Source: Proales similis (Eukaryota; Rotifera; Eurotatoria; Ploima; Proalidae). From it: a stretch of DNA of 64,000 nt. The DNA lies in assembly GCA_019059635.1 (NCBI GenBank), contig JAGVRJ010000008.1:1116001-1180000 (forward strand), written 5' to 3'. Position 1 is the stretch's first letter, and each line of letters starts with the position of its first letter. The translations under genes were made by a program, and so were the position numbers. Under the pieces are notes generated by a model, which saw nothing but the letters and a program-made list of their open reading frames with translations, had not been told where the DNA came from and did no database searches. Positions 1 to 64,000 of the stretch are shown one piece after another.

Positions 1-1060
1 TTGACAAAACCCTAACTTAAGCTTATATTTTAACCTCCTGTAGGCTCATCTTTCTTTTGCCTCATATGATTTAACATGTTTTTATCTATAGAGACAGCTC
101 AACACGCAATGAAACGCCATATTCATGCTGTTCTTTGCCCTATGATAGATCTTAATGTCCTGTTTTGTGGAATTAAAATTTTTCGGCTTGACAAAACCCT
201 AACTTGAGCTTATATTTTGACCTCCTGTAGGGTCTTCTCTCTTCTTCCTCATATGATTTAACAGGTTTTTATATATAGAGACAGCTCAACACGCAGTGAA
301 ACGCAATAGTTATGCTGTACCTGACCCTTAAATAGATCTTAAGTTCCTGTTTTGTGAAAAAAAAATTTTTCGGCTTGACAAAACCATAACTTAAGCTTAT
401 ATTTTGACCTCCTGTAGGGTCTTCTCTCCTCTTCCTCATATGATTTAACAGGTTTTTATCTATAGAGAAAGCTTAACACGCAATGAAACGCCATACTCAT
501 GCTGTTCTTGGCCCTATAATAGATCTCAAATACCTGTTTTGCGGCATAAATATTTTTTCGGCTTGACAAAACCCTAACTTGAGCTCATATTTCACATCCT
601 ATAGGGTCTTCTCTCTTCTTCCTCATATGATTTAACAGGTTTTTATCGAAAGAGACAGCTCAACACGCAATTTCACGCTTATCAAACTCAGTTTTTAGCT
701 ATCAAGCCGATATTAAAAATTTGTTTTCAGGCGTAAGAATCATTTTGGCTTTACCAAACCATCACCTTACCTTTTATTTTGACCTTCGTTAGGTTCAGCT
801 CTCTTCTTCCTTAAAAATAAGCGCATGGTTTATCTACGTAGACAGCTCAACACGCAATGATACGCAAATCATATGCCTAAAGATTATAAATAAAAAGATA
901 TAAGATTAAAAGAGCGTGTTTTAAGGCAATAGAATTGTTTTGACTAAATAAAACCCCAACTTCACCCTAGATTTTAACCTCCGCTTGGCTTACTTATCTT
1001 CTTCAACATAGGGTTGTACATGTTTTATCCTAGGGTTACAGCTTAACAGTTACGGTTCAG
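1..1060. repeat. Tandem satellite, about 187-base unit, six copies
   Basis: The block TTGACAAAACC recurs at 1, 188, 375 and 563, and CCTCATATGA at 60, 247, 434 and 621, giving a period of 187-188 bases. A second conserved block, ACACGCAATGAAACGC, sits near the end of each unit. Copies 5 (from about 749) and 6 (from about 936) are recognisable but strongly diverged, so the array decays towards the gene-bearing side. The first copy begins exactly at the window edge, so the array probably continues to the left. No open reading frame is shared between copies. Confidence 0.9.
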
Positions 1061-2781
1061 AATTTATGTATGAACTTGATATGTTACAATTGGCTCACGA
1101 AGGAATAGCAAGACAAAGCTCGTGAGAAGTTAACTTAATGACACAAACCCTGGTTTAGCAATCCTTATTTACAAGCTACCAGTCGCGGTCAAGATGTTCG
1201 TCGGTGATAAGAATAATTCGGACTTACCGTTTAAAAATCATCGTCGTAAAGTATAATAATAGAGCTTGCTCATTTCATTTCTCAATTTTCTACATTTCTA
1301 GTGAAATTTTTAATTTATTAAACTAACTTACTTTTATAGCTTCTTCAGATAGCGACAGAACAAGATCTCTTGAACCTGAATGGCGGAAAACATTCACAAA
1401 AATGAGAGTTCACTTTAAAAAAAAATATGTCAACTACGCTCTTTTGGAAATGCGAAAAAACTTTAGTTCCAACCTTAAAATAAAATAAATCAAAATTAAG
1501 TAAAAAAAATAGCAGAATAAAATGTTTTTTAAAGAAAATTATAAATTAATTTTTTTTCAAGTGAATAAAAACTATTTGACCAATTTCAAATTTATTTAAA
1601 ATAAACAAAGTTAACTAAAACTTTACTTTATCTCGTAACGTTCGTATGGACGAATTTGACAAAATAACCATTGATTTTAAAATATTTCGCTTTTACTTGG
1701 CCTTTCGAAAAATATCATTTCATTGGTCAACAAATAGGCTAGAGGGGAAACCGTCTACCTCTGGATTTTTGTTGTGGGTCGCACAAAGCGATTCCCTTTG
1801 CGCAGCACAATGTAGCCGCTTTAATCGTAAGAACTTGAAAAGCGATGAGACACTCCATAAAATTTCCCTGAACCCGTAACCCTAAACAAATCTTTTCATG
1901 CTTATTTTTATGCTCTTAAATTTTAGTTATGGAGTTTCAGTCAAAAATTAAGGTCAATTCTATTTTTGTTTTTATTTATTTCAATTTTAAACCAAGATTT
2001 GTATTACAGCGTCGACTCTTAAAGTCAGAGTCTTACTGTGTCTACAGTTTTCATTTTTCTTGAGCCACTGCGTTTTAGTCTTGGCTCTCTCCTATCACTG
2101 AACTGATCCCTTTAACTGACCGGCTCCAAGCATTAAGTTCGTTATGCATTTTTATTTCATTTTCACAATCAGATTATTTTTGCTCTTATCTTTAGCAATT
2201 CCTTTTTTAATATTTTTACACAAAAGCTTAATTTTAGTAAATTTTGGCAATATTAGTGCGCGAATTATTTGAAAATTTTAGACCCCAAATTGCCCTTTGA
2301 AATTCAAATGTTATTAATTTCATGGCATTTTTTTAGTAATTTCCACAATATAGTTAGTAAATAAAAATTCAAAAATAAAGTTTGATACTTCAATATTGAG
2401 CATTGAGACCCGGCATTGAGACAAATAAATTGACTACATCATTTCACAATCCATGCGCTCATGTGTGTATATTCATTTTAACCCGTTTCTATCAGGCGAC
2501 TGGCTTACTTGCAAGTAAGTACTTTATGTTTCAAACATTGAGAGCATGCGTTCGTTAAACCTCATCTGCGAGCATTAATATGCTGCAGTGAGGCAGTAAA
2601 ATGAACTCTCTCGAAGACGAGTCGATTTGATTTTGTCCCTCCTTACCTTTCTTCCTGCACGCTCTCTCTCCCGCCCTCTCTTTTAATAACTGTTTTTTTC
2701 CATACTTTGCAATGTCCCTTTCTCTTTTTCAGATAAGGCTTTCTCGTCAGTAAGCCAAGGTCCCATGCCGTTTTTAAAAGA
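1061..2781. other. AT-rich non-coding region upstream of the zinc-finger gene
   Basis: No convincing coding exon is seen. The only open frame of note (1646-1879) has no recognisable motif and unremarkable composition. Pyrimidine-rich tracts near 2640-2730 immediately precede the zinc-finger gene and could be leader or promoter sequence. Confidence 0.5.
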
Positions 2782-5700
2782 ATGATGAATCATATTGGGA
2801 ATCTAGTCAATGCGGCCGCGGTGGTCACATTCATTTCGTCAAACAGCGAAACTCAGCAATCTGGAAGCGTTTCACAAAGCCGTTACAATTCGCAAGGTGC
2901 TCAAGCCCCTATAGTCACCTCGAGCTCTTCATGCCCATCTACCTCATCAACAACTTCACTTCCTCAAGCCATAAGTAACTGTGATTTACTTTCATCTGCT
3001 CAAGATGAAAATTTAAGTAAGCATTTTTGTTTTGCTATCAATAAAACAGGGAATTTATTATCTTAAAGGGAAATTAAATTCTTCGGTGAATACGATTTCA
3101 GTTGGGAATGTATCTTCAAAAACTGAAATCAGGACTCGAAGTCCTATTGGTTCAACTTTTGATCGTAAACCATCTCCAAGTTCCCAGGCTTCAGGAAGCT
3201 GCATCAATACAACTACATCCGGTGATAAACGTAAACAGCATAATTGTCCGTTCTGTGATCGTTCGTTTACCAGACCATATCGTTTGAACGATCATATATC
3301 ATTTAGCCATACAGATGAAGTAAGCCGCATTATTTTCTAAAAACTAAAAGTTTATGATTTGAATTTACCCTAAAGCGAAAATACATGTGTACTCTATGTT
3401 CCAAAAATTTCTCCTGCAAAGATAAACTTAAGCATCATGTTGATGTCAAACATGATAATAAGAAACCACATTCTAAGGCTTTGACCAAATACAAAAATAG
3501 TGAAGACTTAAGGTTAATTAAACAATTTAAACTTTTCCCCGTACTTTTTTGTTTAAAGGAATTTGAAACTAGATGCAGTCATCCAGGATGTAGTAAAGTA
3601 TTTGCAAACAAGTACAATGTTAAACGACACGTTGAAAATGTTCACTTAAAAATTGGTAGAAGAAAGCATGATATACCCACAAGCAATAACCAAAAACAGG
3701 AAAAGTCTTCCCCGATTTCTTTAGTTGGTTCGGTTACAAATATTTCCCATCCTTCTAACGAAGCACAGCGAAGAGTCATTAGTGAGCATGATATTAAATC
3801 AAATTCCGGCTCAATTATTGGAGATAATAACTTTGGACGTCCTATAACTCTCCTTGCAACCCCGAATGGTGTGGGTGGGCTAACAATTACTACCCTTAAT
3901 CCCCCACAACATCAACAGCTTTTATCCCACCCACTCAATGGACAGAATTCACAACATGTTTCTCATGGACATCAAATACAACTGGTGAATTCCTCATCCC
4001 AGCCTCATTCGATGGTTGGTCAAGCAAATATTCAAATCCATCATAGTCATCAAAGCGCTCCAAACGAAGCTAACCAATCTTTTATGTCTCTCACAAACGT
4101 ACCGGTTCAATTGTCGGCTTCAAATCGTCAACATGGTGTGCCTTTGATTGAAAATACCGATTCAATCAAAAGCGAGACTTACCGCTTTGGTTGTCTGGCC
4201 GGAATGGAAAGCAACGTTACAGCTTTGGATGAACACTCTGATTCTTACAGTTTGTGTGACTCTCATTTAAATAAAGAGCCTGGATGCAGTGAGACATTTG
4301 ATGAAACCATGAATTTAAGACGAAAATTACCTGATGAGTATTCTTCGGACTACGAAACGCCTACTTGTCATTCCAATAAAATTCACAAGAATAAGTCCAG
4401 TATAACAAGACCAAGCCTGAATACCGATCCATCTCAGCTAAGTGGAGATTTGGAAAGGAAAAAAGGTGCTCAATCGATTAAACCAGAAGAAGATGGCAAT
4501 GTCAACGAAGATGATGGAAAAAGTAAGTATTAGAAAAATTTAATTACAATGATATAAACAAATACTATTGGTTACAAATATATAGTTTATACATGTGCAC
4601 GCTGTCCAGAAATTTTCAACTCGTCCAATCAGCTTAGGAAACACGTCTCAGAAAAACACGAAAAAGGTTTCATTTTGTCTAATTTATGGGCCAGCTGAGT
4701 AATAGTAACTTAACGATTGACAAGCGACTTAGCTTTAATTCCCCTACATCCAACATCTCTGTAAATGATTACTGGCCGTCAGCTTAAATTTATAATATTT
4801 AAGAGTGCTCTTCCAGTGCACGGTCAATCTAGTTTCCGCCTTTTTATATATTTCTCATTTCCAACTCTGCAGCCATAACGAGGTTTAATTAGTTTCCTCA
4901 ATTGTTTTTTTTGTTTCATATTCACTCTCTTAACTTTCTCTGTTGATGTTAACACCTTACAGTATTTAAAACCAAAAAGCTGGATAATCACATAAGCAAG
5001 TGAGCAGCCGAAAATAAAAGAATTTCAACTTGATTGCCCTTTTGCCAATTCGGGACATAATAGATAATTTTACTTTTAATAAGGAGAATTTAATCACAAT
5101 TTCCCGATTAATTTTAAGTGTTTGGCTTACGTCTTAAGTTACTGTTATTGCTGCTTGCTTTCTTGATTTCTATTGCGACAAGAGTCTTCATTTAAAAACC
5201 AAACTTGAAGAATATGAGTGCGCCCTATGTCAGCTAAACTTCAACAATCGTTTTATGTTTCGAAAACATAAAAAATTCCATCTTAAAATTCAAGATTTAG
5301 AATCAGGTTATTTGTTAGCAATATGTGAACTAAAATAAGGGACTAATTTTTTTAATGTTCAGGGCAAACAGGATCTGATTTTGAGTTCTATGATGTTAAT
5401 AACATGTACAAACGCATCTTGGTCAAGTAAGAAACCAAGTGCTAATCATGAATAATGTTACACTATAGATGTCGGTATGTAATATTTATTGTCTAAGTTA
5501 ACTTTAATACTCTTGTAAATGACTGGTATACATAAATCACCTGTAAGGCGTCACTTAAAACCTGAATATGAATAGAATCTAAACTTGTATTAGGGTGGAG
5601 ATCTCTCGATTAAGTTAACTTAGCCGATAAATATTACACACTGCCATATCGTGTAAAAATAGCCTTCGCAAAAGTTTGCTAAAAAAAATGTTAATTTAAG

Positions 5701-5938
5701 TCGATATGAGCTATCTTCGGTCCAAATTTCGCTTAATAATATCTCAAGAGATGATCAAAGAAGAAAGAGCAGCTTGATTAATACTTATCCATCAAAATCT
5801 ATTGTTGAGAAGTTCAACTGCTGTGAATTTTGCAGAAAATGTTTTAGTGAACGCAAAAAACTTAACGCTCACAAAAAACTTTGTCCAGCTCATAAGATAA
5901 GCAATATACAAGAAAAAAAAAACAACCGAAAATGTTAA
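2782..5938 (+). CDS. Multi-exon C2H2 zinc-finger protein
   Basis: I see at least six fingers spread over short exons. The cysteine and histidine spacing is clear in the exon reaching 3319 (CPFCDRSF...H-H), in the exon from about 3378 (CTLCSKNF... and a CX4C finger starting CSHPGC), in a small exon near 4583-4666 (CARCPEIF...), in one near 5190-5308 (CALCQLNF...), and in the last exon before the stop at 5936 (CEFCRKCF..., whose last ligand is a cysteine). Introns are short GT-AG ones, for example 3017-3067. The exon to 4524 carries a long Ser/His/Gln-rich linker without fingers. It is probably a sequence-specific nucleic-acid-binding regulator in the nucleus; I cannot assign an orthologue. The stretch 3500-3560 stays in frame but may be a small intron. 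Junctions between 5300 and 5760 are uncertain. The stop lies 165 bases before RFC3. Confidence 0.75.
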
Positions 5939-6103
5939 AGTTTTTTTTGAATAATAAATCGCCCACCCTTCTCTTTCTTTTTTTATAGAGACATTTCAGT
6001 TCAGACCAATCAACGCACTGATTCGCGTTTGCTTGTCTGATATATATTACCCCGTAACTTGCATATGTGTAGACACGTTTGAAACTCGAAAAGTTGCGAA
6101 GCA

Positions 6104-7409
6104 ATGGCTCTTTGGTGTGATAAATACCGTCCTAAGGCGTTGCATTCATTAGATTTTAACAAAGAGCAAGCTGAGCAGCTAAAAAAACTGGTAATTCATA
6201 ATATCTCATCAATAAAATATATAAGATATATTCACTTCACTATTAAAATAAGGTTCATTCCGATGATTTTCCTCATTTATTAGTCTATGGCCCAAATGGT
6301 TCTGGTAAAAAAACAAGGATCATGTGCATACTACGTGAACTATATGGTAGTAATGTGGAAAAACTGCGTATCGAAAGGCAACAGTTTGATACACCATCAA
6401 AAAAAAGCATTGAAATTACAACTTTGGCTAGCAATTTTCACATTGAAGTAAATGCCAGTGATGCAGGAATTTATGATAGGGTAGTTGTCCAAGAACTTAT
6501 AAAAAACATAGCACAAACCAATCAGCTGGATGCAAGCGTTCAAAAAAGCTTTAAAGGTAGTTAAATGATCTTCTGCTCAACATTGGCTTAGAAAACATTT
6601 GATTCATAGTCGTAGTCCTTACTGAAGTTGACAAACTAACAAAAGATGCCCAGCATGCGCTCAGACGGACAATGGAAAAATACATGTCCACTTGTAGATT
6701 GATTTTGAGTTGTAGCTCAACCAGCCGCGTTATACCACCTATAAGGAGTAGATGCCTTTCAATACGAGTTAAAGCACCAAATCAGGAAAACATCGCATCA
6801 ATTATCAAACAAACATGTAAATTAGAAGGCAAGCTTGTTTATTATTCAACTCGGAATAAAAAAGCCGATTTACTTTACTTAATAATTCACTTCAGGAATT
6901 TCTATTCCAAGTGAGCTTTTAAATAAGATCATTGGGAAGTCAAATCGAAATCTGAGGCGGGCTTTGCTTATGTGTGAGACGGCCTACGTAGCTCGCTACC
7001 CTTTCACAGTTGATCAAGAAATAAATGAGCCAGACTGGGAGCTTTTTATACGTGACATAGCTCGTTTAATTTCTCAAGAGCAATCGGTTGAAAGAATTGC
7101 ACAAATACGAGACCGATTGTATGAGCTACTATGTCATTGCATTCCAGCCGATACAATATTCCGAGTGAGCTAAAACTTGCATATTGAATAAATTTGCTTA
7201 ATAATTTATTTTCTTATAAGAGCCTACTTAAGGAATTACTTACAGTTTGCGACGAGCAATTTAAACCTGATGTAGTTTCGATTGCTGCCGATTTAGAACA
7301 TCAAATGAACCTAGGCGACAAGCAAATTTTCTATCTAGAGGCTTTTGTAGTTCGATTCATGGCTTTATATAAAAAGTATTTAGAAAAGAGTTTGATCAAC
7401 TGCTTTTGA
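6104..7409 (+). CDS. RFC3: Replication factor C subunit 3
   Basis: This is a subunit of the RFC clamp loader, which opens PCNA and loads it at primer-template junctions. Five exons join in frame: 6104-6190, 6253-6556, 6610-6828, 6896-7164 and 7221-7409. The product begins [10 protein letters not shown], the usual RFC3 start, followed by the P-loop region [14 protein letters not shown], the RFC3-typical segment CILRELYG...EKLRIE, the Walker B-like [22 protein letters not shown], and the sensor region [23 protein letters not shown]. The collar domain ends in [14 protein letters not shown]-like sequence, as in other RFC3 proteins. The P-loop GPNGSGKK has the Lys expected of an ATP-binding subunit. 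The length matches the family. Exon 3 uses a GC donor (listed separately). It lies between the zinc-finger gene and TIM8 on the same strand. Confidence 0.95.
6829..6895 (+). other. RFC3: GC-AG intron in RFC3
   Basis: The donor reads AAG|GCAAGC and the acceptor TTCAG|GA. Joining 6828 to 6896 gives Gly-Ile-Ser-Ile-Pro, which matches the position of Gly-Leu-Asn-Leu-Pro in vertebrate RFC3, and no GT donor nearby keeps the frame. The donor has the strong flanking consensus typical of GC introns. Confidence 0.85.
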
Positions 7410-7621
7410 GATTGAATATAAAATTAAGCATTGAGCACTAAGGATTCATCAAAGAATTTTTGTGATTTCATAATATATAATATTTCGAAATAAATTTTTC
7501 AAATTTTTTACACCAATGTTAAAAATATTAACAAGCCTGTAATGTAGCTTGAAAATGCACAAATATTTTCTCGAGAAATTGATAAAAGATAATTGATAAA
7601 AGTTTTGGTTTTCTTCGAAAA

Positions 7622-7978
7622 ATGAGCAACCCTCTCGAGAATGATCCTGAATTGATGCGATTTGTGACAGAGATTGAGCAAACGCAGAGACTTAAGAAAA
7701 CAGTCGAAAAAATAACAAGCGAATGCTGGGATTTATGTATTCACAACCCAAACATGTCAAAGATGGATTATAAAAGTGAATCATGTTTGGCAAATTGTGT
7801 TGAGCGGTTTATTGACACAAACAAGTATATTGTAGACGCTTTTTCCAGTCGTTTATCAAGCCAACCCGCACAAAATTACACCTCTTTTGGGGAAAATGAA
7901 TTTGTGCTTGAGGATAAATTTGGTGTTGAAAAAAAGGTACCAGAATCCGAGAAGAAAAACGGTTTTAAGTTTTGGTAG
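7622..7978 (+). CDS. TIMM8: Mitochondrial small Tim chaperone TIM8
   Basis: TIM8 is an intermembrane-space chaperone that, with TIM13, escorts hydrophobic inner- and outer-membrane precursors. The 118-residue single-exon product has the twin CX3C signature (CWDLC near residues 37-41 and CLANC near 57-61), followed directly by VERFIDT, which is diagnostic of TIM8 among small Tims. No presequence is present, as expected for this family. It is longer than usual: about 30 residues after the core, rich in Phe, Glu and Lys, form a C-terminal extension I do not recognise. An AATAAA follows the stop within 30 bases, and the gene converges with RAD6 on the other strand. Confidence 0.93.
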   Translation: MSNPLENDPELMRFVTEIEQTQRLKKTVEKITSECWDLCIHNPNMSKMDYKSESCLANCVERFIDTNKYIVDAFSSRLSSQPAQNYTSFGENEFVLEDKFGVEKKVPESEKKNGFKFW

Positions 7979-8158
7979 ACTACCAATTTATTACAAAATA
8001 AAGTTTCTTTCTCATTCATCAGGAATATTATTTGCTTTATTTTGATTTTGATTTGCTCGAATTAAATTTAATCCGACTTTTTATCCATTTTCAATGTTGA
8101 ATTTTGACAATATAAAATTTTTTTAAAAGTCTCATGGGAGTTTGCTCATAATCTGCTA

Positions 8159-8293
8159 TTAGATCATTTCGTAAATCCAACTCATTTCAACAATTTTCTT
8201 TACTTTCTTGCGGTATTCATGGACATTCGCCTGAAATAAATTTGCAGCCTCATTATTTGCTGGTGAATTTGGATTAGGCTCATCAAGTAATGA
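8159..8293 (-). CDS. UBE2A: Alternative last exon of the RAD6/UBE2A gene
   Basis: A second, downstream version of the last RAD6 exon begins after a good acceptor (TTCTGTCTAG) and runs 44 codons to a TAA. It starts [20 protein letters not shown], so it would splice in phase 0 from the same donor at 9016, giving a 154-residue E2. It differs from the proximal exon at many positions ([15 protein letters not shown] for [15 protein letters not shown]) and ends in a short tail, IYEMI, instead of the acidic tail. Frame, length and the conserved Trp are intact, which argues for a functional alternative exon rather than debris. Minus-strand AATAAA signals lie near 8037-8042. Confidence 0.88.
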
Positions 8294-8677
8294 CTAGACA
8301 GAAGCTTATATATTATAATCAATAAGTTAAAGCGGAAACAACAACAATAAATAGAAAAAAATAAGCTTTGAAAATTTTAGACTAATTTTTTGTATTTTAT
8401 TTTCATTGAGAAAGCGTCCCATTAAAGAAAATTTCCAAAGTGATTTTAAATATTCAGAGAAGAAAAAGAAGCACGAATAGTTTCTATTTTTACACGGTGA
8501 GAGAGCCCAGCCTACAAGTCCTTAAAAGGTAGCTCTCCTGTATAGTAGTTAATTAATAATTGACTCGCTATCTAGGATAATGGGAAAACTTTCGTTTTAA
8601 GATATCTCTTATAAATAAAGCGATGAGTGACGAAAAAGGGATTTCAGATTTGAGTGATGCTCATGAATAGAAATATC

Positions 8678-9399
8678 TTATACAACTTCTTTATTCGAAT
8701 CAATTTCTTCATCTGAGTCATCAAGCCAGCTTTCTTGAACTATTTGCTGAACTCGCTTTTCATACTCGCGTTTATTTTCTCTAAATAGTTGTGCCGCTTC
8801 ATTGTTTGCCGGGCTATTTGGATTCGGGTCATGTAGAAGAGACTTAAACAAATAAAAAAATGAATGAAAATTTTAATTATTAATTTTTAAAAATATATTG
8901 GTATTGGCGAAAAAGGAAGCGCATTATAATTTTTTTTTATTGCTTACTCATCGATTTTATTATTTATATTTATTTAGTTGTTGTTGTTCCGCTCAAATTC
9001 AATAAAATTCACTCACCTGAATAGAAGTTAAAATAGCTGAGACATCATAGGTTGGGCTCCATCTGTTTTGCAAGATATCCAAACATATTCCTCCATCAGC
9101 ATAAACATTCGGATGAAACATTTTTGATACAAATCGTACTGTTGGTGGTTTATTAGGATATTCTTCGGTAAAAACAAGAGTCAGCTTAAAAGTTCCGTCT
9201 TCGAACGGGGTATCATGAGGTCTTTAAAACATGATTTTGAATAGCGCTTTGATAGTTTATGCTTTATATTCTACCCAAAAATTACTGCGTTCCAGAGCAT
9301 TATATTATTATCCGTAGGTGCCCCGCTGACTCCTACTGGTGGATCATCTTGAAGGCGTTTAAAATCTCGCATGAGCCTTCTACGTGCCGGTGTTGACAT
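8678..9399 (-). CDS. UBE2A: RAD6/UBE2A-type ubiquitin-conjugating enzyme, proximal isoform
   Basis: This is the E2 enzyme that, with RAD18 or BRE1-type E3s, ubiquitylates PCNA and histone H2B. Exons on the minus strand are 9399-9275, 9221-9017 and 8842-8678, encoding 164 residues. The start [17 protein letters not shown] is nearly identical to other RAD6 proteins. The HPN motif ([10 protein letters not shown]) precedes the catalytic Cys88 in [16 protein letters not shown]. The last exon ends with QESW followed by an acidic tail ([14 protein letters not shown]), longer than in vertebrate UBE2A and reminiscent of the acidic tail of yeast Rad6. A minus-strand AATAAA near 8397-8402 could terminate this isoform. 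The gene is divergent from TTC29, about 480 bases apart. Confidence 0.95.
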
Positions 9400-9880
9400 T
9401 TTTCAAATCTAAAAGTGATAATTTTTGAAAATCTTAACAGCGTTTAGTCATTCGACTTAACTCCATTTGCTCTAACTAAACAAATGCTTTCTATTCACAG
9501 GCTAGTCGGGTACTCATATAATTATGAAAAATTATGCGTTCGTTTACAAAATCTTTCACATGATCTTTCACCGAGTCTACACATATTTTCTGATCTCTTG
9601 CCAGACTTACCCAAGTTAGAACTAAGTCGGTCATAGTCATCCGATTGTTAGACCTATTTTATCAGAAATTAACGTGAATCCCATTTGCAATAACATTCTT
9701 CTTTCAGGTTTTATCTTCCCTTTTACTGATAAAGTGCAAAACAAGATGAACATTTAGAAAAGCAACGACTCGACTAGTTGCCATAGCCACAAAAATTGGT
9801 TACAGCGAATAATTGGAAATAAGGCTTTACGAAAGATTAAAGAATTTTAAAAGAAAACGTTTATTGATTTTACTTATCAA

Positions 9881-11831
9881 ATGTCTGCCATTCAAGCATC
9901 TTTAAAGAAAGAGCTTCCGAGTAGATGGAAGGAACCTGAAAAACCAGTTTTTAAACCCGTAAAACTATGAACATTTTTAAAAATTCTCAATTAATTTAAT
10001 TAATATTAGAATATTCTGGAAAATCAAGAGAGGAAAGCCGCTCTTTTGATTCACAAAAAGCAATCTGATCTTAACAGATATGAAGTGCAAAAGTAAGGGA
10101 TTATGGTTTATGATTAGTAGACTGAGTTTTCTCCTCGAAAACTTTCCAAGCCTAAAGAATAGTTTAAAAAAAAAACTCTGTTTGGACATGCTAGTTTGTG
10201 GCTACCACAAATCTTTCAGAGAGCTTGAGCAATTGCTTAAACTTCAAATCGAACATCGCTATAAGCTTGGCTCAGAACATCCTATATGGGACCAACCACT
10301 TTTGGATCAAGAACCCGATAAGCTTGAATATTTATGCCAAAAACTGAATCGAGCTGAGGAGCATGAGCGACTTTGTAAATGAATCTAAATAATCATCATA
10401 GACCGTCGTCAGTCTAATTCTAACCACTAAAAAGCCAATTTTATTGGGTTATTTGAGCAAACTCAGGACTTGGGGAATTACTTCTTGCTTAACAACACAG
10501 AATGGCTCTCCGATTATTTTTTCGAAAAATGTGTAAAAGTTGCTGAGAAGAATAATTTGGATCCAATATTTCAAGCTGAGGCTCATCTTTTATGGGCTTT
10601 CGCCTTGGAACGCCAAAGTAAGCTATCAATTGTTCTATCTTTAAAACAAAAACTCTAACACAAATTTGCAGCAAGAGATTACTCAGCGAGTACAGATACT
10701 ATACAAAGTAAATACCTTAGAACCTTAGAACCATTTTATATTTTCTTCGGACTTAGATCAAGCCATGTTTAATTACTTTTTTAAATAGAATCGCTTTTCA
10801 AGGCAATGAATAATTTAGAAAAAGTCTATAAACTGAGCAGGAAGCATCAAAAGCCGTTAAGAGAAAATAACAATGATTTCTCTTCTGAACAAATTACGAA
10901 GCTTCAAGAAATCAATTCGAAATTTGTAGAACCCGAGTTTCGCTTCCTGCTTGACCGAAATCAATTCAATTTAGCTTGTATTCATCTTCAAAGAGTTTAT
11001 AGAACGATTGCCGACCGCTTCTCTACAGAATTGATCGGGAAAATTCAATACCTTCAAAAAGCTCTTAAAGTCTGTAAGGACGGTGAGTTATCTAATCAGC
11101 TTTTAAATTATGAAAACTAAACTCAAGCTCCTATCAGGTAATTTAAGATCGATCGAAGCACGAGTAGCATACCAACTCGGCCAAGAATTGGCGAATAACA
11201 ACCAGATAGAGCTTGCAATGGAAAATTTTTCAATGAGCCTTGAGATTTCTAAAAGCCAAAAAGACCATTCTAACTTGGCAGCTTGTTCGGAGGCATTGGC
11301 AAAATGCCATCAAAAGTGAGTGCGCAACATTTTAATTCTAATTTCTAATTTTCATTGGCTTTAATCCTCAAAATCTACCAATTATCAATCAATTTGACTA
11401 AGACACGGGAATCATCTTCAAAGTATTCAATACCTAGAAAGTTGCTTGCAAGAACTTTCAAATCAAAACGCTGCCCAACAAATTGTACGAATTAACAACG
11501 CCCTAGTCAGTATCTATAACTTGCAGGTAAATAGAGCAGACGAAAAAATCGATTAAAGGCTTTTACCTTCGGTTCGTTATAGGGCAAATATGAAAAAGCC
11601 ATCGAATATGCAGAAAAAGCGTTAGATTTTTCGAAATCGCTTGAGGCAGAAAACCAAATAAAACTAAGCGAAATAAGTCGAGTGTGGCTGGGCATTTCAA
11701 GAGCAAACAAATTTTTGCCGCACTTAAACCAGGAAGTAGAATTGGGCCAGCGCTTCAATATCGAGACATTGCTGACGTGGAAATACAGTCAAAAACGGGA
11801 ACAAAATCTACTCAACCATCAGTTTAATTAA
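9881..11831 (+). CDS. TTC29: Tetratricopeptide repeat protein 29
   Basis: TTC29 is a TPR protein of motile cilia and sperm flagella, linked to axonemal dynein/IFT. About nine short exons join in frame from ATG 9881 (first exon 9881-9958, second starting NILENQERK) to TAA 11829-11831. Diagnostic segments are LCLDMLVCGYHKSFRELEQL and EQPDKLEYL-type sequence (EPDKLEYLCQKLNRAEEHER), both matching vertebrate TTC29, then helix-turn-helix pairs such as GKYEKAIEYAEKALDFSK near the end and LLTWKYSQ in the last exon. Introns are about 50-110 bases. Small exons near 10670-10710 and 10790 are assigned by frame only. Its presence implies the organism builds motile cilia or flagella. Confidence 0.9.
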
Positions 11832-12537
11832 CTTGAAGAGCAAACAATAATATAGCGATGAACAGTTATGAAGGAACCCCAACAACAAGAATATAAAGTA
11901 AACAGTTTAGGAAAAATCGAAATAAAAACGAAATGCTAATTTTTTCATGTCATGTTCTATGTGTTGGGCTTTGAAAACGGGTTACTGTTTACCTCTCTTT
12001 TGGCTTCTCTTCGTTTTCGACTTCCCCAGAATTCTCTGGTTTTTATTTATTTGTGAGCCGAAATTTTGAGTTACCATGCAGATTTTTTTACGTTTATGTC
12101 TCAACTTATGGATCTGTTGGGAAGTAGGTGTACATTTGTCACTATGAAGCCAAAAAAGTTTATCATTTACTTAGGTATTAAGTTTTAACCTTAAAATCAT
12201 GTGAGCAGGCGTTAGTAGAGATCTGATTTTAGTAAGGTAAAAATATAATATTAGAGAGGCGGGAAAGTAAATAGAAAAACATTAGTGCGCATTCGCATTT
12301 AAATTTCCTTTATTCAGTTCTCCAGCAAACTAATTCCATCCTAGCAATGATCTCCATATATTTACATTCGTTTATTTAATATTGATAAAAGCGATGAGTA
12401 AGATAAGTTATGTTCAGTTGTCGAATAACTATTATTAAATTTCGCTTTTAAAAACTTAACTTAAAATGGCTATGCTAATAATTTCTCTGACAACGTAAAT
12501 AGATTTATGTTCACCGAAGTGAAACTTTGTCTAAACA
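11832..12537. other. Intergenic region between TTC29 and the tau-family gene
   Basis: It contains no recognisable coding exon or RNA gene. It must hold the TTC29 3' end and the promoter and leader of the tau-family gene. Confidence 0.5.
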
Positions 12538-13596
12538 ATGGCAACGACGGCTAACTCAAATCAAATTACGAATGAGAATATGGCCCGGTTTGCAAATAAA
12601 CCGGCAGTCGACGAACCTAATGAAAGTCTATCAAGGCGACCCAGTTACGCAGACCGTTTCAAACAAATTAAAACCTCTCAGGCAATGAATGAAAACCATA
12701 TCGTTCAAGTGAATGCTCAAAATCCTGGGGCCAACAATCCTAATAAAAATCAGGCTCTTTCAAGAGCAAATAAAAATAATAGCCATAGTACCAGCTTAAA
12801 AAATCAAGACCAAAATTCACATCAAAACTTGAGGACAAATCGCCGACCTGTTCGCTTAGATGCTTTAGAGTCTAATCTTTTAACCGAATATTCACCAAAC
12901 TCCAGATCACCTAGAACAGTTAGGAATAAACCTAAACGTAACAAAAGCAATTTAAGTCCAGATGGAAACCAAAAGACGATTCTCCGATGGCATTTATGGT
13001 GGGATAAAAGTGATTCAGAGCTTCGAGTGCCTACTTTTTCTCTGCCTAAGCGCCATGTCCCTTCTAAAATAGGGTCATTGGAGAACATGACACATAGACC
13101 AGGTAAACTGAATCGGCTGCTACGCTGTTTTTATTTACTCCAACTCATTGTATAGGAGGTGGAAATGTTTCTGTTCATAATGAAAAACTTAGCTGGAACA
13201 AAATGTCTCGAACTGAACATATTGCGAGAGGCTATAGACCGGGTGGCGGTAACAAGCAAATTTTTGAGGATCGTCTTAGCTGGCATAAAGAGTCAAAAAT
13301 AGGCTCATTAGGTAAAAGCTTTTTTATCATTTGATTTTTTGGCAAGTCTAATTGGAGCTTGAAACCAAAAAAAAAATATATTTCTAGAGAATATAAGTCA
13401 CTCACCTGGAGGAGGGAATATCAGCATTTTGGATGATCCATTCGACAAGAGTGGCATTCGACCTCGCATCGACAGTGGTTTTGTATATGAACAAGTTTTG
13501 GTGCCCATTGACTACCAAGTGAAAACGCCAAGAAATCGTCTTACACCGATAAGTGAAAACCAACCACGGTCTCGTGTACGAGTAAATGTGAACTAG
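12538..13596 (+). CDS. Tau/MAP2/MAP4-family microtubule-associated protein
   Basis: It binds and stabilises microtubules through C-terminal repeats. Three exons (12538-13102, 13156-13311, 13388-13596) join in frame. The first encodes about 188 residues of low-complexity, Asn/Ser/Arg-rich projection domain. Three tau-type repeats follow: SKIGSLENMTHRPGGGN, then a divergent one (EHIARGYRPGGGN), then SKIGSLENISHSPGGGN. Each carries the PGGG turn, and the first and third are very close to the vertebrate SKIGSLDNITHVPGGGN pattern. Introns interrupt repeats 1 and 3 between the conserved part and the PGGG turn, in the same phase. The tail after repeat 3 (about 55 residues) is short. Three repeats compare with three or four in vertebrate tau. 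Confidence 0.93.
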
Positions 13597-14249
13597 CCTT
13601 TCGTGGTTAAAATAAATCTTGAATAAAGAATAGCGTACAAATATATTCATGAAGCTTAGATGAAATTCTTAAAGTTTTTTAAGGTAAAAAACATTAACAC
13701 TACCATGCCTATAGAACATACTTTCTAAGGCTTGAGGTAATTGTTGGATAAGAATAGGACTAAATCAAGCGATCATGGGCTAATTTGAGGATTAAGCTTG
13801 CTCCTTGAGGTCTAATTTTTCAAGACCCGAGATAAGCACGAGCTTGCAAACACAAGCGTTCTCTTACAAGCTGGCTCACTGTAGCCCGGCATGATCGGCA
13901 GAGAAATTCTCGATGGGATTAACTTTCATTTTGTTATTTTGACCCATAAAAACATATACACGCACATTGTGGTTTACTCTCTACCGGACGAACCAACCAA
14001 AAGAGCATACAAATGAATATACCAAGCGAAATACCAGCTATTAGCTAATCAAATACGTGAGGCCTTTTTGTCTCTTGAGTATGCTAATTAGACGGTCCTC
14101 GATTCGATTATTATTAATGGGTCCTTCTTATTTTCTTACCAAGTTGCTCACGTATCCATGTTTGTTTAGTTAAAATTGTATTAGATAAGATTCGTAATAG
14201 CAACAAGAAAGTCCAGCTGAGATCATTCGTTGATATTGTCCATAAGAAA
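13597..14249. other. Intergenic region
   Basis: I see no coding exon. It is AT-rich, without obvious repeats or RNA genes. Confidence 0.45.
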
Positions 14250-15875
14250 ATGACTTTTTCGTGTATTCGCTTCAAACGGAAATTCAAAATGAAATTCAAT
14301 TTAACGAGCAGAGCATCAGACACAAGAGTAGGAGGTATGGCCACTGTACGAGAGCCGCCTGATTTTTCTGATCATTCCCGCTCTTCTTCCGTATCCTCTG
14401 GCTTATCTAAATCACTGTCTGACTCGTCTGGGCTAATGGATTCCAACAAATTACGAGCAGGATTGTTTCGATCCAACAGCTCTCCAAACGAAATTAATTT
14501 CGAACCAAAGCGACAAATTAGCTATGACCTCAATCCGATGACCACTGATTTGAGTAGAGGAGGAATGTTCGGCAAGTCGAAATTTAAATGTTCGATATCG
14601 AGTCATCGGGCTGGAAAATTTCGCCCTCGAAAAAATAGCTCTTTTGACCTAGCACTAGTTTACGAGCAAGCTAATATCAGATTTCAAGACATCACACCAA
14701 TTAAAGCTGGAGAGAATGGTAATATGATGAATCGAACCAATTCGGTTGACAGGGAAAATAAGTTTAATTCCACTCTCGACCGACCGCCTTTGCCATCAGA
14801 GCCAACAATCATTCCGCCCGCGATACCCTCTTTGGCATCTCTTCCATCGCTTCCTGCCTCAATTATTGGACAAAGTTTGAATACTTCAGCAAGTGGAAAT
14901 AGCACAACGCTATCTTCTACGATACCATCTAAATCATCATTTTCAAATAGTAGTGGCCACAGCTCAAGACTTGTTAGCAGTGCCTGCCGCCAAGGCCAGA
15001 TAGTGTCTAAAATATTCTCTGGTGGTTTGGAAAGGATGGAAAAATTTATTCGTTTTCAACAAATTCAGGAAACAATCCCAAAATCGAACGAGAGTAATGT
15101 TACATTTGATCAAGAGAAGCCCGAACTTTACGATGAAGTAGAAGAAAAACACAAACTTGAAGATCATTTTTACAGCTCTCTTAATATTCAACAGCAACAA
15201 GAGAATTCATCAGAAAAGATTAACATAGATAAAAAATTTCCTGATAAGCCTTTTAATTTTGCCAAGACTAGAATAATTCGGAGAAACGAAAGGAAAAGAA
15301 CTTGTTTAAACGTATTTGAAAAAAATAATCATCAAAGCGAAATTGATATTGCTGATATTTACCAAAGTGAGGATGAATACTCTTACGCTTTGAGTCAAAA
15401 TAGTATTACGGATATTACCCGTTCAAAAAAAGACTCCGAGTATACTGATGATATGAATGACCCTAACAGGCCTATCTCTTACGGAGCCGATGCAGACAAT
15501 GAGTACGAAGAAGAGTACATATATGAAGAATATGATGAATATGGCAATTTGAATGATATAAGAGAAAAATGTAAATTCAATCTCAGAGATCAGAACCCAG
15601 AGGAGATTCAAGAGGAAGAGGCTAGTTGCAGCTGTAAAGAGGGTTTATCCGCTTATGAACAGTTTAATACATCTCTTTGCGAATTTTGTAACCGAGAAGC
15701 GATTGATGATAAATATCTTGAAAACTTGGTAGATTATGATTGTGATTGTCCAAATGAATATAATGATATGGACATGAATGAAGTTATATGCACTGAATTT
15801 GAAAAAATTGATCAAAAAAACATGGTTATTCCAGCTCAAATCTCTTCTTCAAACAACAGTTTTGGAGGATCATAA
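14250..15875 (+). CDS. Unrecognised protein, largely disordered, acidic Cys-containing C-terminus
   Basis: This long uninterrupted frame encodes up to 541 residues. The start may instead be ATG 14337 (MATVREPPDFSDHS), which follows a purine-rich stretch. The N-terminal half is Ser/Pro/Arg-rich with phosphorylation-like clusters (SRSSSVSSGLSKSLSDSSG). A lysine/arginine patch (IIRRNERKRTC) lies near residue 345. An acidic, tyrosine-rich stretch near residues 415-435 (EYEEEYIYEEYDEY) is followed by a Cys-rich segment with CSC, CEFC and CDCDC-like spacing, which could bind a metal but matches no family I know. The bias in amino-acid content and the length make it a real gene. An upstream non-coding exon is possible. 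Function unknown. Confidence 0.7.
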   Translation: MTFSCIRFKRKFKMKFNLTSRASDTRVGGMATVREPPDFSDHSRSSSVSSGLSKSLSDSSGLMDSNKLRAGLFRSNSSPNEINFEPKRQISYDLNPMTTDLSRGGMFGKSKFKCSISSHRAGKFRPRKNSSFDLALVYEQANIRFQDITPIKAGENGNMMNRTNSVDRENKFNSTLDRPPLPSEPTIIPPAIPSLASLPSLPASIIGQSLNTSASGNSTTLSSTIPSKSSFSNSSGHSSRLVSSACRQGQIVSKIFSGGLERMEKFIRFQQIQETIPKSNESNVTFDQEKPELYDEVEEKHKLEDHFYSSLNIQQQQENSSEKINIDKKFPDKPFNFAKTRIIRRNERKRTCLNVFEKNNHQSEIDIADIYQSEDEYSYALSQNSITDITRSKKDSEYTDDMNDPNRPISYGADADNEYEEEYIYEEYDEYGNLNDIREKCKFNLRDQNPEEIQEEEASCSCKEGLSAYEQFNTSLCEFCNREAIDDKYLENLVDYDCDCPNEYNDMDMNEVICTEFEKIDQKNMVIPAQISSSNNSFGGS

Positions 15876-16426
15876 CTAACCCAACTGGTCAGCTTCTAAC
15901 CTTCAGGGTAATAATAAAATTTAGCTTAAATCGATATCAAAAGCCAATCCGACAACAAATTGACTCACCGGTTTCTAAGACAAATCAATATGAAGATTCA
16001 AATTTAGGATTCATACCAGCTTTGATTCAATTTTTTAATTTAAAATTGAAATGTACGAAAAATCAAACATAACAAATAAATCATTTTTCGGATGTTAAGT
16101 ACTTACAGCAATCGATGTTACCAAATCACCCAAATACCCTTCATAACCTAAATATGGTTTTCGATTGAGCCAGATTGTATAACGAGTTCCATTTTAAAGC
16201 TTTTTGTGACCATTCATTTCAGGCTGCATTAATAAATCACCATGACGATAGTAGTTTTAAATGCATTCTCATGATTCTACGAGTCAAATAAACATTGCTA
16301 ATCCGAATGAATACCGGCTTGGCATTTTGATGCAAGTAATATACTCTGAGTTTGATTTTAAGTATATTGAAATATGCTGAAAGAATTTTGAAGCATTAAC
16401 TGAGTAGATTCTATAACGGTAAGGAT
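15876..16426. other. Intergenic region
   Basis: It is AT-rich with no supported gene. Short open frames on the minus strand (16284-16550) overlap the next gene antisense and lack protein-like features. Confidence 0.45.
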
Positions 16427-17402
16427 ATGGCTGCTGGGAATATAAAACTAAGACATGATAGGCTTGCCACTCAATTGGAATCAAAGGATTGGAGTGATCG
16501 ATCAGGAATGCAATGCTTGGCTTATTTGGATCAAAAAGAAATGCAAACAATCAGAATGAGAGCCAAAAGCGCTTGGACTTTAAAAAGTTTTGAAGAGACT
16601 ACTTATAAAAGTTTTCACACGGATCCTATTTTAAAAGAAAAAGCCCAAGCGAGACCAAGTTCGCCAGGACGTCTAAACAATCCACATCCCCGATCGTTAA
16701 GTGACTTGTTCTTTTTTCTGTTTGTAATTTCTTTAACCTTTTAAGAATCTAAGGGTATTTTTGACTACTCGCCTCAGAAGGATTCCGGGCTACTTCAACG
16801 AGCCCTTGGAGAGCAAAATTAGCCATCGTTCTTTAAATACCGAGGGTCAACGACATGTACAGGATAGAGAAAATTGTTTGGTTAATGTTCAAGTAAAAGC
16901 CATCAATTATACAAATTTTAAAATAATTTTTTATATTGGGCCCTTCTCAAGGAACATTTAAATAACTTATTATCCAAAGAACGAAAGCCTGCAAGTGCCA
17001 CTGATATTCACCGAGCAATGACTTTGGAGAAAAAAGAGAACACTTATGATCAAAGCTCGGTTAGGGATCTAAATTTTTCACCATTTTTCGCCCTAATCCT
17101 TTTTATGATCATCATAAGAAATGGCTAAGAAAGGAAATTAAAGAGGAGCCACACGAGAGCAATGTACTCAAACTCAATAAACACGAGTTATTGCATAAAG
17201 AAGAGATTCGTATCTATAAGGAAAAATATAAATTAGGTCTACATGGGATCCCTCTCCAGTTTGCCCGAAGGTAAGTTAATATATGATATTGAAATTCAAT
17301 CGATATTTTGATTGATATATAAGGCCCTTTCGCGGCGATTTTGTTATTCATCCCGACTGGCATTCAAGTCTTGAGCATCATAAACTGCCATATAACTATT
17401 GA
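16427..17402 (+). CDS. Unrecognised five-exon protein, possibly ciliary
   Basis: Five exons (16427-16695, 16754-16892, 16952-17059, 17119-17270, 17324-17402) join in frame to give about 248 residues. The introns are only 53-64 bases and use clean GT-AG ends. The product is basic and charged, starts MAAGNIKLRHDRL, has a central segment with RRIPGYFNEPLESKISHRS, and ends with IHPDWHSSLEHHKLPYNY. The short aromatic/proline motifs and overall character recall microtubule inner proteins of cilia, and the last exon faintly recalls CFAP95, but I cannot assign it. The donor of exon 1 could alternatively be at 16701; only the donor at 16696 keeps the frame with the 16753 acceptor. Confidence 0.7.
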
Positions 17403-17986
17403 ATGTGTGCTAACGATATTTTAAATTGACTTTCCCTATTCGTTTAAAAATAAATTCTTATGGAGTCAACTGAAGCTTTGTTATAGTTCTAAGTGATTTT
17501 AACGAATCAAATCCTATGAATGTAGGATTCATAAATCAAAAAGAAACTTGAATAATCAAACGCAATCACGAATTTGCGAGGTGATTTCTCATAAAGGGAA
17601 CGAAAGAGTGAATAAAAAGGACTCCCCATAAAAAGAGCCTCTACAAACTACTTAAAAGCAAACGAAAGATTCCTGAGAGCACCAGGTGCAAGTTGTTTCG
17701 ACACCATTGAATGCGATTAAAAGCTCGTTTCTTTGCTATTTTGGTTTCTTAAAATGTGTTAACCTCATCTTTTTCAGGTGATTTTGACAGCTTGCCGCTA
17801 TTTAAATTCTAAGCAGCGATCATAAGCTAGTTTTTGGCGAGAAGCTTTTCTTACAAAATTTATTTTCAACAAACTGAATTAAAGAGTTGAAAAATTTTGT
17901 CAAAAAACGCTTCTACTTTATTTTCTAAACCCAGGTTTAAAGAGCATTAAAAAAGTTAGTTTTCCAAATCATCGTTGCGTTCCAAT
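17403..17986. other. Intergenic region
   Basis: No exon, RNA gene or repeat that I can support. Confidence 0.45.
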
Positions 17987-18730
17987 ATGGAATCTATGGA
18001 ATCTATAAGATCTTTTCGGGTACCAAATCATCAAGGTGTGGAAGCTGAAAGAACTAAGCAATTTCAACAGAAGAATGCTTTTGAAGATAAAAATTTGGAT
18101 TATCATTACAGTATAATATACAATGGTCACGCAAAACTCAGCCAACAGATTATAGGTTGTTCAACAGATTCTGCAGAAAATTACTTGACCCGAGCGTTTG
18201 GATTTCTTTCTTCCTTTAATGATTCGCCTATGAAGAAAAAGCGAGGGGAGGATTTAAATATTCTGGCTTCTTCACCTACCAATCGATTGGCTCGGTCCAT
18301 CTATTTACCAGACCCAACTCAAAGTAAATAACTTCCTATATTATTTTAGAATAAAAGTTTTTAATCTTTTTTATAAGGTGCAAGAAATTATATAATGCCG
18401 AGCGCAACGATCGCTTTATCGTGTTGTGATTATCAATTAGACGATTTAGAACTGGATTCTCTAAGCGATGTGGAAAGTATTCTAGGTGAAAATATTGAAT
18501 CCGAGAAAAAATTAGAAAGTAGTCATTTTAAAAGAAATGTTTCCCGTTCATATGTCCCTTACAAAAATGAATCTGAAATAGAAAGTCCTGACAAAAGCTT
18601 GAGCTCTGAAATTCTATTGCGACCAAAGATTGAATCTTCATGTGTTAAGCATTCTAAAGAAAACAAAGATGAAAGCATTTTAGAAGAACTAAATATTCTG
18701 AGCTCAAAGAGCTGGGTAAAAGCGTTTTAA
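17987..18730 (+). CDS. Unrecognised two-exon Ser/Glu-rich protein
   Basis: Exons 17987-18323 and 18378-18730 join in phase 1 across a 54-base GT-AG intron and give about 229 residues. The first ATG in frame is MESMESIRSFRVPN. The sequence is hydrophilic and rich in Ser, Glu and Lys, with a KKKR basic patch (MKKKRGEDLN) and an acidic segment in exon 2 (LDDLELDSLSDVESILGEN). No domain is recognised. The clean intron and the matching frame on both sides are the main support. It could be a nuclear or cytoskeletal regulator, but that is a guess. Confidence 0.6.
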
Positions 18731-19083
18731 TATTTTCCTGATATTCTTAATTAAGATGCTATAAATAGATCAGGATTAGATTTTTTACAGAATACTTATG
18801 AAAATTTAGATTTTCTTTTATAGCGAGCGAAATAAATCATTCATTAGATATTGTATTTCTTCAATCATCTTGGAAAAAGCTTTTGTCTTATCAGATTTTC
18901 ATAAGAAATTCTTTTGTTTAACCACCGACTTAATTTTTTTTTCATGATATTCTTAAATTTCAGCAATATAAGTACTAGATGGAACATTTTAACTTAAATT
19001 ATAATTGATTCTAAAGCGATGAAATTCGGGCCAAAATGATCATTTATTTTCGCACTCTGAAGAAATAAAATGCCAGGATATGA
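18731..19083. other. Convergent 3' intergenic region
   Basis: It lies between two genes that converge and is AT-rich, without coding signal. It probably holds both polyadenylation regions. Confidence 0.45.
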
Positions 19084-22000
19084 TTAGAACTCATTCAGTT
19101 TGAATAGTTCTAAACCGGTCATGATGTAAGCGGCGAATAACTCAGCCTCACAGTCAATATACAACTCTCGCTGGATCCGCCTTTGAATAATTTTCCGGAA
19201 TTCGTTCAGGTGCTTGTGTTCGTTTATCAGATGTCGAGCGGAATCCCAGTAAGTTTGTGAGCGAACACTGTATTCGCTGAGCTTGCTGTATCTCTGGTAC
19301 ATTCCCATAAGCTTTTGCATGGCAACCACCTGCCCACTTGTCTGGGTTGAAGAGCTCGCAGAGCCCGTTGAACTTGCTGGGCTTGGTGGAGGAATATCGT
19401 TTGGACTTGCCTTTGAGCTTGAGCCGCTTATATGCTGGACGACTCGATTCTGTTCACTTATTGCTTCTTTGAGCTTGCGTATTTCGTTTAAACTCATTAG
19501 CCACAATGAGCGATTGATGAAGGCTTCCATCCATTGCGATAAAACTTTGAACTTTTTTGCCACATTTTCGTTCTCAATCTTCTTAACGAGCATGTCATTA
19601 TATTTAAGGAGCTGATAGGTATCGTTTAGCAATTCGATTGGAGTTTTGCTAGCATGATGTTTTTTGAGTCTGTGTTGACTAATAGCGCACAAGCAAAAGT
19701 AGCAAACAGCTTCCATATAACTAACGCTACGTTTTACCCGGTCTTTTTCGTCAATCAGTCTATCAGCTTCGTGTTTCTTTTGTTTGCCTCGCTGTCTCAG
19801 CTCATTCTCATCCAAAGTAGAATTAAGAAATTCGAGAGGTGCTGCATATTTGGGCATATGGTCATCGATCATTTGTGTAAGGTCAGAGTTGGTTTTTAAT
19901 CGTTCTGTTGGAGTGTTGCCACGGCTAGAGCTAACTGATAACTTTTGTTTTTTGATTGTTTCACTTGGTTCGATGGTTGAGCTTTCCTTGAGTTCGTTTT
20001 TGCCACCTATTGAACGCTTGCGACTTTCATTGCCTCCACACAATTTTAGTGGTTTGATTTGTTTGCTGACCGAGGCAGAGCTGGTTTCAAGTGTGCCATT
20101 TGTAATTGAATGCAATTTATTTATATCGATAAGTTTGAGTAAATCAAGCTCAATGCTCACAATAAGACTAGGTCGTCCATCCGCGGAATATTGGATTTGG
20201 TCACTCAGGGTCTTTTGTGTTTGTTGTTCACGGGTCTTCACTGTTCTTGTTTCACTTTGTCTATTATCAATTTTGCTGCAGGAGTTTTTGGCACGTTTTT
20301 CCTTGGTCATAGCATCTATCGATGAAGAACCGCTAGATGATGGTGTATTACGAGTCGGCGACTCGAGACGGTTGCGTCTCTTCCCATTCGCCATTATTTC
20401 TTCGAGTTCATCACGAAACTCATCTTCGCCTGGCTGGACCTTGCTCTTGACAGCTTGACTTTCTAAATGGCTTGACGGAATAAAACCAGCCGAGAGTGGT
20501 GCACTACTTGTCTCCACTTTAGATGTACTCAAATCAAGTTTTTGGACGCAAGGCTTGGTCTCCCGGTTATTTATAGAAGCTGTATTCAAATGAGTCTTGG
20601 AACTTGAATTTTCGATCTCGTAAGGTGCATGTTTTCGAGGGAGTGACTTCGCCATCGAATGTTCGCTTCGCGGTTTTAAATGATTTTTACCGGTTTGTAT
20701 TTGCGACACTACCTGCATATTCTGAGTACTCGCATTTGAATCGTCACCAATCTCATCGTCACTCAAGTTGAAAGTTACGCCGCTTGTTGGTCGATGTTCG
20801 ATCGGGCTGGATTGTTTTGATAGAGTTTTATATTCATTACGTTTATCTATGTTGCTGTCGTTAATCGTCGAATTACTTATGCTTTTGATCATACGAGCTG
20901 GCACAGCTATGGAATCGGCTGCAGCATTATTGGAAAACGATGGAAGCTTAGGCGAAGATTGATTTGATGATTGAGCAGACGTATTAGCTGAGTTAGACGC
21001 CGACTTTTTGCTCGGTGAGACGATCGTTTTTATTATGCCTTCAAGAGTCATTTGCTCACTTTCTTCAGATGGCCCTTCAAATTCGTCTGTTATCAAGACT
21101 ATGGGAGCATCTTTTGATTGAACTTCAACCATTGTCTCATCTTTTTCTTCAACTAGACTCTTTTGACTTTGAAGCTCTTTGAGCCTTTGATTTACTTTGC
21201 CAAAATCGATAGGACTCTGGCTCTTTGTTGTGATTGCTGTTGAAATATGCTCATTTGTATCGTCTTCGTCGTCAGAAGCCGACGAAGATGATGATGAAGA
21301 GTTTGAGGAAGACGATGAAGAAGATGAGGAACCAGAAGACGAAGAACTTGACGATGAAGACGATGAAGAAGATGAAGATAACGCACAGTTTTGTTTTAAA
21401 TCTTTCTGCTCATCATGCAAGTTTTCTTGGCTGATTTCTGGTTTTGAAGATTCTGATCTTGAATAACTTAGTAGTGTGCTAGCGTTCTTTTCAGGTTTGA
21501 GCAGCAGAGGCTTAACTTGTATCATTTGCTGAACAGAAAGCAAAATTAGATAAATGTAAAATATGATATTAAAAAGATACTTGAGAGAAAAATTTTCCAA
21601 TAAAAATCCAGCCTCAACAATAAAGATAAAATTTCGAAAACAAATTTTAATTCGACTCACTTTGAATATTTCACTTAGTGGGCTAAGGGCATAATATTGA
21701 GACGACTGGGTGACAAATGATGTGCTAGAAGAGGGTCGGTTTCGTGCAACACTGCTAGTTCGTCGATCAGATGATGATGAGAGAGGTGGAGTGATTGATT
21801 TTCCGAAGCCGATTGATGCATCATGACGACACGGTCTATATGCTCCACCGCTGGGTTTTATAAGTTGTTCAAATGAGGCGTCAAAGGTTCGAAAGTTATC
21901 ACTCGGGCCCAATATTTTGCTCGCGGTAGCGCTTAGCGAATCATTCTTCATCAGATCGTCGTCCTTGTAGGGCGTTTGCTTGAACTTGTCACCATGTAAG

Positions 22001-22167
22001 CGCAATTGCTCGCTAAGATCGCCGCTGAAAAGCGAACCTCCGAACGGTACTAAGCCACCCGGATCCAAATCTGTGGTGGGTGGAGCTGTTGCCTTGGTCC
22101 TATGACGATGCTGGTGCCCGTGGTGTTGTGTATTGGCAGCCGCGGTATTATTTGCTGTACTAGTCAT
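19084..22167 (-). CDS. AFF: AF4/FMR2-family transcription elongation scaffold
   Basis: AFF proteins scaffold the super elongation complex (P-TEFb, ELL, ENL/AF9) and bear a conserved C-terminal dimerisation domain. Here the last 220 or so residues follow the AFF C-terminal plan: KHEADRLIDEKDRVKRSVSY-type start, MEAVCYFCLCA, a helix with YQLLKYNDMLVKK, then a Ser/Pro-rich loop and a second helical part containing YWDSARHLINEHKHLNEF and ending MTGLELFKLNEF. The N-terminal part has a short conserved-looking stretch (DNFRTFDASFEQLIKPSGGAYRPC), and the middle is disordered, with a long poly-Ser tract followed by acidic residues (fwd 21275-21380), also typical of the family. One likely intron (21529-21660) lies in frame; removal leaves about 983 residues. 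Single homologue of the insect lilliputian type. It is the only large gene in this part on the minus strand. Confidence 0.85.
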   Translation of the reverse strand: MTSTANNTAAANTQHHGHQHRHRTKATAPPTTDLDPGGLVPFGGSLFSGDLSEQLRLHGDKFKQTPYKDDDLMKNDSLSATASKILGPSDNFRTFDASFEQLIKPSGGAYRPCRHDASIGFGKSITPPLSSSSDRRTSSVARNRPSSSTSFVTQSSQYYALSPLSEIFKVSRIKICFRNFIFIVEAGFLLENFSLKYLFNIIFYIYLILLSVQQMIQVKPLLLKPEKNASTLLSYSRSESSKPEISQENLHDEQKDLKQNCALSSSSSSSSSSSSSSSGSSSSSSSSSNSSSSSSSASDDEDDTNEHISTAITTKSQSPIDFGKVNQRLKELQSQKSLVEEKDETMVEVQSKDAPIVLITDEFEGPSEESEQMTLEGIIKTIVSPSKKSASNSANTSAQSSNQSSPKLPSFSNNAAADSIAVPARMIKSISNSTINDSNIDKRNEYKTLSKQSSPIEHRPTSGVTFNLSDDEIGDDSNASTQNMQVVSQIQTGKNHLKPRSEHSMAKSLPRKHAPYEIENSSSKTHLNTASINNRETKPCVQKLDLSTSKVETSSAPLSAGFIPSSHLESQAVKSKVQPGEDEFRDELEEIMANGKRRNRLESPTRNTPSSSGSSSIDAMTKEKRAKNSCSKIDNRQSETRTVKTREQQTQKTLSDQIQYSADGRPSLIVSIELDLLKLIDINKLHSITNGTLETSSASVSKQIKPLKLCGGNESRKRSIGGKNELKESSTIEPSETIKKQKLSVSSSRGNTPTERLKTNSDLTQMIDDHMPKYAAPLEFLNSTLDENELRQRGKQKKHEADRLIDEKDRVKRSVSYMEAVCYFCLCAISQHRLKKHHASKTPIELLNDTYQLLKYNDMLVKKIENENVAKKFKVLSQWMEAFINRSLWLMSLNEIRKLKEAISEQNRVVQHISGSSSKASPNDIPPPSPASSTGSASSSTQTSGQVVAMQKLMGMYQRYSKLSEYSVRSQTYWDSARHLINEHKHLNEFRKIIQRRIQRELYIDCEAELFAAYIMTGLELFKLNEF
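21529..21660 (-). other. In-frame, stop-free intron of the AFF gene
   Basis: On the minus strand the exon ends AAA|GTGAGT at 21661 and the next begins after CTGTTCAG| at 21528. The 132 bases between are exactly 44 codons without a stop, but encode an AT-rich hydrophobic run foreign to this protein, so they are best read as an intron. Confidence 0.75.
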
Positions 22168-25100
22168 TAGCTCGCTTATTTTTTAATGCTCAGCCTGCTC
22201 CTGCTCTTTTTGTTTGTATCGTATGTAACCGAGACGCTGCATCTGATTAGGAGCCCTTTGCTGTTTGGAAATTGCGTTCGAGCGGTGCAGTTAAGCGATC
22301 AACGACTCGGTTCGTTCAAAACTCCTCTAAAATCGAAAAATAGTTTTGCTATTTTGGACGTCAATACATCTTCTTAAACGAGGTCACTATGATTCTAGTC
22401 GACCTGAATTTCTACACTGATCCAGAAACAATGATAAATGTCGCGCTTCGCTGAGCAAAAGTCACACCAAGTTTGTGAAAGTGCTCATTATTTATCAATT
22501 TTACCGGCCTTACACTTTTTCCAACATCTTTGGTGGAATGCAAAGGTGGTGTACATTATAATGGCATGCATAACCGCCATGAAACAGCCGGTCTTGGCTT
22601 GCAATTTCGCAATTCAATGCGATCAGTTTACTGCATGATCGCCTTGCTATCGCTATTTTGCTCTCGCGCGCGCTCTATTTTTCGCTCTTTGCTCATTCTC
22701 AACGCAACATCGTCGTTTCGTGAACGATATGAACAAAACGAAACGAACACCCACCGCACAAGTTTATGCATTCGAATTGAGATCATTCTTGTTTTGTTTT
22801 TGAACTTAAGAAGCAACATAATTTCGAATTATGCTAATTAATATGGCTTACAATAATATAAAAAAGCTCGGTAATGAAAGAAGGCTCGGACGTGAAGAAC
22901 GATGGGTGCGGGTACCTTTATATAGAATGTGTGTCATATGCTGCTTTTGAAGTTATATAAGCTCCATCTGTGATAAAACCGCGACAGTATCAATTGATCT
23001 CTTTGTCTTTGAACAATGTGTAATGTATGCTTGGTTTAGTTCCTAATTATAGATAATTGAGTCAGTACCGATCAAGATAGAGAATAACTTTTTTAACTGA
23101 TTGTCAAAGGCTCCTTCGTTAAGACCAAAATGTTTAGATTTTTTTCGGAGGCATTTTATAATGGTGCATGCGCACAAGTGAAAGATTTTTAAAACTTTGG
23201 GACAAATCATTAACTTCAAATATCTCGATAATATAAATTAGATCGATCGAGTTTTGGATCAACTTTACAGTCTTTAAGATATTGTTTTGTGTTTGATTAA
23301 TATAATATTAAGCGAATAATAAAGCGAAGCAGTTTGAAAAATATCTATTCAAATAGAACAAATAAAGATACAATTAAATTGAAAGACTGGCATAAAAAAT
23401 TAAATAAAAACCTACTGATTTGAAAATCATTACTGAGGGAGAAGTCCAGAAATATCTTAGGCTAGCTTCAGTAGAATACAACTCAAAATAATTTTGATAA
23501 TAATGAGAGGATTGAGAACACTGAAAATCAAGTCTTAGTTCTCAACAACGCACCAAAGCCACATCAAAAAGCTTAGGATGCTATTGCTTCGATCGTTTGC
23601 ATTTTCTTTTGCATATTTGACTGCGCATCCCGGCGTTATTTTTTTCTCCACCTTTAAGAATGAATCAAACACGCAGAATGAAAGCAATCAAAACATTCCT
23701 TTGTTGGCTCGATGAATGTCTTCTTCTTTTCTTTCACACAACCTCTCGCGGCTCAAGTCATAAATTATTAAACAACCCAACTTATCTTGTGATTAAATGA
23801 TGTCGAGCTGAATATTATGTGGTCTGCATTGCTCGTTTTCGTCTGACACGTTTGAGCTCTTTGTTTAACCCTGCAAACGTCTCCTATCACAGCCCCTATT
23901 CAATCGATAAATTATTACTGTGGTCTTCACATTCGCGGCCTGTCTACCTCTTTCCGAAATTAGACTCCAAAATTTCATAAAGAATCTAAGTCAACGCAGC
24001 AAAATATGAAAATAGTCTAGAAATGGAAAAGGGCTGATATGATTGAAATTTAAGTACAATTTACACAATGAAACTTGTATCTTGTTCTATGCGTGTTCTA
24101 AACAAATATTGCGCGTCTCGTATCTTTCCGCTCAATAGCGATTATAGTAGATGTTTTCAATTAAACTTGGGACGAAACCATGTTTAGATCATTATGATCC
24201 GCCGATCTGCCGTTGATAAATGAGTGGCTTATGAGCCGATTCAATACTGACAATTTAAATTTAAAAAATTATTTTGACTGAGACGATGTTTAAAAAATCT
24301 CGCTTTAATTGGACTTTGAGGCTTCATCGAGGCTCGACCAATCAAGGTAAAAGGTGTTTCTTTTAATATTATTTATGGTAAAAAAATGCTTTTATCGGTC
24401 GGGACCAACGTATAATTGAAACTGCTTTTGCCGGTAGCTTATCAAGATTAACTCTGGATATTCACGGCGCGCCGTACATTGAAAGGACTTTGAAAGGGCG
24501 CCTCTTGGGTTATGTTCAATTAAATGAAAAGCCAATAAGCACTTGCAAATGCTCCTACTCATACAAAGAACATGCGGACCTTAAATTTGAGCATTTCAAG
24601 ACAATTCTTCTCGAACTGCGTACTGTGAAATGGCTTTTTCATCGTCCACCACCTTCTCTTCGATTTAACCACAAGCAAAAAGATCACTCATATCACTCCA
24701 TCAACTCGTCTGCACTTTATCTGCTTCAACAAGTCAGCGAGAAAGCAAAAAATTACTCTTAAGTCACTTAAATGCATTTTGTAATCTGAACCTCATACCT
24801 TACTGGCTTTGAAAAGAGCAAAATAGAGATAACGATTGAAAAGGAGTAGGAGTTCGTGACGAAGAGTTTTGTGAGTTATGTAAATCAATAGTTATGTAAT
24901 ACCTCTCGCTTCTCACTCTTTTTAAATCAAGCCCGCACAAGAGTGAATAAGTTTGCGAAAGACCCATTTTTACCATAAACTGGGCGTTCAAATTCGCATC
25001 GAACTCATTCGACAAACTGATCGTGTTTAAAGCGAGCCCAACTCTTTAACGACCATTCAGCATAGTCAAAACGTCATCATTGGCTCTTTTCATTCTATTT

Positions 25101-25702
25101 ATTCGCGCCCGACCCGGCTATGATCTAAAATTACATCAACGATTCGCACAAAGTATATTTGCTCCGAGACTTAAATAACTAAGCCGTGTCAATGAAGAAG
25201 TGAGAACAAAATAACGAACAAGTGATCTAGAAATCAGCTTGAGCTCATTCTATAGATAAGATTTATTTTGAGATGATACTTGTCTTAGAATCTTAGCCAC
25301 ATCTATTCCCGACACATTTCGAGTCATCAAAATCTTATATTTTGATTGATTTTTTGAATTTTAAATTTTGGTCCGAGAATTCAGTCTTTTCTGACATAAA
25401 GTGTTAATTAAAGACGTTTACATTCCTGACTAAGCTGTGACATATGAGACGCATGTGACGCATGAGTAATACCAGAGATGATTTCTATTTTCTTCGGTAT
25501 TTTTAAGCTCTGAGCTAGCTATTTTGTTCAGAGACCAACTGAGCTCTTAAAGAAGCATGGAATTTGTAAAAAAATTGAGTTGAGTCAAAATTTCACGTTG
25601 GTTTCTAAATTAACCATGGTTTTAGTGATGTTAATCATAGGCTCCATTGAACGCGCTAGTATACTTGGCATTCCGAAAAAATTCTCTGTATTTATTTTTA
25701 CT
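22168..25702. other. Long non-coding region between AFF and the next gene
   Basis: About 3.5 kb hold no exon I can defend. The part next to 22168 is presumably the AFF promoter. An open stretch at 24490-24762 (90 codons) has protein-like composition but no motif, no clear splice partners and a doubtful start; I leave it unannotated. Confidence 0.4.
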
Positions 25703-27935
25703 TTAGTCTCGACGTTTAAGTATTATAATAAAGCGACAATATGTCGACAAATAGTCACCTTTTGGTATCACCTGGTCACACATATCCACCAAACACATGA
25801 GCACATAATTGATTTTGGCAAAAATTTCCAAGTTTGGAACAGCAGCATAAAACCTATGTGACGGACTTGGCGGTGCTTCTACAAACACAGCTTTCTTATC
25901 CTGAAAATAGGCGGCATAGAAAATGCATTCTTTAAAAGGTAGCGGTACAGCAGTGATTAACACTCGACCAGGTATTATAAACCTAATCAAAACCTAGAGG
26001 CGATTTGCATTGCCTTGCTTAATATTTAAAAAAAAAAACGAATTCTCACTTGTTCATATTTTTGTATGCAGTACCTCTCACGCTCTGAAATATCAACAAA
26101 TGAGATAACTAGCTCGTTTTCATCAAATAGTGTATTGAAATCTGTCTTAAATTCGAATGTCATACAGCTTAAGACGGTGGTAGTCAATTGCTCCTTCACT
26201 TTTTTTCGTATATTCAGCGCCTTTAAGTGGCATTAAAAAAAATTAAATTAAAGGTGTTGACGAAGTTGAATCGGTATAGAACCAGCAAATTCTTGTGAGA
26301 ATGTGAGCATATGGAAAAGGTTGAGATTATGAATGAAAACTGGGCAAATAATCAACAAGTGCAAGCTTAGCGATTATTAATCAAAATGGCGGCAAAAACG
26401 TTCAAAGTTCTCTTTCAAATATAATGTTTAGAGGACAGCGAATAACTCAAAAGACGCAAGATTTAACTGCCCTTTAATCCTGATGAGCTGGTCTGAACTT
26501 TGGCCATCCAAGTCAACCATGGATTTATTGCGAAAAATTCGAAAGCGGACAAAACGCAATACTCAAAATATGGTGGTTGTTTATGACAATCTCGCTTACG
26601 GAAATGTTACCTTGCCATGCAAAGACTTCGCGAAAAACTGACCATTTACTCACCCATTGCGCCGGACGTTTATTGTTACTCAGTTGATTCGCATCATAAA
26701 AGTTCAAATGCACATATGATCCTGTCTCGTTCAAATAAGACCCTAGACGATTCACAAAACTTCCCAAGCTTCTTTCGCTTTGTTCACATTCCGTATCAAC
26801 CACAATTGCAATCTTTTTATGTAAATTTTCTTCCACATTCGTTATTTGACTGATCTATTAAAAAGGCAAAATAAATCAAAGAAAATTGGCGATCAATCTA
26901 GTATTACAGTTTTTTCAGTGAGCTCTAGCGATATATTAACGGGCGAATCGATATTCAAATCAGAATTGCTTTTTTGGTTGATATCTTCATTTCGTATGTC
27001 TGTAACTGGGTTTGCGGTTGATATAGATTTTAAAGAGATTATAGATTTTGTAGTTGAAGTTTTCTCCTTTTTTCGCCGTTTGCGTTTGCTCTAAATCAAA
27101 ACCTTGCTTGAAAATAATGGATTTGCTATGCTTTAAGTTAGAATTTTTCCGATTCTAGAATCAGGCAACGAAAGTGAGAATAAACAATACAGAAAATAAA
27201 AAGTTCCCAGTTTCAATCTTTAATTATTGATACGGAGGTTCACTAAATTCTATTTCAAGCATCCTTAAGGAATGCAAAGAAACTTGGAAAATTTAAAATT
27301 GAAAATGAATTATATTTTTTCACTTTCGTTGCCTGATTCTAGAATCGGAAAAATTCTAACTTACGGCAGCACAGATTAATTGATTTTGGTTCGAATTTTT
27401 CTTACATTGGAGACTGAGACATAATTTGTGCGCTGTATCGTTTTTTTTTCGTTATTTTCCCAGTCTACGCTTCTGCTTCTTTTTTTTAATTTCTCAGGTC
27501 CTTCAAAAACCAAAGACCGGCACAGTTCGTACTTAGAAATGTATTAAAACTATCAAAAAAATTATTAAAAACCAAAATGACCGTTATGATTACTGATCGT
27601 TTCGAAGCCTCGACTAAATCGTTCAAATCTTCTCCTTTAAGTTTGGCTACTTGTGAACGCAGCCTTTGTAGTTGAGTGGGGTTTTGCGTAGATTTACTGA
27701 ATTTTTCTACTGCATTCTTAGCCGCTTCTCGAAAGCTCTCGGAACGGTCCTTTTCATTTTTATTTACTAGCAGAACACTAACCGGAGTGCTTGTTCTTTT
27801 ATCTTGCACTTGCAAAGGATCAGCCAACCTGTTGGTTGGTTCCGATTCTTTTGTCAAATGGATTTTGTCTGCCTTATTTTTCATGTTATCATTGTTAATA
27901 TCGAAATTTGTCCTTGTGCTTCTTCGAGTATTCAT
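25703..27935 (-). CDS. Unrecognised multi-exon protein with basic N-terminus
   Basis: Minus-strand exons that join in frame are 27935-27594 (start MNTRRSTRTNFDINNDN), 27531-27406, 27090-26908, 26854-26611 and from 26561, then one from about 26220 to 26050, and a last one reaching the stop at 25703. Introns are 49-65 bases except one of 315 bases that houses an inverted-repeat element. The N-terminal 230 residues are disordered and basic (SKRKRRKKEKTSTTKS). A more ordered part follows: KKIAIVVDTECEQ, LNFYDANQLSNN, a stretch with VISFVDISERERYC, then PGRVLITAVPLPFKE. The 26450-26220 junction is uncertain. I do not recognise the family. The gene could be two genes; the exon phases favour one. 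Confidence 0.55.
27134..27363. mobile_element. Foldback/MITE-like element with 44-base perfect inverted repeats
   Basis: Bases 27134-27177 are the exact reverse complement of 27320-27363 (44 of 44). The 142-base spacer carries weaker complementary segments and a near-palindrome at 27259-27275 (GCATCCTTAAGGAATGC), so the whole could fold as one long hairpin. Each arm also contains the 12-base palindrome GATTCTAGAATC. There is no coding capacity, and I find no obvious target-site duplication. It lies inside the 315-base intron (27091-27405) of the surrounding minus-strand gene, whose other introns are about 50-65 bases. Confidence 0.8.
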
Positions 27936-28434
27936 TTATCGAACTACAGCAATCGTTCCTCATTGATTCGCTTAAATGTTTAATAGCCTTTATCACAATA
28001 TAGGGGCGATCATTCATTATGAAGCTAATGCATTATTAACAACACCTTTCGCCAGTTTGGAAGGATTTTTCATTTACTTGAGTTCCAAACTTAAAGCTTT
28101 TGAATTTTTAGAGCAAACTTCATTTTTTTTCTTTTTGTTGATTATTTCAAAGTCTGAAATGGAATTTTTTTAAAAGAATTATACAGGTAAACAGAATTGA
28201 AACATTATGGCTCATTAAGTCTTACCTGAAAGAAAATTATTGTTATCAAAAATTTTATCATGCAAAAATTGAACAAGCTAATAAAGATAAGCAAAAATAT
28301 ATTAGCATTAAGCGCCTAAATATTTTCGATAAGCGACAAACTGGGTTACGATAAAAAAGTGAGTCATTGACTTAGGATACTCGCATAGTTCGTGTTTTAC
28401 AAAATTGAAGCAGTTTTTCCCTTCGAAGAGACTA
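27936..28434. other. Divergent intergenic region
   Basis: It separates a minus-strand gene from the plus-strand dispanin gene. I see no coding exon. Confidence 0.45.
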
Positions 28435-28740
28435 ATGGACAAAGCTGAAGGAGGAGAGGAAGCAGTGCCCCTTGAATCACCTAAAGTCAAACCCCTTAAG
28501 TTGCCGGGCGATTACCTAGTATTTTCTATAATCAATTTGGTTTTTTGCAACATCATCCTGGGCCTGATTGCAATCATATTTTCTGTATTGACCAGAGAAT
28601 CCCTATTAGAAAATCGGGTAAAACGAGCAATAAGATATTCGCGATTTGCACTTATTTCAAATATTGCAGCCTTGATCGCCGGAATACTCACATATGTATT
28701 TGCTGTTGTTGCTATTTTCATTGAATTTTCCACACGCTGA
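28435..28740 (+). CDS. Small CD225/dispanin-family membrane protein
   Basis: The 101-residue single-exon product starts MDKAEGGEEAVPLESP and has the CD225/dispanin arrangement: a first membrane segment (YLVFSIINLVFCNIILGLIA) beginning after PGD, a conserved-type linker with an Arg/Lys-rich turn (ENRVKRAIRYSRFA), and a second membrane segment (about residues 73-96). The DYLVFSIINLVFCN start corresponds to the family's DY-hydrophobic-S-x-x-N-x-x-F-C-N signature. Members include IFITM proteins, proline-rich transmembrane proteins and SynDIG1; function differs widely, so no specific role is assigned. The longer frame upstream begins without an ATG. Confidence 0.85.
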   Translation: MDKAEGGEEAVPLESPKVKPLKLPGDYLVFSIINLVFCNIILGLIAIIFSVLTRESLLENRVKRAIRYSRFALISNIAALIAGILTYVFAVVAIFIEFSTR

Positions 28741-29287
28741 AATTATAGCAAAGCTTTCTCGTAAAATCATATTATTCATAAATTTCTTTTAAGATTTAAA
28801 TATGTAAATGATTCTAAATAAAATGTCCAACCAATTCTGAAAAACAATTCCGAAAACTTCATTTAACATTTGATTCACTGGCTTTATTAATTTTCGCATG
28901 AAGCTTTCGCTAAATAAATATAAACGAAAAAATACCAAAGAAAATAATATGAGAAATAAACTGGATTTAGGACATGTTCTTTTTTTTATACCCCGGGAAG
29001 TGCGTCAAATTGAAGAATATAAATCAGCTAAACGATAATTGTCTCATAATATATATGCTTATATACAGCTCTTCATTAAAAAGGATGATCTGATCAAAGG
29101 CTGCTTAGTTTTATACACTCACACACATGCAAGCCTATACTGACAAATGGTAAACCAAGCTCAGTCTCTCAGGGCATAAGCAGAGAATATAAGAGAATGA
29201 GAAAAGTAAAGAAAAATTAAAGAAAAAGTATGTTTAGTACTAATTTTGGATATCAATTGAGCATGATGAAAAACAAACGGTCTGATT
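28741..29287. other. Convergent intergenic region
   Basis: It is AT-rich, lies between the dispanin gene and the nuclear receptor 3' end, and contains no gene that I can support. Confidence 0.45.
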
Positions 29288-31670
29288 TCAAGTTGTATTT
29301 AACGAGCCGACGCTTTCAGACATGTCAAAGTGTTCATTTGATTCGGGATGAGTTGAAGATGCCGAGGAAAATGATCCTTGAACGGACTTGGGCGGAGTAC
29401 AGTCGTTTGGCATGCTGAAAACCTCTTTCATGAGAGGTCTCACATATTCTTGATTGGCCTTTTGAGTAACAGCTCGTTCGAACATTTTTGAGAGCTCGTT
29501 TACTTTACTTAGCTCGAAAATCATTGCTTTAAATATAAGTTCTGCGCGTTGTCCACCGTATTTCTCGTTCATATAAGAATAAAGTAGTGAAACGAATTTA
29601 TTCTGAAGCTGAAGAATGGATTCACGTTCTTCACTAGACAAGCTTTCGTTTGATGGGTCAAAAATGATAACTAATAACAAGATTTTGATATGAATCATGT
29701 CTCCTTGACTCAAATCATAAAGAGAATTGGTTATGCCGATTGAAATATGATAAATTTCACGACCGTAAACAGATTCGAGAGACTCAGCCGCAAACGGGGT
29801 GTCATCCGTATCTGGCTGCTGAAAAGTGTTAGTTTTTTTGTTATATGATATGACTCCATGTACTTGTAGAAGGCTCATCATATTTTGTTTTAGCAATTTA
29901 ACCATCAAGTCATGATTGAGGTCTCGAAAGTCTGATATAAGCTTGAAATAGAAAATAATACGACGCACACCCAACTCGGTAAGGTTAATTGTGGTATGAA
30001 TATCGTGACTGTTGTTAGGTAAGCCATGTGCCTTGACCAGTTGAATGGCATTTTCATAGGCTTGTTCAATAACTTTAACTTGTTGCCGTTGAGTTGCATT
30101 CATGCGTTCATTAATGAGCTGAGGCATGGAAAAAGCAAGTGAAGAGGCCTGTTCAATATTCGAGCTACGTTGCGAGGTTATAGCGGATTCAAGTTCAATA
30201 TTTTGCTTGCTTATGTGATCGTATGCTTGCTCGTGAAAAGATTCGCTCGCGCGCACGTGCTCCTTCATCATAAGTTTAACTGGCTTGGCCTCGTGACGAG
30301 ATTCTCTCTTAAAGCTGAGATTTACCGCTTGACACACTTGCTCCCTGATTTCTTCTTTTGACTCACGTTGATACAACTGGTTTGAACTAAGAGGCGAAGC
30401 GGCTGTTTCTGCTAAACTTGAACTAGAGTAAGCTGGCGTTGGCTCTGAAGAACGTGGCGATGGGTAGAATGCCAAGTCATTCATAAGTTCAACTCCTGTT
30501 TTGCTGTTAAGTAAATTTTCTGCTGCTCTTTGCGGCTGAAGGGTCGATAGTAGAGTAGAACTTAGAGATGGGAATGCTGCTTGACGAATATTATGCTGAT
30601 TATAAAGACTGCTCAGAATGTTTTGACCGGTATGAGTTTGATAAGCATGGTTGAAAAGTGTTCCATTCGATATTGGTGAAGGATTGGAACAAACCGTTGC
30701 TCTGCTGGGAAAAATAGGGGTAAAAGGATCTTTTTTGAATTCACCTTCGTCTCTGCCCAATCGCTTGTCTTTTGATGGCTGACGTCTTCTCCTTCGTCTG
30801 CGGCGAATTGGTCGAGATTCTGAAGGGGTCGATACACATATTGGGCTATTATCATAATCTGCTTCGTGATGATTTGAACTTGAATCGTTATCTTCATTAT
30901 TTGCTCTCTTTCGCCTATTTTCTTCTATTTTTCGTCTCTTTTCCTCTCTTTCGCCTTCGGTCATAATCCAGTCTTTTCGCATGCCAAGCTTGAAACATTT
31001 CATTATACGGCATCTCTTACATTTCTTTCGGGTAATTATGTTTATTTCACAGTTTTGGTTGTTCGTGCATCTAAATTGATTCTGAAAAATTGCGGAATAG
31101 TTGAATTTATGATGCTGTTTTTTTTAAGAATTAAACTAAGATTCTACTCACAATTGGCCGAAATGCATTTCTCCTAAAGAAAGCTTTGCACGATTCACAA
31201 GTTATTGCATCAAAATTGTAGCCGTTTGCAGGTGCACCGCATACAACGCAAACCAACTCCCCTTTACTCTTATCAGACTGGTCGATCTTGGAGCCGTCCA
31301 AACGAGGTCCATTGGAGTCGGATGAGTCTATTGTTTGATAGGCATTAATGCCCATTGTGTGACTGTTGCTCTGATCTGCTAGCTCTTCGTCAGTGGTGGG
31401 ATAATCTTCTTGATAATCTTGAGCAAAAGCAGCAGCCGAAGCTAGCTTCATTGTTAAGTCATGGCGTTTCATTAATTCAGATTGAGATACAAGTGGATGG
31501 GAATTAGCTGTAGCTAATGGTTGATTTAGGTTGTGCCCATGTTGTTGATGACGACCGTTATTGTTACTACTTGGATCTCTGGCCGATTCATGGGCAAATC
31601 CGAAGTTTGAAACTTGTTGTTGATACTGCCCGAGCACTTGTTGAAAGTGTGCGTTCAAAGTATTTTGCAT
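29288..31670 (-). CDS. Nuclear receptor of the NR1J (HR96/DAF-12-like) type
   Basis: It is a ligand-regulated transcription factor. Two exons (31670-31152, 31081-29288) join in phase 0 within the DNA-binding domain, giving about 770 residues. The first zinc finger is CVVCGAPANGYNFDAITCESC with P-box CESCKA, followed by KAFFRRNAF; the second is CTNNQNCEINIITRKKCKRC, and then RIMKCFKLGMRKDWIMTEGE. The ESCKA P-box and this order fit the VDR/HR96/DAF-12 group (NR1I/NR1J), whose proteins respond to sterols or xenobiotics. A long disordered N-terminus precedes the DBD and a hinge of about 250 residues, with a run of arginines, follows it. The ligand-binding domain occupies roughly the last 230 residues (helix with LYDLSQGDMIHIKILLLVIIFD near its middle). 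The C-terminus is Ser-rich; no clear AF-2 helix was identified. Confidence 0.9.
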
Positions 31671-33584
31671 TCTTTCGATATTTCCAACCTCTTAATGCTC
31701 AACCTTAATAAAATCAATTTTTACTTATAACTTGCGCATAGTCCGCTCTTGGCTGGATTCTGAAGGTTTGAGCCTGCTCCTAAATTATCTAAAGTAAATG
31801 TTTCTATTTAACTCTGATGGATAAAATGATACTGGAAGGTAGATTCAAGCAAGAAATAGGTATTTGCATAAGAAATATTTTGTACAAGCAAAACGGACTT
31901 GCTATACTGGTAATCAATACTGATGATTAACCTGAATATGATGGAAAAGAAAGAAGATGAATGAATGGGCTTAACATAATATAAAACCGAAAGGATGCAA
32001 GCAAGACTATAAAGAATGACTGATACATAGCATCCTGGTTTAACCAAAATGGGAGATGGAAGCGAAATATGTCGTGAAATGATTGCTATCGATTTTTCAG
32101 CTATACAGAAATGATTCAACTGAGTATAATGCAGAGTCGATAAGAACAAGGCTCATAAAGAGTGCTCTTTTGCGCCACCATTAGACCAAGGGAATCTCGC
32201 AGACTAGATTTCTCGGTAGAATGGGTTGATCTATGAAACATGAGATTGCATTCCAACCGAGAAAATAAATAATGGCGAGGACCAAAAGTGTTTTCTGGCA
32301 TCGTGACTAGTTCACTTGGTTTGTTAATGGTTCATAATTGAAGTCAAGGTAGAATAAGCACCATTCGGTCGTGCGACTGAATATAATTTAAAAAAATTAA
32401 ATTCAAAAAGTCAAAAATTTCTTGCTGAAAAGAAAATCTCCGCTTTAGTAGAGTCAGTTTTAGGCAAAGTTGATAAAAGCACCCGTTCAAAGCGGCCAAA
32501 CGCTGATTTGCTTCAAAAGTGTACAATCACGAGCTAGCGCACGCAATTCACTTGAGAGCGGGCGGGAAAAAAACTCATCGGACCAAATTCACGAATAATA
32601 ATGGTTACAGCGGCATCGAACAGGCCGACCTTATTCATAAAACGCTATTCAGCATACGCGTAGATGCGGCTGTTGTAAATTTAATAAATTTTTGTCAAAA
32701 TTTGCACTCTCTCATTCATTGCTTAGGTCCTTATAATAATTTATTTAGAGAAAATGTTGTTAACGTTCTTTTATGTTAAATTTGGAGCCGGTTTCGTTCG
32801 CTGCGGCGTGCTCCGCTAAAGTGCGAATGGGGCCACCATATTATGAAACACTCCCGCCTTTCTTTCACTCAGCTCATGAAATTGCTATGCATGCGAATAA
32901 ATCGATAAGAGGGGACGCGAGAGCTCTATTACGCATCGCTTACCGGCTCTTAGGCGATCATTAGGCACTTAAATCTAATCATGAGGTTGCACAAAAAAAA
33001 CTGATGACAAGTTTTGCTTTTTTACTTGCTTATCTAGATCTATAAAAACACATTGAGCCAGAATTCTTAAGTGTCGACCCTGAGAAAATTACCAAGAACT
33101 GAACATAGTAGCTTGTCAATCCATTAGACAGAAAAAAAGAGGTCGCGAGTTAGGGTAAAAATATGTCGGCTGTTAAGAGATTGGAATTTGGGCCATCAAG
33201 CGAGTCGTTCTAAAGCTCACCACTGCACCACTGACTTTGTTTAAAAATGATGCGGCTATCTTAGTAAATAATGATGATGAGGGTGATGTTTAAAAATGCG
33301 TTCGCCTACGCGCCCAAAAAGGCGGCTGTTAAAAAAGGCGACTTGGCTCCTAAATAGATTGAGGCCTAGTCTCGGTGCAAGAAAATAATTTTGTTCGAAT
33401 TGCGCACTGTGGCCTTATAAAATAAAAACGATGCACTCTTAGCTGACCAATTGTGAAGATGAATGATGCAACTGACGCGCTGTCCGGAAAAGAGATCACC
33501 ACTTTGCACTTTAAGAGCATCCAATCCATATCGGTTTAGCAAACAGTAACTTTGTTTCGCAAAATACCACAACTAGATGAAGCA
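31671..33584. other. Upstream region of the nuclear receptor gene
   Basis: About 1.9 kb have no coding exon I can support. A short direct repetition, AAAAAGGCGGCTGTTAAAAAAGGCG, occurs near 33313-33340 but is not an array. Confidence 0.4.
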
Positions 33585-33797
33585 CTAAATAGGGTCCAAA
33601 TTACAGAAAAAACGTTTTGTCAATTCTTGAACGAATCGATCTTGAAGTTCTCGTGGCTGGATGAATAAATTGGAATCGCCTTTTAAAACACAGTTGATAT
33701 AGTGTTCCACACAATCAATAGTCTTTTGAATTTTCTTAAATAAAAAAACACAAGCAGACACATGCACATACTTGATTATCCTGTTCATACATTCCAT
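33585..33797 (-). CDS. Possible micro-gene, unrecognised
   Basis: A 70-codon frame (MECMNRIIKYVHV...) ends in a well-balanced hydrophilic segment, CVEHYINCVLKGDSNLF...QPRELQDRFVQELTKRFF, that looks protein-like. An alternative model is a 56-residue protein starting at ATG 33792 and spliced 33772 to 33734 through a 37-base GT-AG intron, which is shorter than any other intron here. It lies downstream of CCDC138 on the same strand but is about 940 bases away. No family recognised. Confidence 0.3.
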   Translation of the reverse strand: MECMNRIIKYVHVSACVFLFKKIQKTIDCVEHYINCVLKGDSNLFIQPRELQDRFVQELTKRFFCNLDPI

Positions 33798-34734
33798 TAT
33801 AATTCACGCCTCTAAAAATCAATATAATACGCTCACGAAATAGAAATACGAAGTTTGCGCCACGTTTTTAAGACGCTCGAGTGCGCCCAAGAAAGAAGGC
33901 TCGAGAAGCGAAGGCATTGTACGCATCGGGTAATGAAATTCAAAGCGAAAGCTAATTTCCTTGATTCACCAAGGACTGAATTAATTCTACTGAAACGTTC
34001 CCTCTCATTTCTAAGGCCTAATTTCAAGCAAGGGCTGTCATATTGAGCTTATGATTATTTCAAGTTCTAAGTGAAAAGTAGCTTTGAGGGCACGCTGAAA
34101 GAGAACAATATAGCTCGTTTCTGAATGCTTGCTTTGAAAAATGTTAATAATATAGCGAACAACAGTTCGACAAACGTGAAAAGAACGAGAAGGGTTTGAA
34201 ACTGTTTTGCTTAAGTTTAAATCTGATCTAACATGAAAGAAACATTTAAACTTATGAATTCCATAGAATGTTTATATTAGCTTCTATTGACAAAAGCGTT
34301 AAAAATCGCTCGCTTTATTCTTCACGGCATATTGTTAAACCTCTTGCTCCTCACATTATCCCGAGTATTTATTCAGCGTGTTTCGAATTATGCAAGGCTC
34401 CTTCCACATTGCCCAAAATTGCCCATAAGCACTCAAACAACTATTGAATAATTGACTCAAGAACTTAATGCATGCTCAGCGAAACAAGTTTTTGGTTGAA
34501 AGTGTGCTATTAGGTCATATTTTTCGGAATTAACTGACATCTGTTGCATCGGCTATCTAAACAGTGACACTTTTTGGGAAGACAACCGCCATCAAAAACC
34601 ACGTTCCACTTTATCCTTTAATGATCATCTAATTAAATTGACTATGGTGAGTTACAATTTAATATTAAATAGGCGATAGGCGATGAAAATTCTCATAAGA
34701 TTAAATCATAGCAAGCCCATACACGCATACATAA
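33798..34734. other. Intergenic region downstream of CCDC138
   Basis: I see no coding exon. Short frames near 33833-34046 on both strands show no conserved features. Confidence 0.4.
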
Positions 34735-36947
34735 TTATTTGAAAGATAAATTAAAAAGAATCGATTTTAAATTCATGGTTAAGAAATCGCTGTCAAAAGG
34801 GTGTCGGTCTAATATATCTTGGCATAACAAATGTAATGCGCAGGCTTCAAAGTGCTTCTTGTTTTTTCTAAAATTTGCGATGCGATTGAAATTATGTTTT
34901 GCTTGGCCTTTATGAAAACGCTTACCGTGTTTTCGATAATTTTTGAAGCAACACAGCCATTTTCTCCAAAAGTGACAACTCAACTTGTTTATGCTTCTCA
35001 TTCCAGAGTTCTCTCATTACTGCACCAATTTGCGAGAACCAGTCCTCGTTACTGCATGAATTGAGAAATGCCTCCTGGCCCGACCATTCGATTGAAAGAT
35101 GCAGAAATACTTCGATCGAATTGGAAAGTAAAACCTTAATGAATTGCATTATACCGAATTCTACATTTAATATGATAAAGCGTATTTTTGTTACTCGCTC
35201 GGTCGATTTGAGCCATTTTAACACCGTTTTGGTACCATTTAACTCCAAAAATATCTCTTTCATAAAATGGCTCTTGAGCATGGTCTTCAAAGCCTCAAGA
35301 ATCACTTGCACTTTGTCCCCTGTTTTATGTATTACTCAAAATAAGATTATTAAGTTCAATAATTGAAAAGTATTTTTACTCTGTGCAACAGTCAATAGTC
35401 CAATTAAGCAAACGAGCATTCTAGCTTTGTCAAATAAATATAAACTTTCTTTGCGTTCAAGTGCTCTCGATGAAAGTGTTTGCGCTTGTATTTGGAAATT
35501 ATGCGGAATGCTTTTGATGGTCTGTTGGGCAGCTGATTCGGCAGAGTGATTTTGAGAACATAAGACATTGAATGCAAACTCGCCGATTCGTCGAATAGTG
35601 GCACTTAGCTGACTTTTCTGAAAAACGAGATGAACTTTTTTAAACTTTTCCCAGAAATAATAAACTTTTGTATATTTACTTTCCGGGTTGAGCAAAATTC
35701 AGCGCGATGCAAAGAAAAGTAAATGAATTCGAGATGCTGATATTGAAGATGAGATGATTTCTCTTCAATAATCAAATCGAACATAAAAGGAATTAGTCTA
35801 ACTATTTCCGTTTTAACATCATATTGATAAGACCGTTCTCTAAGATCAGATTTTAAGAACGCTTCTAAAGTCCATTCGACCAAACATCCAAAAGCTTTTT
35901 GAAGCGGTGATTCGATTTCAACTTTAATATTTTCTTTAGTTCCAGTTATTTCATTTGATTTCAGCTGATTCGTTCTTTGGATAATTTTAGTTCTTTCATC
36001 GTCTGTTACCGTAAACGCTTGCTGCTGTTTTTCTTTGAATTCTTGTTCTGTGGCCTTTGAATTCTCGTTAGCTACGATGTCCCTCTTAGAATTCAGCTTC
36101 TAAATTTTTTTTTTAAATTGAAAATACAACTCAATTATACTCTTGAATGTTCAAAACCTGAAGGTTGGTTAGACGGCTTCTCAGCGATTTGGATTGCTTT
36201 TCAAGTTTCTCACACTGTGTTTCTTTTTCTAATATCTGAAATACCTTTAAGTTGAATAAGTTTTTGAAAAAAAAGTCATTTCTTTACTTTAATTCTGAGC
36301 GACTCATTCGTCTGCTTGAGACCTTTAAATGACTGTTGTAAACGTCGCAGGTCACGGCTCTTTTCAGCCAAGTCGGATTTCAAATGCTGAATTTTATCTT
36401 CATATTTAAATTGAATCTCTTCAATAAGTGTTTGGTCAGAAGAGTTCTTAAAACATAAAAGCTTTTGTTGATCTTGAAGAAGTTGGTATTCTCGTTGATT
36501 TAACTCTAACTCTTTTTCTTGCAACGCATGATATTGTCGGGCTAGTTTTTGATACACCTCTTTGAGATCTTCACTGATTCTTTCAAGTCCTTCATGACTG
36601 ATTCGTGTCTGGGTTATTGGAAAGCTCTCTGAACTCTCACAATCGGATACGGACTCGAATGAGCATACAGTTGAGGATAATAAATTAACTGGTAATTTCA
36701 AATTATACTTTTTTTCAAAAGAGCGCAGCACTCTTTGGTTTAAGTTAAGATGAGATTCAGGAATTCGCATTTGATTATATGTGGAAGCCGCGATCTCGCG
36801 CTGAATTTCCTCGTTTTCTTCCTGACTAGTCTTGTTACTCTGTACGGAGTCTTCTTCATCGACATCTTGATCCCAGTTCACAATCTCCTCATCTCTCATT
36901 GTACTATTTATTGGAATTTTCTCAACTAACTGATGATCCATCATCAC
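34735..36947 (-). CDS. CCDC138: Coiled-coil domain-containing protein 138
   Basis: CCDC138 is a centrosome/centriolar-satellite protein associated with ciliogenesis. Six exons (36947-36288, 36235-36158, 36099-35680, 35617-35380, 35319-34926, 34867-34735) join in frame to about 640 residues, near the vertebrate length. The N-terminal part is acidic and disordered, then a coiled coil (LARQYHALQEKELELNQREY, then SDLAEKSRDLRRLQQSFKGL) like the QKRERFLLEREQLL region of vertebrate CCDC138. The helical C-terminal domain carries the best matches: ATIRRIGEFAFNVL, EAFLNSCSNEDWF, LEKMAVLLQKLSKT, KKHFEACALHLLCQDIL and LTMNLKSILFNLSF, in the same order as the vertebrate protein. All introns are short GT-AG. 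Confidence 0.92.
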
Positions 36948-37696
36948 TGACTTATCATTATACTTGGACTGCTTAGTCTCCGCCGATAAATATATCGGTT
37001 GCCGATGGTAACAACATTAACTAGCTTTTGCTTATTAAATTGCAATGTATCTAATTGTCAGAATAAACTCAACTTATTTAATGTTTAGATAATTGTGATT
37101 AAACTTTTATTTGTTTTCAAAAATAGACACGAAAAATACAACCAACTAATTCAACTAGTAAAGTAAATAGATCTATAAGAAAATCGATTTTCTAACTTTC
37201 GCTGTGGTTTAGATCGAGATTTTCTACCCTTTTAAGCAAAATCAGGTTTCGAAACCAAGATAAGGTACGTAAATCAGTTCAGATCTAAATGCGGAGATTT
37301 TAAAATTTCACGATAAGAATTCTCTGATAAAATCGTTACGTCAACTATTCTAGAATCTGGCAGATACTTATAAGTTGGATCTGCCAGCATCATACCGAAA
37401 AAATCGGAATAATCAGCGTTAAAATATATATAAGACTCAGTTTGTTGTAAATAGCGATCGATTTAGATGCTGAAGACTAATTTGGATTCATGTATGGATA
37501 ATCAATTGAACATCTGAAATCGTCTCCTATCTGTGGTCAAGCAACTATTATGCCACCCGGGGCGACCTTGACTGCTGAAAGTCTTTTGCTAACAATTGTG
37601 GAAATATCGGAATTTTAAAAGAGTAATAAAGCGGAAAATCTAACAATCGGAACTGTTAATGCTCAGTGCGCAGAGGCACTTGAAAGTGAAATTTAA
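36948..37696. other. Intergenic region
   Basis: It lies between the start of CCDC138 and the stop of the filament gene, both on the minus strand. It is AT-rich and contains no gene I can support. Confidence 0.45.
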
Positions 37697-40600
37697 TCAA
37701 AATTGACGAGTGACATGAACATTAGAGGACGAGTTCGAATGCTTAGATTTAATAGGCAGTTGATTGGTGGGGTCACAAGTTTTGCTTGAAGACTTGTAAT
37801 TTTTATGATTGCTAGCTATTGAAGTGACGGTTTCAGTGGTTACTGTTTGCGTTGATATGGTCTCTTGTTGTGGGTAAAACTGATTGCTTTTCAAAGCCAG
37901 ACTACTCACTGAGCCCGATTTTAATTTAGAATCGTTCGCATTACGCTCATTTGGTAGGACACTGATATTGTTTGATGACGAGGCTAGCCGAAGAAGCGAC
38001 TGAGTCAACACAGCTTTGTCCACTCCGTCTGGATTTATTAGCTTGGTGACACTAAACTTACTGTAGGTTCCCCAATTATCGACATTTTCAGCCACGATAA
38101 TTTTTTCTACTTCTTTCCCTTCAGGTTGCTTATTAAGACCCTCGTGTAGACTTGAACTTCGCACTCCTCCACGAACAGAAGCCTTGGTGTTTGACAAAAT
38201 TTTTAACTTTTCACCACTGGCAATACTTATGTCTTTAGTGAATTTAAATATCACATTGACATTTTGGTCCGGCACATATCTGTGAATGTACCATCCTTTC
38301 AAATTTACAGTTTTGTTGGAGCTTAAGTTTTCAAGTACAATGTAATCGCCATCAAGAGAAGTCTCTAGAATTCCTATGGCTCCGGAAACATATCTATTGG
38401 CCTTGTGCTTGATAGCGTATTTGTTGGATTCGCTTTTTGAAGTTATCTGAGTTGATCCGTCGCTCCCTTCATAGCGAACAATATTTCTCTGAGTGGGCGG
38501 AGTTTGCGATCGAGCTGGAATTCGACGCGGACTCTTGACTGTGACGCAGGTTCCCGGTCGCTGGTTGTTAACTATGAAAACATGTCTATGCCCGCTATTC
38601 GACGACACACAATGATCCACTATATTACTCGAATGCCGTGTGCTATTTGCTGTACCCAGATTACGATGTGTCGTACGGCATGTAGAAGATGATCGGTCAG
38701 CTGGAACAACTTGAATATTTATTTGCTTTTCTTGATTTGTCGCGCTTTCAACAGGGCTTGGTCTAGGGACTCGAGGAGTTGGCTTGATTGCGACAGGAAC
38801 ATGGTCTACTCGATGCTCTTCATAATGTTCAGTATGATGTTTCTCTTCAATTACCCGACGAGTGACAGTTGTCAGGGGCTGATTCTTGTCAGAGGATTTT
38901 GCAGTCTGGTATATCTCAACTGGTTCTCTATGCCTGAATATTTGATTACCCTGACTCTGTTCTATCTCTTGTTGTTTTTGGCGTTTTTGAAGCTCAATTA
39001 GCTCTTGCTCTTGTCGCAACTTTTCAATAATATATCTTTCTCTTTCAACTCTCTCAATCTCCAACTTTCTTTTCCTCTCTTCATCTTCTAGGCGTCGTCG
39101 CTCTTCATGGCGCATCTTTCTCTCATTCTCTTCATTTCTGATTTGAGCTTCATATTCAACCTTAAGTCTTGCGCGTTCATCAGCTAGAGCCCTCTTTCGT
39201 TCTTGCTTCTCATATTCTATCCTCAGTCGTTTTTCTTGTTCTTCCAATTCGAACTCGCGGCATTTTTGCGCCTCTATCTCTCTTTGTTGCTTTTGTTGGG
39301 CTTCAATTTCATTCTGTCTTAGTCTCATTTCCTCACTGAGCCGATTTTCTTCGGCCATTCGGTCCATCATTTCGCGCTCACGTCTGTTCTGCTCCTCTGC
39401 TTCATGCCGACGTGCCTCGTACTCTAAATTTCGACTCGGAGCCTTTTCAGTCTCTCTAACCTCAAACGCTCGGTCAGGTTTGGTTTTTTTTTCACCAGCC
39501 ATTCGTATTCGTTCTGCTTCATCACGCTTTAGCCTCTCTTCGATTTCCGATTGTCGTCTTTTTTCTTCCTCTTGCCAAATATGACGTTCGTATTCATCGC
39601 GAGCCAACTGAATATTACGCTGACGTTCAAATTCTTCTTCTGAAGCTCGTTTACGCTGTGCTTCTTCTCGTTCTCGCTGCTTTTGAATCTTCAGTTGTTC
39701 TTCACGTTCCATATTGCGACGCTTTTCATCTTCTTCCAATCGCCTTTCTTGGTCAGCCAATCTTTTTCTTCGTCGTTGGTCCTCCTCTTCAGCTTGCTTT
39801 CTTTCATTTTCGATTTGAACTCTTCTTAGTCTTTCTTGTTCTTCAAGCTGAGCTCTCCGTAGCCTTTCCTCTTCTTCTTTAAGTTCGGCTCTACGCCGAA
39901 GCTCTAGCTCTTCGATTCGACGTCTTTCTTCCTCCAGCTCGTTTCTTCGGCGTCTTTCCTCTTCTTCCGAGCATTTCCGTCTCTCTTCCTCAACCAAAAT
40001 TTCCCGTTCACGTTCCTCACGGCGTCGCTTTTCAAGCTCAAATTCTTTAAGACGCCGGTTATTCTCTTCGATCTGACGCTGCTTTTTACGTAGCTCTTCT
40101 TGTTCATTTCGCCGGACAGCGTCATCAGCTGATCTGTCTTCTTGAATAACTTTGCTATAAAGCTCATAAGAAAATGATGAGTCAGGTTCGCTTGATCGCT
40201 GCATATGATTAAACTGTTGATTTAAAAGTCGCGCGTAGACAGCAACCTCAGCGTCAAGCGATTTGCTGAAGCTAAGCAATTCACTCAATTGGTTTTTCAG
40301 CTCATTTATCTCAGCCTCTAAACAGGCAAGCTGAGCATCCTTGGCTTCCTGATCACTAACTTGCTTGAAGCGTAATTCATTCAAACGAGTATTAAGTTGA
40401 TCAAGAAGCTTATTGAGTCTAAATTCTTCGTTTTTAAGGTCATTAATCTCTGTTTGATTGGCGCTGAACTCAGAGCGTAATTCATTCAAATTTAGATCTC
40501 CTTGCCGTTTTCGTGCTTCTTCAGCTAGTCGGTTGGTAGTTTCGATCTCTTCTACCATTTGAACGTATTTGTATTCGTACTCCTCCCTTAGCGCTTTCAA

Positions 40601-41455
40601 ATTGAATTCGTTCATTTTGTTGAAATCTTCGCGAATGCGCTTCTTTATCTCTCTAAGCTGCATTTTATAGAAAGCGTCAAGATCCTGACCATTACCGTTA
40701 GAGCCGTCCAATCTTTCAAATTCTTCTCGCATAATACGGAACAGTTCTTGCTCAAACTTTTTCTGTTCGACTAGCGTTTGGATGCGACACTCGATATCAA
40801 TGCGTTCCTCTTGCTGCTGATCAAGATTGTCACTCAATCCTTTTAGTCGGTCGCGTAGTTCTTCATTTTTGTCCTCAAAATCATTAAGCAGCTTCTGTTT
40901 GCTTTCAAAGTCATCCTTGAGGAAACTTAGTTCATGTAGGCTCTCAGCTCGTTTGCTCTCCAATAGACGAATTTTTTCCTTTTCAATAGACTGATAGCGT
41001 ACCTCTTCATCAAATTGCACGCGCAAGCGGTCGAGCTCATACATCGAGCGCGAAGCTCTCATCTTGCTGATGGTACTCATCTCGCTGACTTGATTTAGTT
41101 CGCGCTTAGCAACGAGGAGATCTTGGTCAAATTTAGCCCTCAATGTTGAGCCAGAGCCAGCAAGCAGTTGCTCCCGACAACTACGAACCAATTCTTGGAG
41201 CTCATCGTTTTCTGCCTTTTTCTGTTTGAGTGAATCAACCAATTGATCTAGTCGTTGGTTAAGTTGATTCAGTTCCTCTTTCTCGTTGGTCACTCGTTGG
41301 TTTTGAGCATTTATTAATGAACCAATGGTACGGCTGCTGATGCGGTGTTCTATTTCTTTGGTTCTTATACGCTTGGTGAAGCCAGCATTACTGCGTGGCT
41401 CTTGGCTTTTGCTTCGCTCGCGACCACCCAAGAACTCCTCGTCGTTTGTCGACAT
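37697..41455 (-). CDS. Intermediate-filament protein with lamin tail and long inserted charged helix
   Basis: This 1252-residue protein is encoded without introns. A short head (to about residue 60) leads to an intermediate-filament rod: the start motif reads ELNQLNQRLDQLVDSLKQKK and the end motif, near residue 410, LLSFSKSLDAEVAVYARLLN, matching the family's LNxRLAxYID and LDAEIATYRKLLE signatures. The rod length suits the long coil 1b of lamins and protostome filaments. A segment of about 400 residues (435-830) follows, almost entirely Glu, Arg, Lys and Gln, as in a single alpha-helix or trichohyalin-like arm. After a Pro/Arg/Thr-rich linker, a lamin tail domain (about 1010-1150) is recognised by SGAIGILETSLDGDYIVLEN, LKGWYIHRYV and KILSNTKA. 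The protein ends VTRQF with no CaaX box, and I see no classic nuclear signal, so it may be cytoplasmic. Confidence 0.9.
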   Translation of the reverse strand: MSTNDEEFLGGRERSKSQEPRSNAGFTKRIRTKEIEHRISSRTIGSLINAQNQRVTNEKEELNQLNQRLDQLVDSLKQKKAENDELQELVRSCREQLLAGSGSTLRAKFDQDLLVAKRELNQVSEMSTISKMRASRSMYELDRLRVQFDEEVRYQSIEKEKIRLLESKRAESLHELSFLKDDFESKQKLLNDFEDKNEELRDRLKGLSDNLDQQQEERIDIECRIQTLVEQKKFEQELFRIMREEFERLDGSNGNGQDLDAFYKMQLREIKKRIREDFNKMNEFNLKALREEYEYKYVQMVEEIETTNRLAEEARKRQGDLNLNELRSEFSANQTEINDLKNEEFRLNKLLDQLNTRLNELRFKQVSDQEAKDAQLACLEAEINELKNQLSELLSFSKSLDAEVAVYARLLNQQFNHMQRSSEPDSSFSYELYSKVIQEDRSADDAVRRNEQEELRKKQRQIEENNRRLKEFELEKRRREEREREILVEEERRKCSEEEERRRRNELEEERRRIEELELRRRAELKEEEERLRRAQLEEQERLRRVQIENERKQAEEEDQRRRKRLADQERRLEEDEKRRNMEREEQLKIQKQREREEAQRKRASEEEFERQRNIQLARDEYERHIWQEEEKRRQSEIEERLKRDEAERIRMAGEKKTKPDRAFEVRETEKAPSRNLEYEARRHEAEEQNRREREMMDRMAEENRLSEEMRLRQNEIEAQQKQQREIEAQKCREFELEEQEKRLRIEYEKQERKRALADERARLKVEYEAQIRNEENERKMRHEERRRLEDEERKRKLEIERVERERYIIEKLRQEQELIELQKRQKQQEIEQSQGNQIFRHREPVEIYQTAKSSDKNQPLTTVTRRVIEEKHHTEHYEEHRVDHVPVAIKPTPRVPRPSPVESATNQEKQINIQVVPADRSSSTCRTTHRNLGTANSTRHSSNIVDHCVSSNSGHRHVFIVNNQRPGTCVTVKSPRRIPARSQTPPTQRNIVRYEGSDGSTQITSKSESNKYAIKHKANRYVSGAIGILETSLDGDYIVLENLSSNKTVNLKGWYIHRYVPDQNVNVIFKFTKDISIASGEKLKILSNTKASVRGGVRSSSLHEGLNKQPEGKEVEKIIVAENVDNWGTYSKFSVTKLINPDGVDKAVLTQSLLRLASSSNNISVLPNERNANDSKLKSGSVSSLALKSNQFYPQQETISTQTVTTETVTSIASNHKNYKSSSKTCDPTNQLPIKSKHSNSSSNVHVTRQF

Positions 41456-44400
41456 GTTTCTTATTCACAGGGCACTCGTTTTACAACAGCATCTAAAGAG
41501 AAACATACTTAATTTAATTTCCAGTGAATTGGTCACGAGTTTCTCGATTTTTCTAAGTTTCAGTAGATTACAATTAAAAACAATGCAAATTCGCGCATTC
41601 GAATTTAACCTGTAACCTGTATTACGTAACGCCAGAATCTATATTCAAACAGTTCGTTCGAACATGCACCAAAGTATGGATGGATGACAAACATTGGGGC
41701 TCCTGATGTGGCCTATGGGCCGCTAGATGAAAAAGTTGGCAAAAGAAATGTCTATTTATTAAGTTTATGTATGTGAACTGAAAATATGGAAGATTTGCTC
41801 ATTTAATTTAGAAGAGTGTAATTCGATTAAAAGAAACACAAAGCGTTTGAACAGCTGTATGCATGATTGCTCGCAAATAGTTTACGATTAAGCTCAAAGC
41901 TCATGAGGACTGCCAGCTTATGAAAGCAAATTTTTCTAGTGATTCAAAAGAGACCACTTTTACCTTAATATTTTTGTTTCATATTCAATAGCTTTAACGG
42001 AAAAGCTTTTGCTACATTATTGTAGGCAAAGGTTAGAAATCTGATTGAAATTTTACCCATGCCGAGTTGCAAAATGGGAGTGAACTTGTGGTTTAAATGA
42101 AAATAGAATGAAAATATTCAGGCCAAGAGATTAAAAGAAGTGGATTAAAGAAAAAAAATCCGTTCCCTCAAATATAAATTTAAGTAAAAGTGGATTAATG
42201 CGCAAGAAAGAAGTATTTTTAATAAAAATTAAAATTATTTCTATGAATTACGCGACATACTGACGCGACTATAAATAAAACTGACAGACCCAACTGAATA
42301 TCAAATAGTAATGTGGGAATATCAAAATAAAAACCGAATTAATTTAAGAAGCGAATGTCTTAATCCAACTGTAATGTCACAAACAGCAAACTTTGGACAG
42401 AATCAAACGTCAAGCTAAAACAGCAAATAACCAAGAGAGAAAATACAGGCTAGATGGCCATAAATAATGCTTTGCACTCTGAAAGCTAGTTTATCACAAC
42501 GGAAGGCTTAAGAAAACAAAGCGAAATAGAAAGAGTTTCTAAAGCAATAAGCACAAAAGTCGTAGAAATAGTATTCATCGCACAATCATGAACCTTTTTA
42601 ACAATTTTCTAATCAGGAAATTTGATTTTTTAAAATGAAAGGAATGAGATGAACAAAGGTTGTTGAAATACGCCAAAGCTTGCAGCTATAGGCACACTTT
42701 CCCCAATCTCAGTCTAGTTTGGAAATTAGAGTGTAGTTTGCTCTGATGTGAAAAGCGTGAAATTACTCTTTCAAAATAGAATATTTCATTCTTGAGCTAA
42801 TTTGTAGCGATTAGAAATATCTTTGGGTAAAAATTATTGAAATTAAGATGAGAGGGAATGCTAAGGGAAAGAGAAGAGTGAGAGCGAAAGGGTAAGAGAG
42901 GAGGTGAAATTAATTTTTCGATAGGCCGACCTGGTTGGTCTTATCAAGATTTCAAGCTCAAATAGCCAAGCATAATCGAAAGCATATATTTTTATATACC
43001 TTTGCGCGCGCGGATGAGTTCATACGCACTAATACTGGTCATATTGTTTAAAATAGTGACTGATTAAACAAATCTAATAGAAACTCATTTCAATCAAATT
43101 TTTCGAATAACCTGGTCATTGTTTCGAATAATCGTTAAAAAATTTCGAGTCAGCTACCCAAAAATTTTTGCGAAATTCTGGGTTCAAAAAGAGAGAGTGA
43201 TAGTTAATAACGACGCCCAATTTAAAGCTGAAATAGCTACACGTCAGGCAAACTCATCTATCTCTTAATACGCAGAGCTTTATCATCAAAGTTCACCACT
43301 CATCCCCTTTAAATAAAGTTTAAATTTCTCAAATTTCTGAAAATAATGATCAAGAAATTCACAAAATTATTTATGAGGTAGTCAATCTTATCTGTTTCAA
43401 ACATGATAAACGCATCTGAGCATTGGAATTGAATACCCATGTATGATTGCTTTAAGCTTCTTTAATTTAGTATAACGAAGAAACTTGCCATTTGTCCTCT
43501 TACTAAGAGGTTGTGAATTTTTCCAGCGTTATAGAAATACAAATAAAAAAGGAGAGGCCCATCAAACTAAAAAGCCTTCAGGCAAGTGTTAAACATTTAT
43601 CGCTAAGACTAGGTTAAACACATGCAGTTTCTCAATAGAGTGCAAAATGAATCTGTTCAAGCCATGCGAGCAGAGGATACTGAATCGATAACGCCCCAAA
43701 AATTTTTCTTACAAAATGACCTATTATAAAAACAGACCATTTTAATTGCACAATGATTGAATAAGCTTAGAGACGAGGTTTGAAGGGTAAAGATTTGATG
43801 TAGGGAACTGGTGCGTAATTGGTGATGAAACCCTATAGCTTTTAGTCATCTTACTTCTTTTTTATATTTCTCTAAAGTTACTCAAGTTAGGTTAGTTAGG
43901 TAGTTGGAACAAACCAATAAATTCCAGAGTTACCGGATTGGTTTGTCGCAGAGACGACAATCTATTTATCATGAAAACCTCGTTCATAATTTAAGCCGAT
44001 AGCTTTCAAATGATCCGATTTGTCCGAGTGCTAAACAAACAATTCTTCCTGCGCATGCTACCTCTTGAACAAAAAAGAAGCTTAAAGACTGATGATGGCA
44101 TATGCAATTTGTAATAATAAGCTTTGAGAAGACGCGCGGGGTAGCCTGCTCTTGCAGGGAAATAAGTGCAGGTAGGTATAAGGTAAAGACAAAGAAACTA
44201 GTAGCCTAGAAGAGAGACGGGAAAGAAAATACGAAGAAAAACTCATAAGCGACCAAGAGAAGTAGAGAGAACAAGAATAGGCTATAGGGAGACAGAAAAA
44301 TTTTGAAGTGTACGAGTCAATTTAATTACTTTGAAAATCTACGCCGATCGGATCATTTTTTGGGTTACGCAACCAAAATACTTGCGGGCTCCTCTAAGAT

Positions 44401-47400
44401 GCAGCAAGAGAGTGAATAAGCTCATCTTCATCAAATAGGCAACTTAAACGAGCTAATAAAATTGACAAGCGATTTGGAGGGAGTAGTGAGAAATGAAAAA
44501 AGACCCACACTACAAGTCCTAAAATCGCTGCGATGAGTCCTCATTCAAATAGTTAGTAATTCGAGCTTGCCCCACGTTTAATAGTCTCAGATCGATCGAC
44601 AAGCAGTTCAAAATATGCTTATTCTTCAAAGTCCGCTGAATTGTGTCACTACTAACATATGTCGCTCGGCAACATGTTTTCGCAATTTCCTTATTTCAAA
44701 CGGGCTTTGGAGTCCATCAAAATTTGACCCATCTGCTTTCCTGCATAAGGGATGAGCAAGTTGTAAACACGCACAAGCACACATATTTCCAACCTCAGAA
44801 GCGTAAGCCAATAGTAACGAAGAGCACGGTGAGCGGATCTCGCTCTGCCAAATGGGTGAAAAAATAAAATAAAATTAGGCAAAATCGAAAATGAGTGGAT
44901 CCATAATTCGGTGCTGCTTGCCGCGATCGATATTCTCACCCAGTAAGCTGAGGCCGAAATAAATGCCTAGTAATCACCGACAACTCAGTCACCGAGAATC
45001 AGCGCCATAAGCGCGCTAAAGAAATAAAAAGCCTTGCTAAATTACGCAATCTATCAAAATGGACCGGAATCGAAGGTGACCGGTGTAGCAAGAAGCAGTC
45101 AGTACACATTAAATATAAATTAAAAATGAAAAATAAGAGCTTGGTGACGTAAGCCTTCTCGAGATGAAGAGCTCGTCGTCTTCCTACGATTTATAATTTG
45201 GTCGAACACACACGCTTTAGTCTATTTTGACTGCCCTAGGTGTCGGATAGCTCGAATTGAAATCAAGCAGCCAAAAAGCGACAACAATAGCTAACAATTG
45301 CTTCTTCATTGTGACCACAATTGGGCCGGGCGGCAGTGGCCATATGCACAGTTGAAGCGAATTTAAATTAGTTTGAACGAGTTTGGTGCATTGACGAGAG
45401 GTTGACATAAGCGCCGCTATATTCGTGCCCAGGTTCATCTCTATTTTCTTTCTCTGAATTATATGTGAGCAGATTTATGATGAGATGGGGCTATAAAGTT
45501 GACAGTTGATAGATGACTGCCGAAACGCTAGCGCAGACTAGGCTCGTTGAATCGGGCCACTTCACTCAGCGACACGGTCAGCGTTCTAAGAATATGAACA
45601 AATTCGGCGGCAAATAGCAAGAGAGCGCTACTTGTGTGCCGTTAACCGCCTTCGGGCTGCACTTGTTTTCGTGCGATTCTAATTTGCCTGATGCGCGTCA
45701 AATTATAAATTCAATGATCACATCTTGACCCAAACTACACGCTCGTTGGGTCTGGCTAGCCGACAAGTACCCTGGGCCTGCGGCTCTACCGACGTAAGAT
45801 AGAAATGAACACGTTGAGCTCGAACCGAATTCAGGGCGCTTGAAACAAAAAATCCCTCAAACAAAAAGACAAAGAGTAATTGTAGAAGCAGCATCGGTCT
45901 AGTCGAATGCTTCTTTTTCTTATCTGAACGAACTTAATACAGACACGTAGAGGCCAACAAAGCTCTATCCGAAGCTTATACTCTCTGAGTTGCTACGTGG
46001 GAGATACGTTCGCTTCTAATTATTGCGTAAACAATTTGCTGTCTTCGGCGAATACTAAGATGATTCAATCAGAGGCCAATTGGTCATTATAAAAGTCAGA
46101 TCGGACATAATCACTCAAGCGTTTTTGTACGTTTGATCTAAATAAAAATCATCTAAAAAGAGAAAAACGTGCCTAGAAATCAAAATACTCGTTCAACAAT
46201 AAATTTCCTGATAAAATTCTTATTTCCAGCAGTAATTTTTTTACTCTAGCACAAAGTAGTCACCTGAGAATCAATTACTTGACTCTCACCTTTAACTGGT
46301 GAAGTACAGTCATATCTAAACAAACAGACAGCTCTAAGATATGTAATTAAATTCATCGGAGTACGCTTCTTTAAGCGGTTTAAGAAGGACTCAAATATTT
46401 ACATATCGATTAGACATGTTTACCAAGATAAACTGGAACATGTACTCGATTGCTTTTGGCTAGATTTAAATGCGAGTTCAAAATGATTACTTAGCATTCA
46501 TAGTTTATCGTCAAAGCGCTTTATTCAGCAAAAATTGCCTGTATATTCTCAAGTTTGCTATGCTGATGCTCACGGTCAAATGTCCGAGACTGAGAAAAAA
46601 CTTATTTGAGTTGGACCAGAAACGCCAATTTCATGAAAATACAAGGCAAAATAGAAAAAGTAAAGCTAGCGAGCAAATTTGAGTTAAAAGCGAGAAAATC
46701 TGGTTAATAATAAATTGATTGATTTTCTCTCTACCTGGTTATCACTATTTTCGTCGATCATTTTCTCAGGCTCCATTTGAATAAATTGAGTCGCCCACTA
46801 CAAAAAGTAAAGCGATAAGCAGGGCAAGAACGCTTATGTGACTGGAGGGTTGACGAGCGCGCCGCGAATTAATTCGCCTAATTGCATTTCTGAATTTAAA
46901 TCGGCCTAATCTTTAGATACAATACGAGCAAGCCGCAATGAATTCTTAACGTGCTTACGCTGCTTTCGTTCAATTTTCTCACTCAATGGTCTTTCGTCTC
47001 TCCTCACCTTTTTCGGCACGCGATGGTCAGTTTTCACTCGATTTCTTTTCTCTTTCCATCTCGCCCCTCTTGAACGAGTAAAAGAACGCACAAAGAATAA
47101 GAAACATAGCTAACTTGTTTGGCACACGAGTGCTAATTGAAATAAAATCAAATTGATTGGAAAGCAATGCGACAGGCCATGCGAGGGAGATAGGCTGACT
47201 AAATTATGCTGCAACTCCATGTCCAAGATTGGAGTCAACCAAATTTCAGTGGAGGCCAGTATAGTGAAATAAACTATGCTGATTGAAATTCTATCAAAGG
47301 TGTTGTTTTGTGTGCGCTGGCAAAAAAAAATTGAGAGACATTGACTATTTGAGAGCCTTGGAGTGGAAAGTGATAAAAGACAAACGATCGAAAATAAAAA

Positions 47401-49536
47401 AAAAACGCTCCAAGCATACAATAACAAAATGACCGGCCGGAGTCGGCATGGATATCAAATTGTGATAGTCTCACTGACTTGGCTTTTTTTCTGATGATCA
47501 AGATGAAACAAAATCAGAAAAAATAAAACTGGCGCTAAAATCCACATCCAGTCTCAGCTAAAAGAGATATTTAGAGCAATATTAGGGTATAAGGTTTACT
47601 TTGAGCTTCCCATGGTCAAGAAGACCGCAGAGGTAGAAGGATTTCTTCATTTCTTGCATTTAAGCTCTTTGATAGAGGTTCTATCTGAGAGGAACAATAA
47701 ATGGAATTTAGGCAGAAGGTATGATGATGTGGCTTTCATTTTGCAGTTTGTGCTAGTTTGTAAGCCAAATAAGTTCCAGCACGTAGTTGGAACTTGATTA
47801 CGTAATTTATGTTGTGATCGCTTGTTTCTGCCTGAATCAAGGCGCGCGAGCGCGAACAAATTAGAATTGTATAAAACCACGGAAAGAACTAGGCAACAAC
47901 GTTGATAGAAAAACAAGTGATTATAATTGCCTTATGATCCGATCGTAAATACAATTGCGTTCTGTGTTCAATAGTGAAAAGAAAAAACATTTGTTGTCAA
48001 GAACATTCCACCTTGAGCTTTAGGTTGCAAGTGGCAGACACACTATCGCACGCACTCCCGCATTAATAAATTCTTCAAAATGCAATTACAACCAAAGCAA
48101 TTTGTATTCATAAATTTGTATTGGTGTTCACTGCCTTCAGTCGCTTATGGGTTTGATTCTGAGGAAAACAGAACCAAGAAGACCTTGCTCCTTGACTTGA
48201 AGTTGTTTGTTTATGCTTCTCTGGTATAAAAGATCAACTCATAATCATTGTCACCGAGCAAATCACATCATGAAGCAGCTTTTATTAAGAATAAATCGAA
48301 GGCTATTTTTCAACCTGCAGCTAAGTGAAAAATGCAAAAATGCTATGTATGCTGCCTTATTGCACTTAGCAATACAGCAACTATGCTGGCAGCTAAATAA
48401 ACTAAAAAATGAAAAAGATTGGAATACTTGGCTTTCAAATTCACTCAGTTTACACAAATTATTTGGCTGATTTAGAAATGTCTCACTTGCCCTCATCAAG
48501 GCTTACTCAAAGATCTCATGTGGATTGAATTTTTGTTTTGACGTCCCCACTCTTCAAGTAACTGGGTTTTGTGCAAACGAGGCAGATAGATTAATTGAAT
48601 TCTGGGATATGAATGATGCACCCACACCAAGGAATTAATGTTTTTCTAATGGCTCAAACTAAAAGCTCTTTGATTTGTTGTGATTTGTTGTTCTTGTTGA
48701 AAAAGCCTCGGTGGATTATCAACAAAACTCCTTAGATTTTAGCTAGATCATTCACAATAGTTTAAAGCCCAATAATGTACAGTCTTGAACCGATCTTTTG
48801 ATCTAATTTCTGATCGCCAGGTTTGTTTCAATATCCGGCTAAGCAAGATGGTAATGAGTATTATGAATTTCAATAGCACAAAAGGAACTGGACTTATACC
48901 AGTGACTGGTCCAATGTAATTAAGTCGAAAGCCTAGAGGAAAAAATCAAAAACGCGACAAAAATTAGAAATTCAGAAAAAATTTTTCTTGGGACTTTCAC
49001 AATTAAACGAGTCAACCTAATTAAAAAGAGCTTTTTAATTGCGTGATTTGTTTCACCCTCGCTTTTATTGAGGAGTCTGAATTCAATCAAATCAACTTTT
49101 CCTTTCCGATGCTAAGCGACCAAACAAATTGGACTTGCTCCTTTTCGGCCAAGCGATTTTACTCCTGAGTTAGTACAACCAATGTTTCACAGAGCCCTAA
49201 CTAGCCAATATTTGTCAGATTATGAAGCGAATTTGTAAGTATTGACAATAACTACAAACAAAATGAGCACCATAATTGTACCCATTGACTTTGACTCTTT
49301 TCTCGGCCATAATTTTGTTTTTAGAAATTATGATTTTTTTTGCACTCTCTTTCTTGTAAATCTTGTTAACAGCTCTTCAGCTCTTCTGTATACGTTAAAG
49401 CAACTTTATTTAACTAAATTTGAACTAGATCTAATTTTAATCGGGTATTTTTATCGGATTAAGCGGGATATAAGTTGAATTCGAGAGATAACAATTACAC
49501 ATTGAGAAAAAATCCTTAAAAAAGAAAAAAAACTTT
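41456..49536. other. Gene-poor region of about 8 kb
   Basis: I find no exon that can be tied to a family on either strand. Base composition is similar to other intergenic parts, with purine-rich runs near 42840-42910 and 44200-44290. One minus-strand frame near 45217-45438 encodes a signal-peptide-like start (MKKQLLAIVVAFWLLDFNSS, ATG near 45310) but then stops ten codons later; it is described as a finding. The region may hold regulatory DNA for the filament and KCTD genes, untranslated exons, or undetected small exons. Confidence 0.5.
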
Positions 49537-50283
49537 TTACTCACGACAAAAGACAAATTCATTATAATGTAGCCAACGATGCTCTTCAGTCTCAACACCT
49601 GGTTTCATGTTGACAGTGTTTTCATTGGCAGCGTTGGTCCCTGTTGCTCCAACACCACTCAAACGAAACCCTGCGATAACAAGAGCATCAAATGCTTGTT
49701 CTAGAAATGAATGTTTCAAGTAAAATCGGTTGGTATAACGATCAGACACTCCATGGTCTGGATCACGACTTTCGTTCAGCGTATCACCAAAAACTTCGCG
49801 ACATAAATGTACACGACCACAAACCAGAATTCGAGATATTTTTCTGAACTTAACATCGGTTAGCCCATCTCGACCGTTGGAAAAAGTTCCCCGATAGCCG
49901 ACTACAATGCAGCCGGCTTTTTCCCGTCTTGACTCAAGTTTAAGGGTCATCGGACTTTGGCTCTTGCGGAATTCCTCTTCAATTAGAGTTGGAACATCTC
50001 TAAGCGAGTAATATTCAGCTTCTTGGCGTAGTCGTTTCCAGTCGGAGAAATTTTCTGGCAGCAAAAGCCGATCGTTACGGAGATAGTCCAAAAGCAATTT
50101 GAAAAGAGAACCATCTCGGTCAATAAATACTCTATTTGAATTATCTTTGGTAAATTTTTCACTCTCCAATCCGTCTGATAGTTGACTGAGCCAAGAACCT
50201 CCAGCTTTGGCTAGTGTTCGAACCGAAGTTGTGCAGATAACTCCACCAACATTTATCTCAATAACTCGATTGGGTTCAGTCAT
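49537..50283 (-). CDS. KCTD8/12/16-like BTB/T1-domain protein
   Basis: The 248-residue single-exon product has an N-terminal T1/BTB domain (VIEINVGGVICTTSVRTL, then FIDRDGSLFKLLLDYLRNDR and QEAEYYSL) and a C-terminal H1-type domain (FRKISRILVCGRVHLCREVFG, TLNESRDPD, RFYLKHSFLEQAFDALVIAGF, HYNEFVFCRE). This pairing is that of KCTD8/12/16, which are auxiliary subunits of GABA-B receptors and form pentamers through T1. The linker between domains is short, as in KCTD12. The stop follows FCRE directly, as in family members that end soon after the YVFYRE motif. It has no introns. Other KCTDs with this C-terminal domain (such as KCTD1/15 relatives) cannot be fully excluded. Confidence 0.85.
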   Translation of the reverse strand: MTEPNRVIEINVGGVICTTSVRTLAKAGGSWLSQLSDGLESEKFTKDNSNRVFIDRDGSLFKLLLDYLRNDRLLLPENFSDWKRLRQEAEYYSLRDVPTLIEEEFRKSQSPMTLKLESRREKAGCIVVGYRGTFSNGRDGLTDVKFRKISRILVCGRVHLCREVFGDTLNESRDPDHGVSDRYTNRFYLKHSFLEQAFDALVIAGFRLSGVGATGTNAANENTVNMKPGVETEEHRWLHYNEFVFCRE

Positions 50284-51429
50284 CTCAAATAAAAAAATAA
50301 GTTGATGAAATTTAATCTATGTTAAAACTCATTTCCAAAGAAACAAAAGCTCAAGGAAAATACAGCTGATATACAAAAAAGCTTGATTAAGGAGAGGCTC
50401 AGAAATGCATGAATATTGGGAAATTTATGAAATAAAGTCTACGAACAAATGATCCAATGAGCCGGCAGCTAGTGAAATCATTAGATCCTCAACCACTTGA
50501 GCAGAATGCCATCCGTCTAGCTTTGTGTGGCTTATTAATAAATAGCTTCAAATAGTATTTGCGCTATTTGACGACTAATGGAACCACGACGCTCTAACGC
50601 CTTCTCACTCTTTCTCTCACTCTCTGTTTAGCACTTACTCATAAATGCAAAAAGATCTTGGAGTCATTATTATACGCAGAACTGTTGAACTTTGAAGACA
50701 AGAGTTTTTCTAAAGCTTAATTAATAATAATCTAATAAAAGCTTGGGCAAAGAAACTTAAAAATATGGTGAATGAGACAGCTATACTCACTTAAGGATAT
50801 TCAAGAAAATGCCATGAATATTGCATTTATATTATTTTGATTACTTTCACTTCAATGCACGTATAATTACTAAAAAGGGATTTATAGTGTTATTGAGTTA
50901 TTCAAGTGTATTGAATAAGTATAAGAGTTTGGGATTAACATCAAAAAATTTATAAAAATATGTTCTGATCAAAGTGCTTCCGCTTTTCGGCTCATCTCAT
51001 GTCACTCATATTCCTTTGCATTGGAACGTGCCCAAAACCATGTTATTGCCGCTTAGACATAATTTTTTATTTAAATATTTATCGATTTCTTCTCTGGGAT
51101 TCAGCTACAAGCTGCTTAAAAATATGAGGCTAAAAGACGATGGACGAAGTAAGAGAGAATTCAATCAACCTCAAAAATTAGTGATTGCATTCCCAGAACA
51201 GGACAATTGGTGTCGTATTCCATTTGTTCATATTTAAAAACCAAAAAAATGTGAAGACAAATAAAGCTAAAGCTTGGGGGGAAATAAATTTTCGATGTCA
51301 GTTCCGGAAGGATTTTGGGCGCCACTGTTTGTCAACGCTTAAACGAACGCATTTGTGCGGCCTGGCAAGCGAGCTCGCTTTAATGAAAAATTCTGATCAA
51401 ATTGCTTTGGCTGAAGCGTCAGATGTGGT
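50284..51429. other. Intergenic region between KCTD and INSC genes
   Basis: It holds the KCTD promoter side and the INSC 3' end. Frames at 50974-51439 on the plus strand show no protein features. Confidence 0.45.
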
Positions 51430-53738
51430 TCAAACATAGCTTTCTTCCGTCGAAGTGCTTAGTGAAAAAGAGTCTTTTAAATTAGGATTAATCAACTGAA
51501 GTAGCTCGCTGTCGAGAATTAAATTGGATGGAAGTGCTACTGCCATCTGACGCAGGGTGGCCTATTCGATTTACTCAAAATTAAAATGAAATTTGCAAGT
51601 TGCTTCCTGTTTACAGACTTACTAGGCATGCGACGAGTATTGAGTCGCTTCCGGATCGCTCAGCCTCGCATCGGCAAAGAATTGAAATTCGCTCCAAAGC
51701 TTAACATGTCAAGAGAGAATTCATTAATCATATGCCAATCAAAGAAGACAAGCTACATGAGAGTTAAATCGTTACCTCCTAGGTCGGCCAACTGCATGCA
51801 ATAAGAAGCCTCTTGGCAGAAACGGCTCAAAGCAATTGCACTTTTTTGGAGAACTCGTTCACAGGCGCTTAACTCAGATGCGATTGCTGGGTTGTCTCTG
51901 CCATCGTCACTGCTAATAATATAAGACCTTGGCGATTCGTTCAAGAATTCCACCAGCATATTAAGACCGTTGCACTCAGCGATTTCTGCCCTTCCTTGGG
52001 CATTCAATGCCATGTTGGCAAATATCGTAACAATCTGGAAATTCATTATTATTTAGCTCAGATTTCTTAATTCTAGAGGTATTCAAGTGATGACTAACCT
52101 GATCTTTGACGAAGACAGAATTGTAATTCTTGAGATAGTAGTTTTCTATCAGAACCTGAGGAGTGCAAAATTTCGTCATAAGCTGGCACTCGAACTGATC
52201 TATGAAAGTCATATTTGCCAATGCTGCTGTGCCTATTAAAAATATTTCGACGTCGCTCGCATCTCGACAAAGAACTGAAATGAATGAAATAGTATTGCTT
52301 ATAGCAAGCCATCTTAAGTATTAATTCAAAGAATAACCTGTGAGTGCCCTTGTCAAATCTTCAGCGTTTTCAAAGAAACCCGCAAGATGTTCGTAAAATT
52401 CGAAATAAGGCGAAGTTATTTGAGCTAAAGCAAAAACACGAATCACCAGACAACTAGAGAAATTTATTACTGGTCAGATTCATACCTATGCAACCTGCTG
52501 CTTCTGTCCTAGTCCATTCTGATGCGGTTTCTTCGCACAATATATCAGCCAAAATTGTAAAACAGTCTACTTGTTTGAGACTTTCAAAAGAATCCAAATG
52601 ACTGCATAAGATGCTTAGGGTACGCAGGACCAAGTCAAGAATGGTTTTGAACTCAGATTTTCTAAGAATTTTGAATAGGGAAATGATTCCTCGATTCTTT
52701 TTTTGGACAAGCATGTTGTAATAAACTGGAAAATTCTTCTGACAATGTCTTACTTGGGTAATAATTCTTTTGAACGATTCATTTCTAAGACTTATTTCAA
52801 GCGTTCTATTGAGCACCGAACTTGCAGTTTGAACCGACGTTTTTTCGGTTATTCGATTGAATTCAATCATTACGGCATTAACCACTAGCTTCTCTTGTAT
52901 GACTTCGAATACATCTCGAATGTTTTCGATTAAATCAATAACAAAAGCTGAGTCGCCTGAAGTCTGAGACCAAGGTTCAGAGCTGATCATAAGAATACAA
53001 GATTATTTAAAACATTATTTCAGTCTAGTGCTTTTCTCACTTTTCCAGCATTTTTTCTAGCATATCCAGGTTCGATGTCAAATTAATTTGCAAATCCTTT
53101 TAGTTAAGTTTAGAATATGAAAGACATAGTTACTTGACCCAGCTCAAACCTTCAAGTTAACAATTCTGTTGAAGGCCGAATCTATTAAATCAATATTCGG
53201 AATTAAAGTTGAAAATTCCACTAGAGCTTTTATGTGGGAGTGAAGTTGATGCAAATAGGTTTGAAATGCTTCTGAACAACATCGCTCAAGCGATCTATTA
53301 GAAAAAAATAGAATATTTCATTGTTTTTCGCTAATTTTTCGCATTTACCGCTTTAACTTTTTTATTGTATTAGCAAATTGTATTTTGATCTGCTCGAGTT
53401 TTTCAGCTGCCTCTAAAATCCAATTTGAAATTCAATTTAAATAGTTGAATTATGTAAAGAACTATATTTAAATACCATAATAGTCATGATATGGCGAGAG
53501 CGATGGCTTTTTAGGTTCCTCTAGTGTATTTCGCTTGTCTAAGTCTTTTTTGTGCTGCTTCTGAAAAAAAAACCTCGTACCTTGAAGATCAAAGAGAATT
53601 TTTTATAGAAAAACGTATCCATACCAGCTTGGACGAGAGTGATTTAGCCTGAAGAACACACAGACATTCGCTTTCGTTCATTAGTCGAAGGTCTTGAAAC
53701 CATCGGTTGACAGCGTTGTTACGACTGAGGGGTAACAT
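51430..53738 (-). CDS. INSC: Inscuteable spindle-orientation adaptor
   Basis: Inscuteable bridges the PAR3/PAR6/aPKC polarity complex and LGN/Pins during oriented division. About ten short exons run from ATG 53738 to TGA 51430. The first (53738-53625) encodes NRWFQDLRLMNESECLCVLQAKSL, cut here as NRWFQDLRLMNES and ECLCVLQAK, equivalent to the LGN-binding peptide of INSC. Then come helical exons and the Armadillo-repeat region: ILRKSEFKTILDLVLRTL, CEETASEWTRTEAAGCI joined to AQITSPYFEFYEHLAGF, AALANMTFIDQFECQLM, IVTIFANMALNAQGRAEIAE, ACERVLQKSAIALSRF, ILCRCEAERSGSDSILVACL and ATLRQMAV. The C-terminus, STEESYV, is a PDZ ligand corresponding to ESFV of vertebrate INSC. Exon ends around 52990-53160 are approximate. 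Confidence 0.93.
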
Positions 53739-56558
53739 TCTGAATGGCCACTTGTGTTAAATAATCAGCTTCAAAAATAAATAAGGCATGCGATATACGC
53801 TCCAGAGTGAATTATCTAGTTCCGCTTCGAGCAGACCAACTGTTAGGACGGACGGACTGCAACAAGAGCGGGATTAAAGGCTATTTTGATATTTCGCGAA
53901 CTAAGTGGGTTTGTATTCGAATGAATGAGAAGATAAGAGAGGGTCACTAAATCGGATTTAGTGATGTGTGACCAAGGGCCTGCATGAACAACGCTTATAT
54001 TTTCTTAAGACAGTCGGCATTTATCTTCTTTCTATATCTCCCCACGTCTCTCTTGGCCAATCTAGCTTTCCATATTGTATTTAGAATCTGTCATGTGAGT
54101 GTGATTCGCATTGACGAGAAGACGCCAATCGCTTGTTGGTTCGATCCGAGCGTGCGTCTACTAGCCATGGCCTAATTGTTTGAACAATACGCAAAATAGA
54201 ATAGACTAGCTTCTCTAACCGATATGCTGCCCGTTCACTATTTACCTTTCATTAGCCCCCCGTTCGTAAACGAAATAAGAAGTTGGAAAAATATTTGCGT
54301 CGGTTCAATAGCTTTTCAAATAGGTAATTAATAGATTTTCGTCCCATACTTTTCCATCACCATAATCAGGGGGTTTAGAGGAAATTCAATGACTACTGGG
54401 GCGAGCATCGCATGCTGGAAAGAACGATAGATCTGAATTAAAATAGAATAAAAGACCTGACTAACCTTCTTGCCGAGTCCCTCAAATGACTCGCTAGAGA
54501 GCTATCCGAAAAATTGATTACAAAGCAATTTTTCATTGATAATTCTGATACTGCTGCCGCTGCTTCTGTAGCTGCACTTTGCCTTCTCATAATCTAAATG
54601 AAATACATTGACCACTTGACCATTACGAACAAAAAATGAAAACAGTTGAGTTTCAACCTTCAATTAAAGGCTGAAGTGGGCAGGAATTTTAGAGCCTTAC
54701 TTTCACTTGATTTTCAGTTCTTTGTGGGAATTCAATTTGCGTTTGACCACTTTGAAGCTTCTGAGTGCAACCTAGGTGTAATTTATACCGGAGACAAACA
54801 AAGACACGTTCTTCAAGTGGCTGTTTATTTAACCCAAAACCCGTAGCGCTTGACGTGCAGCCTCCAGTTAATCATCATTCGTTAGGCTCGATTCATTTGT
54901 ACTCTCACCTCCTATTTGACGTCTTCTCTTTTTGGCTTTTAACGGTTCACTCTTTTTTACAATTAAATTATATTACTGCAGATTTTTTTGTTGAGCACGC
55001 AGAGCTTTCTACTTAATAAATGTACTTGGGGACAATTTTATCTCGAATGCGTCCACGCAAAGTGTATTTCCAGTCAATTTGGGTCAAACGGGGCCAAAAT
55101 ATGCGCCCACGGGTACGCTTCTAATTTAGGAGGTAGATTCATGAAATTCAACTCTTCCGCTGCTTGAGAACAGCTTTGATTCATTTCTATTAACTCGCTT
55201 ATATTCTCGCCTCCCTCTCGCCATTTTCCCTCTCATTGCCCTGGCATACCTCTGTCATTAAGTCACGCTCTCTCTTCATTTAATCAATTTGGTTTGACCA
55301 ACTTATGATTATACCTGACTGGGCGCTGGTAGTTAAATTGAAAATAAAAGTGCTGAGCCGATTAGAGAAGAGGTAGGATTTTTATGAATTATGCCGCCAT
55401 CGACTCAAAGCCTGGGAACATTTATCTTAAAAAGGATTTTATTTATGGGTCATATTTAAAATTATCTTTGGGCATAATAAATTTTATGAAAGAAGTGACA
55501 ACGACGAAAATAATTAGGCAAAAGACTTTTAGAAATAAATGACCGATTAATGATGATTTCCTTAAAACTTGATCAAAAAATTTAGTTCCGAATCCAGACT
55601 GAATGCTTAAATTGATTCTGATAGGTGAAGGTCTACAGGCAGGTCGAGATTGAGACATGAATGTCTAGAATATCAAGTTTCTACTATTAGCGATGAACTA
55701 GCGAACTGCACTGGCTCATGTTAAGTTCACTAGATCACAATTTCTAGTCATCAAGAGCATGATATTGCGCATGCTAAATCAAAATCGGACCATTTTTCCA
55801 TTTCTAGATTTGCTTTGATTTAACTAACGAAAGGTGCGCATTCGCATCCTAACCATCATTGCATAATAAATTATTCAGATCTGATTGCTTCAAAAAGTTT
55901 CTGAGTTGCTCTAAAGCCATGAAAAAAATCTAATCTTGTCCGCGCAACTTGCTTGAAGCGATATGCATTGTGTATCACATTGCATGATCTTCTAGTCTAA
56001 ATTAGGCGCAAAAGTGTGACATATTTCTCTTAATTTAAGATTTAATAATGCTAATCGGGCTGCAGAAGCTCGCACATGCCCACACCTTGGGCATGGGCTA
56101 CACGTCAAATTTGAATGAAAGAACATCTTTACCATGATGATGAGCTTAGATAATGAATTATTACTTTAAATACTATTACGTTTGTTTATTCATTGCGTCA
56201 TCCGGGAAAAGAGCGAATTCGGGAGATTTGAAGATGAACAAAGAAGGGAAGACCAGCGGTAGAATAGAATTCGTTTAAAACTTGACGAGCCGTTCCTTAG
56301 TTTGTTCAGCTTGCCGAATGCTAATTAGAGACTGAACCTATCTCCTCATTTTACTTGCAGCGACAACTTAAAACTAGATTCAAAGAAAGAACGCAAGCGC
56401 GTGCACGTGCACTCCCTCTCTCTTTGTATTCTTTTTTAATTTTTCGATATTTTGGCGTTTCTCTTTCTTTTATTACAAGCTTATTACGTTTTAGATTATG
56501 TTCGAGTCCACGCACGCTTATTGAATTGACGTCTAAACGTTGGAGAAAAACTGCAAGC
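53739..56558. other. Divergent intergenic region between INSC and the Patched-related gene
   Basis: About 2.8 kb separate two divergent genes. Frames at 53984-54175 and 54646-55016 look protein-like only over short stretches and have no motif or splice partners. No RNA gene or repeat array was found. Confidence 0.45.
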
Positions 56559-59522
56559 ATGTTTCGACCGGTATTCTTGAAGCTGCGCGACTTGCACAAG
56601 AAAATCGCCAAAACGCTGGCGTTCCTTGCGGTCCAGCACTCGTTTGCTTGCGTGGTCACATACATTCTCGTGCTACTTATATTCAGTCTAGGCTTGTTTC
56701 AACTCCATTTCATCGATGACAATCAATCACTGAGTCTGGTTAGAGGCAGCGAAGCCTCTCGCGACGAAGCGCTACTTAACAGTCTTTTTCGATTGAATCA
56801 AAACGAAAGTTTTTTCCAGCATCAGATGACCGACTTCGGTTACTATTTTGAGGTCATTATTCGGCTTAAATCATTGGCAGATGTCAATCCCAGGGCTTTC
56901 AACAATTCCTTATTTGAAAATAATAACTTTAAATCGCGTGAATTGCTTGACGAATACAACAAATTCTACGACCAGCTGATGGCTGAAGTGTATATAGAAG
57001 GGGAGTATGAAGGTCAATTAACCAACGTTACCTATTCTCAACATCTTTGCGCGAAGCGGCTTCAAAAGTGCGCCGTGGAAGGAGGTGTTATGCGAAGTGA
57101 ATCCTTTCAAAAAAGCTTGCTTAATGATGAAGTGTTTTATCATGTCGGCGATCCTAACAAAATCTATCGCGACATCATCGCTGTTGACGGAGGTAGTATT
57201 GACTATATGTTCGGCGAGTTGCGCAATGAGACATGTTCCAGCTCCAAGTGTTACATAAATGCTTTTATGCTCATTCGGAATCGATTCGACCTTCTACATC
57301 GAGACGATACTGAAAAGTCCTTGGCAATACGGTTTATGCATCAGTTCGCTTCTTTTATGCAGAAAATCATTGAACAAAATGAATTTGAGCATTTCGACTT
57401 TTCCTTTCACACTTCGCATACCCTCGAGACAGAGTTGAAGAAGTATTCAATGCTGGATCTGAAATACGTCTTATCGGGCTTAGCCGCTTTGCTTCTTATA
57501 TTTGTTGGATTTTTACTCTATCCGCGTTGGAATGTAGCATCAAAATGGTCCAAAGGTGTATGGATCATTGGCTGTGGCTTCCTATTATTTGCCGCGTTAT
57601 TTATAATCATGGGCAGTTTCTTTGCTTCACTTGGCTTCTTGGCACTGCTAGGAGTAGCGGCCAATCAACTTATATATTCAATTGTCTTCATTCTTCTGAC
57701 CAACACTTTTCACCAGTGCATAGTCTTGTACGAGAATGTTACCAAAATCAAGCGAAATCAAGCAATCGTGTCTCAAATAGATTTTAATTTCTGTAAGCAA
57801 ATAAATCCGTGTGGATCTACTTCAAAAGGGTCTTCTCCATCCGAAGTCGATCGTATTAATAATCGACTTATTCAACTTCTCAGTGATTCATTTCAAGAAG
57901 CCATCGTTCCGAGTTTATCCATTCTTCAAACAAATGTTCTAGCTTACCTACTAATAGGATTCACCTCTTCCTTTGACTCGATACGAACTTACAGTATTTT
58001 AGTTGCTATAGTGAGTGTCTTCAACACATTCGGACTGATAACATTTTTCTCTCCTTGCCTGGTTCTTCACTTCAGGTTAGGTCGTTTGCAACATCCAGAT
58101 TCGGGTAATCGATCTCTGCACCATCCTGATATTGAGCCTGATCTTTTGACTAATTCGGAGAAAAGCGGCTTGACAAGACCAGCAGTTGAAAATGAAATTT
58201 CTCAAAACAAGAGTGATTTATCTATTCCGAGCGGTACTCCAATTTCTCTTTCGAGAGCTAACCATAATTTAAATAAGTCGCGCCCTAAGAGCGTGCTCGC
58301 AAAGCTACTCAAATCGAAGTGGAAATTCGCCATTTTCATTTCTTATTTAGTTTATACATTGATTAACGTGCTTATCTGTATTCGCCTGGGCAAAGCTGAC
58401 TTACCCTTCCTTAGTCTCCTTCCAGCCCAGTCTTATTTGAACAAGCACATGCGCAATCATGAAAATTATTTTCACATGGGACCCGTTGTTACACTAAACT
58501 TTATTAAACCAATTAATTTCAATGATGAAATTACCTATGAAAACATCACTTCCCTAAAGCGTGATATGAGAATGTTGAAGGGCATGAGCGATATGGACAT
58601 GAACTGGCTAGATATGACTATCAAAGACGCTCGCCGAAAACACAAGAACCCGTTTTTCCCGGAGTGTTCTAACTCGGCCTTAGATGCGAAATGTTTTGCT
58701 GGATCGGTCAAATCTATCTCATCTCTTCCAGAAATGAAGGGAGATTTGCTATTTGAAGAGGAAGAAGTCGAAGGTCTAGTGATCAAATCCAGTCGTTTCT
58801 ATCTTCAATTCGACGGCTTTAAGGGCACTTGGGACGAAATGCTTCTCATGCATTCGCTAAGACAATTACCAGTCGAACGGTATAAATTCAGCAAAGAACA
58901 GTTGATTGTTCACAGCAATGTATTCCCCTATTTAGAACAGCTCGACCAAATCGTTCCTATGTTTATAGCTATAGCGCTCATTTCCATTGAATCGCCCTTT
59001 TTTTCAAACCTCATGCTCATATTTGACATTCGCCTGCTGTTTTTGATGCTTCTTGTTTCAAGTTCTATTTTCCTTTCGATATTGGCTAACCTTTTCATAT
59101 TTGGACTGAGCCTAAACGTTGCAACTTTATTTCACTTTGTTATTGTGCCTTCTTTGATATTCGAACATTTTCATCGCTTCGTCTATTCCTATTCAATATA
59201 TTTTTGGAGCGAAAAGTTGAACAAAAACGGTGAAGTTGAACCAAATATTCCAAGGGAAAGCTGTTCCACTCTTATGCAAGCAATCATCTTCGCAACCGAT
59301 AAAAATGCCTCAAGTCCCCTATTTTTGATTTTAACTGCATTTCTAAGCTCGGGTTTATTGCTTTTCTCATCTACTTATAATTTTTTTACTTTAGGCCTTA
59401 TTCTGTTGAGCACAAATCTTAACATTGCGCTCTATATGTATTTATTCTTCCCGATTTTAATTTACGTATTTGGTAAGAGCTACATCTTTTGTAGCAGTTT
59501 CATCCTCCATAGATCAAAATGA
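56559..59522 (+). CDS. Patched-related (PTR/PTCHD-like) membrane protein
   Basis: The 987-residue intronless product has the RND/Patched layout: a first membrane helix (TYILVLLIFSLGLFQLHF, residues about 33-50), a large extracellular loop with Cys residues and N-glycosylation sites, a sterol-sensing-domain-like block of five helices (about 310-500; LKYVLSGLAALLLIFVGFLL, FASLGFLALLGVAANQL), a loop, a seventh helix (FAIFISYLVYTLINVLI), a second large loop, and five C-terminal helices. The FASLGFLALLGV stretch corresponds to the conserved GxxS/T-hydrophobic segment of Patched SSDs. Sequence suggests the nematode PTR/PTCHD group rather than Patched itself: it lacks Patched's long cytoplasmic tail. 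The substrate is probably a sterol or lipid, unproven. ATG 56559 (MFRPVFLKLRDL) is preferred; the frame is open for 68 codons upstream without an ATG. Confidence 0.85.
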   Translation: MFRPVFLKLRDLHKKIAKTLAFLAVQHSFACVVTYILVLLIFSLGLFQLHFIDDNQSLSLVRGSEASRDEALLNSLFRLNQNESFFQHQMTDFGYYFEVIIRLKSLADVNPRAFNNSLFENNNFKSRELLDEYNKFYDQLMAEVYIEGEYEGQLTNVTYSQHLCAKRLQKCAVEGGVMRSESFQKSLLNDEVFYHVGDPNKIYRDIIAVDGGSIDYMFGELRNETCSSSKCYINAFMLIRNRFDLLHRDDTEKSLAIRFMHQFASFMQKIIEQNEFEHFDFSFHTSHTLETELKKYSMLDLKYVLSGLAALLLIFVGFLLYPRWNVASKWSKGVWIIGCGFLLFAALFIIMGSFFASLGFLALLGVAANQLIYSIVFILLTNTFHQCIVLYENVTKIKRNQAIVSQIDFNFCKQINPCGSTSKGSSPSEVDRINNRLIQLLSDSFQEAIVPSLSILQTNVLAYLLIGFTSSFDSIRTYSILVAIVSVFNTFGLITFFSPCLVLHFRLGRLQHPDSGNRSLHHPDIEPDLLTNSEKSGLTRPAVENEISQNKSDLSIPSGTPISLSRANHNLNKSRPKSVLAKLLKSKWKFAIFISYLVYTLINVLICIRLGKADLPFLSLLPAQSYLNKHMRNHENYFHMGPVVTLNFIKPINFNDEITYENITSLKRDMRMLKGMSDMDMNWLDMTIKDARRKHKNPFFPECSNSALDAKCFAGSVKSISSLPEMKGDLLFEEEEVEGLVIKSSRFYLQFDGFKGTWDEMLLMHSLRQLPVERYKFSKEQLIVHSNVFPYLEQLDQIVPMFIAIALISIESPFFSNLMLIFDIRLLFLMLLVSSSIFLSILANLFIFGLSLNVATLFHFVIVPSLIFEHFHRFVYSYSIYFWSEKLNKNGEVEPNIPRESCSTLMQAIIFATDKNASSPLFLILTAFLSSGLLLFSSTYNFFTLGLILLSTNLNIALYMYLFFPILIYVFGKSYIFCSSFILHRSK

Positions 59523-59887
59523 TATTTCGCGTTTCGTTCCCACAGCTCTAATTCTAGTAAACTATACCATTTTCGCTCTCGATTACATTCGTAGCTCTTG
59601 ATTGATATCAATAAACGCTAACTTCTTTTAGCTCTGATTTATTTCATTTAACTAAAAACATGGAGATTATGGTCTAAACGCAAGCAGTAGAGCATAGCGG
59701 AGAGAAAACCAAACAAAGGGGGGCAATAGATGAATATAGTTCCATGAACTGGCTTGTTTAGCTTTCCACCTTTCATTCTTCCTTTTTTCCAAACGCTATC
59801 TCGCGGTCAGTATCGGTATCACTCGTCTCCTGACCGGCTTTTTCTGATATTTGAAAATTTACCAGTTGAACAATACGTTTTAATTAC
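59523..59887. other. Convergent 3' intergenic region
   Basis: It lies between the Patched-related stop and the TRAM stop, and no coding signal is seen. Confidence 0.5.
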
Positions 59888-61319
59888 TCATAAAAGCGAC
59901 AACTTACGTCTTCTGGTCATTTGTCTCGTAACCAACTTGGTAGTCACTTTTTCGCTTCCCTCTCGACGTTTTTTAAACTGGAAGAGAATAAAGTTCCAAA
60001 GCATCCATGATTGAAGCAGGATAATGGCTGAAAGGGCTCCGACTCGAATTGACGGTGTATTGAAATTTCCTTGTTCAAAGTCGATCTTCTCTATGCTATC
60101 GCTTTTAAGACCAAACCTTTGAGCAAAGAGACATGCATAAATTGGTGATATTTAAAATGACAACCTCAAATTGATATGAATTACCAAAAGACAAATATGG
60201 AAATGACAATTGCAACCAAGCGAGCAAGCACGAAGAGAATGTTATAAATTTTGAAGCTTATTTTAAACGGTAAGAAATAATCATCTAGAGTTTCAGAATT
60301 CTTAATTTCTCATACTTCAAGTTGGATATCTGGTTTTTTCCGTAAAAGTACAAAATTCTCGACCAGTGAAAAAGGGCGTTCAAAACATGATCGATAAAGA
60401 GCAAAACGATTCCCACTCGTGAGAAGCTATTCAAAATTATTATATCAATAGAATTATTTGATTAATATTCAGCAAGATAATTACTTTAGTAGATAGATAA
60501 GAGCGGTAATGATAAAGTTGATTGCAGCGAAGCTAACTTTTGATGTGATTTCATCTCTCTTGACCTTCTGGAAATAGAGCTCGGGCAAAACATGAAGCCA
60601 ATAGCTAAGCTACACATTTTTCAGGTTTTATACGAGCTTAGACGTATGTTGATAATAAAAGTCAACCTGGATGATAAAAAACAATTTTGTACTAGCAGTC
60701 AGTCCGGTGTGTGGGTAGCCATTCCAGAGAGAACTAAAAGAAGTAAAATAGTCCTCCTTAGGGAAACATTCAATAACTTTATCAAGATGCCCTTTTCCTT
60801 GCATGCTTTACTTACCTCTGTGAAAATCAAGCCTTCCCAGAGTATTGATATAAGGTAGAATGCGAATAACTGTCCTGATTCATTAAACTTGTTTGATTTG
60901 GTCTTTGAGAGGCGCACTTTTCGGTTGAGTTTCTATTTATGTTTTTTTACATGATTGATTTGTTTGATGAGCGAGGAAAAAAGTTAGTCTTAGAAATCGC
61001 TTACATCGAGAACATATTCTTGAATGATTGCATGGATAATAACTGCAATCACGGTATAGAAAAAAAGCAAACAAACATCCAAAGGACCGTAAGTGAACAA
61101 AGCAGGTGAGGTCGAATTGAAGCTGATTTCTGTTAGGTTGTGCTTAGGTGCAATGAATGATGAGGCGATCGGCGATGTGACTTGGAACATGAGACCAATT
61201 ATGAAAACCATGGCCACACAAGTGGCAATATCACCATGATTTTGAATTATGAACTCATGGCTTAAATATGGCACATTCTTGCTATTGCTTGTCGGTCGTT
61301 TGCGTGCTGTCGTCACCAT
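59888..61319 (-). CDS. TRAM1: Translocating chain-associated membrane protein (TRAM)
   Basis: TRAM is a multi-spanning ER protein next to the Sec61 channel that assists insertion of nascent secretory and membrane chains. About seven exons run from ATG 61319. The first (61319-61005) reads VPYLSHEFIIQNHGDIATCV and ends AVIIHAIIQEYVLD; the second has LSKTKSNKFNESGQLFAFYL, the family hallmark. Later exons give WNGYPHTGL...KLFFIIQ, then WLHVLPELYFQKVKRDEI, VGIVLLFIDHVLNALFHWSR, IYNILFVLARLVAIVISI, and finally WMLWNFILFQFKKRREG with a basic cytosolic tail ending RRRKLSLL. These follow the TLC/TRAM order with about eight membrane spans. The tail is shorter than in vertebrates. Junctions of exons 5 and 6 (60130-60320) are approximate. 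Confidence 0.93.
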
Positions 61320-61996
61320 TCTGAGAAATCGTTATGTTCACTCAATCAAGTACCTTATAGAGTTAAATTTTTAGATTTGATTAAATTGAGACGAAATTCA
61401 TATAAACTCATAGCACTTAAAGAGAAGAGAACGTCGATGTGGCTCTATTCAGAGCTCAACTTATAATTGCATTGTCCCATCATGAATTATTGTTGACGTA
61501 AGCGCACTAGATACGCGAGCAATGTTGCTCGTGTATCCATAATGTGTGGTTTGAATTCACCATCTTAATAAATAACCGAGTGGCTTGTTTGGTAAAAATG
61601 CCCGTTTAAAACTCCGACCAATTATACCCGATATCTACACCAATCTAAGATTGCAATCTATAGCAGAGAGCAATGCCTGAAACTGTCAAAAAGTGGCTTT
61701 ACTTTACAAAATTTTTGCATTTTGTCTTCAATTTGCATTGCGCTTTGCCATTCTATGTAACGATTCACATCTTCCTTGTCTTTATAATTTGCATGTTTTA
61801 TTAACTGATTCTGGCTTCATTTTTCATCCGTCGGGTTATTAAAATAAGCCAGTCAAAATTAATATTTTAACAGTTTATTAACTTTATAGAACTTTCAAAT
61901 TTAGAGCGTGCGCATCGATTCACAAAGCAAGCTGAATTGGCAACAGAGCCATTTACTCAAATAGAGAAGAGCGACTTAGGCAAAAACGATTAAATA
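61320..61996. other. Divergent intergenic region between TRAM and the Spot14-family gene
   Basis: It is AT-rich, contains both presumed promoters, and no coding exon is seen. Confidence 0.45.
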
Positions 61997-62470
61997 ATGC
62001 AGTCATCTCATAAACGGCAAGGCTCTACTAGTAGTTTTAAAATGGACCCACTTCATACGAGTTTTTCCAATCTTGAAAACTTCATGATAATGGCCCAGCA
62101 CATGCAAGATGAAATAATGGTTCCGAGTAAGCTGCGCGATCAGAGGCTGGGTAAATGAAAGACTTCAAGTTTGACCTAAACTTTTGGGGTTATTAAAACG
62201 TCCATCTGAATAGATAGCGCAGTTACTGGCACCAAGCGAAACGATGTGCTTGATCATTATAAGTTTATTCTTTTAATTCGCAATCAATTCCTTCAGTCGA
62301 AGCCATTCAAAAACACCGAAGAGCTCGAAGAGAGTGGGCAGATCAATGAGGCAACATTCAAGGAAATGTACGAAAAGTTAGCTTTCCATTATACTGAAAT
62401 GATGGCCGCTTTTGATAAACTGTCAACTGATGCGAAACGAATTGTCGATTTGTATCAGGAAAATGTATAA
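61997..62470 (+). CDS. Spot14/MID1IP1-family protein
   Basis: This family (THRSP and MID1IP1) regulates acetyl-CoA carboxylase polymerisation, hence lipogenesis, and MID1IP1 also binds Mid1. Two exons (61997-62150 and 62212-62470, GT-AG) join in phase 1 to give about 137 residues. Diagnostic are the N-terminal helix with MAQHMQDEIMVPSKLRDQRL, matching the family's NMDQTVMVPSLLRDVPL, followed by DVLDHYKFILLIRNQF (family DMYSHYVLLKSIRNDI) and a C-terminal helical hairpin (FKEMYEKLAFHYTEMMAAF, ending VDLYQENV) at the place of the EQFHYHLRGLHTVL region. The linker between the two conserved parts is much shorter than in vertebrates. Confidence 0.85.
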
Positions 62471-63642
62471 GCATCGCACTCTTTGCCGCTTAGTATGAAT
62501 TTTTCGAAGCATTGCACTCTCTCTCAATACACTTATTCATAAAGCTGTATTTATATACCAATTTACTCAACTAGGCCGCCTATTTTATTTTTGGGCTTTG
62601 GTCTGGGTCAAAATTGACCTCAATCGCAATGAATGTGAATAAAAACTATTTTTTGGCTTATTTGCTTGCTTCTCTGATCTGGCCATCGCCGGTAATCAGG
62701 CTTCGCCAATAACCTCAGTCATAGCAAATTGAAGGGCTCGCATGTATTTCTAGTTTCAAGTGCACCACTTACTGCTATGGGTTGAAGATTTTTCGAACGA
62801 GCAGCCATTAGCTTCATATCTGCATTTAATTAAAATCGAAAATCCGAATTCAAGCTCGAACAATCAAACGCCAAATATAAATATTTTGATGAAGTAGGCG
62901 GAAAGAGTTTCAATTAAAGGCCACGTGTCTTTTCCTTACTAGCAAGTAAGATGGGCCGGGGGGAGTTAATATCCATTTGAGTTTCTAATGTCTATTTGGT
63001 TCTTATAAGCCGCAAGCTAAAATCCAAATTGAGCGTTTGTTTTCATAGAAACGCTGAAGCAAATGGAGCGAAACGCGCCGCCGCCTGCAGCGATTAAGTC
63101 TGTTTGTGAGCAGCTTGGCAAGGAAAATCAAGAACAGGCCATCGACAGGCAGACACAGAGATGGTCGGAGTTAATTTGATGTGGCCTTTGCTTAGCTGGT
63201 CTGTGCTTGATTATAACGCATGTGTGATTAGTCCTTCCTTATTTACCGCCGAATAGACTAGCCTCTTCAAGTTTATACATTTACTATAAACCACTCTCCA
63301 CCCCCAACAGTCTGACACATACGCATAGACACTCGCTCCCCAAATAAATGAATAATTTTAATAATGAGCGAATATTTGAGCGAGCGAGGACGGAATGCGG
63401 CAGAGCCGAGTGAAATCGATTTGCTCGCTTACTCACTCACATATACACTCTCTTGGCTTGAGTCGCTCATTCGCCATCGCGTCCCTCAAATAGCCTGCAC
63501 TCCTGCTCAAGCATAATTTGGTCAGTGGCCGAACGAACTTGGCCGCGATAGGCTGCCTGCTCGTCCTAATCCGAACTGTGCGTGCGAGTACCGAATCAAG
63601 TGAATCAGTAAGAGAGCATGTTTAAATCCGTATTTAGATGAT
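62471..63642. other. Intergenic region upstream of the last partial gene
   Basis: I see no coding exon. The part from about 63250 is richer in GAGCGA/CTCGCT-like and CACTC-type short motifs, perhaps a promoter region, but no defined element can be named. Confidence 0.4.
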
Positions 63643-64000
63643 ATGAGCTCGTACAAGATAACTAATTTGCCGCGAACAAAGGCGCTTAGTTTGGCGCATT
63701 CAATATCCACGAACGACTCCGACGGTGGTGGAGACATGTACGCACGCACAAGCACTTCGATTACGAGCTCGTATTCTGCAGTCAGTTCCCGCTCCACCGT
63801 AATAACAACAACTGCCGTAACCAGTATGCGATCTGAGACAAGCTATTCAAGCAGTTTGTTTAACAACAGCTCCAATGACAGCTGTGATTTAGAGAGAAGG
63901 CCTGTTCACCACTTCAAATCATTAAATCGGCACACTCCTGAGTCGATCGCATGTTCTAACAACCTAAGTGTTTCGAAACCACAATCAACTGCCGATGGAA
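63643..64000 (+). CDS. N-terminal part of an unrecognised Ser/Thr-rich protein, cut by window end
   Basis: A frame opens at ATG 63643 (MSSYKITNLPRTKALSLAHS) and stays open to the last base, at least 119 codons. It is very rich in Ser and Thr, with a GGGD stretch after about 30 residues, and no domain is visible yet. The next upstream ATG (63619) is in the same frame but is closed by a TGA. Composition and length, in a region full of stops elsewhere, favour a real first exon. Confidence 0.55.
   Translation, partial: MSSYKITNLPRTKALSLAHSISTNDSDGGGDMYARTSTSITSSYSAVSSRSTVITTTAVTSMRSETSYSSSLFNNSSNDSCDLERRPVHHFKSLNRHTPESIACSNNLSVSKPQSTADG

Follow-up and report, generated by a model that had tools for sequence, protein, structure and literature searches.

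The window analysed is a stretch of 64,000 nucleotides of the Proales similis genome (contig JAGVRJ010000008.1), on the minus strand of which a single uninterrupted ATG-to-stop frame of 1252 amino acids plus stop, without an intron, was identified at positions 37697-41455. The open frame extends over 37697-41464; its ATG lies at 41455, and the fourth codon upstream of it is a stop. The encoded protein consists, in order, of a head, an intermediate filament (IF) rod of 356 residues, a charged segment of approximately 420 residues (here termed the arm), a lamin tail domain (LTD) and a C-terminus ending in TRQF; positions given below are those of the window, and all features lie on the minus strand. 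An earlier note on this DNA had proposed a rod and an LTD with an intronless segment between them, which was borne out by the single frame and by Pfam and fold matches. The head (residues 1-57; 41285-41455) carries the family motif RSKS and the motif EIEHRIS, the latter reading EIERGVR in several relatives. The IERGVR motif was also found in the cytoplasmic IF paralogues L016, L019 and L020, and the species' lamin, L017, showed no motif of this type. The C-terminus HVTRQF (residues 1247-1252; 37700-37717) shares its TRQF ending with relatives P0001-P0006 and P0008-P0011, the ending being absent from P0012-P0015.

The rod occupies residues 58-413 (40217-41284), its length of 356 residues comparing with 345-364 for nine other IFs of the same genome. 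Residues 1-413 scanned alone matched the Pfam Filament domain with 46.7 bits (cut-off 40) over model positions 1-308 of 313, and the ends of the rod are conserved, while a scan of the full-length protein returned the LTD as the sole Pfam domain at E <= 0.01 (30.3 bits). We take the loss of the Filament match in the full-length scan to be due to a composition correction triggered by the arm. A profile built from the rods of the nine other IFs scored the first 560 residues at 122.9 bits and, with composition correction on, reported none of 23 decoys; with the correction off, the coiled coil L023 equalled the protein (208.7 versus 208.8). Searched alone, the protein matched no PDB sequence at E <= 0.001, and a profile built from its relatives, with its own rod excluded, matched the coils of lamin A/C (E 9e-9) and vimentin (E 2.5e-6). 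Weak matches to SMC (21 bits, cut-off 729), WAPL and calpain inhibitor (both below their cut-offs) were taken as chance.

A rod profile of the family scored the four LTD-bearing cytoplasmic IFs of the genome at 128-144 bits, L015, L018 and L022 at 86-109 bits, the lamin at 46.7 bits and L021 at 38.9 bits. The tree of rods places the family with L016, L019, L020 and L022 on one side of a branch supported at 95/98, and the lamin with L015, L018 and L021 on the other; branches are long in this tree and in the one built from rod plus LTD. On these sequence comparisons the rod is nearer to this genome's LTD-bearing cytoplasmic IFs than to its lamin, with which it shares 20% identity; this, together with the encoding of the lamin by a separate gene, favours a cytoplasmic protein. 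The earlier note had reasoned that the missing CaaX box argues against anchoring in the nuclear envelope. The protein does lack this box, but PMC10125929 found it in none of the rotifer lamins examined there, among them the one from Proales similis, so its absence is not diagnostic and the argument does not hold. The normality of a missing CaaX among rotifer lamins would suit a second, diverged lamin of the nuclear lamina in which the arm keeps the LTD at a distance from the filament, as would the LTD itself, the short basic clusters of the protein and the aromatic-rich end of the monogonont lamin (PMC10125929). We nevertheless regard such a lamin as quite unlikely, given the rod scores and the separate lamin gene, the likeness of the head motif to that of the LTD-bearing cytoplasmic IFs and, as less clear signs, the absence of the KKRR-type cluster that directly follows the rod in the lamin and the setting of the arm's basic clusters among acidic residues.

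The LTD (residues 1012-1157; 37985-38422) scored slightly over the Pfam cut-off of 34.3 bits in the genome search (34.4) and slightly below it when residues 852-1252 were scanned alone (33.4). With the model of the domain, the best 16 PDB matches obtained using Foldseek were all lamin tail domains (E 6e-8 to 4e-5, TM by target 0.56-0.74, identity 21-24%), the modelled domain thereby having a lamin-type Ig fold. N-terminal to it lies a conserved VDHCVSSNSGHRHVFIVN motif (residues 946-963; 38567-38620), which is of low confidence in the model. Identity was higher for the LTD than for the rod in all 105 family pairs (means 75% versus 45%), whereas in all six pairs formed by the four LTD-bearing cytoplasmic paralogues it was the rod that was the more conserved. 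Between the protein and all five paralogues compared, the LTD was slightly above the rod, by 2-5 points, and in lamin pairs the LTD was the more conserved in two of four. Two relatives that have no arm retain an LTD of 72% and 82% identity, and the job of this domain may consequently not need the arm. IFA-2 of C. elegans is a protostome cytoplasmic IF with an LTD. The tail of IFA-2 is essential for its function, and the tail-less protein still reaches its site (PMC4351089).

Searches for relatives returned 22 proteins, of which 12 have the rod, arm and LTD, seven are partial but fitting, two (P0012 and P0016) are without an arm and one (P0022) is unrelated, resembling a metalloprotease pulled in by low-complexity sequence. 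As relatives carry the arm, its origin in Proales similis alone is ruled out. The counter-evidence named in the earlier note, a known lamin orthologue that shares the insert, was not encountered as such: the insert does recur, but in unnamed or hypothetical proteins, and the one partial relative with a name, P0020 (GenBank "Intermediate filament B, partial [Brachionus plicatilis]"; 51% identity over 35% of the protein), includes the start of the arm only. P0012 and P0016 fall within the armed clade in the best trees, as would fit a loss of the arm, but the AU test did not reject a single clade of armed rows (p 0.15 with the rod and 0.383 with rod plus LTD). P0013-P0015 are conceivably bdelloid proteins. 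A search of P. similis starting from P0012 found no arm-less paralogue, its two top hits both being the present protein itself.

The frames of P0018-P0020 (one of them from Brachionus plicatilis) end soon after the start of the arm, as they would at an intron, and the charged segment might on that account be spliced out of the mature message or mark two genes run together. This appears extremely improbable, as there is one ATG-to-stop frame in P. similis, the frames of relatives remain open through the arm, and the arm start, tip and charge pattern are conserved. An arm that is a chance or repeat artefact is ruled out: its DNA does not form a tandem repeat, with three short arrays scoring 31-72, its synonymous codons are mixed (115 Glu comprising 75 GAA and 40 GAG, with Arg using all six codons), and its charge pattern stands at z 9.1 against shuffles.

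The arm proper covers residues 430-851 (38903-40168), and its E/R/K/Q content of 65% (68% counting D) shows that the earlier description of some 400 residues "nearly all" of these four was sound as to length and overstated as to composition. It makes up about 420 of the approximately 600 residues between the end of the rod (413) and the start of the LTD (1012), a connection that is not short as in LTD-bearing cytoplasmic IFs. A post-rod linker (residues 414-443, FSYE.Y; 40127-40216) is followed by two long helices, supported by AlphaFold2 and charge statistics, at residues 444-655 (212 aa; 39491-40126) and 674-839 (166 aa; 38939-39436), with block pLDDT away from their ends of 66-88 and 80-92, respectively. 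Between them lies a hinge (residues 656-673; 39437-39490) with G654, P660 and P673 that is non-helical in the model. The rigid arms envisaged earlier call for qualification: the arm of this protein is broken once by Gly/Pro, at 654-673, while it is unbroken in four of nine complete close relatives.

Opposite charges at i+3/i+4 account for the z of 9.1, while hydrophobic heptad power has a z of -0.3; in 14 arm segments from 12 relatives these values are 5.3-11.8 and -1.4 to 0.7. The measure is our own charge and heptad statistic rather than a published predictor, and its controls, comprising six IF rods together with four segments from the coiled coil L023, gave heptad power of z 2.0-25, with a salt-bridge excess of z 3.1-4.7 for the rods (smaller than for the arm) and 0.4-4.8 for the L023 pieces. 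Residues 800-850, at the arm tip, show little such excess (z 1.5). High charge, opposite charges at i+3/i+4 and the lack of a hydrophobic seam are the sequence marks of a stable single alpha-helix (SAH), and the arm, which carries all of these without a coiled-coil signal, is probably helical; these results point to an SAH-like segment over a coiled coil. An IF dimer, having two chains, would bring two arms together, and pairing of these as a coiled coil or with the arm of the partner chain, giving a longer and stiffer rod, could also accommodate the AlphaFold2 helices, as lone and paired helices look alike in a single-chain model. Such pairing is very unlikely, since no heptad signal was found in the arm or in the relatives' segments, while all of the rods and coiled-coil pieces were positive, and no hydrophobic period of 3.5, 3.6, 3.67 or 4.0 exceeds z 2.5 in residues 444-846.

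The arm might instead be the working part, binding microtubules, actin or another charged surface and so linking filament systems, with the LTD secondary. A profile of relatives weakly matched ensconsin, a microtubule-binding protein (E 0.005), and the charged helix of INCENP, which binds microtubules, offers a precedent (PMC4571873). A match to SEC3 in the arm columns has a better E (6e-7) than ensconsin, so such profile matches look compositional, and the arm alone matched no PDB sequence at E <= 0.1. Furthermore, the middle of the arm varies freely (mean frequency of the commonest residue 55% over 10 rows), against 83% for the conserved tip (residues 796-828, EKLRQEQELIE; 38972-39070) and 86% for the LTD, and arm length ranges from 352 to 588 residues across nine close relatives. 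A binding role of the arm itself is accordingly held to be unlikely.

The LTD-bearing cytoplasmic IFs (IFA-2 and the paralogues L016a, L016b, L019 and L020) resemble this protein in their lamin-length rod, Ig-like LTD and head motif, but the whole tail of these paralogues lies within 156-190 residues past the rod, with no such arm intervening. Neurofilament- and nestin-type IFs have very long charged tails that project from the filament, are largely disordered and are not known to bear a terminal Ig domain, whereas here the long charged tail is predicted to be a regular charged helix carrying a folded domain. Trichohyalin is comparable in composition to charged single-helix proteins. In INCENP, myosins and caldesmon, charged helices with the same i+3/i+4 pattern are found, and such helices are used as a spacer or spring (PMC5812594, PMC4571873). 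Unlike the protein described here, none of these four is an IF protein, and neither "intermediate filament" nor "lamin" occurs in the main text of PMC5812594. Nuclear lamins, CaaX-less in rotifers (PMC10125929), share the rod and LTD and differ in the rod sequence, the post-rod basic cluster and the lack of a long arm. P0020 belongs to the same family, its record ending early in the arm and missing the LTD and the greater part of the arm. No description of the rod-arm-LTD architecture was found among the open-access papers listed in the searches, in keeping with the earlier note, which knew of none.

The retention of this layout in relatives suggests a filament with a binding domain on a stalk. 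We consider it fairly probable, from the sequence and model data, that the protein is a rotifer cytoplasmic IF whose SAH-like arm serves as a stalk presenting an LTD that binds a conserved partner. The rod would assemble into filaments, and the arm would stay unpaired and project as a hinged, semi-rigid stalk reaching no further than some 60 nm (approximately 32 + 25 nm, with 0.15 nm taken for each residue). The LTD and adjoining motifs at its tip would bind one conserved partner, which would tie the filament to a neighbouring filament, a membrane junction or a skeletal layer. More speculatively, and as a possibility that falls well short of likely, this may be a self-linking rotifer IF in which the charged-helix stalk holds a hyperconserved LTD tens of nm off the filament, the LTD docking there on one fixed partner, building a skeletal layer inside the syncytial skin and replacing linker proteins.

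The tails of IFs are usually found close to the filament, and elsewhere such tethering is the work of separate linker proteins, which tie filaments to other structures. If true, a conserved IF with a binding domain on a long charged helix would represent a new route to a spaced, self-tethered filament network. The conservation of the LTD beyond that of the rod offers a handle for finding the binding partner of a non-nuclear LTD, and the gene offers an entry to asking what the rotifer intracytoplasmic lamina is composed of.

The frame at window 37697-41455 on the minus strand translates to 1252 residues comprising a head, a rod (residues 58-413), a charged arm (residues 430-851) and a lamin tail domain (LTD), with a stop codon as the fourth codon upstream of its ATG and an AATAAA 585 bases 3' of its stop. 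The genome of the monogonont rotifer Proales similis (15 contigs, 32,716,893 bases) was searched with Pfam profiles, giving 14 matches to the Filament model; by position there are ten intermediate filament (IF) genes, counting the target and the lamin, three of which were matched in two pieces. The remaining match was the long unidentified coiled coil L023 (22.2 bits, below the cut-off). Six matches were obtained with the LTD model; the LTD of paralogue L019 is not among these and was assigned by alignment. One of the six, a frame of 328 aa (L014, C1:3280200), carries an LTD without an IF rod (33 bits, below the LTD cut-off). The IF frame at C1:601864 ends in SSRKFFAFWK, as does the lamin published for P. 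similis (PMC10125929), so the lamin is a gene other than the target. Two LTD-bearing IF genes (L016a and L016b) were located at C8:1511500-1521000 in opposite orientation with approximately 4 kb between them, sharing 148 consecutive identical residues and, at the DNA level, two blocks of full identity (266 and 158 bases), a pattern suggesting recent gene conversion or duplication.

Three protein searches, in each of which scoring was confined to the approximately 7,980 candidates with the most words in common, identified at least 22 proteins (P0001-P0022), the counts being lower bounds because the last search missed P0012-P0016, which were themselves part of its query. Rod, arm and LTD were found together in twelve (P0001-P0006, P0008-P0010 and P0013-P0015, with P0013 lacking its start), seven were partial but consistent (P0007, P0011, P0017-P0021), and the arm was absent from P0012 and P0016 (the LTD of the latter being cut). 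P0022 was rejected as unrelated. P0020 is recorded as "Intermediate filament B, partial [Brachionus plicatilis]", and relatives without a species name are probably also rotifers. The frames of P0018, P0019 and P0020 end shortly past the arm start, as at an intron; P0018 compared with P. similis matched the target best (387 bits, the next being 88). Among nine close relatives the arm ranges from 352 to 588 residues. The armless P0012 and P0016 share 72% (128 columns) and 82% (55 columns) LTD identity with the target, with rod identities of just 29% and 34%.

The head and rod of the target alone scored 46.7 bits against Pfam Filament, and the rod measures 356 residues (345-364 in the nine other IFs of the genome). 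An HMM built from those nine rods and tested on the target and 23 decoys gave the target 122.9 bits with composition correction on, none of the decoys appearing at E <= 10. With correction off, L023 scored 208.7 versus 208.8 for the target; the arm by itself reached 77.9, the rod in reverse 55.3 and shuffled rods no more than 33.0. The target alone had no match at E <= 0.001 among PDB sequences. A profile of 14 relatives, including the target for residues 930-1252 only, matched coils of lamin A/C (E 9e-9) and, at 2.5e-6, vimentin; a match to SEC3 that ranked between them (6e-7) looks compositional. A rod profile of the family (the target and its relatives) ranked the four LTD-bearing cytoplasmic IFs of the genome highest (143.8, 140.7, 134.4 and 128.4 bits), followed by L018, L022 and L015 (109-86), the lamin (46.7) and L021 (38.9). 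A branch of the rod tree (95/98) placed L016, L019, L020 and L022 on the side of the family, and L015, L018 and L021 on that of the lamin. The closest single paralogue in the rod tree was L022 (86/67). In the tree of rod plus LTD, which L022 could not enter, it was L020 (98/94). Both trees give the family a long branch.

The arm is 59% charged and 68% E/D/K/R/Q. Within residues 444-846, opposite charges at i+4 occurred 118 times versus 71 in shuffles (z 7.1) and like charges 21 times versus 71 (z -7.8); the arm as a whole gave a combined charge z of 9.1 and a heptad power z of -0.3. Arms of relatives (14 segments from twelve proteins) behaved similarly (charge z 5.3-11.8, heptad -1.4 to 0.7). 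Six control IF rods, including that of the target, gave charge z 3.1-4.7 and heptad z 2.2-10.7, and four pieces of L023 gave 0.4-4.8 and 2.0-25.0. Since a salt-bridge excess is thus also seen in controls, what sets the arm apart is the size of this excess together with the missing heptad. AlphaFold2 modelling of residues 380-945 (12 sequences, mean pLDDT 70.2, pTM 0.24) predicted helices at 444-655 and 674-839, with low confidence past 840; at 0.15 nm per residue these would be approximately 32 and 25 nm long. The break between them coincides with G654, P660 and P673. Of the nine close relatives that are complete, four (P0004, P0006, P0008, P0009) lack Gly and Pro throughout the stretch that starts 40 residues after the rod and ends with the arm tip.

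The tail was modelled by AlphaFold2 (residues 930-1252, 15 sequences, mean pLDDT 55.6, core blocks 87-93) as a beta-sandwich, and all of its best 16 PDB matches were lamin Ig folds. Among 15 family proteins, LTD identity exceeded rod identity in all 105 pairs (means 75.0 versus 44.9%), P0016 being compared with the target over only 55 LTD columns. The reverse held in six of six pairs of the four LTD-bearing cytoplasmic paralogues, while in four lamin pairs the LTD was higher in two, level in one and a point below the rod in one. Between the target and five paralogues, LTD identity exceeded that of the rod by 2-5 points. Across ten rows, conservation was high at the arm tip (residues 796-828, 83%), the VDHC motif (93%) and the C-terminus (93%), and weak in the arm middle (55%) and linkers. 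At window 38567-38620 (residues 946-963), the motif VDHCVSSNSGHRHVFIVN upstream of the LTD is strongly kept across the family.

Elsewhere in the window, frames matching a tau/MAP tubulin-binding repeat (12535-13155, 27.9 bits), the inscuteable C-terminal domain (52454-53002) and the CCDC138 C-terminal domain (34922-35335, on the strand of the IF gene and downstream of it) were identified. G+C is 37% for window 1-64000 versus 42-53% at the nine IF-search loci L015-L023; a value of 45.51, taken to be G+C, has been printed for P. similis (PMC11954553).

Cytoplasmic IF architectures are described as conserved within subtypes (Kollmar 2015, PMC4448529). Among the matches listed for titles and abstract beginnings of the open-access literature, no IF with a single-alpha-helix arm before the LTD was found. 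Alongside its parts, their order, their conservation and the helix statistics demonstrated here, a mechanism is proposed in which the rod would assemble into filaments, the arm would stick out as a hinged stalk and the LTD would bind a conserved partner. The conserved tip and LTD, with an arm free in sequence and length (352-588), fit what a spacer would show. For IFA-2 of C. elegans, the tail is essential, and the protein without it still arrives at its site (PMC4351089). The syncytial skin of rotifers contains an electron-dense intracytoplasmic lamina (PMC13403294), and as a guess, the target protein might be located there.
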